NCBI RefSeq assembly: GCF_028890305.1
Contig: NZ_JARBXM010000001.1
Coordinates: forward strand, 1,220,501-1,284,500
Source of the DNA: Candidatus Methanosphaera massiliense
GTDB taxonomy: Archaea; Methanobacteriota; Methanobacteria; Methanobacteriales; Methanobacteriaceae
Direction: 5' to 3'
DNA: 64,000 nt
The notes beneath the pieces were generated by a model that was not told the origin of the DNA, did not search any database, and worked only from the letters and a program-made list of their open reading frames with translations. Position numbers and translations under genes: made by a program. This document shows positions 1 through 64,000 of this stretch, one piece after another (position 1 is the first letter of the stretch; every line of letters begins with the position of its first letter).

Positions 1-414
1 TTACTAGGTATTGTACACTCTTTAGCACACAAAACAGGAGCAGCATTCAGTACAGGACACATACCTCACGGATGTGCAAACGCAATCTACTTACCATACG
101 TAATTAAATTTAACTCAAAAGCAGATGCAAGTAGATATGGAGATATTGGTAGATTCATAGGAATGCAGGGTACAGACGAAGAAATTGTAAGACAATTATG
201 TGTAAAAATTGATTACTACAATGAACAAATGGGAATTCCAAAAACACTTAAAGAATTTGGTGTAAACGAAGAAGAATTCCTCGAGAAAAAAGCAGAAATT
301 GCTAAACATGCACAAGAAGACGCATGTACTCCAACCAACCCAAGAAAAACAAATCCAGAATTACTCGAAAAATTATTAGAATACATCTACTATGGAAAAC
401 AAGTAGACTTCTAA
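1..414 (+). CDS. iron-containing alcohol dehydrogenase, C-terminal part (partial)
   Basis: The frame is open from the first base of the window, so the gene begins to the left and only 137 codons plus the stop are seen. The segment VHSLAHKTGAAFSTGHIPHG followed by CANAIYLP matches the metal-binding signature of type III iron alcohol dehydrogenases, in which the histidines hold Fe2+. The family interconverts alcohols and aldehydes with NAD(P)H in the cytoplasm. An aldehyde dehydrogenase gene follows 95 bp downstream on the same strand, which suggests an alcohol-to-acid oxidation pair. A start at position 163 would give an 83-residue fragment beginning inside the fold, so it is not the true start. 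Family assignment is firm; the physiological substrate (ethanol) is inferred from context. Confidence 0.9.
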   Translation, partial: LLGIVHSLAHKTGAAFSTGHIPHGCANAIYLPYVIKFNSKADASRYGDIGRFIGMQGTDEEIVRQLCVKIDYYNEQMGIPKTLKEFGVNEEEFLEKKAEIAKHAQEDACTPTNPRKTNPELLEKLLEYIYYGKQVDF

Positions 415-509
415 GAGGAGTAAATATCACTTAACCTCCTTTATATTTTTAATAAAAAATATTGATTATCCCACAAAAAACATGTAAATAATAATTGGAG
501 AAGATTAAA

Positions 510-1994
510 ATGGAAAATCCAGCAGATTCAGAATACAAATTATATATAGATGGAAAATGGTGTGATGCATCAGACAAACAAACCTTCGAAACAACATGCC
601 CAGGAAATGGAGAAGTATTATCAACATGTGCAGAGGCAACAAAAGAAGATGTAGATAAAGCAGTAAAAGCTGCATGGAATGCATTCCCTGAATGGAAACA
701 AGTAGAACCAATAGAAAGACAAGAAATTCTACTAAAAATAGCAGACATCATAGATGAAAATGCAGAAAAACTAGCATTAATAGAATCACTAGATAATGGT
801 AAAGCATTACGTGAAACAACTTCAATTGATATACCATTCTCATCAGATCATTTCAGATACTTTGCAGCAGCAGTAAGAACAGAGGAAGGAAGTGCAACAA
901 AACTTGATAATAACACATTAAGCTTAATATTAAGAGAACCTATAGGAGTAGTTGGTCAAATTGTACCATGGAACTTCCCATTCTTAATGGCTGCATGGAA
1001 ACTAGCACCAGTACTAGCAGCAGGATGCTGTACAGTATTCAAACCATCAAGTTCAACACCATTAAGTGTACTTGAATTTGCAAAACTAATTGATGGAGTA
1101 TTACCAGACGGTGTATTTAACATAGTAACAGGTAAAGGTTCCAAGTCAGGACAATACCTTCTTGACCATCCAGATTTAAGAAAACTCGCATTCACAGGAT
1201 CTACAGAAGTAGGTTCCAATGTAGCAGACGCTGCAGCAAAAAAACTTATTCCAGCAACACTAGAATTAGGTGGTAAATCAGCTAACATTTATTTTGAGGA
1301 TTGTAAATGGGACATGGCAATGGATGGATTACAATTAGGTATATTATTTAACCAAGGACAAGTATGCTGTGCAGGTTCTAGAGTATTCGTACAAGAATCA
1401 ATCTATGATAAATTTGTAAAAGAAGCAGTAGATGCATTTAAGAAAATAGATGTTGGAATGCCATGGGATCCTAATGCACAAATGGGTGCACAAATTAACG
1501 AAAGACAAGTAGAAAAAATACTTTCATGTATAGAAAAAGGTAAAGAAGAAGGGGCAACAGTAGCTGTTGGTGGTAAAAGAATGACTGATGGAGACTTTGC
1601 TAATGGTTGTTATGTAGAACCAACATTACTAACAGATGTAACAAATGATATGTCTGTTGCTCAAGATGAAATATTTGGTCCAGTTGCAGTAGTAATGCCA
1701 TTTGAAACTGAGGAAGAAGTAGTAGATCTTGCAAATGACAGTTACTATGGATTAGGGGGAGCAGTTTGGACTAGAGATATTAACAGAGCTATAAGAGTAG
1801 CAAGTAACATTGAAACAGGTAGAATGTGGATAAATACATACAACTCCATACCAGCAGGAGCACCATTTGGTGGATACAAAGCTTCAGGTATTGGCCGTGA
1901 AACCCATAAAATGATTTTAAATCATTATACACAAGCTAAAAACATAATGATCAATCTTTCAGAAGAACCAAGTGGATTCTATCCAAAAAAATAA
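510..1994 (+). CDS. NAD(P)-dependent aldehyde dehydrogenase
   Basis: This is a full-length (494 aa) aldehyde dehydrogenase oxidising aldehydes to carboxylic acids with NAD(P)+. Visible family marks are the oxyanion-hole segment VPWNFP, the catalytic Glu in LELGGKSAN, the nucleophile region NQGQVCCAGSR and the C-terminal PFGGYKASGIGRE. The start is the ATG at 510: a GGAG at 497-500 sits nine bases upstream, whereas the in-frame TTG at 495 overlaps that ribosome site. It follows the iron alcohol dehydrogenase by 95 bp and probably forms a two-step alcohol oxidation module with it. A copy of an IS630-like element begins about 75 bp after the stop. The substrate cannot be told from sequence; acetaldehyde is the inference. 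Confidence 0.93.
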   Translation: MENPADSEYKLYIDGKWCDASDKQTFETTCPGNGEVLSTCAEATKEDVDKAVKAAWNAFPEWKQVEPIERQEILLKIADIIDENAEKLALIESLDNGKALRETTSIDIPFSSDHFRYFAAAVRTEEGSATKLDNNTLSLILREPIGVVGQIVPWNFPFLMAAWKLAPVLAAGCCTVFKPSSSTPLSVLEFAKLIDGVLPDGVFNIVTGKGSKSGQYLLDHPDLRKLAFTGSTEVGSNVADAAAKKLIPATLELGGKSANIYFEDCKWDMAMDGLQLGILFNQGQVCCAGSRVFVQESIYDKFVKEAVDAFKKIDVGMPWDPNAQMGAQINERQVEKILSCIEKGKEEGATVAVGGKRMTDGDFANGCYVEPTLLTDVTNDMSVAQDEIFGPVAVVMPFETEEEVVDLANDSYYGLGGAVWTRDINRAIRVASNIETGRMWINTYNSIPAGAPFGGYKASGIGRETHKMILNHYTQAKNIMINLSEEPSGFYPKK

Positions 1995-2071
1995 GTTGAA
2001 CTATTAGTTGGAATATCACTAAAACATCACGAATTCGTTTCATAATTTATTATTCTTCACTTATTTTTTTT

Positions 2072-2097
2072 TTATAGTTTTTTACTAAAAGTTTATA
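2072..2097. repeat. left terminal inverted repeat, IS copy 1
   Basis: These 26 bases match the reverse complement of 3423-3448 at 23 positions. The outer bases read TTATAG here and CTATAA at the other end, so a TA target duplication is embedded in them. Confidence 0.88.
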
Positions 2098-2101
2098 CCT
2101 A

Positions 2102-2611
2102 ATGGATTATAAATGTATATTCATGGAAAAATTTAATAATAAAATTGAAAAACATTTAGAACTTTCAGAAATTTCAGACATGCTGAAAGAGTACAAGGAA
2201 TATTACACTGTTTATAGGCGTCTTTTGTTAATTAACATGGTTGCAAATGGTGAAAGTATTGCTAAAGCCTCAAAAAACATTAATATTTCAAGAAAAACAG
2301 GCGAACGTTGGGTCAAACAATATAATGAAAATGGCGTTGATGGTTTATTTTCAAATTATTCCAATTGTGGAAGAAAATCATATTTAACTGATCAACAATT
2401 AAAAGAATTGAATGAAATCATAACTGGAAATGAAGAGAAATATAATTTAAAAGATGTACGAAACTTAATTAAAGAAAAATATGGTATAACATATAGTGAG
2501 AAGCAAGTATGGGTTATTACAAGACAAAAATTAAATTTAAACTATGGAAAACCATTCATTAAATACAACACACGTCCTAAGAATCCTGAAGAAGATCTTA
2601 AAAAAAACTAA
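2102..2611 (+). CDS. IS630-like transposase, DNA-binding part (orfA), copy 1
   Basis: This frame encodes 169 aa with a helix-turn-helix at about residues 38-83 (NGESIAKASKNINISRKTGE) and a second winged-helix-like segment at about 94-147, the usual N-terminal DNA-binding half of IS630-group transposases. The frame ends at a TAA (2609-2611) directly after a run of eight A. The heptamer A AAA AAC at 2602-2608 is a classic -1 slippery site in the correct phase, and the -1 frame continues into the catalytic half. The full transposase (445 aa) is therefore probably made by programmed frameshifting. The short product alone may act as a repressor, as in other IS families (inference). Confidence 0.85.
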   Translation: MDYKCIFMEKFNNKIEKHLELSEISDMLKEYKEYYTVYRRLLLINMVANGESIAKASKNINISRKTGERWVKQYNENGVDGLFSNYSNCGRKSYLTDQQLKELNEIITGNEEKYNLKDVRNLIKEKYGITYSEKQVWVITRQKLNLNYGKPFIKYNTRPKNPEEDLKKN

Positions 2612-3438
2612 AGACAACAGACATACAAACAGAATATTTTGCTTTTTTAGATGAAACATCTTGTCAAAATGTTCCAAATGTTACAAGAATATTATATGCT
2701 CCTGGAGAAAAAAATATACAAACAAAACATCCAGTAAAATTTGGAATAAATGTAACTGGATTTCAAGGAATCAATTGCAACTCATATATGGAGGTAAATA
2801 CAAAAAACAATGCATTTCACTTTGTAATTACCTTATGCCATTACCGTATTGAAAACATGACTAATAGATTAGGTAAACAATTAATCAAAGATGCAATAAA
2901 CAATGAAAACTTATCTGATGAAAAAATAAAAAAATATCTATCCTCTAAATCACTAAATGAAATGGATTTGATAAATAAAATCAATGATGAACTATATAAT
3001 GACAATTCCAAACAAATTTCCATAGAAAAAATTCAAAAGATTTGCAGGAAAGAAGACAACAACAATTCAAGAAAAATAGGGTATGAAAAAAGATTAAGAT
3101 TACTGAATAACCTATCAAATCCAAAAATAATGGAAATAAACTCAAAAGAAAAAAGAATAAATATTATTTTAGATAACGCAAGAATACATCATGCTAAAAT
3201 TGTTGAAAAAGCCTGTGAAATATTGAACATAAATTTAATCTTTTTAAAACCATATTGCCCTGATTTAAATCCAATTGAAGATGTATGGCGTAAAATTAAA
3301 TCTAAAATATATAAATCAATGTATGAAAATTTAAACAAATTAATAGAAATATTTGAACGTGAATTCTATAAAATAGTTGATTTAACATCATTTTACACAA
3401 ATTGGGTTAATGAATATTTAGGTATAAACATTTGGTAA
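2602..3438 (+). CDS. IS630-like transposase, catalytic DDE part (orfB), copy 1
   Basis: This is the -1 frame continuation of orfA; it is open from 2602, just after a TAA at 2599-2601. It contains the catalytic triad of a DD34E transposase: Asp in FLDETS (codon at 2650), Asp in ILDNARIHHA (codon at 3172) and Glu in PDLNPIEDVW (codon at 3277), with exactly 34 residues between the second Asp and the Glu. The two Asp residues are 174 codons apart, longer than I would expect for this group, because of a Lys/Asn-rich insert. A methionine at 2788 lies downstream of the first catalytic Asp, so a protein starting there would be inactive. Translation of the active enzyme must enter from orfA by slippage. 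Confidence 0.85.
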   Translation, partial: KKLKTTDIQTEYFAFLDETSCQNVPNVTRILYAPGEKNIQTKHPVKFGINVTGFQGINCNSYMEVNTKNNAFHFVITLCHYRIENMTNRLGKQLIKDAINNENLSDEKIKKYLSSKSLNEMDLINKINDELYNDNSKQISIEKIQKICRKEDNNNSRKIGYEKRLRLLNNLSNPKIMEINSKEKRINIILDNARIHHAKIVEKACEILNINLIFLKPYCPDLNPIEDVWRKIKSKIYKSMYENLNKLIEIFEREFYKIVDLTSFYTNWVNEYLGINIW

Positions 3439-3448
3439 AATACTATAA
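3423..3448. repeat. right terminal inverted repeat, IS copy 1
   Basis: Partner of the repeat at 2072-2097, with three mismatches in 26 bases. Identity with the second copy of the element stops exactly at 3448, which fixes the right boundary to within the target TA. Confidence 0.88.
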
Positions 3449-3548
3449 ATTTTTTTTATTAACTATTTTTATTTAAAATAAAAACTCTTTTTATTTATAA
3501 AATTATTAATCTATAATTATAACATATATTATTATAGAAGGGTATAAA

Positions 3549-3938
3549 ATGACTAAATGGAATTATGAAAAATTAGATAAAATGACCAAAGAAGGAAGTA
3601 AATTCTCAAAACTAACTTTAAATTACAGAGTAATAGCAGATAACTTTCAGGAAATAATGATAAAAACAAGACAAAATGGTGATGTGCTACCATTAGAGTT
3701 TGAAGATGTATTTATTGCATATGAAAATAAGAATCCTATTGATGACATGGTTCTACCAGAAATCTCCAAGGAATTGGAAGAAAAAATATCCGAAAAAGAA
3801 AACAATCAAAAAATAATGCATATAAAACATTTCTCTAGAAATATATCCCATCAACAATGGTTTGATTTTATTGACCAGGAAGTGCTTGACTTTGTAGAGA
3901 AATATCCAGAATTTAGTGATATAATACTCGATAATTAA
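3549..3938 (+). CDS. hypothetical protein (129 aa)
   Basis: I do not recognise this protein. It is 129 aa, charged and apparently soluble, with no signal peptide, membrane segment or cysteine motif. The start ATG follows AGAAGGG at a plausible ribosome-site distance. It lies alone between the insertion sequence and a convergent metallopeptidase gene and is followed by a hairpin plus T-run terminator at 3973-4012. The well-formed start and terminator argue that it is a real transcribed gene rather than a chance frame. Confidence 0.6.
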   Translation: MTKWNYEKLDKMTKEGSKFSKLTLNYRVIADNFQEIMIKTRQNGDVLPLEFEDVFIAYENKNPIDDMVLPEISKELEEKISEKENNQKIMHIKHFSRNISHQQWFDFIDQEVLDFVEKYPEFSDIILDN

Positions 3939-3972
3939 TACTTTTTTTAAGAATTAATGGAGGGGAAAAGGG

Positions 3973-4012
3973 GGATTATGCTTAATGTATAATCCAAAAA
4001 CTATTTTTTTTT
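3973..4012 (+). terminator. hairpin terminator after the 3549-3938 gene
   Basis: GGATTAT at 3973-3979 pairs perfectly with ATAATCC at 3989-3995 and is followed by a run of T. It would end plus-strand transcription from the small upstream gene and abuts the stop of the convergent gene. Confidence 0.6.
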
Positions 4013-4934
4013 AAACATTATAGTAAATATAACTATTATTTAAGTCATCTAGTATAGGTAACATATCCCTTTTATTTTTACAAAATAATTCAAATGTCTT
4101 ATATATTATAGTGTAGATAGCATTTAGTTTTGTTTGTTCATTAACCTTCATTATATTATAGGGTAAATTGTTATTCTGAATATTTAATGGATTAGCAGGA
4201 TTTGACCTTGTAATAAAATGTTCCATTATAAATATGACATCTTCTGATATTACATTTCCAAAGTTTAGCGCAGTTTGAATTTTCTCTTCTTCTAGATTAG
4301 AATGATCATTTAATAATTGTATTAGTGATGTATATCCATTAAATTGTTCTGGTGTGAAATATTCTTGAACCCTATGGGATACATATTCATTAGCTATTTG
4401 TAAATACTCATTTTGTAGTGTAAGATACCATGCAAATGATTCAATGTATAAGTTTTTTTCAACATTTAATAAGTGCATTATTGACTGTTTGATTATCTCA
4501 TTAAATAGGTGATGTCCAAATTCATGGATTATTGCACCACTTATCATATTTTGTGGTGTATTTCTATTGATAAATATCCTGTTAAAAGAGTAATAGCTAA
4601 GATATTCGGGGTGTTTGTTTTCTTGGTCATACTGTACTCTTGCATATGGCTTAGTTATTTTCATAAGTACTGGGATTGAGGGTGGTTCTGGTATTGCTGG
4701 TAGGTTTTCAGAGCCTATTTCAATTATTGAATTCAGTATTGAATCATAGGCTGTGTCTGTTAATGGTATTTGTTTTAATATTTCTAGTGATTGGTTACTG
4801 AATAATTTATAGTACTTTTTAAAGTCTTTTTTATAGTAATCATAGTTTTTCATATTTTCATTGCAGTTTATACATTGTAAGTAATTAATGGGATTTTCTT
4901 GGCCACAATTATCACATATAATTTTTTCATTCAT
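4011..4934 (-). CDS. zinc-ribbon protein with HEXXH metallopeptidase-like domain
   Basis: The protein (307 aa) starts with a four-cysteine zinc ribbon (CDNCGQ near residue 7 and CINCN near 21). It then carries HEFGH at residues 137-141 and a downstream Glu (E165 in YIESFAWY), the arrangement of a gluzincin-type zinc peptidase site. There is no signal peptide, so it probably acts in the cytoplasm. A clear paralogue with the same architecture lies at 48025-48969 and shares the HExxHHLFxEI and ANEYxx..EYF/GYF segments. No substrate can be named. The presence of all expected zinc ligands argues for an active hydrolase, but the assignment rests on motifs alone. Confidence 0.75.
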   Translation of the reverse strand: MNEKIICDNCGQENPINYLQCINCNENMKNYDYYKKDFKKYYKLFSNQSLEILKQIPLTDTAYDSILNSIIEIGSENLPAIPEPPSIPVLMKITKPYARVQYDQENKHPEYLSYYSFNRIFINRNTPQNMISGAIIHEFGHHLFNEIIKQSIMHLLNVEKNLYIESFAWYLTLQNEYLQIANEYVSHRVQEYFTPEQFNGYTSLIQLLNDHSNLEEEKIQTALNFGNVISEDVIFIMEHFITRSNPANPLNIQNNNLPYNIMKVNEQTKLNAIYTIIYKTFELFCKNKRDMLPILDDLNNSYIYYNV

Positions 4935-5211
4935 TTAGATTACCTTTTTTTTCTATTTTTATTTTTTTTACTCAAATATTATTATATTTATATATATTAA
5001 TATATATTCTATATTTCTCTACAAATCAAATATATCATACAAATCTATTCTGATAAAATAATAAGTTAACTATTCTTTACAATAAAAATAAACTAATTAA
5101 AATTATTTTTTTTTAATAAAATGTATAAATAAATAATGATAGATTATAAATTAGATAATTTTTAATTAAAAAAAATTATTTTAAACCTAATCAACAGGAA
5201 TTGATGATTAA

Positions 5212-8200
5212 ATGACTAAAATAAACGTAAGAAGTGTTATTTTAGTAAGTATGGTAGTTATACTATTATGTTGTATAACAGCAGTATCTGCAACAGATAA
5301 TAATACAAATACTGCAGTAGAACAACAACATAATAATACAGCTTCAACAATTCATACAAGTCAAGTATCTACCAATGATAATCAAAAGGTAGAACAAAAA
5401 CAATTAAACACAGTAACTAAATCTAAATCAAAGCAACTTAAAACATCAACAGCATCATCATATTCATCAATAACAACAGAATTCACCAATGCTCAGAAAA
5501 CTAGAAGTTCTTCATATACTATCAATTTAAAAAATAACACGTATAATATAACAAAACCAATCACCTTGAAGACACCTAATAATTGTCATAAGATTACAAT
5601 TAATGGTAATGGTGCAATTATTGATGGTCAAAATAAATATAATTTCTTAGATATTTCAGGTAGATATACAATTAACATGAATAATTTAACAATAAGAAAC
5701 TGTTATTCATCAAGTAAAGGAGCCGTAATAACTAAGAATAACAAATATAATGTAACATTAAATTTAAACAATGTTACTATGTATAATAATAAGGTAAAAG
5801 GATTATATGGTGAAGGTGGAAGCTTATATCTAAAAAGTGCTACATTAAATGTAAAGAATTCAAATTTCTATAATAATTATGCATACGCTGGTGGAGTATT
5901 CTACTTGTATAATACAAGAGCAGATATAATAAATTCCAACTTCTATAATAATAGTGCTAAATATTATGGAGGAGCAATATATTCTACTGCTTACCTAAAT
6001 ATTCTTACATCAAGATTTTACTTGAATAATGCAGGATATAGAGGTGGAGCAATACATACTACTACTGATTTACTTGATTCATCTGGAACAACCCTGTTAT
6101 CTAATTTAGCATTCTATGATAATACAGCAATAAATGGTGGGGTAATATCTACAAGTTCTAAAAAAGATTTAACAATCAATAATTGTAGAATATATAGAAA
6201 TAACGCAACCTATGGAGCAGTAGTATCTAAAACATCAAGATCAACTACAACAATTAAAAACAGTAACATATGGAATAACACAGCAAAACAAGGTGGAGTT
6301 GTATACTCAATAGCATTATACAAAACATTACTAAACTCAAGTCAAATAAAAAATAACACAGCAGATGATGGTTCAATAATATATAATCCAAATGGAACAA
6401 TTATCATCAACAAATGTAATTTGAGAGATAACATTGCTAGAAATGGATTAATATACTCAACTAATGGTAACACTAATATAACATACTCTAATATTACAAT
6501 GAAAAATAAACAATACACAACCCATGTAGTATATAAAAATGGTCAAGGATATGTACTAAGCAAAGGAAATAATTGGGGAACAAAAGAACCTGATTATGGC
6601 TTATTATTCAAAAGAGTTAGTTCCACAAACAAGACAACAACTACAAAAACAACCTCAGCTAAGATAGATGAAGGATGCTGTTCCAACGTAATACAAGTAA
6701 GTAATAATGAATCAGTAATTACATTCAGAAGAGATTCAAGTAGTAGTGTGGACTTCTACATAACAAATGATACAATAACAAGACAACAGAAAACAGATGG
6801 TACATACTTTTTCCATTGTTATGTAACATCAAATGGTTGGATGGTAGGTAATGGTGGTACAGATTCAGCAGGTGTAACAGAGAAAACAGAAGCTATCACA
6901 CTAGAAATGATAAATCAAAACAACATAAGTAAAACATATCTGGACATGCTATTAAATATTAAAAAAGACCTGGCTAAAGGACATGTGCTAATTAAAGCAC
7001 CTAACGGTACTTTTGGAATGGTAATAAATTATAATGGTAAAACAAAAGAATTACAGGGAGTACTAAAACCTGGAGAATACATAGTATCACCTAATAGTCC
7101 AGATTATTATCATAGAGGATACTATAAGAAGGATACAAAGATATCCAGTCCATTAAATGCATCAAGATACCTTGCTGCTACAGATAAATATGGTATATAT
7201 AGACAAGCAGATATCTCATACTACTATAAGACAAATTTATATAATACTACAATACAAGTATACGCATCTAATGATGACGGACATCTTGTAGGAAGAAAGA
7301 CTTCATATTTAATGGGAAATATCTACGCATATAATCAGTTCATTTCAAAAAATCAAATACCAAAGGTAATGAATGCTAAATACATTGAAACAATCAATTA
7401 TACAAAAATGTATAGATCAACTATAAAAACAGATAACATCACATCATATTCAAAACAATTAACCCTAAAAGCACATATTAAAGATCAATATGGTAATAAT
7501 GTAAATAATGGAAAAATAGTATTTAAGATTAATGGAAGAACACTACAATCAAACAATAAGACAATTTATGTGCCAGTGAAAAATGGATTAGCAATATTAA
7601 ATTATAAATTACCATCAAACTATTCAAAAAATACATACACACTAAGTGCTACATTTAGTGGAACTAATAATATTACAGGAAGTAAAAGTACCAACAGTAA
7701 CATCAAAATACTAGCACCTACTCTAAACATAACACAAGTAAATGCATCAAAAAGTTCATATGCTAACATAACAGTAAAACTAACCAATAACAAAACTGTA
7801 TTAAATATTAACGATGGTTTCATAATACTAAAAATCAATGGTAAAACAATATTTGATAATAAGGGTAAAACAGTAAAAGTCTATGTTAAAAATGGAGTAG
7901 CATCCTACAAGTATAAAATACCAGAAAGTTATACAGTGAGAAACTATAACATAACAGCAGTATACTCTAATACAATATACAGAGTTGAAGGAAATAGTAT
8001 ACTAAAAATAACAAAGACACCAACAATCGCATCACTACAAGCAATAAAAGCAGAGTTATATGATATAAATGTAAAAGGAGTTATACTTAACAATAATACT
8101 AAATCACGTATCAACGGAACAGTTAAAGCCATATTTAAAATTAATGGTAATACATTACGAGATGAATCAGGAAAGAACATAGTATACAATATTACTAATG

Positions 8201-8445
8201 GTAATGTTAATTTAAATATTACACTTCCACAAAATCTTAAATCACATAATTATACATTAACAATGGTGACACAGGATAATTCAAATTACTTTGGAACAAG
8301 GACTAATACTAACTTAGAATTGAATCTTATTATTCATTCAATTAACGGTACCTGGAGTTCCATGGGTGATAATATTGCTGACAGTCCTAATCATAATTCA
8401 CAGAGTGATGATGAAACACTTCATCAAAGAGTAGACTGTGATTAA
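5212..8445 (+). CDS. adhesin-like surface protein with beta-helix, Cys-containing domain and Ig-like repeats
   Basis: The 1077-aa protein begins with a signal peptide (hydrophobic SVILVSMVVILLCCITAVSA). Next come an N/T-rich linker and a right-handed parallel beta-helix (about residues 90-450) with repeated NxxxxxNxAxYGGAI-type rungs. At about residues 484-735 lies a separate domain beginning EGCCSNVIQ with FRRD 17 to 20 residues after the first Cys and NGWMVGNGG further on. Its pattern recalls Ntn hydrolases of the C45/bile-salt-hydrolase type (inference only). The C-terminus has about three Ig-like repeats with the FKINGxT motif and no obvious membrane anchor. Adhesin-like proteins of this build are abundant in gut Methanobacteriales and are thought to mediate attachment. 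Family assignment is strong; the ligand is unknown. Confidence 0.88.
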   Translation: MTKINVRSVILVSMVVILLCCITAVSATDNNTNTAVEQQHNNTASTIHTSQVSTNDNQKVEQKQLNTVTKSKSKQLKTSTASSYSSITTEFTNAQKTRSSSYTINLKNNTYNITKPITLKTPNNCHKITINGNGAIIDGQNKYNFLDISGRYTINMNNLTIRNCYSSSKGAVITKNNKYNVTLNLNNVTMYNNKVKGLYGEGGSLYLKSATLNVKNSNFYNNYAYAGGVFYLYNTRADIINSNFYNNSAKYYGGAIYSTAYLNILTSRFYLNNAGYRGGAIHTTTDLLDSSGTTLLSNLAFYDNTAINGGVISTSSKKDLTINNCRIYRNNATYGAVVSKTSRSTTTIKNSNIWNNTAKQGGVVYSIALYKTLLNSSQIKNNTADDGSIIYNPNGTIIINKCNLRDNIARNGLIYSTNGNTNITYSNITMKNKQYTTHVVYKNGQGYVLSKGNNWGTKEPDYGLLFKRVSSTNKTTTTKTTSAKIDEGCCSNVIQVSNNESVITFRRDSSSSVDFYITNDTITRQQKTDGTYFFHCYVTSNGWMVGNGGTDSAGVTEKTEAITLEMINQNNISKTYLDMLLNIKKDLAKGHVLIKAPNGTFGMVINYNGKTKELQGVLKPGEYIVSPNSPDYYHRGYYKKDTKISSPLNASRYLAATDKYGIYRQADISYYYKTNLYNTTIQVYASNDDGHLVGRKTSYLMGNIYAYNQFISKNQIPKVMNAKYIETINYTKMYRSTIKTDNITSYSKQLTLKAHIKDQYGNNVNNGKIVFKINGRTLQSNNKTIYVPVKNGLAILNYKLPSNYSKNTYTLSATFSGTNNITGSKSTNSNIKILAPTLNITQVNASKSSYANITVKLTNNKTVLNINDGFIILKINGKTIFDNKGKTVKVYVKNGVASYKYKIPESYTVRNYNITAVYSNTIYRVEGNSILKITKTPTIASLQAIKAELYDINVKGVILNNNTKSRINGTVKAIFKINGNTLRDESGKNIVYNITNGNVNLNITLPQNLKSHNYTLTMVTQDNSNYFGTRTNTNLELNLIIHSINGTWSSMGDNIADSPNHNSQSDDETLHQRVDCD

Positions 8446-8855
8446 TATTTCACCTATCTTCTTTTTTTCTTTATTTATATGAATTTTATTAAAATTAATA
8501 GATGATATGATATAATCAACAATTTCTTATATAATCATTTAGAAAGATTCATTTTTGATAAAATAGACTAATTTTTTAAAGATAATTTAAATTCAATCTA
8601 TTTCCTATTTTTTTTCAATAATATTTTAAATATAACTTTGTTAATATTCTTCATATGTGCTAATATAATTTTCTAAGTATTAAATATAATTATCAAAATT
8701 GATTTTTAGTCTAGCCTAACTTATAGTAAATTATTAAGAAATAGAAGAATGAATAATAACTTTTCATAATTTCTATTTTAGTTATAAATATATATAATAA
8801 GGAAATTATAGGATTAAACGTGGTAAAACAATAAATCTAAAAAAAGGTGATAATA
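8446..8855. other. gene-free AT-rich stretch (promoter region of the 8856 gene)
   Basis: I see no coding frame of substance here. The right end holds A/T-rich TATA-like sequence (TATATATAATAAGG near 8788-8802) that probably belongs to the promoter of the flavin-binding protein gene. Confidence 0.5.
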
Positions 8856-9263
8856 ATGACAGACAGAGAAAAAGTATTTGAATTTATGAATGAAGCACAA
8901 GTATTATTTTTAGCAACAACAGACGGTGATCAACCAAAATGTAGGCCATTAGGTTTTCGTATGTTAGTAGATGATCAAATATATTTCCTAACAGGAACAT
9001 TTAAAAATGTTTTCAAACAACTAGAAGCAAATCCTAAAGTAGAATTCGTAGGAAGAGTAAACGGAGACTTCTTAAGATATACTGGAAAAGTAGCATTTGA
9101 TGATGACAAAACATTATATGACAAAGCATTTGAAACAATGCCTATGTTAGAGAAAATATACAATGATAAAACAGGATATGTTCCACAAATATTCCATCTA
9201 GAAAATGCTGTAGCTGAATTTAGAACAATGGAAAATACAACAAAAGAAAAAATAGAATTTTAA
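8856..9263 (+). CDS. pyridoxamine 5'-phosphate oxidase-family (FMN split-barrel) protein
   Basis: The 135-aa protein matches small FMN-binding split-barrel proteins: a helix (REKVFEFMNEA), then the barrel strands VLFLATTDGDQPKCRPLGFR and QIYFLTGTFKNVFKQL that form the flavin site in the family. Such proteins act as flavin reductases or ligand-binding proteins; a specific reaction cannot be named. The start is the ATG at 8856, placed after GGTGAT at 8846-8851; the GTG at 8847 lies inside that ribosome site. A close paralogue occurs at 31429-31845 and begins with the equivalent MTSREKV. Confidence 0.85.
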   Translation: MTDREKVFEFMNEAQVLFLATTDGDQPKCRPLGFRMLVDDQIYFLTGTFKNVFKQLEANPKVEFVGRVNGDFLRYTGKVAFDDDKTLYDKAFETMPMLEKIYNDKTGYVPQIFHLENAVAEFRTMENTTKEKIEF

Positions 9264-9506
9264 ATACAAAATTATTAATTTTTTCAATACTTACTTTTTT
9301 TTTAATTCATTATAATTACATTAATAGCCTATATCTATATTGTATTGATTTGAATATAATAATCTTAATTAAAATAGGATAATATCTAATTATACGAAAT
9401 AGTTGATAGAAATAGAAAATAAAATAATTCTATAAAAAAAGCTAATCTTAAAAAAGTATAGTTTCTCTTTTTTAAAAAAAATAAAATGGAAGAAAGTGTT
9501 ATTTGA

Positions 9507-12500
9507 TTATATTTCTGTAGTAATTATTCCAGCATCCATAACTGGATTTTCTAATCCATCAGGATTTGATGCATCAATATCATCACTAGTTGTTGGAATA
9601 GCAGTATTATTTAATCCAGTTACAGATATATTATCAGGTATATCCTCTATGTTTTCAAAGTCTAGTACTATACTTCCATTTTCATTAAACTGAATGTTTT
9701 CTGATCCAATTATTGCTACTAAATCATTATAACTTATTTTACCTTCTAAGTATAATAAGTATATGTATAATTTGTAATGGTAGCTTATTTGGGTTATTGT
9801 CTGACTTCTTTGTTCCTCGTGTGTTACTGGCCTATATTTTGTTACTATTCTTGTTCTCGTTACAGTTTTTGTCACATTTCTGTACTTGGTTACTGTTATA
9901 TTTTTTATCTCCTGTGTTGTAACATTTCTATATTCTGTTACTGTTCTTGTTCTAGTCTCCTGTGTTGTAACATTTCTGTACTTGGTTACTGTTCTTGTCC
10001 TTGTCTCTTGTATTGTAACATTTCTAGATTTATTGTTATTCTTGTTATACAGATTATTTGTTTTTGTATTTTTTTCGATTCCCTTATTTATGTTTTTAGT
10101 TCGTGTGTTTTCACGTGTTGTAATGTATGGTTTTTGTTTTGTCACATTTACTGTATACTGTTCTGTTACATTGTATGGTTCTTGTGTTGTAACGTTTACA
10201 TTATAAGTTTCAGTTCTATTGTATGGTTCCTGTATTGAAACGTTCACTGTATATGTTTCTGTTACATTGTATGGTTCTTCTACTGTTATGTTTTCTTGAT
10301 ATTCTTCTGTCTCATTATATGGTTCTTTTACTGTTACATTTACAGTATAGTTTACGGTGTATGTTTTATTTGTTGTTTCGTTTACTAGTTTCCAGGCCCA
10401 TGACATGTTTAAAGGAGTTTTGTTTATACTTATTCCAATCATGTTTTGATAGTGTGTTCCACTGTTATATTCATCTAATGCTTTGTAGTAGTATATTTGA
10501 TATGTTGTTTTATTATCTCTAAGTAATCCGCTATTTGGTATTTTACTATTTTTTAATGCGTCTTCGATTTTAGTTATATAGTATTGTTGTGGATGTTTAA
10601 ATCCAGGTAGTGTTTCGGATAGTTTTGTTGTGTTATGGAAATCATTTTTTATAAGGAAGTTTATTCCTTCTTGATATATGGTTAAGTCAGTTGGATCATC
10701 AAAGCTTTCTGTATCATTCCAGAATAATACTAGGAATCCTTTTATATACTCAATTACATTTTCGTTTGTTACTTGATTATATCTTATTTGGTTGGTTAAT
10801 AGTTCTCTTTCGAATATTGTATGATATATTGGTGGTAGAGCGTCTGGCTCTATACAGAAACCAGTATTATCATCGCTATAGTATTGCTGTGCTCCGTAGT
10901 TTAATGCAAATATTGTTTTATATGTATTAGTGTTATTTTCCATGGTGTATATTTTTTCAGTAGTGTTTGCTGGCACCACATCTTTTGTGTTGTATATTGT
11001 TCTATTAGAATTTCCTTCAACATCTGTTTTGTTTATTATTGTGTTATTTGGTATTGTGTTATTTATTAATGTTATAAAGCTATATTCAATGTATATTGAG
11101 GAACTGTTATCTGTTGCAGTGTTATTGTTGAATTGATTGTTTTCAATGCTTTGATTTCCTGATACAGAGTATATTGCTCCCCCATACTTTGCATTATTAT
11201 TTGTGAAGTTATTGTTTGATACGGTTTGACTGCTTATACTGTTTAGTATTGCTCCACCATCGTTTGTTGCTGTGTTGTTTTTGAAGTTGTTATTGTTTAT
11301 ATTATCTTTTGTATTGAAGCTGTATATTGCTCCTCCATAACCTGCATTGTTATCTATGAATGTATTGTTGGATATGTTGTTTGTATCATTATTTGATTCT
11401 AAATTAAGAGTATTATGGAAGTTCATTACTCCTCCGTACTTTGCACTGTTATTTGTGAAGGTATTATTTGTTAAAGTAGTGCTTCCATGATTAGCAGATA
11501 ATACTCCTCCATTAGTTGCATTATTATCTGTGAAATTGTTGTTATTTAATAATGTATGTACATTAAAGGAATATATTACTCCTCCCTCTTTATTAGCACG
11601 ATTTTTAATGAATGTACTATTATCTATCGTTGCATTTGCATATAACTGTATAGCACCACCAGTTTCTGTAACAGAATTATTTATGAAAGTACTGTTAATA
11701 ATACTCATATTATTATATGTGGCACTTATAGCTCCTCCATAGCTTGCATTGTTATCTGTGAATGTACTGTTTATAATGGTCCTAGTTTCATCATTTGAAT
11801 TTATAGCTCCACCAGTAAAAATTGCATTATTACCTGTGAATGTACTGTTTATAATATGTAACTCTCCATTACCAGAATATATTGCTCCACCTAAACTTGC
11901 AGTGTTATCTGTGAATGTACTGTTGATAATACTTAACACTCCATTAGCTGAGTGTATTGCTCCACCATAGGTGACAGCACTATTATTAGTGAATGTTGAA
12001 TTATTAATTGTTAAATTACCATTATTATTTATTGCACTAGTTGTTCCATTTTTGAATGTTATTCCATTAATATTAATAGTATATCCATTACTAATAGATA
12101 GGATATTACTATTATTACCCATGAATATTATTGTTTTACCAGATTCTGCTGTTATATTGAAGTTTTTAACATTTGCTGTTACTGTGTTTGAGTTGATGTT
12201 TAAGGTATTTTTATAATAATAAGTGTCATTATCGTCGTCTGTTACTAGATATACTGTACCTCCATTACTTACCTTGGTTAATGCATTTGTTATATTGGTT
12301 GGTTTTGTACTATCACTACCATCACCTGTTCCCTTACTGTTAACATAAACATAGCCTTCATTTGATTCTTGTTTTAGTTTCTTTGTTGTTTGTGTTTTCT
12401 TTGTTATTGATTGTGAATTGTTACTTTTCAAAGTAGTATTAGTTTCTATATGAGAACTATTACTTTCATGTATAGTATTACTTTTCAATGGTGCTGTGTT

Positions 12501-12590
12501 ATTAACATCATTAGCGTTAACTGAAGTTAATAATATTAATACAGTGAAGATTAATATCATTATAGATACGTGTTTTCTTGTTATATTCAT
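9507..12590 (-). CDS. adhesin-like surface protein with beta-helix, thioester-like domain and tandem repeats
   Basis: The 1027-aa protein has a signal peptide, an N/T/S-rich linker and a long parallel beta-helix (about residues 100-520) of repeated NNxxTNNxAxYGGAI rungs. A distinct globular domain at about 545-720 contains GFCIEPDALPP (Cys579). It is followed by two tandem-repeat blocks: EPYNxTExYxVNVT units at about 737-827 and YRNVTTQETRTRTVT units at about 853-936. The start ATG has an excellent AGGAGGTGA site upstream. The Cys579 domain resembles the cysteine motif of thioester domains in Gram-positive adhesins (inference). No C-terminal membrane anchor is visible. Secreted or wall-associated attachment is the likely role. 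Confidence 0.87.
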   Translation of the reverse strand: MNITRKHVSIMILIFTVLILLTSVNANDVNNTAPLKSNTIHESNSSHIETNTTLKSNNSQSITKKTQTTKKLKQESNEGYVYVNSKGTGDGSDSTKPTNITNALTKVSNGGTVYLVTDDDNDTYYYKNTLNINSNTVTANVKNFNITAESGKTIIFMGNNSNILSISNGYTININGITFKNGTTSAINNNGNLTINNSTFTNNSAVTYGGAIHSANGVLSIINSTFTDNTASLGGAIYSGNGELHIINSTFTGNNAIFTGGAINSNDETRTIINSTFTDNNASYGGAISATYNNMSIINSTFINNSVTETGGAIQLYANATIDNSTFIKNRANKEGGVIYSFNVHTLLNNNNFTDNNATNGGVLSANHGSTTLTNNTFTNNSAKYGGVMNFHNTLNLESNNDTNNISNNTFIDNNAGYGGAIYSFNTKDNINNNNFKNNTATNDGGAILNSISSQTVSNNNFTNNNAKYGGAIYSVSGNQSIENNQFNNNTATDNSSSIYIEYSFITLINNTIPNNTIINKTDVEGNSNRTIYNTKDVVPANTTEKIYTMENNTNTYKTIFALNYGAQQYYSDDNTGFCIEPDALPPIYHTIFERELLTNQIRYNQVTNENVIEYIKGFLVLFWNDTESFDDPTDLTIYQEGINFLIKNDFHNTTKLSETLPGFKHPQQYYITKIEDALKNSKIPNSGLLRDNKTTYQIYYYKALDEYNSGTHYQNMIGISINKTPLNMSWAWKLVNETTNKTYTVNYTVNVTVKEPYNETEEYQENITVEEPYNVTETYTVNVSIQEPYNRTETYNVNVTTQEPYNVTEQYTVNVTKQKPYITTRENTRTKNINKGIEKNTKTNNLYNKNNNKSRNVTIQETRTRTVTKYRNVTTQETRTRTVTEYRNVTTQEIKNITVTKYRNVTKTVTRTRIVTKYRPVTHEEQRSQTITQISYHYKLYIYLLYLEGKISYNDLVAIIGSENIQFNENGSIVLDFENIEDIPDNISVTGLNNTAIPTTSDDIDASNPDGLENPVMDAGIITTEI
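9790..10380 (-). repeat. coding tandem repeats in adhesin-like protein
   Basis: Two successive blocks of short repeats are visible in the translation. One, near 10110-10380, has units of about 16 residues with EPYNxTExY. The other, near 9790-10030, has units of about 16 residues with YRNVTTQET. Both are rich in Thr, Val and Asn and probably form an extended stalk. Confidence 0.75.
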
Positions 12591-13042
12591 CTATTTTCAC
12601 CTCCTTCTATGTAGTATATCTAATGATATTTCTGAAAAGATATCATGGTTATTATTAATTTTATTTTATAAATATTTTTCTTAATCGCTTAAATTCGTTT
12701 AATCATTATTTTTGAAAAAAGAGACGTTCAACTACTTTTTATTTGATAATATAATGTTTATATGTATATCTTTTTGATAATTAAGAATTTTTTTTATAAA
12801 ATAGCCTATAAGTTGTTATCTAACTGATTCTCATGCTTTGTAGAAAATCTATAATTTATAATAATATTATTCAAAAGAATTATGAGATCTTTAAAATATG
12901 GGAGAATGGGCAGTCAAAATTATTTTTTAAGTAATACTTCTTGATGAACTAGTTAAATTCACTAAATTATTTTTTATTATATAAGTACCTTATAAAATTT
13001 AATAATCAAAAAAAAAATAGAAAGAATTGAAATCAAATAATA
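12591..13042. other. gene-free AT-rich stretch
   Basis: This gap lies between the start of the adhesin-like gene and the stop of the CCG-domain gene, both on the minus strand. It holds the adhesin promoter and ribosome site at its left end. I see no convincing small gene or RNA. Confidence 0.45.
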
Positions 13043-13747
13043 TCATAACTCTTCTTTTAATAATTCAAAGAAATCCACACATTTATCAGGATTTACTCTA
13101 TGTAAAGTATGATAACAAGAAGGACAATAAGTTATTACTTTACTTCCACTAAGAGTTTTTAATGCCATTTTTTTAGTTAATTCTTTACTACCGGCTTTCA
13201 TACCTGCACCAAAACCACAGCAAGAATTAGCACGATCTTTAGGCACATTCTTAACAATATTTCTAACTTGTTCTTTTCGTTCAAGTGCATGACATGGATC
13301 ATGAATAATATAACCCTCACAATTAATTTCTTCATTGTTAAATAAATCCATAGCAAATATTACATCAATATTAAAATCAGGATATTTTGTATAGTATTTT
13401 GTGAATGATTCATAGCATCCTGGACATATTGTTATGATTTTTTTCACACCATGCCTATTAAATTTGTCTATGTTGTTCTTTACTACTTTATCAGCTATTT
13501 CATAGTTTTTTAATTCAAATAGCATTACACCACAACAACTTTCATCGGACAATACATCGTACTTGACTTCTTTTTTATCAAGACATTCTGTAACAAAATC
13601 TATTAATTCACTTTCTCTAAATCTACAAGTACAGCCTCTATGAAGTATAGTTTCATGGGTTTTACCATCATCAACTAGTTGCATGTCTTCTCCATAAGTG
13701 TTACCTTTGTATATTATGTTATTTTTTATTTTATCTGAATAGTTCAT
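13043..13747 (-). CDS. CCG-domain iron-sulfur protein (HdrB/HdrD-like)
   Basis: The 234-aa protein has two CCG modules: GCTC..., ESCCG and CPGC in the first, and DPCHA, NSCCGFGAGMK and CPSC in the second. In HdrB and related oxidoreductases such modules hold a non-cubane 4Fe-4S cluster that handles disulfides or similar two-electron chemistry. It lacks the ferredoxin domain of GlpC/HdrD and stands apart from any visible hdrA or hdrC. It follows a cysteine-cluster protein gene by 28 bp and is probably co-transcribed with it. It could be a dedicated subunit of an uncharacterised redox complex. The domain call is firm; its partner and substrate are unknown. Confidence 0.85.
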   Translation of the reverse strand: MNYSDKIKNNIIYKGNTYGEDMQLVDDGKTHETILHRGCTCRFRESELIDFVTECLDKKEVKYDVLSDESCCGVMLFELKNYEIADKVVKNNIDKFNRHGVKKIITICPGCYESFTKYYTKYPDFNIDVIFAMDLFNNEEINCEGYIIHDPCHALERKEQVRNIVKNVPKDRANSCCGFGAGMKAGSKELTKKMALKTLSGSKVITYCPSCYHTLHRVNPDKCVDFFELLKEEL

Positions 13748-13775
13748 AAATTATTAAGTCCTTCTAATATTTTTT

Positions 13776-14339
13776 CTAGATAATTATCTTATATTTTTTT
13801 CTTCTATTATCTCTTCTTCTTGAATCATAGGCTATTAAATCATATACAACCGGATCGTTTATCAATATTTTCCATACTTTATATGTTTCATTGATGAACT
13901 CCTTATTTAATTCCAGATTATCTCTTATTATTGGACACTCATAAGGTATTTCATTTTCATCAAGAATTAGGTGAAGAGTACCCTTACTATTTATATGAGG
14001 TATTAGAGGAAATGTTCTGCATTGAATAGGTCTAATACTACGATTACAATGGGGTGGGTTTGTGCATTCAACAAGGTATACATCATCATCCCAACTATGA
14101 GGGTAATCTATGTCTTTTGAACTAATACAGTATAGATTGAAGCCATCACTATCTTCATACATTAATTCTTCTCCAGGTAGAAGATATAATCCTACTTTTT
14201 CCTCTTTGTTATTATCATCATAGACGCAGCATATTTCTCCACATAGTTTTCCACAATCATAGTCAAGTGGTGATACTTTATCTAGCATATCATATATTTT
14301 CTGTATATTTTTTTTCATCTGACTTGCAGTTATTTCCAT
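13776..14339 (-). CDS. YkgJ-type cysteine-cluster protein
   Basis: The 187-aa protein contains CGKLCGEICC near residue 29 and a second cluster, NPPHC...RPIQCRTFPLIP, with a further Cys in PYECPI. This arrangement resembles the YkgJ / CxxCxxCC family, thought to bind iron or zinc. The start ATG follows AGGAGT at good spacing. It is the first gene of a two-gene unit with the CCG-domain protein 28 bp downstream. The pairing suggests that the two cysteine-rich proteins cooperate in metal-cluster or redox chemistry, which is inference. Confidence 0.75.
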   Translation of the reverse strand: MEITASQMKKNIQKIYDMLDKVSPLDYDCGKLCGEICCVYDDNNKEEKVGLYLLPGEELMYEDSDGFNLYCISSKDIDYPHSWDDDVYLVECTNPPHCNRSIRPIQCRTFPLIPHINSKGTLHLILDENEIPYECPIIRDNLELNKEFINETYKVWKILINDPVVYDLIAYDSRRRDNRRKKYKIII

Positions 14340-14865
14340 GTATTAATACTCCTGGTATTTATTTTAATTATGAATTAATCTAATCTAGTAGTTGTTTTTT
14401 CATTATTATATTATTGGTTTTTTTTAATTAGTATAATTAATGAGATTTATTATATTAGACTTAGAATAGATAAAATTAGTTGTATGTTTTCCGCGGATTT
14501 TGAAAAAAAATATAATTTTTATATAAAATATGTTAATTAGAATTACTTGATAATTATTGTTTGTTCACACCTATATTTTATATAAAAATGCATTAGTCTA
14601 ATAAGACAGTTATATATTATATTCAATCTATATAAATAGTTAGTACTAATTATTAACAGTTTTAGAGGTTATTTACACGATATTAGATTGTAATGAATGA
14701 ATATTTTAGTATATCATTGTTTTTAGATTAATAATAGATGTTTTAATAGTAATTAAGTTTACTTGTATAGTATTTTCTCGTGATTTTATGTTAAGATTAT
14801 TGATTTAATAGGAGGTATAACTATAAATCAGAATAATTTAATCTATATATAGGAGGGAATCACTA
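14340..14865. other. gene-free divergent promoter region
   Basis: The gap separates divergent genes at 14339 (minus) and 14866 (plus). It is AT-rich with one short GC palindrome (CCGCGG near 14492). Two purine-rich ribosome-site-like sequences occur near the right end (GGAGG at about 14811 and AGGAGGG at 14851-14857); only the second serves a visible gene. Confidence 0.45.
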
Positions 14866-15363
14866 TTGAAACATTGTAAAAATTGTGGAGCAGAATCACC
14901 GGATGATGCGCCATCATGTATTGTTTGTGGTTATAAGTTCACAAATGATGAAGTAAATATGTCTTATAATAGTACTAATTCGGGAGTATCTGATAATACT
15001 TATCAAGATTATAATCAACCGTGTCATTATTCACAGTTTACATATAATCATTCCTATTATAATCCTAGTAAAAATAAGGCATTAGCTGTTATATTATCAT
15101 GTGTAATTATTGGGTTAGGCAATGCTTATTTACATCTATTTAAACGTTTTGCTGTAGAGATAATAATTACATTAATACTATCTACTATTTTTCAGTATAT
15201 CATTAATACAGTAGGATTAAGTACTTTAATATTCTATGTTTTTGGTATAGTTTATACTGTATGGGTTATCTATACTATTTATGATACTTATCTATGTGCT
15301 AATGCAATACAAAATGATGAAGATTTACCCTTATTTGTTAATTTATGGGATATTAGGTATTGA
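14866..15363 (+). CDS. zinc-ribbon membrane protein
   Basis: The 165-aa protein has an N-terminal zinc ribbon (CKNCGAE...CIVCGY) and an Asn/Tyr-rich linker. Three hydrophobic segments follow (ALAVILSCVIIGLGNAYLHL, VEIIITLILSTIFQYIINTV and LIFYVFGIVYTVWVIYTIY), suggesting an integral membrane protein with a cytoplasmic zinc ribbon. The start is a TTG at 14866, eight bases after AGGAGGG. The layout resembles TM2-type zinc-ribbon proteins, but I would not assign a function. It is transcribed alone. Confidence 0.75.
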   Translation: MKHCKNCGAESPDDAPSCIVCGYKFTNDEVNMSYNSTNSGVSDNTYQDYNQPCHYSQFTYNHSYYNPSKNKALAVILSCVIIGLGNAYLHLFKRFAVEIIITLILSTIFQYIINTVGLSTLIFYVFGIVYTVWVIYTIYDTYLCANAIQNDEDLPLFVNLWDIRY

Positions 15364-15458
15364 AAAAAATTAGTATTTAGAAAAGTATGTACTTTTCTTT
15401 TAGACAGATTACCTATTTATTACTTTTTTTAATATTAATAAATATGATATTGGTTTCT

Positions 15459-15773
15459 TTAGAATTCACTTAATTTTTCTTGATTTGTTTTTTGTGATGT
15501 GCTTTTTGTTTTAGAGGATATGATTTGCCAGTTATTATCGAAATCTACTTGTATTTTATTATCTTCTAGGTATACTTCTACTGCGCAACATCCAGCATAT
15601 ATTCTATAATACGTAGGGTTATCAATGTCTTGATATATTTCTGTTTCATATCCTGTTATTTTATCTAGTTTTAGGGATAGTTCGTCCACTAGTTTTTCAA
15701 CAACTTCGGGAGTAGGATTTTTATCAAAGTATTTTTGAAAGAAATCTAAATTATCCATATTTATTAATATCAT
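15459..15773 (-). CDS. hypothetical protein (104 aa)
   Basis: I do not recognise this protein. It is small and acidic, with a probable alpha/beta fold (NPTYYRIYAGCCAVEVYLEDN) and a Lys/Ser/Thr-rich tail. The start ATG follows AAAGGTGA at ideal spacing, which supports it as a genuine gene. Its neighbours are unrelated: a zinc-ribbon membrane protein gene converges on it and mtaB lies divergently beyond a long gap. Confidence 0.6.
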   Translation of the reverse strand: MILINMDNLDFFQKYFDKNPTPEVVEKLVDELSLKLDKITGYETEIYQDIDNPTYYRIYAGCCAVEVYLEDNKIQVDFDNNWQIISSKTKSTSQKTNQEKLSEF

Positions 15774-16292
15774 CTTTTCACCTTTGGTATTATATTTAAG
15801 AATGACATTTATATAAATGTAGTTAATTTTAGTTTAAACTAATTATGTATATTTTTTTAATTTTTTATCCAATATTAATGTTTTAAAAAATATCATGTCT
15901 AAATGGTATATTTTCTAAATTATTATAATAAACTTCAGAATAATTTAATGCAATATTTTCTAATAATAATTCAAATAATTTTAACAAAATCAGAAAAACG
16001 AATATAAAAAGTAATAAAAAAAGGATTATTAAGTACATAAAAAGAAATTTAAATAAAAATATAAGATAAATTAAAAAAATAACGATAAATAGCAAGATAA
16101 TATTAATTTTAAATGTTATAATTATAATTAAAAAAATATATCTAAAAATTGATATCTACAAAAATAAAAAATACTTTAACATAAATAAAGCATTTTATAG
16201 GTACAATAGGGGTATATATTATATACCTAAAAGGGCTATAGTAATAACTATGTGGGTATAAATTTAACAACGATTTTAAGTGGTGAAATTAT
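15774..16292. other. long upstream region of mtaB
   Basis: This AT-rich gap separates a minus-strand gene from the mtaB start. A minus-strand hydrophobic frame at 15883-16095 begins with TTG, has no ribosome site and is low-complexity, so I do not call it. The right part holds TATA-like sequence (CATTTTATAGG near 16191-16201) and a perfect inverted repeat at 16211-16227. Confidence 0.5.
16211..16227. promoter_or_regulatory. palindromic operator candidate upstream of mtaB
   Basis: GGTATATA and TATATACC form a perfect 8-bp inverted repeat around one T, 65 bp before the mtaB start codon. A further half-site GGTATA lies at 16255-16260. The position suits a regulator site or an unusual TATA region. 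Regulation has not been shown; this is inference from symmetry. Confidence 0.45.
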
Positions 16293-17678
16293 ATGTCAAG
16301 AAAATATTTTACAAAAATGGAAAACGAATCAGCAGATGAAATGGTATTCGGACAAACTAAACACCCAGTTAAAATGGGATTAGACCAAGTTATGGGTGGA
16401 GGAGAAGTAGTTCCTAACATTAAAGTAGCACCAGCTGAAGGATCAGAAACAAGTATTGATGGATTAGTAGCAACATGTAAAAATATTGCATTTGCAGCTT
16501 GTGACCGTGCAGCAGCTATCGGATTACCAGCAATTCAGATAGAACAGGAACACGTACAACAACAATCCATTAGTAAAGAAGCATCAGCAAAAACAACAGC
16601 TGTACAATGGGAACAATTAGAACAACTACACGACAAATACGGTACAAAAGTATCATTAATGTCAACAGTTGCAGATATGAGAGAAGAAGAAAACGGATTA
16701 AGAGGATCTGACTTAGACGTAGCAATGGATGAATCATTCGAAGCATGTGCAGAAAACGGAGCATCCATGTTATGTGTAGAAACCATAGGTGGTAAAGTAG
16801 TATCAGACTACGGTATATCAAGAGGAGATGCAAGAGCTATACTATACGGTATAGGAGTACTTGGTTCCATAGATATGGAATACATGTGGACAAAAATAGT
16901 AGACATAGCAAAAAGAAACAACATCACCCCTGGTGGAGATACAGACTGTGCACAAGCAAACACTGCAATGTTCCTTGCAGGTGGATTAACCAGTAAAAAC
17001 GTATCACACACAATTGCAGCAGTAGCAAGAGCAATTGCAGGAGCAAGAAGTTTAGTAGCAGTTGAATGTGGTGCAACAGGACCTACAAAAGACTGTGGAT
17101 ATGAAAACCCAATCGTAAAATCAATCGCATCTGTACCAATTTGTGCAGAAGGTAAAAACGCAACCTGTGCTCACTCAGACTTAATGGGTAACTTAACAGC
17201 AGCAGTATGTGATGTATGGAGTAACGAATCTGTATATAACAGAGAAGAAATGGGTGGACCAACTCCTGGTGTATGGTTACAATCCTTAGGTTACGAATGT
17301 GCATTAATGAACACCGCAACCCAAATAGGAACAGCAAAAGAACTAAGAGACACATACGTATTAGCAGATAAATACCGAGACCCTCAAGGTGTAATTCTTG
17401 CTTACGATAACGCATACAAAATCGGTGAAGCAATTACAGCAGAAGGAGAAAACATTTATCTCAGAGCACGTGCAGCAGCAATCAAAGCAATGGAATTAAT
17501 TAATGAAGCAGTAGATCAAAAACGTATCTTATTAACAAGATTCGAAAGAGATACACTTGACTCTACAATGAAAACATACGAACAATTACCAGATGACACT
17601 GATAAATTCGTAAAAACATGTATCAAAAGATACGGAAGAAAAGTAAAAGAACACGACCCATCACAATACGAATTATAA
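16293..17678 (+). CDS. mtaB: methanol:corrinoid methyltransferase, MtaB
   Basis: The 461-aa protein is MtaB, the zinc enzyme that cleaves methanol and moves its methyl group to the corrinoid carried by MtaC, the first step of methanol-dependent methanogenesis. The zinc ligands are in place: Glu163 in LCVETIGGK, Cys219 in GDTDCAQ and Cys268 in TKDCGYE. Each is one position lower than the ligands described for Methanosarcina barkeri MtaB (Glu164, Cys220, Cys269). The start has a GGTGA ribosome site. mtaC follows 63 bp downstream. Codon use shows the C-ending codons of a highly expressed gene (AAC, TAC, GAC) against the AT-rich background. The call is near certain. Confidence 0.97.
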   Translation: MSRKYFTKMENESADEMVFGQTKHPVKMGLDQVMGGGEVVPNIKVAPAEGSETSIDGLVATCKNIAFAACDRAAAIGLPAIQIEQEHVQQQSISKEASAKTTAVQWEQLEQLHDKYGTKVSLMSTVADMREEENGLRGSDLDVAMDESFEACAENGASMLCVETIGGKVVSDYGISRGDARAILYGIGVLGSIDMEYMWTKIVDIAKRNNITPGGDTDCAQANTAMFLAGGLTSKNVSHTIAAVARAIAGARSLVAVECGATGPTKDCGYENPIVKSIASVPICAEGKNATCAHSDLMGNLTAAVCDVWSNESVYNREEMGGPTPGVWLQSLGYECALMNTATQIGTAKELRDTYVLADKYRDPQGVILAYDNAYKIGEAITAEGENIYLRARAAAIKAMELINEAVDQKRILLTRFERDTLDSTMKTYEQLPDDTDKFVKTCIKRYGRKVKEHDPSQYEL

Positions 17679-17741
17679 GTGTTGGTTTAGTGTAATAAAA
17701 GGATATTATTAGGAATTAATTATAACAGGATGTGTGTACAA

Positions 17742-18572
17742 ATGGCAAGCCCTTTAGAAAAATATTATGATAAATTTGACGATTACGAAAAAATCGCAAT
17801 CAGATACAACGTAAAAATAGAAGGTCCAGCTCTCAAACCTGAAGACGACCCAGAAGTAGTTGAAATATTACCAAAAGATGGAATAAAAAGAACATTAGCT
17901 TTAGATGTATTATACGGTGACAAAGATAAATGTGACGCAGACACAGAAAAAGCTCTAGAATCTGGTGAAGAACCAATAGATCTTATTAACAATTCTTTAA
18001 TGAAAGGTATGGACAGTGTAAGTGCATTATATACTAAAGGTGAATACTTCTTACCTGATTTAATGCTTGCTGGTGACGCAATGATGTCTGGAGTAGACAT
18101 TTGTGAGAAAAAACTAGGACACAAAGCAGATACCAAAGCAACAGTATGTTGTTGTGCAGTAGAAGGAGACCCTCACGACATTGGTAAAAACCTAATTGTT
18201 ATGTTCTTAAACGCAAATGGTTACAACGCAGTAGACCTTGGTCGTGACGTACCTAATGCAGATGTTGTAAAAGCAGCAGAAGAAAACAAACCTGTACTAA
18301 TAACAGCAACAGCTTTAATGACAACAACCATGACAGCATTTGGTAAAATTGTAGCATTAATGCAAGAAGCAGGAATTGACACACCTATCGGATGTGGTGG
18401 AGGAGCAGTACGTCGTGACTTCGTAGAAGAAAGTCCACAAACATTCTATGGTGTAGAAGCATACCACGTACCAAAAATTGCAGATGCAATTGTAGATGAT
18501 GGTAAAACATGGGAAGACATCAGAAAAGAATATGATGACATCGTAGGAGAATACGTAGCAGCATACGCCTAG
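17742..18572 (+). CDS. mtaC: methanol-specific corrinoid protein, MtaC
   Basis: This is the corrinoid-binding partner of MtaB. An N-terminal helical cap (to about residue 115) is followed by a B12-binding Rossmann domain with the signature EGDPHDIGKN. His145 is the lower cobalt ligand, and LMTTTM and CGGGAV complete the cobalamin site. The protein carries the methyl group from methanol to MtaA. I place the start at ATG 17742 because AGGATGTG at 17727-17734, a near-perfect ribosome site, lies seven bases upstream; the ATG at 17730 falls inside it. A strong hairpin terminator follows the stop. Confidence 0.96.
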   Translation: MASPLEKYYDKFDDYEKIAIRYNVKIEGPALKPEDDPEVVEILPKDGIKRTLALDVLYGDKDKCDADTEKALESGEEPIDLINNSLMKGMDSVSALYTKGEYFLPDLMLAGDAMMSGVDICEKKLGHKADTKATVCCCAVEGDPHDIGKNLIVMFLNANGYNAVDLGRDVPNADVVKAAEENKPVLITATALMTTTMTAFGKIVALMQEAGIDTPIGCGGGAVRRDFVEESPQTFYGVEAYHVPKIADAIVDDGKTWEDIRKEYDDIVGEYVAAYA

Positions 18573-18880
18573 ATTCATTAAGTTAAAGTAAGATCCCATA
18601 TATCTTACTTTTTTACTTCTTTGTTTAGAAGAGATTTATAAATAATTATCTTATACCAATTATTAGATGAGTTTTGTTATACGTGTTCTCATCATATAAT
18701 TATTTTAAATATTTCAAGGGATACTAAAATCTTAAAGATTTTAGTTTTTTTTTTACTTTTTTTATTTATTATTTCTTATTTTTAGAAAATAGCATTTTTT
18801 TATTAACTGATTTTATTACTATTTAATATGTAGGAAAAATAGTACGAAAAGTTGGAGTTTAGAGTATCTGTTCTATTATA
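18573..18880. other. intergenic region after mtaC
   Basis: The left end holds the mtaBC terminator (18585-18611). The rest is AT-rich with a second T-run near 18740-18765 and no visible gene. Confidence 0.45.
18585..18611 (+). terminator. hairpin terminator of the mtaBC operon
   Basis: AAAGTAAGAT at 18585-18594 and ATCTTACTTT at 18602-18611 make a perfect 10-bp stem with a 7-base loop, followed by T-rich sequence 13 bases after the mtaC stop. Confidence 0.75.
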
Positions 18881-19201
18881 TTATAATCTGTATTCTATAG
18901 TATGGCTAATACATTTAAAACTATTGCCAAAATTATCATCGTATGTCTCATCTTTTAGTAAATTAAAGTATTTTAGTGTTGATGAGGATAACTTGGAAAA
19001 TGATTGATATATGATCAGATTACTATTTTTATTTTCTATAATAACATCGTACACATCACCCTTAGGAAAGTAGGAGATAACATAATTAAGTTTTTCTGAA
19101 ACTAATGTTGTTTCCTCAAAGATCACAGAGTCAGATTTGTATAATGAAATTATATCTGATTCTACTTCTCTTGTTTTTTCAATTGTTTTCAAAAGTATCA
19201 T
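18881..19201 (-). CDS. hypothetical protein (106 aa)
   Basis: I do not recognise this protein. It is 106 aa, soluble and of mixed alpha/beta character. The start ATG follows AAGAGG. It lies between the mtaBC operon (convergent) and an adhesin-like gene on the same strand. No motif suggests a function. Confidence 0.5.
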   Translation of the reverse strand: MILLKTIEKTREVESDIISLYKSDSVIFEETTLVSEKLNYVISYFPKGDVYDVIIENKNSNLIIYQSFSKLSSSTLKYFNLLKDETYDDNFGNSFKCISHTIEYRL

Positions 19202-19320
19202 AGCCTCTTATATCTTATTGATTTATTTAATTATAATATGTTCTTTCATATTTATAACTATAAGAAAATAACTGTAAGTTATAATAAAAAAAAGTGAGGG
19301 AGGAGTAGAATATACTCTTA

Positions 19321-21699
19321 TTACTTAGTAATAGTGAGAATGGTTTTAGTTTCAATTCTATTATACATTTTATCGCTATATACAGCTATTAAAGTATAAT
19401 TCTTAGGAGCTAAACCTTTTAAGCTATATTTAAGTGATGCTATTCCACGTGTAACATTACAATATAATGTATTTCCCTGTGAATCTTTCAATGTTTTACC
19501 ATTTATTTTAAAGATAACTACTCCTCTATTAAGGGTATTATTATTTTCTGTAATTCTAGCAGATAATATATGATTTGTATTGATTTTTGCTAAGTTTTTT
19601 GAGGTTATAGTAATATTTGCATTCCTGTTGAGAACTGTTAGAGTATTATTTACGCGTGATTGCTGGTGTGTCTTGTCTCCTGTATATACTGCTGTAATTG
19701 TATAATTCTTAGCACTCCAAGTATATGGAATATTGAATTTATAGCTAACAGTACCATTATGTACAGCTGTATAAACAGGTTTTCCCTCAGAATTCATTAT
19801 TGTTTTACCATTTATCTTAAATATTACATTACCACAATCTACTTTAATACCATTTATATCATGGATACTTGCATTTAAGTATCTTGTTTCATTTTTCATG
19901 CCCGTTGCAGGGTTAATTTTTATAATAGTATTACTATTATTTGTTGGAACAATAGTTAATGTTGAATTATTACTTCTTGAGTAATTATATTCCCATGTTC
20001 CAGAATAGACAGCTGTTATAGTATAATTCTTTGCACTCCAGTTACATGGTATAGTATAGTTATAAGTGGCTTTACCATTAACTATGGCTATATAAATTGG
20101 TGTTCCATTATCATATCGTAATGTTTTACCATTTATCTTAAATACTAATTTACCACTATTAACAGTAGTTGAGTTCACAGCTTTAACTGTAGCATTAAGT
20201 AGAATTGTATTATTAGTTTTACCTATTGTATCATATACTGTTAGTGTAATGTTCTTCTTGATGATTGGCTTGTTATTTTGTATAATATTATTACCCTTGT
20301 TCAGAACGGATTTATCTGCCTTATTTACTCCGTAGAGGTAATTATTTTTTATCATGTTATTATCTGAATCTGTGAGTATTACAGCATAATTTGTATTAGT
20401 GTTTATAGTGTTATTTGTAATATTATTGTTATTTGATGATGTTAGATGTATTCCAGTCATATTTGTATGATTAGATGTCAGGTTAATATTATTATCCTGA
20501 ATGGTATTGTTATCTCCTTTAATATTGAATCCATAAGGATATGTTGAGTTTATTGTTCCATTATTGTATGCTATTGTGGAATATTCGAGGTTTCCAATAT
20601 CTATTAGAGTAGAGGTGTAACCTGTAATATGCATATTATTATAGGTTATAATGTTATTCATGGTTTTACCAGCCATGTTATCCTTAGATACTGCTATTCC
20701 ATCTGAAAAATTATTGGATGTACTTGTTATATTATTACCTGTTATTATTAGGTAGTTTACGGCACTGAATGCCTGTATACTATCTGCAAAATTGTTTCCT
20801 GTCGTATTTATTATATTGTTTCGTATAGTGTTGTTGTTAATATTTTGTCCTAGGTTAATACCATATGCATAATCAGTTGTAGTGGTAGTTATAATGTTAT
20901 CTTCTATTATATTGTTTTCTGCTCTGTTACCACTTATTGATCCTTGTATCGTTATTGATTCTATTGATCCATAACTTATCTTTGATATTGTTCTGTATGT
21001 TGTTATTGTATTGTTCTTGATGAGGTTATTATTAGATACTATGGCTACTGCTAATGTCCTTGCTAAATCTGGATCAGAATACCAATCTATTTCATCTGAA
21101 GGTCCGCCTACTGTTATGATATTGTTTTTTATTGTAGTATTATTACCAACAATGTATACTGCTTTAACGTCTTTAGTGGTATTTGTGATTATTCTACTGT
21201 TTTGTAGGGTACAGTTTGAGCTATAGAATATAATAGCGCTATTTCGTGTATCTGTATTATTTATTGTAATATTACTTACTGTGATAGGCTTTCCTATTGC
21301 TTCAATGGTACTTTCTATGAGTGTTGCATTGTTACCTTCTATATTCAGTGATAAATCTTCAATGTAGAAGTTTTTATTAGTTATAGTACCTGTTATTGTA
21401 AGAGTATCATTATCTTTTACAGCGTCATTATATATGACTCCGTCTTCATCAAAGTAATTGTCATAGGTTGTATTGTTTATTATATGATTCTGTGAAGTTT
21501 TCTTTATTTGTTTATTATTTACTGTTTTCTGATAGTTTTGTATTGTATGGTTAGTATGTGTAGTATTAGCTGTTATTACTTGTTTATCATGTGTTGTGGT
21601 ATTATTAGTGTCTGATGCACTTACTATTGATGTGCTTATGACTAGTACTGTCAGTGTTAGTAGTAGTATTATTGTTTTTTTATATCTTATTTTATTCAA
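19321..21699 (-). CDS. adhesin-like surface protein with NosD-type beta-helix and three Ig-like repeats
   Basis: The 792-aa protein has a signal peptide (TIILLLTLTVLVISTSIVSA) and a parallel beta-helix at about residues 60-465 with NosD-like rungs (NNxIxNNxIxTT). Three tandem Ig-like domains of about 100 residues follow, each with FKINGKT and KNYTITAVYSG-type motifs. The start is a TTG preceded by AGGAGGT at good spacing. Compared with the other adhesins in the window it lacks a protease or thioester-like domain. The last Ig-like repeat runs to the C-terminus with no anchor. It probably binds host or microbial surface polymers. Confidence 0.86.
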   Translation of the reverse strand: MNKIRYKKTIILLLTLTVLVISTSIVSASDTNNTTTHDKQVITANTTHTNHTIQNYQKTVNNKQIKKTSQNHIINNTTYDNYFDEDGVIYNDAVKDNDTLTITGTITNKNFYIEDLSLNIEGNNATLIESTIEAIGKPITVSNITINNTDTRNSAIIFYSSNCTLQNSRIITNTTKDVKAVYIVGNNTTIKNNIITVGGPSDEIDWYSDPDLARTLAVAIVSNNNLIKNNTITTYRTISKISYGSIESITIQGSISGNRAENNIIEDNIITTTTTDYAYGINLGQNINNNTIRNNIINTTGNNFADSIQAFSAVNYLIITGNNITSTSNNFSDGIAVSKDNMAGKTMNNIITYNNMHITGYTSTLIDIGNLEYSTIAYNNGTINSTYPYGFNIKGDNNTIQDNNINLTSNHTNMTGIHLTSSNNNNITNNTINTNTNYAVILTDSDNNMIKNNYLYGVNKADKSVLNKGNNIIQNNKPIIKKNITLTVYDTIGKTNNTILLNATVKAVNSTTVNSGKLVFKINGKTLRYDNGTPIYIAIVNGKATYNYTIPCNWSAKNYTITAVYSGTWEYNYSRSNNSTLTIVPTNNSNTIIKINPATGMKNETRYLNASIHDINGIKVDCGNVIFKINGKTIMNSEGKPVYTAVHNGTVSYKFNIPYTWSAKNYTITAVYTGDKTHQQSRVNNTLTVLNRNANITITSKNLAKINTNHILSARITENNNTLNRGVVIFKINGKTLKDSQGNTLYCNVTRGIASLKYSLKGLAPKNYTLIAVYSDKMYNRIETKTILTITK

Positions 21700-21897
21700 G
21701 TCTCAACCTCCTTTATCTTTTATTCTTTAAAATAATTAAATTTTAAATGATTAATTATATGTTATCCTAAATATAAATATGTGAATAAACATTCTAATTT
21801 ACTAGTTAATGATAAATAGAAGGTTTACTATTCCAATATAAATAATAGAAATATAAAAACATATATTAATCATAAAGAACATGGTGAAATAGTACTA

Positions 21898-22467
21898 ATG
21901 ACATCTAAAGATAAACAAGTAGAAATATTGGATATACATGATATAAGAATAAAGAATAATAGAGTATTCTCGAAAAAAACTAATCATTATCTTCAAAATT
22001 TATTATTTTATCTGAGAATTGTATTTAGATATAATAGGGAAGGGTTAGATGATTTAATAGATTTCTATAATTATATAAATGATATACTTAGTAATCAAAT
22101 TGATATATCTATGGATGAGTTAAAGATTTTAATATATACTACAACGGATATTATAGTGAATATTGATGAGTATGATATACATGGAGAAACAATAATTACT
22201 GAGGCCATAGCAAATCTTCAGCAATCGTTATACACTGAATTAGAAATGTTTAAGTTAGCTGAGAAATCAAAAAATGATGATGAAGAGTGGGAATCTTATT
22301 TAATTTCTAGTCTGAAAGATACACAGCCAGAATTCAGAGTATTAACAGAATTATTAGATAAATCAGATATTACTGAAATCAAGGATGATATAATTAATTT
22401 ACTAGAAAATAATTATCCACTAGAATATGCTACATATAATGCTAGAAAAAATTACTTAGAATATTAA
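21898..22467 (+). CDS. hypothetical protein (189 aa)
   Basis: I do not recognise this protein. It is 189 aa, acidic and mainly helical by appearance, without cysteine motifs or membrane segments. GGTGA lies upstream at slightly long spacing from the ATG. A second unknown gene follows 86 bp downstream on the same strand, so the two may be co-transcribed. They sit between two divergent adhesin-like genes. Confidence 0.6.
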   Translation: MTSKDKQVEILDIHDIRIKNNRVFSKKTNHYLQNLLFYLRIVFRYNREGLDDLIDFYNYINDILSNQIDISMDELKILIYTTTDIIVNIDEYDIHGETIITEAIANLQQSLYTELEMFKLAEKSKNDDEEWESYLISSLKDTQPEFRVLTELLDKSDITEIKDDIINLLENNYPLEYATYNARKNYLEY

Positions 22468-22553
22468 AGAAATATGAATATCCTATATTAAAAGTATATG
22501 AAAACTAAAACAATAATAAAAGATAAAATATAATAAAAAAGGAGCGGAATACT

Positions 22554-23081
22554 ATGAATAACAAACATCCACATTTTAATTCAATAAATAATATAGATGA
22601 TATAGGTAGCTTAATAGATTTAATTGAAAAATCAAAAAACAGTTATGTTAAAGATAACTTAAGTATACATTTACATGACAGACAATTAACATTACTAAGA
22701 GATATAAAAAAACATAACAAACCACATCATAAAAAAATAAGAATATCCAAATATAAAAAACTCATGGAAAACCCGGAAACACAACCAGAACACTATGAAT
22801 TACATAAAAAATTATTCCTAAAACAGTACCAAAAATTAGGATCAAAGGGATTAATAACTTTAGACACCCAGCCAGAGAATGGTTTACCATACGATATGGA
22901 ATTTACACAGAAAGGATTAGATATACTAGATGAAATTTCAAAACTAGAAAAAGAATGGGAAGAAAAAGTACTAGAAAATGTAGAGGATAAAGAAGAGTTA
23001 TTAAAATTACTTAAAATAGTAGCAGTAAACTCTTTGGACATATCCTATGAGATACAGAAGAAATTAAGAGGAGTATATTAG
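22554..23081 (+). CDS. hypothetical protein, possible winged-helix fold (175 aa)
   Basis: The 175-aa protein is lysine-rich with a basic middle (HKKIRISKYKK). The segment LGSKGLITLDTQPENGLPYD followed by MEFTQKGLDILDEI could form the wing and last helix of a winged-helix domain, as in MarR-like proteins. That reading is inference and weak. The ribosome site GGAGCG precedes the ATG at good spacing. Its position next to adhesin-like genes would fit a regulator, but no evidence links them. Confidence 0.55.
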   Translation: MNNKHPHFNSINNIDDIGSLIDLIEKSKNSYVKDNLSIHLHDRQLTLLRDIKKHNKPHHKKIRISKYKKLMENPETQPEHYELHKKLFLKQYQKLGSKGLITLDTQPENGLPYDMEFTQKGLDILDEISKLEKEWEEKVLENVEDKEELLKLLKIVAVNSLDISYEIQKKLRGVY

Positions 23082-23300
23082 AATAATCATTATTAGTGGA
23101 CTGTAATAACCTCCCCCTATTTTTTTTATATTTATATTTTTTTAATCATTAAATTTCATGTAAAAATTTATCATAAAACATGCCTAAAATCGAGTATTAT
23201 TCTTTTACACTTTTGAAAAGGATATAGTAGATAAAATAATAATTAAATAATAAAAAAAGTATTTAGAGGATGAAAAGTACTATCATACTCTGTTTTCTTA

Positions 23301-26300
23301 CTAATTAGTAACTGTTTGCGATCCCGTAGTTGTAGGATTGTTAGTTATCGTGTTACTACTCATTGTTGTTGTATTACTTTTTGAATCGTAGATTGCACCT
23401 CCATAATTTGCAGAGTCATATGATATAACATTTCCAGTAATTCTCGTGTTTATTGCACGATTGTAGATTCCTCCACCATAACTAGCACGGTTATATGTGA
23501 TATTATTATATGTTATTGTCGTGTTTACTGAGTTCCAATTGTTTATTGCTCCGCCAAAGTTACTTGCATTGTTACTTCTTATTGTATTTCTTGTTATTAT
23601 ATTATTAGTTCCTATGTTGAATATTGCAGCACCACTGTAACTAGCCTTGTTATTTGATATAGTGTTTGATTGTACAGTTATGTTTGATCCTCTAAGATAT
23701 ACTGCACCATATTGTGCTCGGTTACTGCTAATTGTATTATTATTTATAGTTGTCTTTATAGCATTCCAATTACTAATTGCTCCACCAAGGGATGTTGCAT
23801 TGTTATATGTGATGATGTTTCCTATGATTATAGTGTTTGTTCCGAGATTATTTATTCCTGCACCGTTCTTTGCTAGGTTAGTTGTGAAATTATTGTTTGT
23901 TACATTGTTTGATGTTCCTATTACAAATACTGCTCCACCACTTACTAGTCCTGTGTTTCCTGTTAAGCTGTTATTATCTAATTTCAGTGTTGATCCTCGA
24001 TAATAAACTGCTCCACCATAATTTGCTTTGTTACCACTGAATTTGTTACCTATTATTGTTATATTACTGGTATCCCAGTTACTTATTGCTCCACCTAGTG
24101 TTTTAGCCGTGTTATTTGTATATTGATTTCCGGATATTAGTATATTTATTCCCAGGTTATATACTGCTCCTGAGGAGAGAGTTGAATTATTTTTTGTGAA
24201 TGTATTATTTCTTATGATTGTGTTATTTCCACGGTTGTAAATTGCTCCACCATATGAGGCCGTGTTATTTTGAAATATATTGTTTATTATTAATGTATTT
24301 CTTGTATTCCATAGATTGATTGCTCCTCCATTAGTTCCTTTATTGTTTATGAATGTATTTCCACTTATTGTAGTGTTATCTGCCCTGTTTATGATAGGAC
24401 TACTAGTAAATTTCTGGAATGTTAGATTTATTATTGATATTTGGCCATTTTGAATGTTAAAACAATATATTGCCTTATTATTTCCATTAAGAATGGTATT
24501 GCTGTAACCTATGATTTTAAGGTTTAAACCATTGCTGAGGGTAGCAGTAGAAGTTATATTGTAATTTCCTGCTGTGATATATACTATAGAGTTGTTGTAT
24601 GCACCACTTTTCATCTGGTCAAATGCATATGTGTATGTCCATGGTGTTTGGTTTGTTCTTCCATTATTACTACTTGAACCGTTAGCTGCTATGTAGTATA
24701 CATATCCATATTCACTACCATTAACATAATACGTTAAATCTGATGAATTATAAGGAAGGGTACTACTATTATAACTTATTAATAATAAATTATTTCCTTT
24801 ATTAAACTCGGTAACGGGTATTCTGATACTAGTCATACTATCTCTTACGTCAGAGGAGTATGAGTTACTATTAATTTTAATTGTAACTATACCATCAGCA
24901 ACATTGTCATCAAATTCATCTAATAACTTAACTGTAATCACATTATAATTAACTGTAAAATTCACGTATTCTACAGTCATATGCACAGGTTTTGATACTG
25001 TGAAATTTAGAGTAGTGTTTGATGAATAATAGTATGTGTTAGTGTAAGTAAATGTTACATTGTTTTTTCCTACGTTAAGATTCTTGTTAGATATTGTTAA
25101 ATTGGTTACTCCATTACGTACTGATACATTAGAGTATGTCTGATTGTTTACTTTTACTGTTATTGTTCCACTTGATATATTCAGGTTATCTTCATCTTTA
25201 ACTGTTATAAGGAATGTCGTGTTTTGTCCATTATCGTCAACTGTTGCTGTTGTTATTGTATCTTTATATACTGTGTTAGTTACTGTTACATTAGATGAGC
25301 TGTAATTGTAGTGATTATCAGAGTATGTGAGTGTTATATTGTTAATTCCGGCATAGAATTCTTTGTTAGGTATAGTTATGTTTGCATGTCCATCTTCTAT
25401 TGTCACAATAGCATATGTGTCATTGTTTATCTTGATTGTCATAATTCCCTCAGTTACACATGTATTATTTTCATCCACGACTGTTATGTTGATTGATGTA
25501 TCTGTTTTATTATTATATGCGTTTGCTGTTGTATTTGTTGGTATATTTAACTTATAATCTGAGATTAAAGGACTTGTATATAATTTAAGAGAAACTACAG
25601 CATCACTATAGCTAGTGTTTCCTATTAATGATTTTTCTGTTGGTATTGCAAGTCGTGAGTATGCATCAATAGTAGTAGGTATGTATATTACTGTATCATT
25701 TGAAGTTAAACGTAATTCTATTTTAATGGTATCATTTGTATTAACAGGTATTTGTTTATTGAGTTTTATAGTTTCATAACATGTATGGCTGAATTTACCG
25801 CTTTGTGTTTCCTGTAATTCATTATTTACATATATATTTGCTATGTAGTTATAATCAGAACTAAATACATATGTACCAAAGGAGGATATTAAATCATTAC
25901 CACTAGAAGTGAATTCATTTGAGTAAGTATAAGTATTGGTATCTTCTATTTCATACCAGTAACTAAGACCACTTAAATCATATTGATAGATTCTATTATA
26001 GTTTGTTGTGTCATTTAATATGAATGTTATACCACCGACACCATAAAAATCATCACATGAGTTTAATATGGAACTATCATAATAGGAAACATAATAATAT
26101 CCTTCATCTCCAGAAGAGGTTCCCCAACTATTTTTAACAATAAATGCTCCATCACATGGAGGTATATTATCGAAGTTATATCTACTATAATTATCATCCC
26201 ATCCTACTATAGTAACAGCATGATTAATGTATGTAGTGGTTGAATAACCATGACGAATACTGCCTGAGTATATGCCTGTGTAGACTGCACCGTATTTCAT

Positions 26301-27923
26301 AATAGCAGTTTTTACTTCATCGTTATCAGTAGAATTTGTTCTTGTAGGAACTCCATAAACATTGGTCACATGTAATATGCTTTTTAGTAATGGTGATACG
26401 TATGAATTAGTATCATATTCATCATCACTTTCTAGTACAGGTCCTATCCAGTTTACAAGATAACCTATAGACATATCATCCAATCCGCCGTCTCCAGGTA
26501 GAAGTTTCCAGCCTTCCTCTGAAAACATTGCCATGATATTTTTCAGATTATTTTCTGAAAGATCCAATGTTATATTCATTGCTTTTAAGATACATGATTC
26601 TAATGTAGCTAACATGGCAAATGCATAACAATTACCATCATTTCCCTGATCTTTTACAGATGTGACATAGCCATAGTCTCTTAAATCATATGATGAAGGT
26701 ATTGTTTTAATATTACTAAAAGTAACGTTTGTAATATTTATATCAGCAATATTTTCTTCATTTATTAAATAAGTGATAGGTTCACTACCATACCAGTTAT
26801 TATTGGATAACATTGAACTAGTATTATATATGGAATACATATTATCACCGTATTTAGCGCTGTTGTCAGTGAAATTATTACTGTTTAATATAATATTATT
26901 TTGATTAGCATATATTACTCCACCATAACTTGCCGCAGTGTTATTAATAAAGACAGATGATTCAATTTCTAATCTAAGATCATCAGAGTATATTGCTCCA
27001 CCACGTCTACCTTTATTACCTGTGAAATTGGATGATAATATTGTTAGACCGGAGTAAGTATCAAAAATCGCTCCTCCATCATATATAGCAGTGTTATTTA
27101 TGAATCTTGTATTACTAATAACTAAATAAGCGGCTAGTTCATCAGTTTCGGTATTTATATCTTGATCAGATGTACCGTTAATAGTTAATATAGCTCCACC
27201 TAACCTTGCAGAATTATTAATAAATTCTGAATTAAGTAAAGTCATATTACTATTAAACAAGTATATTGCTCCACCAGAGGTAGAAGTTAAATTAATAAAC
27301 TTTGAATTATCAATATAAACAGTTGATAACTCAGAGTATATTGAACCTTTAGAAGTACTGTTATGGTTTATAAATACTATATTGTTAAGATTTAAATGAC
27401 TATGCTTATGTATATCAATACTAGTGGTTGTGTAATTAGTCACTGTTACATTACATAATGTAAGATTACCATATAAGCTAAATAATGAATTACCTTTATT
27501 TGCACCATTAATAATTGTCTTATTAGCGTTTTGACCAGTGATAGTTATATTTTTAGTAATAACAATATCTGAGATGTTATAGATTCCACTGGATAAATAA
27601 ATGGTACTATTAGTAGTTACATCGTCTAGTTCTGATTGAGTAAGTGTATTCCATGGATTAGTGTTACTACCATTACCACTATCTGCATTTGAATTATTCA
27701 CATAATATCGGGCAGATGTACTGTTTTTATTTGATGTATAAACATCTGTGTTATTGATGAATTTATTTGATGAATTAGTTGATATACTATTTATTTCATA
27801 GTTATTCTCAATAGTATAATTTTCACTTTGGGTTGCATGTGTTGAATTATTTGTTGCTGAAACAGCTGAAATACTTGTAATTATTGTAATAACTATTAAT
27901 ATAAATAATATTTTATTCTTCAT
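23301..27923 (-). CDS. giant adhesin-like protein with papain-type (C1A) cysteine protease domain
   Basis: The 1540-aa protein has a signal peptide and a beta-helix at about residues 60-390. A C1A protease domain follows at about 405-640 with a complete catalytic set: Cys432 in GNDGNCYAFA, His568 in INHAVTIVGWDD and Asn598 in VKNSWGT. Three Ig-like repeats follow at about 790-1080, then a second beta-helix at about 1100-1530. The protease opens with IPSSYDLRDYGYVTSVKDQG, like mature papain. The enzyme should be active outside the cell and could process surface proteins or host polypeptides. Papain-bearing adhesin-like proteins are known from gut Methanobacteriales. The C-terminus lacks an anchor. 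Confidence 0.9.
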   Translation of the reverse strand: MKNKILFILIVITIITSISAVSATNNSTHATQSENYTIENNYEINSISTNSSNKFINNTDVYTSNKNSTSARYYVNNSNADSGNGSNTNPWNTLTQSELDDVTTNSTIYLSSGIYNISDIVITKNITITGQNANKTIINGANKGNSLFSLYGNLTLCNVTVTNYTTTSIDIHKHSHLNLNNIVFINHNSTSKGSIYSELSTVYIDNSKFINLTSTSGGAIYLFNSNMTLLNSEFINNSARLGGAILTINGTSDQDINTETDELAAYLVISNTRFINNTAIYDGGAIFDTYSGLTILSSNFTGNKGRRGGAIYSDDLRLEIESSVFINNTAASYGGVIYANQNNIILNSNNFTDNSAKYGDNMYSIYNTSSMLSNNNWYGSEPITYLINEENIADINITNVTFSNIKTIPSSYDLRDYGYVTSVKDQGNDGNCYAFAMLATLESCILKAMNITLDLSENNLKNIMAMFSEEGWKLLPGDGGLDDMSIGYLVNWIGPVLESDDEYDTNSYVSPLLKSILHVTNVYGVPTRTNSTDNDEVKTAIMKYGAVYTGIYSGSIRHGYSTTTYINHAVTIVGWDDNYSRYNFDNIPPCDGAFIVKNSWGTSSGDEGYYYVSYYDSSILNSCDDFYGVGGITFILNDTTNYNRIYQYDLSGLSYWYEIEDTNTYTYSNEFTSSGNDLISSFGTYVFSSDYNYIANIYVNNELQETQSGKFSHTCYETIKLNKQIPVNTNDTIKIELRLTSNDTVIYIPTTIDAYSRLAIPTEKSLIGNTSYSDAVVSLKLYTSPLISDYKLNIPTNTTANAYNNKTDTSINITVVDENNTCVTEGIMTIKINNDTYAIVTIEDGHANITIPNKEFYAGINNITLTYSDNHYNYSSSNVTVTNTVYKDTITTATVDDNGQNTTFLITVKDEDNLNISSGTITVKVNNQTYSNVSVRNGVTNLTISNKNLNVGKNNVTFTYTNTYYYSSNTTLNFTVSKPVHMTVEYVNFTVNYNVITVKLLDEFDDNVADGIVTIKINSNSYSSDVRDSMTSIRIPVTEFNKGNNLLLISYNSSTLPYNSSDLTYYVNGSEYGYVYYIAANGSSSNNGRTNQTPWTYTYAFDQMKSGAYNNSIVYITAGNYNITSTATLSNGLNLKIIGYSNTILNGNNKAIYCFNIQNGQISIINLTFQKFTSSPIINRADNTTISGNTFINNKGTNGGAINLWNTRNTLIINNIFQNNTASYGGAIYNRGNNTIIRNNTFTKNNSTLSSGAVYNLGINILISGNQYTNNTAKTLGGAISNWDTSNITIIGNKFSGNKANYGGAVYYRGSTLKLDNNSLTGNTGLVSGGAVFVIGTSNNVTNNNFTTNLAKNGAGINNLGTNTIIIGNIITYNNATSLGGAISNWNAIKTTINNNTISSNRAQYGAVYLRGSNITVQSNTISNNKASYSGAAIFNIGTNNIITRNTIRSNNASNFGGAINNWNSVNTTITYNNITYNRASYGGGIYNRAINTRITGNVISYDSANYGGAIYDSKSNTTTMSSNTITNNPTTTGSQTVTN

Positions 27924-28324
27924 TAAGCGCCCCCTATTTATTTATATTATTATTTATACTCTTTCTAGACTTAAGTAATTAGTAGTAATAAGATTCGACA
28001 GGAATAATAGAAAAAATAATTATATTAAAGATTTTCTGATGAGATAATGATAAAATGTTTATCTGTTAAACTTTATAGCAGATTATAAAAACATGTAATT
28101 TTATACAATTAAATTCATTGAAATATATCTAATTTATATGAAACTATTTTTAAGTAAAGTTATCTTAATCATGTAGAAGAAGTTGAAGGTTATATAAAAA
28201 AAATTAGGAGTTTATAAAAAATATTAAAAAAAATTTATGGAAGGTTATTCCATAAAAAAATATGGAAATGTATTTCGAGTGGGAGTTTATGGGGGAGTGT
28301 TTTTAAATGTTTACTTTTATTTTA
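27924..28324. other. gene-free stretch with the mtaA-type terminator
   Basis: The gap lies between the start of the giant adhesin gene and the stop of the CoM methyltransferase gene, both on the minus strand. It holds the hairpin at 28234-28256. A plus-strand frame beginning at 28237 runs into the methyltransferase antisense and is rejected. Confidence 0.5.
28234..28256 (-). terminator. hairpin terminator of the mtaA-type gene
   Basis: TTTATGGAA (28234-28242) and TTCCATAAA (28248-28256) form a perfect 9-bp stem with a 5-base loop. Read on the minus strand it is followed by a T-run, about 70 bases past the stop. Confidence 0.65.
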
Positions 28325-29467
28325 TTATATTTTTAATACTTTATTTCTTAGTTCTGGTAACTCATGACAGTTTGCCACTGGTAATGGTTCCTCTACATAT
28401 ACTGGTTTCCAGGATAATGCTTTTTCGTTTTCTTCACGTTTTACTTCCATACCTTTTTCATAGTATTCGTCTCTTGCTTTTACCATAGCCTCCATTGCTT
28501 TTAGTGGTGAGCCTGGTGGTACACAACATGAAGAACCTAATATGTCAATTCCTCTGTCAAGTGCTTTAAATGTTTCTAGTCTAATACTTTCTAAATCACC
28601 TTTGAATAGGGAATCTGTTGCAACATTTCCAACTAATTGGGTGTTACTATCTAAATCATATTTTATTTGATTTGCTTCTTTTACATTTACACTGTCTTCA
28701 AAGGAGAATCCATTATATCCTACATCAAGTGTGTTTTTTAGGATTGGTGTTGTATCTCCACATACGTGTAATACTATGTTGAAGTCTGCTGCTTTAGATA
28801 TTCTTTTTAACGGATATCTTACAATTTCATTAAACATTTCTGGTGGAAGGAGATCTGCTGCAATGGATGGTTCGTACATACAATCTCCTTGTAAATCAAG
28901 ATCATTATATGCTTTTACGACTTCGATTACTGCATCAGCACATATGTTTACTCCTTCTTTTACTGCTTCTGGTTCTGTTGCAAGACATTTCATAAGATAT
29001 TCAATACCAACTATTTGACCAAGTAATGTGAATGGTCCAATTTGACCAGATATTAGCGGAACATCAGGGTATTTTTCTCTTGCTATTTGACATGCTTTAG
29101 CTACTACAGGTATTCTTCCACTACTTAGGAAATCATCATTTAGTTCTACGCTTGATAAATCATCAAAGAACGGTGATGCTGTGATTTCTGGTATGTGTTC
29201 ATTAGCATCTCTTAAATCTACTTCACAACCCATTGCTTCTGCTTCTATTGCAAGGTCAAATGGTAGGTTAATACTTTCTACGCCTGCATATTTATGTGCA
29301 CTTTCTCCGAGTGTTACCATTTTTTCTGCATCAGTGTGTGATGCTGGGAATCCTGCTCCTGTTCTTTCCATTCCTTCAATTAATGCTACAGATACTATAC
29401 TTGCAGCTGGAACTTTTTCTACTTCTTTTCCTGCAAATGCATTTTCTAAGTTTTCAATTAAATCCAT
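28325..29467 (-). CDS. mtaA: methylcobamide:CoM methyltransferase, MtaA/MtbA family
   Basis: The 380-aa protein belongs to the uroporphyrinogen-decarboxylase-like methyltransferases that move the methyl group from a methylated corrinoid protein to coenzyme M. The zinc site is visible as His234 and Cys236 (LHVCGDT) and Cys314/Cys315 (SSCCVPPGSP), close to His237, Cys239 and Cys316 known for M. barkeri MtaA. The start is the ATG at 29467, served by AGGAGAGAT; the ATG at 29488 lies upstream of that ribosome site. It is the only such gene in the window and is about 10 kb from mtaBC. MtaA is the natural assignment in a methanol-user; an MtbA-type or other specificity cannot be excluded. Confidence 0.88.
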   Translation of the reverse strand: MDLIENLENAFAGKEVEKVPAASIVSVALIEGMERTGAGFPASHTDAEKMVTLGESAHKYAGVESINLPFDLAIEAEAMGCEVDLRDANEHIPEITASPFFDDLSSVELNDDFLSSGRIPVVAKACQIAREKYPDVPLISGQIGPFTLLGQIVGIEYLMKCLATEPEAVKEGVNICADAVIEVVKAYNDLDLQGDCMYEPSIAADLLPPEMFNEIVRYPLKRISKAADFNIVLHVCGDTTPILKNTLDVGYNGFSFEDSVNVKEANQIKYDLDSNTQLVGNVATDSLFKGDLESIRLETFKALDRGIDILGSSCCVPPGSPLKAMEAMVKARDEYYEKGMEVKREENEKALSWKPVYVEEPLPVANCHELPELRNKVLKI

Positions 29468-29868
29468 TTTGATCTCTCCTTTATCCATTTTTAAGAGTTG
29501 AATCTAACTAGATAAAAACTTATTTTTATTCATTTGTTTGAGGTTAAATTTTTTATTTTTGTTATTGATTGGGATTTCAATATTTTCTTCCAGATAATTC
29601 AATTCTGATTGTTTTTATCCTGTCAAATTCATACTTATAATTATGAATAACGTACTATATAAAGGATTTGTACTAAAATAAGATAAAATTGAACGTTAAT
29701 GATTAAATAAAGAACTATTGATAATTTTCTAGACTAATAATAAATTAATATTCATCTAATAATTTTTTGTTGTGATGATAAAATAATCATCTCATGATAA
29801 TTTTTAAGAAGTCATGATAATATATTTTTAAACAATATAAAAAAAATAATAAAAAAAATTAGTAAAAT
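29468..29868. other. gene-free AT-rich stretch
   Basis: The promoter region of the mtaA-type gene lies at the left and the terminator zone of the zinc-ribbon gene at the right. I see no gene or convincing structure between them. Confidence 0.45.
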
Positions 29869-31224
29869 TTATTGGAAAGTAGGATATAATCTAATTCGTT
29901 CAATTTGTTCTACTGGAATATTTTGTATTTCAATGTTCAAAGTATCGAAACCAAGATATAATTTTGTGTTAATGAATGTGCTTTCAGTTCCTATTATTTT
30001 ACTGTTTTTATCATAACAGGTTGCTGCAATTTTTATTTTTTCATACTTATCTGGATTTTTGATATAAATTTCACCTACAATTGATAATTTATCAGGTGAA
30101 TTTGATATAATAGAAGTGTTTGTTATATTCATACCTATTTTGTGTTCAATATCATGCATTTGTTCAATGAATATTGAGTTAACAGTAGAATAAACATTAT
30201 TTTGTCTTCTTTTTGGTTTATTATTAATTAATTTTTGTTTATTAGATGAATGCTTTTTATGTGTCTGTTTATTTTTAACTGTTTCATTAATTTTTTCTTT
30301 AGGTTTGTTTGAAACTGTTTTCTGTTTAGGTTTATTTGTTGCTATTTTCTGTTTAGGTTTAATATCAAACTGTTTATCAACAATTTCAGGTAAGATAATA
30401 ATTATACTAGTATCAAAGAAGTCTGGTTTAAATTCAATATCAAAAGGACTTAAATCATACAACTTGTTAATCTCAACAATAGTATTTTCCTTTTCAGTCT
30501 TATTACCTTCCTTGTTAAAACATATGACTGAAATCTGTAAAACTTTACCATTATCTAGCTTTTTATTAATAGAAACTTTACCACTGATAGTAACTATTTT
30601 ATCATCATCAATATCTAATTCTATATTATTAAATCTTAGACCTAAGCTATTTTCAAGTTTCTTGTTTCTTTTAATTTTTCCTCTGAATTCATCTTTAAGA
30701 AGATTTAATTCTTCTCTAGATAAACTAGCATACTTTTCTTCACCTATTAGAAAATTATCATCAAAAGAATCTTCATCAATTAAATCATCCGATAATTCAT
30801 CTTCTTCCTGAACTATTTGTTCTTCTTTGATTTGATTATCATGATCCTGTACAGGTATTTCCTTCTGTTCTTGTTCTATTTCATATGGAGATTCTTCCGG
30901 TTTATAGAAGAAATCTTCCTCCTCATCTGTAATATCAGAATTACTTTCTGGACGTAATAATTCTTTTGCAAAGTCATCTAAGTCATCAATATCTTTTACT
31001 AAATCATTTCTTTGATGTTTTAATTTCTCTTGTCTTCTACGTTCATCATCTATTAATTCTTGTGCTATTCGATCTGCATACCTATGGCTATCATCATCAT
31101 TATCACGTTCTCTGTCATATTGGTTATCATCATGTTCTACTGCAATGTACAATAATTCACCGCAGTATATACATCGATCTTCAAAATCATCATTTAGTTG
31201 ACCACAGTATGGACATCTTTGCAT
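29869..31224 (-). CDS. zinc-ribbon protein with acidic linker and two beta-sandwich-like domains
   Basis: The 451-aa protein starts with a zinc ribbon (CPYCGQ...CIYCGE). A highly acidic, Gln/Glu-rich low-complexity stretch covers about residues 30-165. Two similar predicted beta domains follow at about 190-280 and 365-451; each carries an ISVICFNKEG or IAATCYDKNS strand of the kind seen in FxLYD-like domains. They are joined by a very basic linker with repeated KPKQK. There is no signal peptide. It may be a scaffold or assembly factor. The duplicated domain and oppositely charged linkers are seen directly; function is unknown. Confidence 0.7.
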   Translation of the reverse strand: MQRCPYCGQLNDDFEDRCIYCGELLYIAVEHDDNQYDRERDNDDDSHRYADRIAQELIDDERRRQEKLKHQRNDLVKDIDDLDDFAKELLRPESNSDITDEEEDFFYKPEESPYEIEQEQKEIPVQDHDNQIKEEQIVQEEDELSDDLIDEDSFDDNFLIGEEKYASLSREELNLLKDEFRGKIKRNKKLENSLGLRFNNIELDIDDDKIVTISGKVSINKKLDNGKVLQISVICFNKEGNKTEKENTIVEINKLYDLSPFDIEFKPDFFDTSIIIILPEIVDKQFDIKPKQKIATNKPKQKTVSNKPKEKINETVKNKQTHKKHSSNKQKLINNKPKRRQNNVYSTVNSIFIEQMHDIEHKIGMNITNTSIISNSPDKLSIVGEIYIKNPDKYEKIKIAATCYDKNSKIIGTESTFINTKLYLGFDTLNIEIQNIPVEQIERIRLYPTFQ

Positions 31225-31428
31225 AGTTTATCTTCCCTATAATTATTTGTTAATTATTTATATGTATATATTAATAAATATTTAAAATCATTATTATTAA
31301 AATACGAAAATAATTCATATAAATCATATTATTTATAGAATGAAGTAAATCTGTACTAATTAAAAAGGGGTATATATAAGTAAATAACACATGTTTAAAT
31401 AGATAAGAATAAAAAAAAGGTGAGCAAT

Positions 31429-31845
31429 TTGACAAGCAGAGAAAAAGTTTATGATTTCATGGAAAAAGCAGGTGTATTATATTTATCAACAGAGGATGGT
31501 GAAAAACCTAAAATAAGACCAATAGGATTCAGAATGTTAGTTGATGGACAAATATATTTTCTAACAGGAACATTCAAAAATCTATATGACCAAATGCTAA
31601 GAAATAGTAACGTGGAATTTCTAGCACGTAATGGACAAGAATTTATGAGATATTACGGAAAAGTAGTATTTGATGAGGATGAAGATAAACGTCTTTTAAA
31701 TAAAGCATTTGAAAAAATGCCAATGCTAAAGAAAATGTATGGTGAAAATTCAGATCTTACACCAGTAATATTCCACATATCTAAAGCAACAGCTGAGATT
31801 AGAGATATGAATGGAATTATAGAAACATATAACTTCCTAGATTAA
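31429..31845 (+). CDS. pyridoxamine 5'-phosphate oxidase-family (FMN split-barrel) protein
   Basis: The 138-aa protein is a paralogue of the one at 8856-9263, sharing the RPIGFRMLVDGQIYFLTGTF core and the C-terminal VIFHISKATAEIRDM strand. It should bind FMN or F420-like cofactors in a split barrel. I place the start at TTG 31429, giving MTSREKV like its paralogue, with GGTGA five bases upstream; the GTG at 31420 overlaps that ribosome site. TATA-like sequence GGGGTATATATAAG occurs about 60 bases upstream. It is transcribed alone. Confidence 0.85.
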   Translation: MTSREKVYDFMEKAGVLYLSTEDGEKPKIRPIGFRMLVDGQIYFLTGTFKNLYDQMLRNSNVEFLARNGQEFMRYYGKVVFDEDEDKRLLNKAFEKMPMLKKMYGENSDLTPVIFHISKATAEIRDMNGIIETYNFLD

Positions 31846-31937
31846 ATTAATATTAAAAAAAATAGTCCTAATAATAAAATTTACTTCTTTTTATCTTTTT
31901 TTGTGTAGTTAGAAAATAAATAATAAGAGAATAAAAA

Positions 31938-33185
31938 TTATTCTCCTACTAATTTTAGTCCTGTCATTGCTTTAACATCATTACTTAATACTCTAAGATC
32001 AGTTCTATTAAGTTTTGATAAATCATCATGACCAGCAAGCTGTGCTAACATTTTTGCTTCTTCAGTAATAGCATTAATATAATTAGCAACATGTTCAGCT
32101 GCTTCATCAACATCTAATGTTCTTAGTTTAGGATTTTGTGTTGCAATACCTACAGGACAAGTTCCTTTGGAACAATTTCTACATCCAATACATCCCATTG
32201 CAATCATAGAAGCGGTTGCTATATATACAGCATCTGCACCCATTGCTAATGCTTTAGCTACATCTGCACCATTTCTGATTCCACCTGTAATAATAAGGTC
32301 TACATCATCCTTAGCACCAATTTCCTCTAATGTTTTTACAGCTAAAGCTAGTGCAGGGATAGTTGGTACACCAGTTTCCTCGGATACAATTTCAGGGGAA
32401 GCACCTGTTCCTCCTTCCATTCCATCAAGTGCAATTATATCTGCTCCTACTTCATATGCAATTTTAACATCTTCATCTACTCTTCCAGGACCTAATTTAA
32501 CAATAATAGGAACTTCCCAGTCTGTAACTTCTCTTATTAATTCGATGTGTTCTGCTAATTCTTCTTTGCTTTGTGAGTCAAGGAATCTGCATGGACTTAA
32601 TGCATCAGTTCCTTCCGGTATTTCTCTGATTTTAGCTACTTCTGGACTTACTTTTTCTGCCATTAAGTGTCCGCCCATACCAGGTTTTGCACCTTGTCCT
32701 ATTTTTACTTCTACTGCATCTCCAGCATTTAAATATTTAGCTGATACTCCAAATCTACCAGAGGAGTACTGTACTACTAATTTATCTGATAATTCTCTTT
32801 CTTCTGGAAGCATTCCACCTTCACCAGTGTTTGCTACTGAACCTACCATAGCTGAACCTTTTGCTAATCCTAATTTTGCTTCTTTGGATAATGCACCGAA
32901 AGACATACCACCTATTAGTACAGGGGTATCTGCTTCTAATGGTTTTTTAGCAAATCTTGTACCTAGTTTTACTTTTGTGTTACATGGTTCTCGGTATTTG
33001 TCTACTGGTGCTATTGAAGCTTGTGCTGGTAATATTACTATATCATCAAATTTTGGCACGTCTTTTGACCTTCCAAATCCTCTTATTTTATAGTTTCCAG
33101 TTTGAGCTTTAGTGTGTATGTCCTCTATGGTTTGTTTACTATAAATTGCTCCTGCATCTAATGCTGCCATTTTTTTATCTGCCAT
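31938..33185 (-). CDS. split glutamate synthase, FMN-binding catalytic subunit
   Basis: The 415-aa protein matches the central and FMN domains of glutamate synthase as a separate archaeal subunit. It has GGMSFGALSKEAKLGLAKGS, the glycine-rich phosphate site (LDGMEGGTGASP, TGGIRNGADVAKALAMGADA) and the 3Fe-4S cysteine cluster CIGCRNCSKGTCP. It would reduce 2-oxoglutarate with ammonia to glutamate on FMN. The GXGXG-domain subunit gene lies 18 bp upstream in the same operon. No glutamine amidotransferase subunit is visible, so ammonia source and exact reaction are open. N-methylglutamate synthase-type enzymes share this build. Confidence 0.9.
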   Translation of the reverse strand: MADKKMAALDAGAIYSKQTIEDIHTKAQTGNYKIRGFGRSKDVPKFDDIVILPAQASIAPVDKYREPCNTKVKLGTRFAKKPLEADTPVLIGGMSFGALSKEAKLGLAKGSAMVGSVANTGEGGMLPEERELSDKLVVQYSSGRFGVSAKYLNAGDAVEVKIGQGAKPGMGGHLMAEKVSPEVAKIREIPEGTDALSPCRFLDSQSKEELAEHIELIREVTDWEVPIIVKLGPGRVDEDVKIAYEVGADIIALDGMEGGTGASPEIVSEETGVPTIPALALAVKTLEEIGAKDDVDLIITGGIRNGADVAKALAMGADAVYIATASMIAMGCIGCRNCSKGTCPVGIATQNPKLRTLDVDEAAEHVANYINAITEEAKMLAQLAGHDDLSKLNRTDLRVLSNDVKAMTGLKLVGE

Positions 33186-33203
33186 TTATATTACCTCTTA
33201 ATT

Positions 33204-33869
33204 TTATTTACCATAGAATGGTCTTAATTGATCTTTCACAATTTTTGTGAAATTCTCAGCTTTTTGGTCTATATCATATTGTTTGAAGAGACTGTTGAGC
33301 TTGTCTTTATCCTCTTCTGTTAGTTCTGTTTCTTTAGCGTTGTATCCAAGTTGGTATGATCCTGCTATGTAGATTGCTCCACCAATCATCCAGTCTCCTA
33401 AGTCTTTACTTGAGTTTCCTGTGATGATTATGTCACCATCTAGCATGTATAGTCCTGCTGTTTTACCAATATTTCCATCAATTAATATTACACCATTTTT
33501 GTGTAATTGACCTACACCGTCTCCAGCATTTCCTCTAACTACTATGTTTCCGTTACATTTACCAAATCCTACGCCGTCTCCAGCTCCACCGTTGAGAATA
33601 ATTTCTCCTTCGGTCATGTTGTCTCCAAGGTATTTGTTAACTGATCCATTAATAGTTATTTCTGCTCCATCATTTAGAGCACCAATAAAATCTCCAAAAT
33701 CACCGTTTAATTCTATGTTTGCTTCAGATTGTATACCTACTGCTATAGAATTTAAAGATTCTACATCTTTTATGGTTATTTCTTTTTCATTGCTTGTTAT
33801 AGCATCTTTTATAGAAGTATTTACATCACGTGTTGTTAAATCTACACCTGAGATTTCTACTTTTGCCAT
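33204..33869 (-). CDS. split glutamate synthase, GXGXG-domain subunit
   Basis: The 221-aa protein is the beta-helical C-terminal domain of glutamate synthase encoded on its own. It shows repeated turns with GDG and GG motifs (NGGAGDGVGFGKCNGNIVVR, GNAGDGVGQLHKNG, GNSSKDLGDWM). In the fused enzyme this domain is structural and positions the other domains. It is the first gene of the unit, with GGAG before its ATG, and the FMN subunit follows 18 bp later. The amidotransferase piece expected of a complete split GltS is not next to it. Confidence 0.9.
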   Translation of the reverse strand: MAKVEISGVDLTTRDVNTSIKDAITSNEKEITIKDVESLNSIAVGIQSEANIELNGDFGDFIGALNDGAEITINGSVNKYLGDNMTEGEIILNGGAGDGVGFGKCNGNIVVRGNAGDGVGQLHKNGVILIDGNIGKTAGLYMLDGDIIITGNSSKDLGDWMIGGAIYIAGSYQLGYNAKETELTEEDKDKLNSLFKQYDIDQKAENFTKIVKDQLRPFYGK

Positions 33870-34419
33870 ATTTTTCTCCTCATAATTTTCTTTTTAATAA
33901 CATATAGTCCCAAAGTGTTGTTATTAAATAATACCTCATAAATTTCATTTAAAAATGTTAATTTGTTTAATAATATTTTATATTATTGTAAATTGTATAA
34001 TTATATAACTTATTTTTTTAAATAATTTATGTGGTTATATAATGTTTTTGTCTATTTTAATATATATTATTTTTTTAATATAAGGGGTGTTAAGATGTTA
34101 TATTTAAGAAATTATAAGTATTATAATATCTTTTTCATGTTTAAGAATAATTATAGTGTTAGTATTATTTTTTAAAAGGATATAGGAAATTTGAATGTAA
34201 TTTAATTATCAATAAAGTTTAAATAATTCCGATTGTTTATAATAACTTTTAATTTTTAATATTAAGAGTTTGTAAATAGTATCTTTCAGTTTAATGCATA
34301 GTAAAATAAATAAAAAAAGTTAATTTTAATCGCTTAAATTTTATTTTTAAGAGATATAAATTTAATTAAGTAAAATTAATTCAATAATTTTATATATTTA
34401 GTTATCCTTAAATTATTAC

Positions 34420-34551
34420 AGAGTTAAAAAATTATAATAGGTTTTGATTATTAATTTTTATTATCTATATGAAAATTTAATATTATAGTTTTCCGAAGGA
34501 ATATAGTCATGTTTTTTAGTTCACCTCGGAAAAACCTATTATTTTAACTCT
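34420..34551. other. inverted-repeat structure, candidate structured RNA or small mobile remnant
   Basis: AGAGTTAAAA (34420-34429) pairs with its complement at 34542-34551. TAATAGGTTTT (34435-34445) pairs with 34531-34541. Together they form a stem of about 21 bp with one internal bulge. Inside lies a second hairpin, CCG-A-AGG (34493-34499) against CCT-CGG (34524-34529). The GC-containing inner stem stands out in AT-rich surroundings. It could be an untranslated RNA, a leader element of the minus-strand glutamate synthase operon, or a small transposon remnant. Confidence 0.45.
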
Positions 34552-34792
34552 TAAATATAATAATCAGCTTTATACTATATCATCTATTTTTTTCATAAAA
34601 TTAAATTTATTATACATAATTCTTTGATAAAACAACTAATAATTATGGAAAAGATTATTAAATGAAGATAAATTTCAGTAGTCGTATAATTATTAAAGAC
34701 TATCTTAAAAGATTTAACTTTATTATTAGTTTATAAACTGTTATAATTTAATTCAATTGGATTACATGTCTTAATTTTTATTATAAAAACAG

Positions 34793-34800
34793 TTATATAA
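34793..34800 (+). promoter_or_regulatory. TATA-box candidate of the histone gene
   Basis: TTATATAA lies about 50 bp before the start codon, a plausible distance given a short leader with the GAGGTGAT ribosome site. Confidence 0.4.
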
Positions 34801-34842
34801 TTTAAAGAGGATAATACAATATAGATAATTAGAGGTGATAAC

Positions 34843-35052
34843 ATGACAGAATTACCAAAAGCAACTATGGGAAAATTACTGAAAAAAGCTGGTGCTACAC
34901 GTGTAAGTGATGATGCTAAAATTGAATTAGCAAAGGTACTAGAAGAAATCGGTGAAGAAGTTGGTAAAGAGGCAGTTCCTTATGCTAAACACGCTGGAAG
35001 AAAAACAGTTAAAGCAGAGGATATTAAATTAGTAATAAATAATAATCTATAG
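34843..35052 (+). CDS. archaeal histone (HMf family)
   Basis: The 69-aa protein is a single histone fold: [20 protein letters not shown], a long central helix ([20 protein letters not shown]) and [15 protein letters not shown]. These match archaeal histones that form dimers and larger assemblies wrapping DNA. The length is standard and there are no tails. The ribosome site GAGGTGAT is near perfect, as for a highly expressed gene. It is a monocistronic gene after a long non-coding region. Confidence 0.97.
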
Positions 35053-35364
35053 CTGCAACTGTTTTTTATTTAATCATATAGATATATTTTTTTATATTCT
35101 GATTCTTTTTTAAATTTTTTTTATTAAAAACTTTTCAGGATTAACAATAATTAATCAAGATTTATTACTTAAATTAATAAAATAATCATTAATTAAGTAA
35201 GTAGTCTACTATTTTTTAGATAATTGTCAATAATTCTAGTAAAAATAATGTAATTAAATGTAATTTAGTAAAAAAAGAGTATACGAATAATCAAATTGGA
35301 TTATTTAATTAAAATATCCCATTTCTTATTCATAGTAGTTAAATTTAAATTTTATTTTATAGTC
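35053..35364. other. gene-free AT-rich stretch
   Basis: The gap between the histone stop and the convergent AbrB-like gene holds T-runs (near 35087 and 35110) that could end histone transcription, and nothing else I can support. Confidence 0.45.
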
Positions 35365-35529
35365 TTAAGGAGCTAATTTAACATCTGGACGAATATGTAA
35401 CACAACGTCGCCGTTTCTAGTTACACTCCATTCAATTAAACTAGTTTCATCCATTTCAAATTTATTAATTATCTCTTTTGGTATTTCTGTTTTACCATTA
35501 TGCATTTTTGTTATTTCAATATCAGCCAT
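35365..35529 (-). CDS. small AbrB/SpoVT-like DNA-binding protein
   Basis: The 54-aa protein reads MADIEITKMHNGKTEIPKEI and continues through a second strand with RNGDVVLHIRP. This is the swapped-hairpin layout of AbrB-type DNA-binding domains, as found in small archaeal regulators and antitoxins. A GGTGA site lies five bases before the ATG. The gene is short and easily missed. No toxin gene adjoins it: the histone converges on one side and a LOG-type gene diverges on the other. A stand-alone regulator is therefore more likely than an antitoxin. Confidence 0.8.
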   Translation of the reverse strand: MADIEITKMHNGKTEIPKEIINKFEMDETSLIEWSVTRNGDVVLHIRPDVKLAP

Positions 35530-35755
35530 TATTTCACCGATTTAAATTCTCTTTATCAAAATATTTAAAAGTAACCATTAAGGGTATATGATTAATATTA
35601 TTATTAAACAGAATAATGATTATTACTTCTTTTAATACTTATTAACTTTATATAATTTTTAATTTAAATTATTAATTAAGGGATATTAAATTATAAATTT
35701 TTTTAACAAGGGCTATTAAAATAAAATCATGATATTATTATAAGAGGAAATTTAT

Positions 35756-36292
35756 ATGAGAATATGTTTATACGGTGCTGGTAGTGCTAAGTTAAACAAG
35801 AAATATTTAGATGTTGGATACCAGTTAGGAGAAAGATTAGCTCAAGAAAATCATACCCTAGTATTTGGCGCAGGAAATAATGGAATGATGGGCGCTGTAG
35901 CAAGAGGTATGCATGATAATAATGGTAAAATAATTGGAATAGCTCCTGATTGGATGGATAAGTTTGAGGAGTTATATGATTATTGTGATAAATTAATATC
36001 TACTTCCACTATGGATGAAAGAAAAAGGCTATTTCTCACAAATTCAGACTTGTTTATAATAGCACCTGGTGGAATAGGTACATTAGATGAATTTTTTCAG
36101 ATAATAACATTAAAAAAACTGGAAAAACATGAAAAACCAATCATAATGTTTAATATTGATGGATATTATGATGTATTACTGGATATGATGAGTCACATGA
36201 AAAAAGAAAAGACTATATCTGAGAATGATACAAAATTATATGAAGTTGCAACATCAATAGATGAAATATTAAATTATATTAATACAGATTAA
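35756..36292 (+). CDS. LOG-family (cytokinin riboside monophosphate phosphoribohydrolase-like) protein
   Basis: The 178-aa protein has the Rossmann-like start MRICLYGAGSAK, the segment TLVFGAGNNGMMGAVARG and the signature PGGIGTLDEFF of LOG / TIGR00730 proteins. Characterised members hydrolyse nucleoside 5'-monophosphates to base and ribose 5-phosphate. Older annotations call such proteins lysine decarboxylases. The start has GAGGAAA at good spacing. A surface protein gene follows 25 bp later but is probably unrelated in function. Confidence 0.88.
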   Translation: MRICLYGAGSAKLNKKYLDVGYQLGERLAQENHTLVFGAGNNGMMGAVARGMHDNNGKIIGIAPDWMDKFEELYDYCDKLISTSTMDERKRLFLTNSDLFIIAPGGIGTLDEFFQIITLKKLEKHEKPIIMFNIDGYYDVLLDMMSHMKKEKTISENDTKLYEVATSIDEILNYINTD

Positions 36293-36317
36293 TTATTAAA
36301 AATATAGGAGTTGAAAT

Positions 36318-37460
36318 ATGAAGAAGTATCAAGTAGTATTATTAATTAGTATTATCTTTATATCATTCACTGCTCAAGGAGTGAGTGCTACATCAGTTTT
36401 TCTTACATCAGATCATGTAGGTTCACAGGATAATGATATTACAATGATGAATTCTATAAAGAATTATGTTGAAGACCTTAGTAATGGCAGTATACAAGTT
36501 ACTGTTGATAGTCAAGCACCAAGTCCCGGTGAAGGAACACGGGCTATTGAAAGTGACAGCGATGTAAGTGTAACTATGGCAGCATCATGTTCAGGAAACT
36601 TTATAGTACTTGCACAGGCAGCACAGAATACTGATAAGCAAATTATCTTTGTAAATACTGGTGATGTAAACTTAGATAATGTTAGTTTTGTAAGACGTGC
36701 ATGGGATGATAATTATTCTAGTACAACATTTGCAGGTATTAATTCACCAGGAAAATTCCTGAATGATGCAGGTATTAGCTATATTCAACCGTTACAGGAA
36801 TATCCTGATGCCGGTAGTGAGGGATCATATACCTCATCTAATGATGATGTTAACAGATATATTGCTCAACAAATTGTAAATGACATAGAAAATAATGCTA
36901 GTAGTAGTAAAACATATGATAGTAATTTAATAGTTAATCATACATTACGTCCTTCTGTAATGGCTGAGGCAAGTCAAAGCTTACTTGACGATAATGATAC
37001 GAGTATGAATGGTACATACAATTCCTATACTGCACCACAAGTATTATACATGACAAGTTCTTATCTTAATGGTAATGGTTTAGAGCAGCCAAAAGACTAT
37101 GAACAGCCAAGTTCTCCAATGAATCACTCATCCTTTACCCAAAAATCATATTCAATTTACGAATACATGGAAATGGCTTCAATTGTAAAGAATTACATGG
37201 ATGAAAATGGTAGAGCTCCTGATTCCATTGACTATAAAGGTGCTCATATAGGATATTATGACTTAGTATATAACTTTGCTAAATTAACAGCAAATCATAC
37301 TGATGGAAGACATATGGATTTCAGTCATGATACAGAGTTTACTAAATTAAATAATGATCCATTAGCAGAATATGGACAATACATAATAATAATTGGTGCT
37401 ATAATAATAGTTCTTGGAACTATTAGAAGACTATTTAGAAGAAGACGAAGAAGATATTAG
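36318..37460 (+). CDS. exported, membrane-anchored protein with pseudomurein-binding-type repeat
   Basis: The 380-aa protein has a signal peptide (VVLLISIIFISFTAQGVSAT), a large extracellular region and one C-terminal membrane helix (QYIIIIGAIIIVLGTIRRLF) followed by an Arg-rich tail. Near residues 290-335 the segment EMASIVKNYMDENGRAPDSI resembles pseudomurein-binding repeats (xxVxxYIExNGRLPN). It would be held in the membrane and contact the cell wall. The first extracellular domain, with AASCSGNFIVLAQ, is not recognised. It is 25 bp from the LOG gene and may be co-transcribed. Confidence 0.75.
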   Translation: MKKYQVVLLISIIFISFTAQGVSATSVFLTSDHVGSQDNDITMMNSIKNYVEDLSNGSIQVTVDSQAPSPGEGTRAIESDSDVSVTMAASCSGNFIVLAQAAQNTDKQIIFVNTGDVNLDNVSFVRRAWDDNYSSTTFAGINSPGKFLNDAGISYIQPLQEYPDAGSEGSYTSSNDDVNRYIAQQIVNDIENNASSSKTYDSNLIVNHTLRPSVMAEASQSLLDDNDTSMNGTYNSYTAPQVLYMTSSYLNGNGLEQPKDYEQPSSPMNHSSFTQKSYSIYEYMEMASIVKNYMDENGRAPDSIDYKGAHIGYYDLVYNFAKLTANHTDGRHMDFSHDTEFTKLNNDPLAEYGQYIIIIGAIIIVLGTIRRLFRRRRRRY

Positions 37461-37584
37461 ATTTTTCGCTTCTATTTTTTTTAAAAATTCTATTTTTTTA
37501 TTTATTATTGTAATGAAATAGATTATATAATATTTTAGATAAATACTCAAATAATCCATAAACTAATTCTAATAGAGGACAATT

Positions 37585-38322
37585 ATGAGTAATAATAATA
37601 TTGATTTATATAAGAAAGATAAGGCAATTAAACGTTATAATTTTATTAAAGAACTTGATTATACTGATAGTGAATATAAGAAGAATTTAAGAAAACATAT
37701 GGCTAATCATCGTCAGAATGCTAGAGGCTTATTAAATCCACGTTTAACAGCAAAGCAGGAATTGTTGATGTATGAAATGTATGGATTTGAGAGCATGAAA
37801 AATTATGCATTAGATGTACTTAAGCAAAATATTGAATATTGCACAGTTTTAGAAGCTGACAGTCATGACAAACAAATTTCGTTAACAGAAAAATTTCTTA
37901 GAGAAAGTAATAATAAGGAATATCTTTTAACATTAAAGCCTTTCAGCACTAAAAATGGTAATTCATGGTATACTCCTGTGGATAGATTAGTTAATTGGAT
38001 TGATTGTTATATGATTCAAAGAGAGGTTTTTTTTAAGTATGCTAATAAAGATGAAATCTTACTATATCTACCAAGTTATTTTCAGGATAATATCTTATCA
38101 ATGATTACGTATACTGAAAATGAGGAGATGGATTTTGATAAGGATATAGATGAGATTGCTAAAGTGTATGATACATTAGTAAATGGTGTTATAGATGTAC
38201 TTGAAAGTCTTCCAGAGGATAAAATGATTGATAACTTGTTTACAATGGATTATAAACAAATCAAAAAGAATAAGAAAATTATACGAGAATTAGGTAAGGA
38301 TTATCTTAAATTAATGGAATAA
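37585..38322 (+). CDS. hypothetical protein (245 aa)
   Basis: I do not recognise this protein. It is 245 aa, soluble, rich in Lys, Asn and Asp, and mostly helical by appearance, with no cysteine motif or membrane segment. AGAGGA precedes the ATG. It ends just before a hairpin (38371-38402) that separates it from the convergent barstar-like gene. Confidence 0.6.
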   Translation: MSNNNIDLYKKDKAIKRYNFIKELDYTDSEYKKNLRKHMANHRQNARGLLNPRLTAKQELLMYEMYGFESMKNYALDVLKQNIEYCTVLEADSHDKQISLTEKFLRESNNKEYLLTLKPFSTKNGNSWYTPVDRLVNWIDCYMIQREVFFKYANKDEILLYLPSYFQDNILSMITYTENEEMDFDKDIDEIAKVYDTLVNGVIDVLESLPEDKMIDNLFTMDYKQIKKNKKIIRELGKDYLKLME

Positions 38323-38370
38323 TAACTTTCATTAATTATTATTTTTTTTTTAAAAAATGAGTATGGTGAA

Positions 38371-38402
38371 AGAAGGGTAATTGGTTATGTAATTACTCTT
38401 CT
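38371..38402. terminator. bidirectional hairpin terminator between convergent genes
   Basis: A 12-bp stem (38371-38382 with 38391-38402, one G-T pair) has an 8-base loop. It overlaps the stop codon of the barstar-like gene on the minus strand and follows the plus-strand gene ending at 38322. Confidence 0.55.
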
Positions 38403-38635
38403 ATATTTACTGATACAAGATCGTTTTCATCTGATGCTCTTTGGAAAGCATCTATTAGTAGTGGATCTATTTTATCAGGGTTTGTTATATTTACTATTGT
38501 TTTCGTGTAGAATCCTACTAGGTAGAAGTAAATATCTTCGTAGTCACCGGTGAACTCTGGTAGGTCAAATGTTTCTTTTAGATAATTATTTTGATCTTCT
38601 TCTATTTTTTTTCCATCTATGTCGAATTTGTTCAT
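38393..38635 (-). CDS. barstar-like protein
   Basis: The 80-aa protein follows the barstar pattern: MNKFDIDGKKI as first strand, then LPEFTGDYEDIYFYLVGF matching the LPEYYGxNLDALxDxLxGW helix region, and a final LVSVNIEE strand. Barstar family proteins bind and inhibit barnase-type ribonucleases. The usual Trp near the interface helix is absent, and there is no barnase-like gene in the window. It could be an immunity protein or a repurposed fold. The GGAAG site precedes the ATG. Confidence 0.7.
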   Translation of the reverse strand: MNKFDIDGKKIEEDQNNYLKETFDLPEFTGDYEDIYFYLVGFYTKTIVNITNPDKIDPLLIDAFQRASDENDLVSVNIEE

Positions 38636-38749
38636 TTTTTATTCTTCCAATTATTTTAATAACAATAGTTATATTATTTATAGTATTAAAACTTTATACT
38701 TTTTTTATCTAAAGATAAACTTTTACTATATTTTTTCTACAAAAAATAA

Positions 38750-39340
38750 TTAAAGACTATCATCAACAGTATTATTAATTAAATCTAATTTATGAGGAAT
38801 AATCTCATAATCTTCTAATTCATATCCAATATCTTCATAGCCTTCAAGTTCATCCTCAGTAAATTGTTTTCCTAGCAATCCCCCAACATCAATAATCTTA
38901 TTAACTTTAAAGTTAGCAGTCACTATACCTCTATGAGTATTTTCTATGACAAAATCGTTTATAGTATCTGAAAAATGTGTTAGCACAATAGCTGTTTTCT
39001 TCTCTTTCATTTCTAACTCAGGGTCACTACCTGCAGAGCCCATTCTATCAAGAAATATCTTTGATTGTCCTGCTAAATCACCGAAATATATTGGTGCTGA
39101 GAATATGAAATAATCAGATGCTCTAATCTTATCAAGAAGTTCATTTAAATCATCATTTAATACACATCCACCACCTTGCTTGCACTTTCCACAGCCGGTA
39201 CAACAGTGAATGTTATAATCATCAAGGAATAAAACCTCATTAGATCCTCCAGCATCTTCAATTCCAATGGTTAATCTATCCACAATTTTCTTAGAATTTC
39301 CATTACGTCTACATGAAGTTATTAAAGTTACTGCTTTCAT
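38750..39340 (-). CDS. iron-sulfur flavoprotein / NADPH-dependent FMN reductase-like
   Basis: The 196-aa protein has the flavodoxin-like start VTLITSCRRNGNSKKIVDRL. The cysteine motif CTGCGKCKQGGGC lies near residue 47, as in archaeal iron-sulfur flavoproteins that carry one 4Fe-4S cluster and FMN. The segment FSAPIYFGDLAGQSKIFLDR is the usual FMN-binding/dimer region. Such proteins transfer electrons between ferredoxin and FMN in oxidative-stress or redox balance. The start has GGTGAT upstream. It stands alone. Confidence 0.85.
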   Translation of the reverse strand: MKAVTLITSCRRNGNSKKIVDRLTIGIEDAGGSNEVLFLDDYNIHCCTGCGKCKQGGGCVLNDDLNELLDKIRASDYFIFSAPIYFGDLAGQSKIFLDRMGSAGSDPELEMKEKKTAIVLTHFSDTINDFVIENTHRGIVTANFKVNKIIDVGGLLGKQFTEDELEGYEDIGYELEDYEIIPHKLDLINNTVDDSL

Positions 39341-39461
39341 TAAATCACCTTCTATTTAAAAGATTAAATTATGAAATTAATAAACTTTATTAAAATAAAT
39401 TAGTCTTTAAAATTAAAAATTAGTTTACATAGCGCGGGTTTTTATAAAAAAAAGTTTATAA

Positions 39462-39480
39462 AGGATTAAAAATTAATCCT
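39462..39480 (-). terminator. hairpin terminator of the 39483-40205 gene
   Basis: AGGATTAA (39462-39469) and TTAATCCT (39473-39480) form a perfect 8-bp stem with a 3-base loop. It directly abuts the stop codon and, on the minus strand, is followed by a T-rich stretch. Confidence 0.65.
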
Positions 39481-39482
39481 CC

Positions 39483-40205
39483 TTATTGGTTATGCCAACC
39501 ATCTACAATTAAATGGTAATCAGGGGAATTATGGTTAATTTTAATAGTATAGTTATTCATATCAATAATATCTCGATTATTATTTACTATTAGATATGCA
39601 TAGCCCTGACTAATATCTAGGTTATACTCAGCATAATTTTTATAACCATTACTTTCAAGTACTTTAATGTAAGTTTGTAATCTATCCTTATACTTAAATG
39701 ATTTTTTATGTATCTTACCCTCTTCAATATATTCTACAGTGATTTTATTACCTACTTCATCACTAAACTTATTTCTTGCACGTTCTTTTCTGTATTTTCT
39801 TTTATCATTAATGAAGTTATGATAACTATCTTTTAAATTGTTGTAATTATTATTAATACTGTTGACGGTATTCTGAACTTTTATACTGAGATTATTGAAG
39901 AATCTTGTAAATCTACTTGTACTTCCAGGATAATTATTTTCAGGTTTTACAAAGTAATCAATCAAACTCCATAGTTTAGATAGTATAAATGATGGTTTTT
40001 TGATTGTTTTATTATCCATTTTATACATTGAGATAAAGTCAAGGAGGATTACTACTAGTAAGGGTATTGTTAGAAATCCCCATGTAAATAGATTTATTAT
40101 CATTGATATAATTGACCATTGAAATAGGAATGATAATAGATAAATCCATTTAATCATGTTATTAATATTAAAATTATTATTCATATTATTATAATTTGCT
40201 TTCAT
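39483..40205 (-). CDS. hypothetical membrane protein (240 aa)
   Basis: I do not recognise this protein. It has an Asn-rich N-terminus and two hydrophobic segments near residues 17-65 (WIYLLSFLFQWSIISMIINL and FLTIPLLVVILLDFISMY). A long soluble part rich in Asn and Lys follows, ending in a predicted alpha/beta domain (KDRLQTYIKVLESNGYKNYA). The membrane segments place the C-terminal domain probably in the cytoplasm. No function can be assigned. Confidence 0.6.
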   Translation of the reverse strand: MKANYNNMNNNFNINNMIKWIYLLSFLFQWSIISMIINLFTWGFLTIPLLVVILLDFISMYKMDNKTIKKPSFILSKLWSLIDYFVKPENNYPGSTSRFTRFFNNLSIKVQNTVNSINNNYNNLKDSYHNFINDKRKYRKERARNKFSDEVGNKITVEYIEEGKIHKKSFKYKDRLQTYIKVLESNGYKNYAEYNLDISQGYAYLIVNNNRDIIDMNNYTIKINHNSPDYHLIVDGWHNQ

Positions 40206-40486
40206 TATCTTAACCTTTAATATATAGTAGTTTCATCTTTTATATACTTATTGTTATTTTATTAATTAAAGAAAAATTGAATTGAAATCATGGTTAAAAT
40301 TTAATAATAAGGTATTACATAATAGTATTATACCTTTATATAATCTATATAAATTTTCAATAATAGAAATTTATGGATAATTCAAACTAAGGGATATAAA
40401 CTATTTTTTTTAGGTTAATATCTAATATACATATTTCAGTTAAAGAAAATTGTTTATATTTACTAATTAAAGGTGTAATGATTATA

Positions 40487-41137
40487 ATGAATTGGAATTT
40501 TGATTTCACAGAAAAACAGATAATCATTACAGTATTCTTTTGTATGGCATTCACAATATCAAATCTAATTACTGTTAAAATTATAGATTTACACTTTTTA
40601 GGATTAGAAGTACCAGCAGGAGTACTTATTTATCCATTAGTTTATATTTTAACAAATGTAATTACAGAAGTATATGGTGAAAAAACAGCACAAAAAACTT
40701 TAGCACTAGGTATAGCTGCTGATGTATTATTCGTATTCATGACAACATTAATATTAGTATTACCATCACCAGCATTCTATACAGGTGATTCAAGTTTACA
40801 ATTTGTATTTACACAAACACCTAGAATACTAATAGCATCATACATCAGTTATCTAGCAGGTAACCTTGTAAATGCAAGAGTAACAACAATTGTAAACCGT
40901 GGAACATCCTATTTACAAATTAAAAACTTAGGAGCAATAGCTCTTGGTGAATTAATTGATAATATAATATTCATAGGATTAGCATTCATAGGATCTGTAC
41001 CAGTAATTGACATAGTTATCATGATATTCAGTCACTGGGTAATCAGTTTAATATGGAATGTAATAGCACAACCATTCACTGCTAGAACAGTTAAATGGGC
41101 TGCTAAAGGAAAACCAGAAGATACTGTTAATGCATAA
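40487..41137 (+). CDS. YhhQ/VUT-family transporter (queuosine/archaeosine precursor uptake)
   Basis: The 216-aa protein has about six membrane segments. The family motif LIYPLVYILTNVITEVYGEK is followed later by GELIDNIIFIGLAFIG, as in YhhQ, which imports queuosine precursors such as preQ0. In archaea the same precursor feeds archaeosine synthesis, so a salvage role is likely (inference). The start at ATG 40487 is 11 bases from GGTG, while ATG 40478 is only two bases away; both are possible. It is transcribed alone. Confidence 0.88.
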   Translation: MNWNFDFTEKQIIITVFFCMAFTISNLITVKIIDLHFLGLEVPAGVLIYPLVYILTNVITEVYGEKTAQKTLALGIAADVLFVFMTTLILVLPSPAFYTGDSSLQFVFTQTPRILIASYISYLAGNLVNARVTTIVNRGTSYLQIKNLGAIALGELIDNIIFIGLAFIGSVPVIDIVIMIFSHWVISLIWNVIAQPFTARTVKWAAKGKPEDTVNA

Positions 41138-41307
41138 ATAAATAGGAATGATATTCTATTTTTATTAAACATATTCTTTTTTTATTTTTTTATATACTTT
41201 TTTTATACACAATATATTCTAAGAAAAAATATATTAATCCTTTAATAAAGATTATATTGACTAGATTAAAATAAAATATAATTTTAATATTAAGGGGAAA
41301 GACTATT

Positions 41308-44037
41308 TTGTCGAATAACATAAATTCAATTAATAATCCGAATAATAAGTCGTTTAAGATTTCAGTAATAATGGCTGTATATAATACAGAAAATTATCTG
41401 AATCAAGCTATTGATTCGATTCTACATCAAACAATAGGCTTTAGAGAAAATATACAACTTATATTGGTTAATGATGGTAGCACTGATGATTCAGAGGATA
41501 TCATGAGAAGTTACCAGGAACAGTATCCTGATAATATAATTGTTATATCGCAGGAAAATCAGGGGCAGTCCGCTGCTCGTAATAATGGTTTAAACTATGT
41601 TAGAGGTAAGATTGTTAACTTCTTAGATAGTGATGACTACATATCAGAATCCGCATTTGAGGATGTTTACTACTTCTTTTTAGAAAACTATGATAAAACA
41701 GATGTTGTATCAATACCATATTATTCATTTGGTAGAATTGAACAACCTCATAAACTAAATTATAAATATGAATCAACTAGAATAATTGATTTACTAGAAG
41801 AACCAGATAATCCACAATTATCCGCATCTTCTGCATTCATAAAATATGATGTACTTAAAGACTTTACTTTTTCAACAGATTTGGTAGGATCTGAGGACGC
41901 TTTACTTATAAATATGATTCTATTAAACAAGAAAACATTAGGTGTAGTTAATTCTGCACAATACTACTATCGAAAAAGAAAAGATGCTAGTTCTACAATA
42001 GATGTTATCTACAAGATAAAAGAAGGTTATACAGATAGATTAGAGAACTATTTCATGGAACTAATAAACTATTCTATATCAAAGGTAGGTTATGTTCCAG
42101 AATTTATCCAGTACACATTAGCATATGATTTACAGTGGATAATACAACTTCCAAACCTAAAATATGTCTTTGATAAAAAAGGAGAAATACCTGAATTTTG
42201 GAAGATAATGAATGATGTAATTAGTTACATTGAAGACGATGCTATAATTAATAACAGAGGTATAGTTTCAAACCAACATAAATCATTCCTAATATATCTA
42301 AAAAACTTAGAACTAAGATATGAGATAAAAGATGATGATATTGTATTAATGTCAGCAGATCATCAATTAGATAAACTTAAAGACCATTCATTACATATAG
42401 ATATAATAGAAATTAAAAATAACACGCTAAATATATCGGGATATACTCATACTCACTTTAAATCAGATAAAATAACAATACAAGCAGTAATTAATAATAA
42501 TTCAGATAGATATCTAGGAAAAATGGTACATTATCCAACTCGTGATAATGTTAAATTCTTATCAATACCATGGACATTAATTTACAATTTTGACATAAAA
42601 ATACCATTAGATGTTGTAATGAATTCACAAGTCAAAATTAAAGTGAATTACCACATTGACGGAGATACAAGTAATTTCAGCAGGGACAACTTAATCTCTG
42701 ATTATCTAGAAATAAAATTCTCAAAAAATGCAAGATTATCTAAAACAAGCATATACTCTGTCAGAGATTCAAAAGTTATACTGTTTAAAAATAATTCATT
42801 TTATATTAGTAAATATGATTTCTTTTCAATACTTAGACATGAAAGAAGCATATTTAAAAAGATATTACAAGAAAAAAAATTTGGATACAAAGAAATTCTA
42901 AAAATTAAACTATTATATCTACTAAAACATTTTTTAAAGGGATATAGAAAGCCAATTTATCTTTTCATGGATCGTCCAGAGCAAGGTGATGATAATGGTG
43001 AACACCTATTTAAACACGCGTTAACTTGTAATGATAACATAAGAAAATATTTCATAGTGGAAGAGGATTCTAAAACATTTAAACCAGTATCACGATTAGG
43101 TGAAGTAGTACCCTACAAATCACTAAAACATAAATTATTATTCCTATTTGCAGATAAAATTATTACTTCACATCCTGACGAACCAGTAATTAATCCATTT
43201 TTCTCATACAGTCCAAATAAGGATGAAAGACATTTTATCAGTGGTCTTGGAAATGCTGAGATATACTTTTTACAACATGGAGTGACAAAGGATAACATTT
43301 CACCTTATCTTAAAAAGTATGATAAGAACTTATCATTAATAGTAACAGTATCTGACAAAGAACATGATTCATTTATGGATGATGGATATAATTATGATGA
43401 AAATATTATTCAAACACTAGGATTTCCACGATTTGATAATCTGGAAAGTCATCCATGTAAACAAATATTAATTATTCCAACATGGCGTGATTATCTTGAA
43501 GGAAATGAAGATTTATTCATAAATTCAGGATATTATACTAAATTAAACAATCTATTAAATGATGAAAGATTAATAAAATTAGCAAAAGAATATGGCTATA
43601 AAATAGTATTCAAGCCACATCCACGTTTAATGCATAAAATAAACGAAAAAACTAATAAAAGATATATTGATTTAATAAAATTTAATCAGTATATTAGATT
43701 AAGTACAGATGATTTATATCAAGAATTATTCAGCGAATCATCATTATTAATCACTGATTACTCATCAGTATTCTTTGATTTTGCATATTTAAAGAAACCA
43801 GTAATATATTATCATCCAAATAATGATTATCATCACTCAAAAAGTTACTTTGATTATGATAAGATGGGATTTGGTAGTGTTGAGATGAATGATAAATCAT
43901 TAATTAATAAAATAGCTGAATATCTTGAAAATGATTGTGAAATGGAAGATATATATAAACAGAGAATTGACCAGTTTTTTAAATTTAAGGATAAACATAA
44001 TTCACAGCGTGTCTATGATTGGATAAAGAATCACTAG
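41308..44037 (+). CDS. two-domain GT2 glycosyltransferase / TagF-like glycerophosphotransferase
   Basis: The 909-aa protein starts with a family-2 glycosyltransferase domain (about residues 16-270): SVIMAVYNTENYL, LVNDGSTDDS, NQGQSAARNNGL and the metal-binding FLDSDDY. A middle region of about 250 residues is not recognised. The C-terminal half (about 560-905) matches TagB/TagF CDP-glycerol glycerophosphotransferases, with FKPHPRL, LLITDYSSVFFDFAYLKKPV and IYYHPNNDY. Bacterial relatives polymerise teichoic acid. Here it probably builds a glycosylated, phosphate-linked surface polymer. The start is a TTG with AAGGGG upstream. dtd follows 9 bp later. Confidence 0.87.
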   Translation: MSNNINSINNPNNKSFKISVIMAVYNTENYLNQAIDSILHQTIGFRENIQLILVNDGSTDDSEDIMRSYQEQYPDNIIVISQENQGQSAARNNGLNYVRGKIVNFLDSDDYISESAFEDVYYFFLENYDKTDVVSIPYYSFGRIEQPHKLNYKYESTRIIDLLEEPDNPQLSASSAFIKYDVLKDFTFSTDLVGSEDALLINMILLNKKTLGVVNSAQYYYRKRKDASSTIDVIYKIKEGYTDRLENYFMELINYSISKVGYVPEFIQYTLAYDLQWIIQLPNLKYVFDKKGEIPEFWKIMNDVISYIEDDAIINNRGIVSNQHKSFLIYLKNLELRYEIKDDDIVLMSADHQLDKLKDHSLHIDIIEIKNNTLNISGYTHTHFKSDKITIQAVINNNSDRYLGKMVHYPTRDNVKFLSIPWTLIYNFDIKIPLDVVMNSQVKIKVNYHIDGDTSNFSRDNLISDYLEIKFSKNARLSKTSIYSVRDSKVILFKNNSFYISKYDFFSILRHERSIFKKILQEKKFGYKEILKIKLLYLLKHFLKGYRKPIYLFMDRPEQGDDNGEHLFKHALTCNDNIRKYFIVEEDSKTFKPVSRLGEVVPYKSLKHKLLFLFADKIITSHPDEPVINPFFSYSPNKDERHFISGLGNAEIYFLQHGVTKDNISPYLKKYDKNLSLIVTVSDKEHDSFMDDGYNYDENIIQTLGFPRFDNLESHPCKQILIIPTWRDYLEGNEDLFINSGYYTKLNNLLNDERLIKLAKEYGYKIVFKPHPRLMHKINEKTNKRYIDLIKFNQYIRLSTDDLYQELFSESSLLITDYSSVFFDFAYLKKPVIYYHPNNDYHHSKSYFDYDKMGFGSVEMNDKSLINKIAEYLENDCEMEDIYKQRIDQFFKFKDKHNSQRVYDWIKNH

Positions 44038-44046
44038 GTGTAATAT

Positions 44047-44493
44047 ATGAGATTAGTTATACAGAGAGTAAACAATGCAAAGGTTGAAGTAGATAATAAA
44101 GTAGTAGGTAATATTGATAAGGGCTACATGGTACTAGTAGGCTTTGGTAAACATGATACTAGAAAGGAAGCTGACTACATGGTTAATAAAATTATGCATC
44201 TACGCGTATTTGAAGATGATGAGGGACGTATGAACCTAAATATTAATGATGTTCAAGGAGAGTTATTATTAATTCCACAATTTACATTATATGGTGATGT
44301 TAGTCATAATAACAGACCCTCCTTTTCTAATGCTATGAATCCGGAGGATGCTGAGAAGTTATTTGATTATTATTGTGATAAGTGTAGTGACTATGTTCAT
44401 GTTGAAAGAGGTATTTTTGGAGCTTTCATGAATGTTAGCTTGGAGAATAATGGTCCTGTAACAATTCTTGCTGATAAAGAATATAAAAAATAA
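44047..44493 (+). CDS. dtd: D-aminoacyl-tRNA deacylase, bacterial type (Dtd)
   Basis: The 148-aa protein is a full-length Dtd, which removes D-amino acids mischarged on tRNA. It shows [16 protein letters not shown] at the N-terminus, PQFTLYGDV in place of the usual SQFTLYAD, and the C-terminal NGPVT Gly-cisPro motif. The first position of the SQFTL signature is Pro-Gln rather than Ser-Gln, a small deviation near the active site. The ribosome site overlaps the stop of the upstream glycosyltransferase gene. Most archaea use the unrelated Dtd2, so a bacterial origin is plausible. Confidence 0.9.
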
Positions 44494-44515
44494 GAAAAAA
44501 GAAGAGAAGGTTAAT

Positions 44516-45723
44516 TTAGCTAAATATTTCATTAGTTGCATCTGCTGCTGGGTCAAATTCCTCTGATACTTCTTTCATATATTTTGGTATATCCATGTGT
44601 TGTGGACATTGTTCTACACATGCTCCACATTTTATACAATCAGATGCTCTACCATATTCATCTCTTGTTATATAACTAAGGTAGTAGTTGAGTTGCTATG
44701 AGAAACCTTTCCATTCGGTCTGTTTTTCTGTATTATATAATTCAAAGTATTTAGATATGTATATATTTTTTGGACAACTGTTTATACAGTAATCACAGGA
44801 CGTACATGGTATTGCTATTGCTGAATGAATAATATCTGCTACATTGTTTATTATTTCCTGTTCTTCATTATTAATTGGTTTAAGATTATTAAATGTTTCT
44901 AGATTATCCTCTAATTGTTCTTGATTACTTATTCCACTTAATACCATCATAACGTTATCTAATTCTGCTACAAATCTCAATGCCCATTACTCCACTTAAT
45001 ACCCTCATAACGTTATCTAATTCTGCTACAAATCTCAATGCCCATGATGCGGGTGATGCTTCACTATTATATTCTTTCATTAATTTTTCTGCTTTCGGTG
45101 GTACATTTGCTAAGGATCCACCTTTAACTGGTTCCATTATTATTACTGGTTTTTCGTATTTTTTTGATAGTTCATAGCATTTTCTTGCTTCTACTCCATT
45201 ATCTTCCCAGTCAAGGTAGTTTAGTTGTAATTGTATGAATTCTATTTCGGGTGTTCTTTTAGGATTTTTTCCAGGTATTTAGAGTTATCGTGCATTGATA
45301 TTCCAATGTTTTTTATTTGTCCTACTTCTTTTTTGTCTGCTATGAATTTGAAGCAATCAGCTATATCTAATGCTTTATCTGTCCATGAGCAGAGGTTGTG
45401 TAACATATAATAATCAAAGTATTCTACTCCTGTTCTTTCTATTTGTTCATTGAATAATTTTTCTAAATCTCTGGTTTTTTAACAAAGAATAGTGGAAATT
45501 TATCTGAAATTATGTAGGATTCTCTTGGATATCTTTTTACTACTCCTTCTTTAAATGCTACTTCACTTTTTCCATTATGGTAAGGGTATGCTGTGTCGAA
45601 GTAGTTGTATCCATTTTCCATGTAGGTATCTATTATTTTATTTAATTGTTCTTGGTCTATGTGTTCAGGGTTTTCATCTATTTGAGGTAATCTCATCATT
45701 CCGAATCCGAATTTTTTCATCAT
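44516..45723 (-). pseudogene. degraded ferredoxin-domain aldo/keto reductase
   Basis: Pieces of one aldo/keto reductase with C-terminal 4Fe-4S motifs appear in order but in shifting frames. They are FGFGMMRLPQ...FDTAYPYHNGKSE at the start, then GVEYFDYYMLHNL, IIMEPVKGGSLANVPP, CTSCDYCINSCPK and finally CIKCGACVEQCPQH. Four lesions are visible: a frameshift at an A6 run near 45478, another near 45275, a 58-bp tandem duplication at 44933-45045, and an in-frame TAG at 44696-44698. Repairing them gives a protein of about 380 aa, the usual family length. The start has AGGAGTGAT just before ATG 45723/45720. Confidence 0.88.
44933..45045. repeat. 58-bp-period tandem duplication inside the reductase pseudogene
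   Basis: The 55 bases at 44933-44987 recur at 44991-45045 with a single difference (ACCATC versus ACCCTC). The period of 58 is not a multiple of three, so it shifts the reading frame. Confidence 0.9.
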
Positions 45724-45901
45724 ATCACTCCTCATTATTTAATTTTATATTAATTCTTGTTTTTAAATATTCACATATATGAATATAATAATTATGTAAG
45801 GAATAATTGTATTCTTTGATTAAATCATTTTATAATAAAATAGAGAGGTTTATATAAGATAATAAATTAAATATCTACTAATGAAAAACGGAGGTGTACT
45901 T

Positions 45902-46423
45902 ATGGACATCGGTAATTGGGAGATTAACACACCTGCAATAATCATGATATTATTAGGTATTTTAGCATTAATCTTTCCAGCTGCATCAACTCAGACTATA
46001 GGTATAATAGTAGGTATATTATTCTTATTAATAGCAATTGTTTTAATCATAGCAGGTTTTGCTGAGATTGCTGTTTCAAGAGCTTTTGCAGGTTTTACAT
46101 TGATAATAGCGATATTATGTATATTATTAAGTTATTTCTTAATGTTTAATCCGGCATCAGTTGCAATACTTGTAAGTGTAATAATATATTTACTTGGTAT
46201 TATAATGATTATAGTTGGAATATTTAACTTAGTAACAGGTCAACTATTTAAACCATTAAGTGCAATGGGTATCACCGGATTAATATTTGGTATATTATTC
46301 ATAGTAATAGGAGTCTTTGTAAGAAATCCTACTGTATTAGGTATAATAGTTGGTCTATGGCTAATAATATCAGGAATACTATCAATTTATGGAGATAATG
46401 ATAAAAATTATATAGACATCTAA
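45902..46423 (+). CDS. DUF308 (HdeD-like) membrane protein
   Basis: The 173-aa protein consists almost wholly of six hydrophobic segments arranged as repeated pairs (IIMILLGILALIFPAAS, IGIIVGILFLLIAIVLIIAG and similar). This is the layout of HdeD/DUF308 proteins, whose bacterial member takes part in acid resistance. The start is ATG 45902, close after GGAGGTG; the earlier in-frame ATG at 45881 precedes the ribosome site. It is transcribed alone. Function in archaea is not known. Confidence 0.85.
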   Translation: MDIGNWEINTPAIIMILLGILALIFPAASTQTIGIIVGILFLLIAIVLIIAGFAEIAVSRAFAGFTLIIAILCILLSYFLMFNPASVAILVSVIIYLLGIIMIIVGIFNLVTGQLFKPLSAMGITGLIFGILFIVIGVFVRNPTVLGIIVGLWLIISGILSIYGDNDKNYIDI

Positions 46424-46600
46424 TCTCCTTATTTAATTATTTTTTTTTAACCTATTTTTTCTTTTATTTTATTAACTAATTTTAATAGTAAATATTAACA
46501 CTTATTTTTAATATAACATAAATTAATAACAATAATAAATATTTCTTTTTAGAAAAATCAGTATTAGAACCATAGAAATAATAAATGAGGTTAGATATTA

Positions 46601-48028
46601 ATGGATTCAGTAGGTATGGATAAAATAAATGATTTAACAGAAGGTCCATTATTTGATGAGTTTATCAAGGCAACAGGTCTAACAAGTGATGATGCAATGT
46701 ATCTTAAAAATCAATTAATAGATGATTATAATAATTATAGAATCAATGAAGATAGTGTGGAAGACCGTTTAAATGAATTAGTTAATACTATCTTAATTAG
46801 CAAGGGATATGATATTGGTTTGGATCCTGAGGAGAAACTCTTAACTTATTACTATAATCAAGATTATACATTAATGCATTGCACAGTATGTGGTAATCCA
46901 ATACTCTATAATGATAATTACTGTAGCAAGTGTGGTAGTAGAACACAATATCATTCTAATACAAGTTTAGGCTTCTTTAATAATAGAAAGATTAATAATA
47001 TTCCTGATAATAATACAATTCAAGAGGATTTCTCAGATAATACTGTAAATGAAATAATGTTTGATGATAATGTATTTAAGTATGCTATTGTAACGTATTT
47101 AAATATTTTAAATGATCCAAGTAGTGATAATTTGGATGATAACACATTTAACTACTATAATACCACTATTGATGATGTGAAACAGTTCTCATTAGATAAT
47201 AATCTGATTAATGAAAGTGTTACTAAAGAGAATTTTCTCTCATTAGCAAATGGACTTAGTGTATCTCAATTAAAACAAATATTATCTGGCTATAAAATAG
47301 ATACTAATGGAAATAAAATAGATTTAATAACACGTTTAATTGATAATCTTAATATAACAAATCTTAAAAAGATATTTGACACTAGAGCATATATATTGAC
47401 TTCACAGGGATTGAATTTAATTATAGATAATCCACAGATATACTTCTACAATAAATTTCTAAAAACATACTCCTTAGAAAAATTTCAGCAACTATACCAG
47501 GAAAACAAAGATACATTGAATCTATCACAAATAGGCTTATTATACATGAATAACTATCGAAAGGAATATGCAAATAAACTAAAATGGGGATTATACAAGA
47601 ATACATACTATGTAGACTATAATATATTCAAATATACAAATAAGAAAAACCCACAATTACTAAGCTTACTGAAAATACTCACATGTGATATAAACCTATG
47701 GGAAGACAACATACTTGATAAAGATTCACTACTACTAGCACCAGCAATAACAAATAATATATGTAAAATAGTTTATGATGAAAAGATACAACAAAGTGAT
47801 TTGAAAGAATTTTTCATAAAAGCAGTAGATAGTCTTGAAATACCTGCATTACTCTTATCAAAAGAAGCAATGTTCCAATACTTAATAAAAATAATAAATA
47901 AAGAGCCACTTGATAAAATACAGGAAGAAATAAAAGAAAAATATAATAATTTAGAATCCAAGTATCATTTTGATAATCTAACACAACAACAGGAAGTAGT
48001 ATATACTATTAATACCTTAATTAACTAA
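46601..48028 (+). CDS. zinc-ribbon protein with SAP-like domain
   Basis: The 475-aa protein has an N-terminal helical region and a zinc ribbon at about residues 94-112 (CTVCGNP...CSKCGS). A SAP-like motif sits near 225-255 (LSVSQLKQILSGYKIDTNGN followed by KIDLITRLI), which in other proteins binds nucleic acid. A long helical C-terminal part follows. It converges on the HEXXH paralogue at 48025, with which it overlaps by four bases at the stops. A nucleic-acid-linked role is inference from the SAP motif. Confidence 0.7.
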   Translation: MDSVGMDKINDLTEGPLFDEFIKATGLTSDDAMYLKNQLIDDYNNYRINEDSVEDRLNELVNTILISKGYDIGLDPEEKLLTYYYNQDYTLMHCTVCGNPILYNDNYCSKCGSRTQYHSNTSLGFFNNRKINNIPDNNTIQEDFSDNTVNEIMFDDNVFKYAIVTYLNILNDPSSDNLDDNTFNYYNTTIDDVKQFSLDNNLINESVTKENFLSLANGLSVSQLKQILSGYKIDTNGNKIDLITRLIDNLNITNLKKIFDTRAYILTSQGLNLIIDNPQIYFYNKFLKTYSLEKFQQLYQENKDTLNLSQIGLLYMNNYRKEYANKLKWGLYKNTYYVDYNIFKYTNKKNPQLLSLLKILTCDINLWEDNILDKDSLLLAPAITNNICKIVYDEKIQQSDLKEFFIKAVDSLEIPALLLSKEAMFQYLIKIINKEPLDKIQEEIKEKYNNLESKYHFDNLTQQQEVVYTINTLIN

Positions 48029-48969
48029 CCTCTGTTTGCTTGTTCAAAGTTACCTGATAACATATATACAGTAATTATACCACTTGGACTCTGACTAAGC
48101 TCATTAAAAGTATTAATAATGATAGATTTAATAGCTTTCATCTTCTCCTTTCCGGTTTTATATTTAGGTTTATTATTTAACTCTGAATGTCCGGTACTAG
48201 GAATCATATGATCTTTCTTAAAAATATAATTAATTTCTTTTAAAAAATTTTCATCAAAGAAGGTTTTTAAAATATTAATAACATCATCAGCAATAGAATT
48301 GCCTAAAACATACATCTGCTCTACGATATTACTATCCAGGTTATTCATAGCTAATATTTGCACGACAGATTCATAATCCTTAGCAATATTATTAGTGAAA
48401 TATCCCTCACATGTATAAGCAAGATATTCATTAGCAACTTTATGATACTGGTCAATCAGTACCATGTAAGCTACAAAACCCTCAATAAAGTCTGTTTTTC
48501 TAGAATCTAAAAAGTACATAATTAATTGTTCAAATATCTCACTAAATAAGTGGTGAGATAATTCATGTATTAATGTACAAATTTTCATTGATTCATTCAA
48601 ATCGTTATCAATATAGATACTATTATAATTATAATATCCATAAACTCCATCTGCCTTATCATATCCTACCTTAGAGTATTGTTTTACAAGTTTTATTAGC
48701 TTATTAAGACAAGGTTCATTACTATATCTATTAAGATTCATCAAACCCATATCACGGATACTACGTATTATTTTATTATAAATATCTTCAGTTAACTCAG
48801 TATCAACAAGTTTAGACAGATTCTCATTTGTAAAGAACGTGTCACTATCATTATATTCAGCTCCATCTTTTATTCTTCTAGATTTCAAGACAGAGCCACA
48901 GTTTATACAATACTTTAATAGTGGATAATTCTCAGTACCACAATATGAACAATATTTACTATACTTCAT
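48025..48969 (-). CDS. zinc-ribbon protein with HEXXH metallopeptidase-like domain (paralogue)
   Basis: The 314-aa protein has the same plan as the one at 4011-4934. A zinc ribbon (CSYCGT...CINCGS) is followed by HELSH at residues 135-139, a downstream Glu (E163 in FIEGFVAY) and the ANEYLAYTCEGYF segment. There is no signal peptide. The conserved set of putative zinc ligands in two diverged copies argues that the peptidase site matters. Its C-terminus overlaps the convergent SAP/zinc-ribbon gene. Confidence 0.75.
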   Translation of the reverse strand: MKYSKYCSYCGTENYPLLKYCINCGSVLKSRRIKDGAEYNDSDTFFTNENLSKLVDTELTEDIYNKIIRSIRDMGLMNLNRYSNEPCLNKLIKLVKQYSKVGYDKADGVYGYYNYNSIYIDNDLNESMKICTLIHELSHHLFSEIFEQLIMYFLDSRKTDFIEGFVAYMVLIDQYHKVANEYLAYTCEGYFTNNIAKDYESVVQILAMNNLDSNIVEQMYVLGNSIADDVINILKTFFDENFLKEINYIFKKDHMIPSTGHSELNNKPKYKTGKEKMKAIKSIIINTFNELSQSPSGIITVYMLSGNFEQANRG

Positions 48970-49049
48970 TTTCTATCAAATCTTTCGATAATTGAATATC
49001 CTATTTTCATATTAAATAATTATAAAAAAATATTTTTGGAATAATATAC

Positions 49050-49355
49050 TTATTCAAGCATATCATTAACAGTTTTAATCTTTGCATTTAATGTTCTATT
49101 TTCAACATCTCTTCTATCATCAACTTTAATAACAGTATATACTCTACCAGTTCCAGCAGTAAATACTGCTTCCTGAGCTTTAGCTATTGCAGTATATAAT
49201 TCTTTATAATTATCTGCTTCAATTTGAGTTCCCATACCTGTTAACTGATAATTTAATCCTGAATCTTTTATTGCTTGAACTGCTTTTGTTACAAATTCTT
49301 TACATTCTGTATTATCTATTCCAACTGGTAATATTGCAAAATCTGCTGTTATCAT
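49050..49355 (-). CDS. thiamine-binding protein, MTH1187/YkoF family
   Basis: The 101-aa protein begins MITADFAILPVGI and has the ferredoxin-like fold pattern of MTH1187/YkoF proteins, with LTGMGTQIEADNYKEL and a C-terminal VIKVDDRRD strand. Family members bind thiamine or its precursors. Several starts are possible; ATG 49355 gives the family's usual N-terminus and lies four bases after AGGATGTGAT. It follows thiM by 18 bp, which supports a thiamine link. Confidence 0.88.
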   Translation of the reverse strand: MITADFAILPVGIDNTECKEFVTKAVQAIKDSGLNYQLTGMGTQIEADNYKELYTAIAKAQEAVFTAGTGRVYTVIKVDDRRDVENRTLNAKIKTVNDMLE

Positions 49356-49373
49356 CATTATCACATCCTAATA

Positions 49374-50240
49374 TTAAATTTTATATAATTTTCCATATTT
49401 CATTATAGTTTCTTCATTCATCTTATATAATTCATCAATGAGGTATGTTCTAAAGGATCCACTCCCTTCATTGTTAATCTGTACTTTTCTATAAGCTTTT
49501 TCTCCAGCTATTGCCATTGATAAACTACCCATAATTGCAGCATCTAATGGGTTAGTAACAGCTGTAAATGAGCCTATTACACAGGTTAACATACAGCCGC
49601 TACCCGTGATTTTTGACATGATTGGTTCACCATTATCTATTAAGTAAACATCTTTTCCATCAGAAATCATATCTACGGGTCCAGATACAGCTATTATAGT
49701 ATTTAAATTGCTGGCTATTTTTTTTATAATCTCACAGTTTTCCTTCATATTCATTTTATTTATAATATCATCATCAGCTACATCTACTCCTTTTGCTTTA
49801 GCATTATCCTCAATGATATCATATAAGTAGCCTATTGCCTTGATTTCAGACATGTTTCCTCTTATAACTGAGACAGATGACCTGTTTATAATATCTATTG
49901 TTGTATCATTTCTTAGTTTTGATACACCAACAGCCACTGGGTCTAATACTAAGGGGGTTCCTGTTTCTTTTGTATGTGTTGCTGCTACTTGCATAGGTTC
50001 TATCTGGTCTTCTAATAGTGTTCCTAGATTGATAACTGTTGTTCCTGCAATTTCAACAAATTCTTTCATTTCAGGAGTTTCATTTGCCATGGAAGGAGAT
50101 CCACCTATTGCTAGTACTGCATTAGCACAGTCATTTATTGTAACATAATTTGTTATACAATGTATTAGTGGACATTTAGTTCGTAGTTTTTCTATTGTTT
50201 TACTACATTCACATAATTTTTCTTTATCTATCTTTGTCAT
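49374..50240 (-). CDS. thiM: hydroxyethylthiazole kinase
   Basis: The 288-aa protein is ThiM, which phosphorylates hydroxyethylthiazole for thiamine salvage. Family marks are PLIHCITNYVTINDCANAVL, GGSPSMANETPEM, LDPVAVGVSKLR and the anion-hole motif KITGSGCMLTCVIG with the catalytic Cys. The start has GAGGAAA upstream. The thiamine-binding-type protein is 18 bp downstream, so the two form a salvage operon. Confidence 0.95.
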   Translation of the reverse strand: MTKIDKEKLCECSKTIEKLRTKCPLIHCITNYVTINDCANAVLAIGGSPSMANETPEMKEFVEIAGTTVINLGTLLEDQIEPMQVAATHTKETGTPLVLDPVAVGVSKLRNDTTIDIINRSSVSVIRGNMSEIKAIGYLYDIIEDNAKAKGVDVADDDIINKMNMKENCEIIKKIASNLNTIIAVSGPVDMISDGKDVYLIDNGEPIMSKITGSGCMLTCVIGSFTAVTNPLDAAIMGSLSMAIAGEKAYRKVQINNEGSGSFRTYLIDELYKMNEETIMKYGKLYKI

Positions 50241-50346
50241 ATTGTTTCCTCTATTGTTTCTATTATTATCTTTGTTATTGGTAATTAATAATTATTATAT
50301 ATTAATAATGATAGAATAAAATAAATGTGAAGAAAATTATTGTATT

Positions 50347-50622
50347 ATGATTAAAATGAAAACTAAAATTTGTCCTAGATGTGGCTCGGAGAATATAGAG
50401 TGGATTATACCACAAAATTGGTCTATGTGGTCATGTAATAATTGTGATTATACTGGTCCTGTAATTGAAGTAGATGAAGCTGTTGAAAAACAATTACAGG
50501 AAAACTGGAAAAATCACAAGAATGAAATATTAAATAAAAATAAGAATGATGAAGATGATGAAGAGGATGATTTATCTGATGAAGAATTAGAGGAGAAGTT
50601 AGATAAATTATTTGATGATTAA
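50347..50622 (+). CDS. small zinc-ribbon protein with acidic tail
   Basis: The 91-aa protein has a zinc ribbon of the type CPRCGSENIEW...WSCNNCDYTG and a strongly acidic C-terminal tail (DEDDEEDDLSDEELEEK). No clear ribosome site is seen, so the start may be ATG 50347 or the ATG three codons later. Small zinc-ribbon proteins with acidic tails are common in Methanobacteria; no function is established. It converges on a membrane protein gene. Confidence 0.75.
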   Translation: MIKMKTKICPRCGSENIEWIIPQNWSMWSCNNCDYTGPVIEVDEAVEKQLQENWKNHKNEILNKNKNDEDDEEDDLSDEELEEKLDKLFDD

Positions 50623-50628
50623 AATCAT

Positions 50629-51030
50629 TTAATTATTTTCTTTTAGTTTCTTTTTCTTAGCTTTTAATTCTTCTTCTTTTTTGTTTCTTTTATCTACTTC
50701 TATCTTGTTAATTTTGGATTGTTTTCTTTCATAATAAGTTATTGGTATTAATATTAGAATTATTATGATTGCTGCTATTGTTATTCCAAAATATTTTCTA
50801 ATTATTTCTTCTATAAATAATAGTAAAGGTAGTAGTATTATAAAACCTATACTTGCTGATTTAAAGGTTATTCCATGTGTCCATTTACATTTTTCTTTTG
50901 TTTTTCCTATAAATGGATCTGGCTGTTCTTTTTTTACTCCTTCATATTCACCTAATGATTTTGGAATCATATATAATGCATATATAAATGTTAGTAGTAT
51001 AATATGTCCTGATATTTCTGTTATTGACAA
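50629..51030 (-). CDS. hypothetical membrane protein (133 aa)
   Basis: The protein has an N-terminal hydrophobic segment (HIILLTFIYALYMI), two more in the middle (FIILLPLLLFIEEII and TIAAIIIILILIPITYY), and a highly charged Lys/Glu tail. I place the start at TTG 51030 because GGAG lies nine bases upstream; the TTG at 51045 overlaps that ribosome site. I do not recognise the family. Confidence 0.6.
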   Translation of the reverse strand: MSITEISGHIILLTFIYALYMIPKSLGEYEGVKKEQPDPFIGKTKEKCKWTHGITFKSASIGFIILLPLLLFIEEIIRKYFGITIAAIIIILILIPITYYERKQSKINKIEVDKRNKKEEELKAKKKKLKENN

Positions 51031-51132
51031 TATTTTATTCTCCAATCATATTTTTTTAGTAATTATACTTATGTTATAAGCTATATTTTAAGTTTAACCT
51101 AAATTTGTATTTATTATAAAAAAAGTAAGATA

Positions 51133-51768
51133 TTAGAAATTAAGTTTAATTCCTAACATATTAGCAATGAAATGAAGGAGTATATTAATATCAGAGAAAA
51201 AACCATTATACTGTTTATTATGGATATTTGACATGAAATCTTCCATACGATCATCCAATTCTCGTCTATATGTAGTATTGTTATAATCATGCTCCGTGAA
51301 GTAATGTATTTGGACAGCATAATTTCCATCTTCTCTATGGAAGATATACGTCACGCCCATATTACTATTATTTGTCTCAGGTCCCCTGGAAGGATTCTTG
51401 AAATATTCTCTAGATACATTATTACCTCCTAAGTTAACAGTAGTACTATTCACCACTTCATAGTTTCCATGTTCTAATTCTCTTAATTTTCCCTCAGATA
51501 CACTTGTTATATGACCTTCTGGCCAGTCATCCCATAAATCCCATACAACATAACGATTAGTAATAGAGTTATTGGTTTTAGCTTTATCAGTCCAGTTTAC
51601 TTGTTCTGTAGTATTCCAGGCCTGTGGAACATTAACAGTACTATTTCCAAAAGTAAGTTGGTTCTCTGTATTCCAAGATAAAATAGTGTTAACAGCACTT
51701 AAATTAGTAATTATATAAATAAATATTATAACTATAATAAAGCTAATTAACATATCCTTCTTTCTCAT
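51133..51768 (-). CDS. exported or membrane-anchored hypothetical protein coupled to the GT2 gene
   Basis: The 211-aa protein has an N-terminal membrane anchor or signal (MLISFIIVIIFIYIITNLSA) and an extracellular domain with several NxT/NxS sites and a WDLWDDWPEG segment. A short hydrophobic C-terminal stretch (INILLHFIANMLGI) follows. Its start overlaps the end of the upstream GT2 fusion gene by 26 bases, a sign of coupled translation. The coupling suggests it helps the synthase, for example in polymer export or attachment. The domain itself is not recognised. Confidence 0.7.
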   Translation of the reverse strand: MRKKDMLISFIIVIIFIYIITNLSAVNTILSWNTENQLTFGNSTVNVPQAWNTTEQVNWTDKAKTNNSITNRYVVWDLWDDWPEGHITSVSEGKLRELEHGNYEVVNSTTVNLGGNNVSREYFKNPSRGPETNNSNMGVTYIFHREDGNYAVQIHYFTEHDYNNTTYRRELDDRMEDFMSNIHNKQYNGFFSDINILLHFIANMLGIKLNF

Positions 51769-53806
51769 TTTTTCCCTCTAATCTTTGATTTTTATTTTCT
51801 TCATTTTCTATGCCTTTATGGGTAGTTTTAGCCCATCTTCTCTCAACTCTTGTTATCATATCCCACATTGTTATAAAGAACAAGGGGATTAAGTGGAAAC
51901 AATAAATCCAATACTCTATTAAATCCTTGATAAATTTAAGATATTTCTTGTCATCACGTATAAGTGCAATACTTATTCCAGGGAAAAATCCAACCGCTGA
52001 AATAATACCAATTATTAAAGGTGCTTCCATACGGATAACCGTAGGTATATGTAACACAAACCATCCAATTATATTAATGATAAATATTAAAAAACCAACG
52101 AAAATGAATAAATTAAATGCATAATTACTTATATGGAAAATAATACCCACCTTTTTGTAGAAAGGTAATTTACATGTAAGAATTCTGGAGAAATAAACAA
52201 ATAATGTTTCGAAGTTACCCATAGCCCAGCGAACTCTTTGTTTCATAAAGTCATGCCAATTATCAACAGCTTCCTGGTAAACAGAAACCTCTGGACAATA
52301 TCTTATCTCTCCACCACTAATTAATAGTTTAACACTTAGATTTAAATCTTCAGTAACAGCAAATCCATCCCATTTACCTGCTTTAATTATTGCATCTTTT
52401 TTAACAAATTGACCATTTCCGCCAAGAAATCCATTAAATTTAAGATTATCTTTAGCTCTAAGTATGTTTCCAAAACCTGAAAATTCTACATCTTGCATGT
52501 TAGTTAGGAAATTATAATCTTTATTATACATTCTTACTCGACATTGAACACCCTGTACTTTAGGATTATTTAGATATGGGATCAATTTAGTTAAAAAATC
52601 TGGTTTTACCCATGTATCAGCATCGAAAACTCCTAGAATAGAACCATAAGATAATGCTAATGCATCATTGAGTACAAATCCCTTACCTTTACCTGATTTA
52701 GGTGGTTTACGAGTAATTATTCTTAAATGAGGATATTCCTTCTTAAGATCAGATAAAATTTCACCAGTTTTATCATCAGAACCATCATTTACCACGATAA
52801 GCTCATAATTAGGTTTACCATTATATGTATAATCCATATTCACAATACTTCTAACGGTATCTTCAATAGTATACTGTTCATTATGTGCTGGAATAATAAT
52901 TGATACAAATGGTGGTTTATCATAGGGTTTTGGTTCTTCCATTTTAAATAAACTTATCACTGCTAGAAATATCATCATTACAGAAGGAATAAAAATAATC
53001 CATTGCAGGAATGTTACATTCTTTGCTATAATACCTGATATTATAAGAATTATTGAAAGAACTAGAAGTAATCCAGAATATAATTTCTCAATACCTAATT
53101 CAATATTTTTCTTAGTCATCCTTGATTTAACATCAATTACTGTTTTCACGTTAGATGTGTGTTTTTTAAGAGCAACTTTAATAACAAATTTAATTTCATT
53201 AGTTGAATATTCATCAAAAATAAATCCATAATTTGTCTCTATAAAATTACTTTGAGTTAAATTATCCTCGATATTGAAGATATAAATTATAGGAATATCT
53301 AATTTGTTAATTAATTTACCTAACTCTTCACCATTTTTTTTACCATTTATATCTAAACTTAAAAAAACAATATCTGGCAAATTCTCCTCGATAAAGTAAA
53401 GAGCTTCTTCACTATTATCTGAAATACCTACAAGATCATAATGCTCATTTGTTAATGTTTTTTCAATGTTTCTTATAGCTTTTTTATTCTTAGAAACAAT
53501 ATATACCTTAGGAATTCTTTCATTTAGGCTCTTGATAGTCGGTTCATCATTAATATTTATAGTTAATTCTTTAGCATCATCAACATCTTTTAATGAAGAA
53601 ATTTCACTATTAGCAATTTCATAAATAAGATTATCATCAGATATATTTTTATCTAAATCTACTGTTTTATTACCTTCATCAAAAGATTTATCCTCAGTGA
53701 AATCAATACTATTATCAGAATTTTGTCTTTTATTAACTTCTTTCTGGTTTGAATCATCTTTATTTAAAAAACTATCTAATTTTAAATTTTCATTATAATC
53801 ATCCAA
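51743..53806 (-). CDS. pseudo-receiver/GT2 fusion, cellulose-synthase-like processive glycosyltransferase
   Basis: The 687-aa protein has an acidic N-terminus, a receiver-like domain (about residues 97-222), two membrane helices, and a GT2 domain (about 295-540). The GT2 part has IIPAHNEQYT, VVNDGSDD, the metal site FDADTW, the acceptor TEDLNLS and the processivity motif KQRVRW. Four or so further membrane helices follow. Such enzymes make and export polysaccharide chains. The receiver part is degenerate: the acidic pocket reads VSKN, the phospho-acceptor position is Ser150 (FLSLD) and the conserved Lys-Pro is missing. The start is a TTG with GAGGTG upstream. Two-component genes lie upstream on the same strand. 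Confidence 0.88.
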   Translation of the reverse strand: MDDYNENLKLDSFLNKDDSNQKEVNKRQNSDNSIDFTEDKSFDEGNKTVDLDKNISDDNLIYEIANSEISSLKDVDDAKELTININDEPTIKSLNERIPKVYIVSKNKKAIRNIEKTLTNEHYDLVGISDNSEEALYFIEENLPDIVFLSLDINGKKNGEELGKLINKLDIPIIYIFNIEDNLTQSNFIETNYGFIFDEYSTNEIKFVIKVALKKHTSNVKTVIDVKSRMTKKNIELGIEKLYSGLLLVLSIILIISGIIAKNVTFLQWIIFIPSVMMIFLAVISLFKMEEPKPYDKPPFVSIIIPAHNEQYTIEDTVRSIVNMDYTYNGKPNYELIVVNDGSDDKTGEILSDLKKEYPHLRIITRKPPKSGKGKGFVLNDALALSYGSILGVFDADTWVKPDFLTKLIPYLNNPKVQGVQCRVRMYNKDYNFLTNMQDVEFSGFGNILRAKDNLKFNGFLGGNGQFVKKDAIIKAGKWDGFAVTEDLNLSVKLLISGGEIRYCPEVSVYQEAVDNWHDFMKQRVRWAMGNFETLFVYFSRILTCKLPFYKKVGIIFHISNYAFNLFIFVGFLIFIINIIGWFVLHIPTVIRMEAPLIIGIISAVGFFPGISIALIRDDKKYLKFIKDLIEYWIYCFHLIPLFFITMWDMITRVERRWAKTTHKGIENEENKNQRLEGKNEKEGYVN

Positions 53807-54232
53807 TATTACACCTCTTTTATTTTTTTAATGTAAAAAAAAAATAATCTCATTTGATGTGAAAAAATATTTCATTAGATTTTTGTTTTAATAAAGGGTT
53901 AAAACCTATGATATTTTTATTAATCTTTTAGAATTGTATATATCTTATTTAAATTAATCTAAAAGTATTATTTAATATTTACTCTTATTGATATTAATAG
54001 TTTAGTCTATTTTAAATAAATAAAGAGTACGTTCTATTTTTCTGTTTATGAAATAAAAAAAATATTGATTTAAATTAAAAAAAATATAAAGAAAATAGAT
54101 ATTTCTCAAATATAATAAGTAGGAAAGAATATTTTTCCATTTATATTAAATAGTAATAATTTTGATAGAAAAAAAAGCAATATACTAAATTTAAATGAAA
54201 TAAGAAATAGAAAATTTAATAAAATTAGATCT
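53807..54232. other. gene-free AT-rich stretch upstream of the GT2 fusion gene
   Basis: This is the promoter side of the GT2 fusion gene and the end of the response-regulator gene on the same strand. It is extremely A/T-rich with T-runs. I see no gene or clear structure. Confidence 0.45.
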
Positions 54233-54649
54233 TTATTTTTTTACAAATCCATGGGCAATGTTAAGCTTTTCAGCATCGATTTTCGCACGTTTAATTGCAA
54301 AGTCTATACTCATACCAATAGTTTTCTTATTAAATGGCTTTGAAATAAATCCATAAACAGATAAATCATTTATTATCTTATTAAATGTATCATCATCAGT
54401 GTATGCGGTTAGAAAAATAACCGGTAAATTAAGTTCTGAAAGTTTTTTAGCTGCTTCGATACCATTCATTTCACCTTTCAATTTAATATCCATAATTGTT
54501 AAATCAGGTGATGTCTCAGCTGCAATATTAATTGCATCTTGACCATTATCTGTGATATCTATAACGTTATAGCCTAATTCTTCAAGAGTAAATTTTAAAT
54601 CGAGTGCTGTAATTGATTCATCTTCTACAATTAATATAGTATTTTTCAT
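54233..54649 (-). CDS. single-domain response regulator
   Basis: The 138-aa protein is a stand-alone receiver: acidic pocket VEDE, phospho-acceptor Asp54 (TIMDIKLKGEMNG), Thr in FLTAY and Lys in SKPF are all present. There is no output domain, only a short helical C-terminal tail. I favour the start at the ATG at 54649 (MKNTILIVEDE); an ATG three codons earlier is possible. It could take phosphate from the nearby kinase and act by protein contact. Confidence 0.9.
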   Translation of the reverse strand: MKNTILIVEDESITALDLKFTLEELGYNVIDITDNGQDAINIAAETSPDLTIMDIKLKGEMNGIEAAKKLSELNLPVIFLTAYTDDDTFNKIINDLSVYGFISKPFNKKTIGMSIDFAIKRAKIDAEKLNIAHGFVKK

Positions 54650-55038
54650 AAAAATCATCTAAATATTTGACTTGAAAAAATTTTTATAAATTAATTATTT
54701 TAAGATTTAATATCATGATAATATTGTCTTATTTTTCCTTAAATCATGATTAAACTAGATATTTTAAATATTTTTTTAAAATCTAATATAAAAGAATATG
54801 AAAGTCCTTTTTATTATTACTTCGAGAATTATTTTATCTATTATAATTTAAATATTTATTTATTTTTAACTTTATAAAATATTATTTTAAAGCCAGCCAG
54901 TAAAGTTATTATGGAAAAATTAATTAACCTAATCTGTTAACTTGCTTTTTTTTATAAAAAAAATTAGAAATGGATTATTAAATAATTATATTAATTTAAC
55001 ATGACTCAATACTTCTATATATTAAAATTTTATAGGAT
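54650..55038. other. gene-free AT-rich stretch between response-regulator genes
   Basis: The gap between two same-strand receiver genes holds T-runs and one GC-richer patch (GCCAGCCAG near 54891). No gene is visible. The length suggests the two regulators are not in one tight operon. Confidence 0.4.
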
Positions 55039-55404
55039 TCAACTATCTAATATAGAATTGATTTTTTTAAATAAGTCCTCGAAAGTAAATGGTTTATCTA
55101 TAAATTGCACTTTTCCCGTTTCTATTAACTCATCTAATTCTTTTGTATGATCCTGACCAGAAATGAAAATAAATTTATAATCATCATCTTTATATTTATT
55201 GTAAATATCCATTCCATTGTAACCATGTTTCAGTTTTAAATCTATAATAATTATATCCGGTTTTTTATCTGGAATGTATTCTAATGCTTTATAATAATCA
55301 TCAGTTTGATAAACAGTAAATCCTTTATCTATTAATTTATAAGATAAATCTAAAGCTATTATAGCTTCATCTTCGATTACCATGATCTTTGTTATTTTAA
55401 CACA
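55039..55404 (-). CDS. single-domain response regulator next to sensor kinase
   Basis: The protein is a stand-alone receiver with VIEDE, phospho-acceptor Asp in IIIDLKLKHGYNG, Ser in FISGQ and Lys in DKPF. An ATG at 55383 would cut off the first beta strand (KITKIMVIEDE), so I extend it to GTG 55404 (121 aa), only eight bases after the kinase stop; the exact start is uncertain because its GGAG is very close. The tight spacing to the kinase marks them as cognate partners. Confidence 0.85.
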   Translation of the reverse strand, partial: CVKITKIMVIEDEAIIALDLSYKLIDKGFTVYQTDDYYKALEYIPDKKPDIIIIDLKLKHGYNGMDIYNKYKDDDYKFIFISGQDHTKELDELIETGKVQFIDKPFTFEDLFKKINSILDS

Positions 55405-55412
55405 CTCCTTTA

Positions 55413-56132
55413 TTAGTTTTTACGATAAGGAAATTTAATTTTTGAAATAAAACCTTTTTCATGTTTGTTGATAATAATTATTTTACCATCAATTTGTTTA
55501 ACTAGAGCTGTTATAAGTATTTGACCTAATGAGTCACCATTATCACTGTCGTTTAATCCAATACCGTTATCTTTATATGTAAACAGGATATTTTCGCCTT
55601 CTGTTTCTAAATGACAAAAGATTTCTTTTTCACCTTCAAAATCATCAGGAAAAGCATGTTTAATTGAATTTATACACTCTTCGTTAAGAATTAATAATAA
55701 TGGAATCATTGTCTGAACATCTAATGATAAATCTTCTTCAATAGTATACTTGAAATCGATTTCGAAACTAGAGTACATTTCTGAAAAGAGGTCTTTAAAT
55801 TGATTAAAGAAGCTAGATAAATCAACATATCCCAAATCATTTCCATGATAGATTTTTTCATGTATCAAGGCCATTGAAGAGATAAATAGTTTCATAGAAT
55901 CAATTATACTATGATCAGAATATCCAAATCTTTGTTGAAGATTTATTAAACTATTTAAAATTTGTAAGTTATTCTTAACTCTGTGATGAACTTCTTTAAG
56001 TAATAAATCCTTTTGTTTGGATGTTTCCATAAGACCTATTTTATCTTCAATTACTCCTTTATCATGTATAATAGTAACAAATAATCCTGGTTTATCATCT
56101 ATAGTAACACTTACTAAGTATGCTGTAAACAT
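55413..56132 (-). CDS. HisKA_2-type sensor histidine kinase (catalytic part)
   Basis: The 239-aa protein has the phospho-acceptor box LLLKEVHHRVKNNLQILNSL and an ATP-binding domain with NEECINSIKHAF (N box), DNGIGL (G1) and GDSLGQILI (G2). It would autophosphorylate on His and pass phosphate to the adjacent receiver. Its first 35 residues (MFTAYLVSVTIDDKPGLFVT) look like the end of a PAS domain whose beginning is in the overlapping upstream frame. The ATG at 56132 has its own AGGTGA nine bases upstream. Confidence 0.88.
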   Translation of the reverse strand: MFTAYLVSVTIDDKPGLFVTIIHDKGVIEDKIGLMETSKQKDLLLKEVHHRVKNNLQILNSLINLQQRFGYSDHSIIDSMKLFISSMALIHEKIYHGNDLGYVDLSSFFNQFKDLFSEMYSSFEIDFKYTIEEDLSLDVQTMIPLLLILNEECINSIKHAFPDDFEGEKEIFCHLETEGENILFTYKDNGIGLNDSDNGDSLGQILITALVKQIDGKIIIINKHEKGFISKIKFPYRKN

Positions 56133-56476
56133 ATTATCTTTTCACCTGTATCATAAAAAATATTATCTATAAAAGCAGATTTAAACTTAGTATCTTTTAA
56201 AGCATTATTTAATTGCTGAACACGTTCAATAGTATTTTCATAATCGATAATTCGACTAAAAAACGTATTTATAAATTTTTTCCATTCGAAATTATCTAAA
56301 TAGTTATTTCCAAATCCCAGAAGATTAAAAAAGTTATCTTCATATTTAATTTCATGATTATCCAATGTGAAACATAAGCAAGAAACAACTTCATCAACGT
56401 CTTTATTAATAAATAAATGTACATTGAAAAAAGGTTCAAAGTCTTTAATTAACTCTTTTTTTTCTTCATTATTCAT
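56114..56476 (-). CDS. PAS-like sensor fragment overlapping the histidine kinase gene
   Basis: The 120-aa frame reads like the first part of a PAS sensor domain (FTLDNHEIKYEDNFFNLLGF, then a helix rich in acidic and aromatic residues, then AFIDNIFYDTGEK). It stops 19 bases inside the start of the kinase frame. Joining the two frames near GAAAAGATAAT would give one continuous PAS-kinase. It is either a natural split gene with coupled translation or a frameshifted kinase. The start ATG has only a weak ribosome site. Confidence 0.65.
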   Translation of the reverse strand: MNNEEKKELIKDFEPFFNVHLFINKDVDEVVSCLCFTLDNHEIKYEDNFFNLLGFGNNYLDNFEWKKFINTFFSRIIDYENTIERVQQLNNALKDTKFKSAFIDNIFYDTGEKIICLQHT

Positions 56477-56901
56477 GCTATCCCAACATTATCTAGAAAA
56501 TTGATGAAATATTTTTTTTATAAATTCTTCATATTCTGTTAAAACGTTCTATGAGTTATATTATATACCTTTTTTGTATTTTCTTTTAAATGAATGATAG
56601 TATCCTATTTCAACTTATTTTTAAGATTAAATGATTATTGTTAAAGTTATGACTTTAATAATCTTTTTCAAAACCTTTTTTAATTAAATTATATTATCTA
56701 ATTAATATGATTAAACAGGGATAATGATTCAATTGAACTGATAAGTTATACGTTCAAGTTATAAAATTTTTTGATAAATCATTATTTCTAGTTAATCTTT
56801 AGTTTGAGTGAAAAATACTTAGATTTTTAAGAAAAATTAATAGTTAAGTTATAACATATATTTTATTATAATATTAAACAATTAGTAATCGAGGCAGAAA
56901 A
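56477..56901. other. divergent promoter region
   Basis: The gap separates the sensor gene (minus) from the bile salt hydrolase gene (plus). It is AT-rich, with TATA-like sequence near 56860 (ATATTTTATTATAATATT). No small gene was found. Confidence 0.45.
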
Positions 56902-57879
56902 ATGTGTACAGCAGCAAATTATATATCAAAAGACCATTATTTCGGACGTAATTTTGATTATGAATTGTCCTATAATGAAAAAATTACTATAACTCCTAGA
57001 AATTATCCTTTGGAATTTAGAGTTGAAGATACAATAGATAATCATTATGCTTTTATTGGTGTTACTGCTGGTATAGAAACTTATCCATTATATTATGATG
57101 CAACAAATGAAAAAGGATTAAGTGTTGCCGGTTTAAACTTCAGTGAGTTTGCAGATTATAAAGAGGTAGATAATGAAAAAACTAACGTAGCATCTTTTGA
57201 ATTTATTCCATGGATATTATCACAATGTAGTAATGTTAAAGAAGCAAGAAAACTACTGGATAATCTAAACATAGTCAACATTCAATTTTCAGACGAACTT
57301 CCTAATTCATCACTGCACTGGATTATCTCTGATAGGAATGAATCCATCACTGTAGAAACAGTTAAAGAAGGATTAAAAGTTTATGATAATCCAGTAGGCG
57401 TTTTAACAAATAATCCTCCATTTGATAAACAACTATTTAACTTAAACAATTATAGATATTTATCTAGTAAAACACCAGACAACACATTTAGTACAGAATT
57501 AGATTTAATGCCATACAGTAGAGGAATGGGTGGATTAGGATTACCGGGGGATTTATCTTCAATGTCCAGGTTTGTAAAAGCAAGTTTTACTAAAATGAAT
57601 TCATTATCCAGTGAAGATGAACTTGAAAGTGTAAGTCAATTCTTCCACATTTTAGGATCAGTAGAACAACAAAGAGGCCTTGCATTTATCAGTGAACCAG
57701 ATAAATATGAAATTACAATATATTCTTCATGCGTAAATACTGATAAAGGAATTTATTATTATAAAACATATGAAAATAGTCAAATTAATGCAGTTAACAT
57801 GAATAATGAAGATTTAAACTCTGATACATTAATATCATATCCATTAATTAATAAACAAAATGTAAATTATCAAAATTAG
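56902..57879 (+). CDS. bile salt hydrolase (choloylglycine hydrolase family)
   Basis: The 325-aa protein is an Ntn hydrolase with Cys2 as the N-terminal nucleophile after Met removal (MCTAANY). Arg16 and Asp19 (GRNFDYE), the Asn in LTNNPPFD and Arg in GLPGDLSSMSRFV fill the conserved catalytic positions. The enzyme deconjugates glycine- or taurine-bile salts. There is no signal peptide, so it acts inside the cell. GAGGCAG precedes the ATG. Functional bile salt hydrolases are known in gut methanogens; the gene resembles those of Gram-positive gut bacteria and was probably acquired from them. Penicillin acylase activity is a less likely alternative. Confidence 0.93.
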   Translation: MCTAANYISKDHYFGRNFDYELSYNEKITITPRNYPLEFRVEDTIDNHYAFIGVTAGIETYPLYYDATNEKGLSVAGLNFSEFADYKEVDNEKTNVASFEFIPWILSQCSNVKEARKLLDNLNIVNIQFSDELPNSSLHWIISDRNESITVETVKEGLKVYDNPVGVLTNNPPFDKQLFNLNNYRYLSSKTPDNTFSTELDLMPYSRGMGGLGLPGDLSSMSRFVKASFTKMNSLSSEDELESVSQFFHILGSVEQQRGLAFISEPDKYEITIYSSCVNTDKGIYYYKTYENSQINAVNMNNEDLNSDTLISYPLINKQNVNYQN

Positions 57880-58201
57880 GATATTAGATAAAATTCTTGA
57901 TTATTTTCTATCCAATTCCTTTTTTTCAAAGAAGATTACATCTATTATATATGATCAGTGATATTCTGCTATTTTCTTGTTAAAACTTGTAAAATAAAAT
58001 TTAACTTAAGTATATACTCTTTTATTAATATATATTATTAGATTCTTTTGTTTATCTTAAATAATTCCTGATTAATAATATAAAACAATAATATACTTAA
58101 TTTATTATAATAAAATAATTTAAACATTGATTAAAAAAAATGAGTAAAGGATAACTATTTTTTAGAAATATTAAATTTACTATTTCTTTCTATCCTATAA
58201 A
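57880..58201. other. gene-free AT-rich stretch
   Basis: Convergent genes end on both sides. I see T-runs and no coding frame or clear hairpin of note. Confidence 0.4.
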
Positions 58202-58744
58202 TTAAAAGTTACATGTTTGTGTTCCTGATTCAATATTTAGATAACAAGTTACACTATCTGATCCACTAGGACCTGAAATAGTAACTACACATGTATCTGG
58301 ATAATATTTAGATGCTACAGCAGCGGTTACATGGACATAACCATCAGAATCAACGGTTTTTGAAACATCATTACCATCATTTAAGGTATTACCGTCACGT
58401 GAATATAAAGTACTAATAGTAACAGATTCCCCGGCATGTTCCTTACCTACATATACATCTGCATGACTCTTACTACTTAAACTAGAACCTGTAGTAATTT
58501 GTACTTGTTGAATATTCATAGATGTAGCTGTTGTTGCTGTAGTATTTGCAGGATTACTTGCAGTACTATTAGCTGTACTGCCATTTGATGTAGAATTAAC
58601 AGTACTGTTATTTTGTTGAAGGTTTATTGCTTGTTCTGGATGAGTTAAATCAGAATTCGTGATAAACGTGTAAATACCGAATGCACCAATAGCTACAACA
58701 GCCACTATAATAATTGCAATTATAACGCCACTAGATTCTCTCAA
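58202..58744 (-). CDS. membrane-anchored surface protein (180 aa)
   Basis: The protein has one N-terminal membrane helix (GVIIAIIIVAVVAIGAFGIY) and a Ser/Thr/Asn-rich linker with repeated NSTxNST. A C-terminal Ig-like domain follows (about residues 85-180) with a pair of cysteines that could form a disulfide (TCVVTISG...VTCYLNIES). I place the start at TTG 58744, nine bases after GGAG; the TTG at 58759 overlaps the ribosome site. It is likely displayed outside the cell. Its ligand is unknown. Confidence 0.7.
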   Translation of the reverse strand: MRESSGVIIAIIIVAVVAIGAFGIYTFITNSDLTHPEQAINLQQNNSTVNSTSNGSTANSTASNPANTTATTATSMNIQQVQITTGSSLSSKSHADVYVGKEHAGESVTISTLYSRDGNTLNDGNDVSKTVDSDGYVHVTAAVASKYYPDTCVVTISGPSGSDSVTCYLNIESGTQTCNF

Positions 58745-58898
58745 AATAATACTCTCCAATTATATTAGTTTAATATAATTATTATTTTTCTTAAAACTAA
58801 GTAATAAAATTTCACATAGAACCAGGATATAAATATAATTTTTAAATATCTAATTGTATATAGAAGTAAACAAGAAGTAATAATAATTATTTAGAAGG

Positions 58899-59453
58899 GT
58901 GAATATTATTCCTGATAATCTAACTATAATAACAATGATAATATTATGGGTATTCTTATGTGTAATTTCACAATTATTCAACATAATAATATTATTATTA
59001 ATAGCAGTAGCTTTAATACTCTATTTCATAGCTTATATTATAATATATAGACCATTTAAGATACTAAGACAGAAACATAAGGACAGTGTTGAAATAGATA
59101 ATATTCATAATCAGAGATTATTGTCCCTTGATGATGAATCTGAGAATAATAAGGAGTATACTGAGCAAGCATATATCAGTAATGTAAATCCTAAATTCGT
59201 ATACTATCATAATAAAAGCAATGATTCAATAACCCTTCTAAACAGAGATAATGGTAATTTATGGTTAATACAACCATCTAACAGAAATAAGGAATATCCT
59301 AAATATAAACTAAAATATCAGAGAACAGATAAAGCTATTGACATGATTGAAGAGTTGTTAGCTAATGATGAGGATTACTTCGAAAAAGATGGGTTATTAC
59401 TAACTAGTAACTATTATCTTGAGAACAAAATATTACCTGGAAATTTCACATAA
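58899..59453 (+). CDS. hypothetical membrane protein (184 aa)
   Basis: The protein begins with two hydrophobic segments (IITMIILWVFLCVISQLFNI and IILLLIAVALILYFIAYIII). A soluble domain follows with a probable beta region (FVYYHNKSNDSITLLNRDNG) and a helical end. The call uses GTG 58899, which overlaps AAGGGTGA, so the true start may be slightly downstream at a rarer codon. I do not recognise the family. Confidence 0.6.
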   Translation: MNIIPDNLTIITMIILWVFLCVISQLFNIIILLLIAVALILYFIAYIIIYRPFKILRQKHKDSVEIDNIHNQRLLSLDDESENNKEYTEQAYISNVNPKFVYYHNKSNDSITLLNRDNGNLWLIQPSNRNKEYPKYKLKYQRTDKAIDMIEELLANDEDYFEKDGLLLTSNYYLENKILPGNFT

Positions 59454-59630
59454 AATTTCCATTTTTACTTTAACTCTTTTTTTCTTAAATAAATTATACA
59501 TTTAGATAAACTACGTATGATAATTAATTTTACTTGAAAAATGTATAATATAATACAATAACTAAATAACATTTATTAATTAAATAAATCATATAATAAT
59601 ATATATAATCAACAATAGGGGTGATATTTT

Positions 59631-60080
59631 ATGTATAAAAAAATATTATTACCAACAGATGGTTCTAAAAATTCATACAAAGCAATAAAACATGCATATG
59701 AAATAGCTAAAGATGAGGATGCAGAAATACTAGTATTAAATGTAGTGGATAGTAAACATCTAACTAGCCTTCCAGAAGATGCATTAACTGATGAAGCACT
59801 ATCTGTATTTGAAAAACAAAGTGAAGTAGTAACAGAAAGAGTAGTAAAGCAGATAGAAGAGATTGATTCAGACTTTGCTACTAAAGTATCAACACTATCA
59901 GTAGAAGGAAACCCAGTAGATGCAATACTAAAAGTCAGTGAGAAAAAAGACATAGACTTAATAGTAATTGCAAGCAGTGGTAAACACATGCTAGACAGAT
60001 TCCTTTTAGGAAGTGTAACAGAAAAAACAATCAGATACTCAAAAGTACCTGTACTAGTAATACCTACAACAGAAAAATAA
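59631..60080 (+). CDS. universal stress protein (UspA family)
   Basis: The 149-aa protein has the UspA fold: KKILLPTDGSKNSYKAIKHA at the N-terminus, a central helix and the C-terminal LIVIASSGKHMLDRFLLGSV followed by KVPVLVIP. The GxxxxxxxxxGS pattern corresponds to the ATP-binding loop, though the first part departs from the usual GxxG, so nucleotide binding is uncertain. A strong GGGGTGAT site precedes the ATG. The second IS copy starts 206 bp downstream. Confidence 0.92.
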   Translation: MYKKILLPTDGSKNSYKAIKHAYEIAKDEDAEILVLNVVDSKHLTSLPEDALTDEALSVFEKQSEVVTERVVKQIEEIDSDFATKVSTLSVEGNPVDAILKVSEKKDIDLIVIASSGKHMLDRFLLGSVTEKTIRYSKVPVLVIPTTEK

Positions 60081-60316
60081 ATATTTTAGGATATCTATCC
60101 TAAATATATTTCTTAAAACTCATTTTTTTAGATTATTATTGAACAATATCAATAATTTATAATAAATTTTTACATTAACTATTATTAAATAATATATGCT
60201 TTTTATAATGATTAATAATCATGTGATGTAACAAAACATTTATATATTAAAATTAATTAATATTCCTATAAGAAAAGATTATAGAATTATAGTTTTTTAC
60301 TAAAAGTTTATACCTA

Positions 60317-60826
60317 ATGGATTATAAATGTATATTCATGGAAAAATTTAATAATAAAATTGAAAAACATTTAGAACTTTCAGAAATTTCAGACATGCTG
60401 AAAGAGTACAAGGAATATTACACTGTTTATAGGCGTCTTTTGTTAATTAACATGGTTGCAAATGGTGAAAGTATTGCTAAAGCCTCAAAAAACATTAATA
60501 TTTCAAGAAAAACAGGCGAACGTTGGGTCAAACAATATAATGAAAATGGCGTTGATGGTTTATTTTCAAATTATTCCAATTGTGGAAGAAAATCATATTT
60601 AACTGATCAACAATTAAAAGAATTGAATGAAATCATAACTGGAAATGAAGAGAAATATAATTTAAAAGATGTACGAAACTTAATTAAAGAAAAATATGGT
60701 ATAACATATAGTGAGAAGCAAGTATGGGTTATTACAAGACAAAAATTAAATTTAAACTATGGAAAACCATTCATTAAATACAACACACGTCCTAAGAATC
60801 CTGAAGAAGATCTTAAAAAAAACTAA
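60317..60826 (+). CDS. IS630-like transposase, DNA-binding part (orfA), copy 2
   Basis: This frame is identical in sequence to the copy-1 orfA, with the same helix-turn-helix region and the same A8 run leading to a stop. The -1 slippery heptamer is at 60817-60823. That both copies keep the same frame break shows that it is a normal feature of the element and not a chance mutation. Confidence 0.85.
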   Translation: MDYKCIFMEKFNNKIEKHLELSEISDMLKEYKEYYTVYRRLLLINMVANGESIAKASKNINISRKTGERWVKQYNENGVDGLFSNYSNCGRKSYLTDQQLKELNEIITGNEEKYNLKDVRNLIKEKYGITYSEKQVWVITRQKLNLNYGKPFIKYNTRPKNPEEDLKKN

Positions 60827-61653
60827 AGACAACAGACATACAAACAGAATATTTTGCTTTTTTAGATGAAACATCTTGTCAAAATGTTCCAAATGTTACA
60901 AGAATATTATATGCTCCTGGAGAAAAAAATATACAAACAAAACATCCAGTAAAATTTGGAATAAATGTAACTGGATTTCAAGGAATCAATTGCAACTCAT
61001 ATATGGAGGTAAATACAAAAAACAATGCATTTCACTTTGTAATTACCTTATGCCATTACCGTATTGAAAACATGACTAATAGATTAGGTAAACAATTAAT
61101 CAAAGATGCAATAAACAATGAAAACTTATCTGATGAAAAAATAAAAAAATATCTATCCTCTAAATCACTAAATGAAATGGATTTGATAAATAAAATCAAT
61201 GATGAACTATATAATGACAATTCCAAACAAATTTCCATAGAAAAAATTCAAAAGATTTGCAGGAAAGAAGACAACAACAATTCAAGAAAAATAGGGTATG
61301 AAAAAAGATTAAGATTACTGAATAACCTATCAAATCCAAAAATAATGGAAATAAACTCAAAAGAAAAAAGAATAAATATTATTTTAGATAACGCAAGAAT
61401 ACATCATGCTAAAATTGTTGAAAAAGCCTGTGAAATATTGAACATAAATTTAATCTTTTTAAAACCATATTGCCCTGATTTAAATCCAATTGAAGATGTA
61501 TGGCGTAAAATTAAATCTAAAATATATAAATCAATGTATGAAAATTTAAACAAATTAATAGAAATATTTGAACGTGAATTCTATAAAATAGTTGATTTAA
61601 CATCATTTTACACAAATTGGGTTAATGAATATTTAGGTATAAACATTTGGTAA
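60817..61653 (+). CDS. IS630-like transposase, catalytic DDE part (orfB), copy 2
   Basis: Same as the copy-1 catalytic half: Asp in FLDETS, Asp in ILDNARIHH and Glu in NPIEDVW with 34-residue spacing. It is entered by -1 frameshifting from orfA. All catalytic residues are intact, so this copy should be active if frameshifting occurs. Confidence 0.85.
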   Translation, partial: KKLKTTDIQTEYFAFLDETSCQNVPNVTRILYAPGEKNIQTKHPVKFGINVTGFQGINCNSYMEVNTKNNAFHFVITLCHYRIENMTNRLGKQLIKDAINNENLSDEKIKKYLSSKSLNEMDLINKINDELYNDNSKQISIEKIQKICRKEDNNNSRKIGYEKRLRLLNNLSNPKIMEINSKEKRINIILDNARIHHAKIVEKACEILNINLIFLKPYCPDLNPIEDVWRKIKSKIYKSMYENLNKLIEIFEREFYKIVDLTSFYTNWVNEYLGINIW

Positions 61654-61811
61654 AATACTATAATTGATTTTTAAAAAAATGTTATATCTTCAATAAACTT
61701 ATTCTAAAAGAAATTAAAGTGAATAGCAAAAATAAAAGATAATCATTAAATATACTTCTTTTCTCTACTTATTAAAGATAAAAATTATTTAATTATGCAC
61801 ATGGTGAAATT

Positions 61812-62216
61812 ATGGCTTTATTTGATAAATTAGCAGGATATGCAAGTGTAGAAACAGGTACCGATTACGTATCAGAATTCTTTGTAGAAGGAGAAGAAAT
61901 CATACAACAATTTCAATTCCTACGAGACCAAATTATACTAACAAACTATGGAATATATGATGTAGATGTACAAGGATTAACAGGAAAAAAGGTAGAAGTA
62001 AAATTCTTCCCGAAAGATACAATAAAAACAATATCATTTGAAACAGCAGGTACACTAGATTTTGATGTAGACATAAAAATAGGTGTAACAAACAATACAA
62101 CAGTAACAGCAGAAGGAGCAGCATTCAGTGCACCTCTTTCATTTAAAGTACCCTCAGAACAAGCAAATGAAGCAAAACAAATTGTTAATCTAGTAAAAAT
62201 ACATTACTTATTATAA
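61812..62216 (+). CDS. bacterial PH-domain protein
   Basis: The 134-aa protein matches the small bacterial PH-domain family (bPH type): VSEFFVEGEEIIQQFQFLRD, IILTNYGIYDVDVQGLTGKK and a final helix (SEQANEAKQIVNLVKIHYLL). It has seven or so beta strands and a C-terminal helix. The family's role is unclear; some members form large rings. GGTGAAA precedes the ATG. It is transcribed alone. Confidence 0.85.
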   Translation: MALFDKLAGYASVETGTDYVSEFFVEGEEIIQQFQFLRDQIILTNYGIYDVDVQGLTGKKVEVKFFPKDTIKTISFETAGTLDFDVDIKIGVTNNTTVTAEGAAFSAPLSFKVPSEQANEAKQIVNLVKIHYLL

Positions 62217-62296
62217 AAATAGATTACATATTTTATTTCTTTTTTTATTTTTATATATACTACTAATTTTGGAATTTTTTTTTTAAAAATAGAATA

Positions 62297-62319
62297 ATAG
62301 ATGAAGTAATATCATCTAT
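62297..62319 (-). terminator. hairpin terminator of the 62322-62909 gene
   Basis: ATAGATGA (62297-62304) and TCATCTAT (62312-62319) form a perfect 8-bp stem next to the stop codon. Read on the minus strand it is followed by T-rich sequence. Confidence 0.6.
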
Positions 62320-62321
62320 AT

Positions 62322-62909
62322 TTAAAATGATCTATAATAACCTACACCATGAGAACCAAATATTAGTCCAGATTGATGTGATTTCTGATGACTATATTGA
62401 TAACCTTGTTGAATACTCATTGAATCTATCTCATCAGCAGTTTGTTGTTCAAGATACTCTTGTCTTTGTTGATTATAATCATCAAAGTATTGTCTTTGGT
62501 CAGCTGTTAAATCATTATCACTAATGTCAAGAGATTTTATTTCAGTACCATTCTTGTAATACATGAAAAGTACTCCAAATACATCAGAATCTGTGAGTTT
62601 ATATCTGGTTGTCTGAATAGTTTCATTGAATTTAAATGTACCTTTGGTAGCATATGCAATACCTCTTACACTACCAGGACTTAGTCTATAAGTAGCATTA
62701 TCCTCAGTATTTGTACAAAAAGCATGTTGAAGACCAAGATCACCCTTGTAATCAGTAGTATTACCATCAGAATACTCAAATACAAAGTCTACTGGGAAGA
62801 AATCATGTTTAACCATTCTGTCCTCAGAATCATCAGCTGAAACAATAGTAGTTAACAGGCAAGAAACCATCAAGAATATTAATATTAAAGATAATTTCTT
62901 AATATTCAT
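62322..62909 (-). CDS. secreted hypothetical protein (195 aa)
   Basis: The protein has a clear signal peptide (LSLILIFLMVSCLLTTIVSA with an Ala-Asp cleavage site), a beta-rich middle (GVLFMYYKNGTEIKSLDI) and a Gln/His-rich C-terminus (QGYQYSHQKSHQSG). It contains no adhesin repeats. The start has GGAGGATGA upstream. The His-rich tail could bind metal, but that is speculation. I do not recognise the family. Confidence 0.65.
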   Translation of the reverse strand: MNIKKLSLILIFLMVSCLLTTIVSADDSEDRMVKHDFFPVDFVFEYSDGNTTDYKGDLGLQHAFCTNTEDNATYRLSPGSVRGIAYATKGTFKFNETIQTTRYKLTDSDVFGVLFMYYKNGTEIKSLDISDNDLTADQRQYFDDYNQQRQEYLEQQTADEIDSMSIQQGYQYSHQKSHQSGLIFGSHGVGYYRSF

Positions 62910-62968
62910 TAGTATTCATCCTCCATATTAATTGAAATTTAGATAATAATTTGTCATTACAACTATAA

Positions 62969-63292
62969 AATTATATCCTAAATAATAGAATCAATCTAAT
63001 TAAAAATTTTTTATACTTACCACCAAACTTACTACCTCTTGCTGGTGAAGGAGCAATGCAGGCTGTTACTATAGTTACTAAGCAGCCGTTTCATAGAATT
63101 AAAATAATATTTGACACTACAATGGTAGTAGTATCATTATGTGTTTGTTTATTTATGATACATTCACCAGGTAGCGTTAATATTGGAACAATTATATCCG
63201 CATTTCTTGTAGGTACAGTCTTAAAATATATTGTGAAAATATTTGAGCACTATAAAGGATATAATCCAATGGTTATAAATCATAATAAATAA
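62969..63292 (+). pseudogene. truncated YczE/DUF6198-like membrane protein, C-terminal part
   Basis: The frame is open from 62969 and reads FLYLPPNLLPLAGEGAMQAV, then KQPFHRIKIIFDTTMVVVSL and TIISAFLVGTVLKYIVKIF. These match the second half of YczE/YitT-type membrane proteins, where PLAGEG and the HxxKIxFD segment are typical. The N-terminal half, normally about 100-130 residues with several helices, is missing, and a stop lies just upstream. The ATG at 63056 would begin inside the conserved segment and has a GGAG site only four bases away. The gene is therefore most likely a remnant; a short functional product is possible. Confidence 0.65.
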
Positions 63293-63329
63293 AAAAAATT
63301 AGTTGGATGAAGATGTAAAAAAAGTAATA

Positions 63330-63425
63330 TTAATTCTTATCCTTCTTTTGTTTTCGGCGTTCTTTTTTCTCTTTTTCTAGTTCCGAATCTTTAATCTTGT
63401 TAACTAGTTCATTTACCTTATTCAT
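63330..63425 (-). CDS. small charged protein (31 aa)
   Basis: A 31-codon frame reads MNKVNELVNKIKDSELEKEK and continues with a Lys/Arg-rich tail ending KKDKN. AGGTGT lies five to six bases before the ATG. The sequence is one long charged helix, possibly a coiled coil. It is probably downstream of the 63453-63833 gene on the same strand, 27 bp away, which supports a joint transcript. Function unknown; being so short it could also be chance. Confidence 0.5.
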   Translation of the reverse strand: MNKVNELVNKIKDSELEKEKKERRKQKKDKN

Positions 63426-63452
63426 ATAAGACACCTTATCAAATAGTAGATG

Positions 63453-63833
63453 TTATAATTTTAATCGTTTAAAATAGGTGAATGCTTGTCGTACTAGACT
63501 AATACCGTATTGTTTTTCGAAATCACTGTTAATATGATAGTTTATTATGTCAACACCATTTTTACCTTTATAGTAGTCAACTTGGCATGCCTGTGATAAA
63601 TCTATTATTCTGGCGTATGGCATTTCAATTCTAATAAGAACATAATCCTCTTCTGGTATAATGGTGGCGAAATTCATGTTACGTATATAATATGAGATAG
63701 ATGAATCATCTCGTTTTTCTGTTATTTCACCGCTAAGTTTTTTAATTCTATCAATTACATCATTTAACACATTTATTAATGGGTATTCCTTGTCATTGAT
63801 TATCTCTTCAATAGTTTTATCTTGAAATGTCAT
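63453..63833 (-). CDS. hypothetical protein (126 aa)
   Basis: I do not recognise this protein. It is 126 aa and soluble, with a helical first third and a beta-rich centre (FATIIPEEDYVLIRIEMPYA), ending in a basic helix. The start has AAAGGTGAT at ideal spacing. The layout is like small DNA- or ligand-binding domains, but no motif supports a choice. A 31-residue charged protein is encoded just downstream. Confidence 0.55.
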   Translation of the reverse strand: MTFQDKTIEEIINDKEYPLINVLNDVIDRIKKLSGEITEKRDDSSISYYIRNMNFATIIPEEDYVLIRIEMPYARIIDLSQACQVDYYKGKNGVDIINYHINSDFEKQYGISLVRQAFTYFKRLKL

Positions 63834-64000
63834 ATTATCACCTTTACTCTATTTATTATATTAGTCTCTTTTATTTTAAAAAATTATCACAATAAATGTT
63901 TATTATAATTATTAAATTGTTTTCAAATCCTTCTGAAATAATAAAAATAATAGTATAAAAAAGATAAATTAAATTATATAGAATTTTTGATTATTTAAAA

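Follow-up and report, generated by a model that had tools for sequence, protein, structure and literature searches.

The window, that is, the whole stretch of 64,000 nucleotides analysed, encodes a membrane glycosyltransferase of the GT2 type (P0001) which by its sequence resembles cellulose and PgaC synthases, and whose N-terminal receiver (REC) domain has kept none of the five phosphotransfer residues. Beside it is encoded an intact stand-alone receiver (P0002) that, judging from its sequence, looks like the separated first receiver (REC1) of a former REC1-REC2-GT2 chain. What is new here is this putative separated live REC1 beside a dead fused receiver, together with a locus that holds the only two-component parts detected in the genome. 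We favour, at somewhat better than even confidence, a separated tandem-receiver enzyme in which a kinase would signal to the stand-alone REC1, and this would dock on the dead receiver and switch the synthase. The features of the locus are the following:

51133..51768, minus strand: P0005, about 210 aa, overlapping the GT gene; conserved downstream partner
51743..53806, minus strand: P0001, fusion of a pseudo-receiver and GT2, 687 aa (open reading frame, Pfam, AlphaFold2 model)
52217..52915, minus strand: GT2 catalytic domain of P0001, residues 298-530 (NDGS, DAD, TED, QRVRW)
53024..53203, minus strand: last receiver helix running on into the first membrane helix (TM1), residues 202-261 of P0001 (AlphaFold2 model, conservation)
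53159..53518, minus strand: pseudo-receiver, putative former REC2, residues 97-216 of P0001 (sequence profiles, AlphaFold2 model, active-site residues)
53525..53806, minus strand: acidic N-terminal linker of P0001, residues 1-94, predicted disordered (pLDDT <50) and fast evolving
54233..54658, minus strand: P0002, stand-alone intact receiver with VEDE, D, T and KP present; putative separated REC1 (trees and tail motif)
55039..55383, minus strand: P0003, second stand-alone receiver, active-site residues present; its true start may sit some codons upstream of the annotated one
55413..56132, minus strand: C-terminal part of a HisKA_2 histidine kinase (nearest NCBIfam PhyK, below cut-off)
56114..56476, minus strand: N-terminal portion of that kinase, which this assembly puts in a different frame

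The synthase and its pseudo-receiver

The P0001 frame opens with a TTG start codon, preceded by a ribosome-binding-like stretch (GAGGTG). Pfam places GT2 families at residues 298-530, and the motifs NDGS, FDADTW, TEDLNLS and QRVRW are located at 340, 394, 485 and 523 respectively. We take DAD, TED and QxxRW to be the marks of processive GT2 enzymes of the cellulose, hyaluronan and chitin synthase type; P0001 has all three, together with flanking membrane helices in the AlphaFold2 model (mean pLDDT 77.6, 33 sequences), which bears out the complete GT2 in a membrane protein described by the first-pass annotation. Among the best 50 matches listed for each fold search, the GT part matched PcManGT, BcsA and hyaluronan synthases best. 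The best NCBIfam match was PgaC_IcaA (1e-40), but the cut-off for the PgaC/IcaA poly-GlcNAc synthase (TIGR03937) was missed, with 140 against 422.3 bits. No PilZ domain was matched in P0001 (Pfam, E up to 1), nor did Pfam give a GGDEF output in it. The predicted product is probably a surface sugar polymer.

Compared by sequence with PDB response regulators, the receiver part of P0001 matched 3cg0 at 5.2e-6, and 9.9e-21 was reached with the family profile, while Pfam Response_reg at residues 101-177 (E 1.7e-4) remained below its curated cut-off with 22.2 against 30.2 bits. In the AlphaFold2 model, strands and helices alternate at residues 100-216 as in a receiver; profile and model thus agree on the canonical PF00072 fold, and the canonical active site is absent, since the five phosphotransfer places read S105, K106, S150, F177 and D198 (0/5). 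S150 stands at the phospho-acceptor place, SKNK occupies 105-108, F177 the Thr/Ser place and D198 the Lys place. The N-terminal receiver-like domain, the replacement of the phospho-acceptor Asp by Ser150, the SKNK pocket and the loss of the Lys had all been noted at first pass and are confirmed, with F177 to be added, and the structure prediction proposed there for the N-terminus gave the alternation just described. Receiver structures were absent among the best 50 matches of each of two fold searches, both lists being filled by the GT domain, and the receiver fold therefore rests on the sequence profiles and the model, from which we judge the similarity of the N-terminus to receivers to exceed chance. 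The domain, similar to receivers and devoid of their active-site residues, falls under the definition of a pseudo-receiver given in a recent review, where at least one of the five active-site residues is missing (PMC12632262).

The dead receiver domain is under purifying selection. Between the window and L038, dN/dS was 0.14 for the pseudo-receiver, 0.07 for the GT part and 1.19 for the linker, and the comparison with L059 gave 0.32, 0.14 and 1.10 respectively. For the more distant L060, L061 and L064, with high synonymous divergence in some pairs, the values were 0.28, 0.65 and 0.25 for the pseudo-receiver and 0.86, 1.59 and 0.20 for the linker, whose whole range over the five relatives is 0.20 to 1.59. 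In the AlphaFold2 model a single long helix (202-261) links the last receiver helix with the first membrane helix. Over 21 pseudo-receivers this last helix is the best conserved one, with a mean top-residue frequency of 0.72 compared to 0.49 to 0.57 for the other helices and to 0.59 for the same helix when 10 intact fused receivers are compared; a slightly higher value is reached by strand 3 (0.74). In the subclade of the window, SKN at 105-107, in the first former active-site loop, is conserved, and there is little agreement among sequences in the rest of the former active-site loops.

Tandem and split relatives

Relatives of P0001 were found in 50 of the 138 genomes of its family (E up to 1e-20), two of which, G104 and G105, matched in the GT part alone; in its phylum, 57 of the 151 genomes have relatives (E up to 1e-30). 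Domains were mapped at 49 loci and at 7 more from two other families of the order. The search for the same fusion in relatives, advised at first pass, thereby yielded 50 fusion proteins compared by residue, a set that excludes L090 (GT in two frames), L050 (runs of N), L037 (same species as the window), L105, the partial or broken L056, L057, L040 and L058, and the matches in G062 and G064. Seventeen of them show the order REC1-REC2-GT2, and the other 33 carry a single fused receiver. Of the 17 tandem proteins, 15 have a REC2 with the full set of five residues; in the other two, L079 and L082, it has three of the five and Ser for Asp. Among the proteins with a single fused receiver, L094 has all five residues and no neighbour receiver. 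At all 32 split loci, the fused receiver keeps two of the five at most, with the Asp retained in 26 of the 32. Hence, a loss of the Asp throughout the homologues is contradicted by the intact tandem REC2, by L094 and by these 26 split proteins, and homologues with a normal phospho-acceptor Asp, named at first pass as grounds for refutation, thus count half against the earlier reading; the change to Ser is nevertheless common to all 6 members of the window subclade (window, L038, L059, L060, L061 and L064), so that the question raised at first pass about its conservation has a positive answer within the subclade only.

The surroundings of the gene differ between the two architectures. In every one of the 32 split loci the synthase is immediately preceded by an intact receiver gene of the same strand, -7 to 405 bases from the open frame's edge, compared to one adjacent receiver gene in 17 tandem loci (L087), and the receiver of L087 is without the REC1 tail. 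P0005 is found downstream in 31 of the 32 split loci, and a P0004-like kinase upstream within 7 kb in 29. At L070 only 360 bases lie between the contig end and the GT frame, so that an upstream receiver could be missed there. A second model, of the tandem protein L088, contains two predicted receiver-like stretches. Because the genomes are related, these counts of synteny, like those of co-occurrence below, are not independent of ancestry. P0005 itself has one N-terminal hydrophobic stretch followed by a presumably exported part; it matched no Pfam or NCBIfam family at cut-off, with one sub-threshold Pfam match, and no PDB relative was found at E up to 1. On the other side of the locus, the open reading frame at 56902-57879 is presumably a choloylglycine (bile salt) hydrolase.

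A few of the loci have peculiarities of their own. At L062 (4628-8824) a split-type synthase carries about 800 extra N-terminal residues, part of which looks repetitive and coiled-coil-like. The synthase homologues of L090 and L105 are interrupted by frame changes, and L063 (1-7231) has a kinase-kinase-receiver run beside an oppositely oriented tandem synthase, with no split synthase adjoining. The L038 contig is titled Bacillales; it shares 94-97% identity with the archaeal operon in the synthase, P0005 and P0002, and is probably mislabelled or a mixed metagenome bin.

To place the separation, a GT tree was used with the order's two other families as outgroup, leaving out L096-L098 (GT without REC). 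In this tree all 32 split proteins fall into one clade (99/92) that lies within tandem outgroups, the outgroup branches being tandem except for L094 and the broken L105, and the six proteins with Asp replaced by Ser form one clade (100/98) inside the split clade. On the GT tree the separation occurs once, and the nesting of the split clade among tandems favours one separation over repeated fusion. As far as sequences can tell, this points to a REC1-REC2-GT2 ancestor.

A tree of the receivers (74 of 100 rows, thinned by hand) joins the upstream receivers and the ingroup REC1 in one clade (96/91). Groupings were tested after the tree had been seen, with L063_2703, a receiver that does not adjoin a split synthase and is without the tail motif, counted among the 21 upstream-receiver rows. 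Grouping the pseudo-receivers with the upstream receivers (p 0.0096) or with REC1 (p 0.0097) was rejected, as was grouping the upstream receivers with REC2 (p 0.0074), while the pseudo-receivers with REC2 were not (p 0.32). REC1 of all kinds as one clade was not rejected either (p 0.365). In the best tree the two receivers of outlying family members, REC1 and REC2, fall together, and the receiver tree alone thus does not establish one shared tandem ancestor. With the tail columns removed (71 rows), upstream receivers and REC1 no longer form a clade (not rejected, p 0.11) and pseudo-receivers with REC1 are not rejected (p 0.079), while upstream receivers with REC2 still are (p 0.0009).

The tail in question is a motif, [AST]xG[FILV], after the last helix. 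It is present in 33 of 33 upstream receivers (32 plus L090) and in 7 of 7 ingroup REC1, and absent from the 7 ingroup REC2 and the 6 P0003-like receivers; among 33 fused single receivers, a set without L062, only L094 has it. Conversely, a helix-end motif, [RKQVE][KTE]H, occurs in 7 of 7 ingroup REC2 and 33 of 34 single fused receivers, in none of 40 upstream receivers and ingroup REC1, and in one of 4 REC1 of other family members. Traces of the linker that once joined the putative two receivers were also sought at the GT N-terminus and this line was abandoned, the shuffle p being <0.05 in 3 of 21 comparisons and none of these at the expected motif.

The first-pass annotation had suggested control of the synthase by a partner, such as the stand-alone receivers next door. 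From the sequences this is still the likeliest mechanism, except that the two neighbours are not alike: P0002 stands out, as it behaves like the REC1 that relatives carry within the fusion. P0003 as the main partner is less likely, as its kind is without the REC1 tail motif; moreover, P0003-like receivers are found in 5 of the 6 subclade loci (not L061) and at L062, and in none of the other 25 split loci.

Two-component parts in the genome and family

The genome of the window (1.79 Mb, 99.88% complete) has three receiver matches and one HisKA_2, all at the synthase locus. No receiver domain was found outside this locus in profile searches at E 0.01, and no GGDEF anywhere in the genome by the same kind of search; the only other HATPase_c match (E up to 0.1) is topoisomerase VI B. 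The locus thus appears to hold the only two-component signalling parts detected in the genome, by profile searches that can miss weak kinases, the locus kinase itself being below the HATPase_c cut-off. Within the genus, receivers occur in 5 of 20 genomes and HisKA_2 in 5 of 20, and the same five carry the synthase. Across the family, with the genome sets transcribed by hand, receivers occur in 48 of 48 synthase genomes (a number that excludes G104 and G105, which have the GT part only and no receiver match) compared to 6 of 90 others, and HisKA_2, counted by eye, in 46 of 48 compared to 8 of 90. The two synthase genomes lacking a HisKA_2 match, G012 and G013, are those of L079 and L082, with a tandem synthase and a damaged REC2 (REC1 of L082 has 4 of the five residues), which indicates that the enzyme can persist without such a kinase.

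Compared with L037 and L038, the kinase of the window (55413-56476) shows a one-base gap near 56124 that breaks it into two frames. Relatives have uninterrupted copies; in the same-species record L037 it is a single open frame of 358 aa. Over about 2.9 kb, the window differs from L037 at four places, and since two of these are single-base gaps, the frameshift may be an assembly error.

Proposed mechanism and known systems

In the mechanism that we propose, a REC1-REC2-GT2 ancestor would have been split, as suggested by sequences and trees, with REC1 becoming the intact upstream gene and REC2 staying fused and losing its phosphotransfer residues. The HisKA_2 kinase would phosphorylate the stand-alone REC1 (P0002), which would then dock on the pseudo-receiver, likeliest through its last helix, and this docking might repeat the contact that both receivers once had within one chain. 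The signal would travel along the continuous helix formed by the last receiver helix and TM1, and would switch the PgaC/BcsA-like polymer synthase in one direction or the other. P0003 may compete with P0002 or buffer phosphate, and P0005 may serve as an accessory protein on the envelope side.

The pseudo-receiver could instead be a structural cap or a dimerisation module and nothing else, with the kinase and the stand-alone receivers acting elsewhere and merely co-transcribed. The loss of all five residues would suit this, purifying selection alone would be expected of a structural role, and the 426 bases that separate the P0002 frame from the GT start in the window would make for loose co-translation. 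We nevertheless consider it unlikely, given that an intact receiver adjoins the synthase at every split locus, that no receiver domain was detected in the genome beyond the locus at E 0.01 and that the two receivers resemble REC1 and REC2 of one former chain. The constant company of an intact receiver also speaks against a domain that senses a nucleotide, a metabolite or redox directly, or that is modified on Ser150, independently of any kinase. Such sensing has a precedent in the ShkA pseudo-receiver, which is reported to bind c-di-GMP, and a new pocket is conceivable around the conserved SKN 105-107 and the Ser150 shared by the whole subclade; yet the remaining former active-site loops show little consensus there and the genome has no GGDEF match, which makes c-di-GMP an improbable ligand, and we hold this reading to be quite improbable.

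An equally improbable course would be that the subclade is losing control altogether, REC2 decaying, the kinase already broken in this genome and the synthase turning constitutive. The kinase frameshift relative to two relatives would fit, as would G012 and G013 and the 15 of 20 genus genomes without a match to synthase, receiver or HisKA_2. On the other hand, the kinase frame of L037 is uninterrupted, the single-base gaps fit an assembly error as well, and dN/dS suggests that both the pseudo-receiver and P0002 are constrained.

A separated tandem-receiver enzyme remains the reading that we prefer. Two-component signalling might even have shrunk, throughout the genus and possibly also in nearby genera that have few receivers, to one pathway with no gene-regulating output, in which one kinase, free receivers and one dead receiver switch a surface-polymer synthase post-translationally, the tandem having been cut and its live half acting in trans; we advance this broader claim tentatively, at a little under even confidence. 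The separated enzyme and its locus would in any case give a rare complete view of one genome's entire two-component output, and c-di-GMP-free control of a cellulose-synthase-like enzyme in an archaeon.

P0001 is like BcsA and PgaC/IcaA in its GT2 motifs and predicted membrane layout. BcsA is under c-di-GMP control; unlike BcsA, P0001 has no PilZ match and its genome no GGDEF match, and a receiver stands in place of c-di-GMP control. Fusions of one or two receivers with BcsA, including MTH_548, have been reported in Methanobacterium, Methanobrevibacter and Methanothermobacter (Galperin and others 2018, PMC5847659), and P0001 shares the architecture of these REC-BcsA proteins, which carry their receiver(s) on a PF13641 GT2 and come from the same archaeal family, Methanobacteriaceae. 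The REC-GT2 fusion itself is hence not novel, and the first-pass statement that no archaeal system of this kind had been described has to be withdrawn. The accessible passages of that paper give one or two REC and make no mention of dead receivers, a separated REC1 or a locus holding the whole inventory; in the literature covered, with most subscription journals outside it, this paper alone among the matches listed apparently concerns the fusion.

The 2025 review (PMC12632262) regards it as a mystery how pseudo-receivers of bacteria are turned on and off. With live and dead receivers apparently separated and still neighbours, the candidate partner is named here and the question could be addressed with two small proteins. 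The same review describes CmrRST of Clostridioides difficile, an operon with a kinase, a normal response regulator and a pseudo-receiver protein. The P0001 locus is like it in combining kinase, receiver and pseudo-receiver and differs in that the pseudo-receiver sits on an enzyme, CmrT being an OmpR-family regulator. The review also describes PleD of Caulobacter, a chain of receiver, pseudo-receiver and diguanylate cyclase in which the intact receiver signals through the pseudo-receiver to the enzyme (PMC12632262). In the P0001 locus the intact receiver forms a protein of its own and a membrane glycosyltransferase is the output, the GGDEF in the chain being a feature of PleD and not of P0001. 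By analogy, the closest parallel to the proposed mechanism would thus be a PleD with its receiver acting in trans and a glycan synthase as its output.
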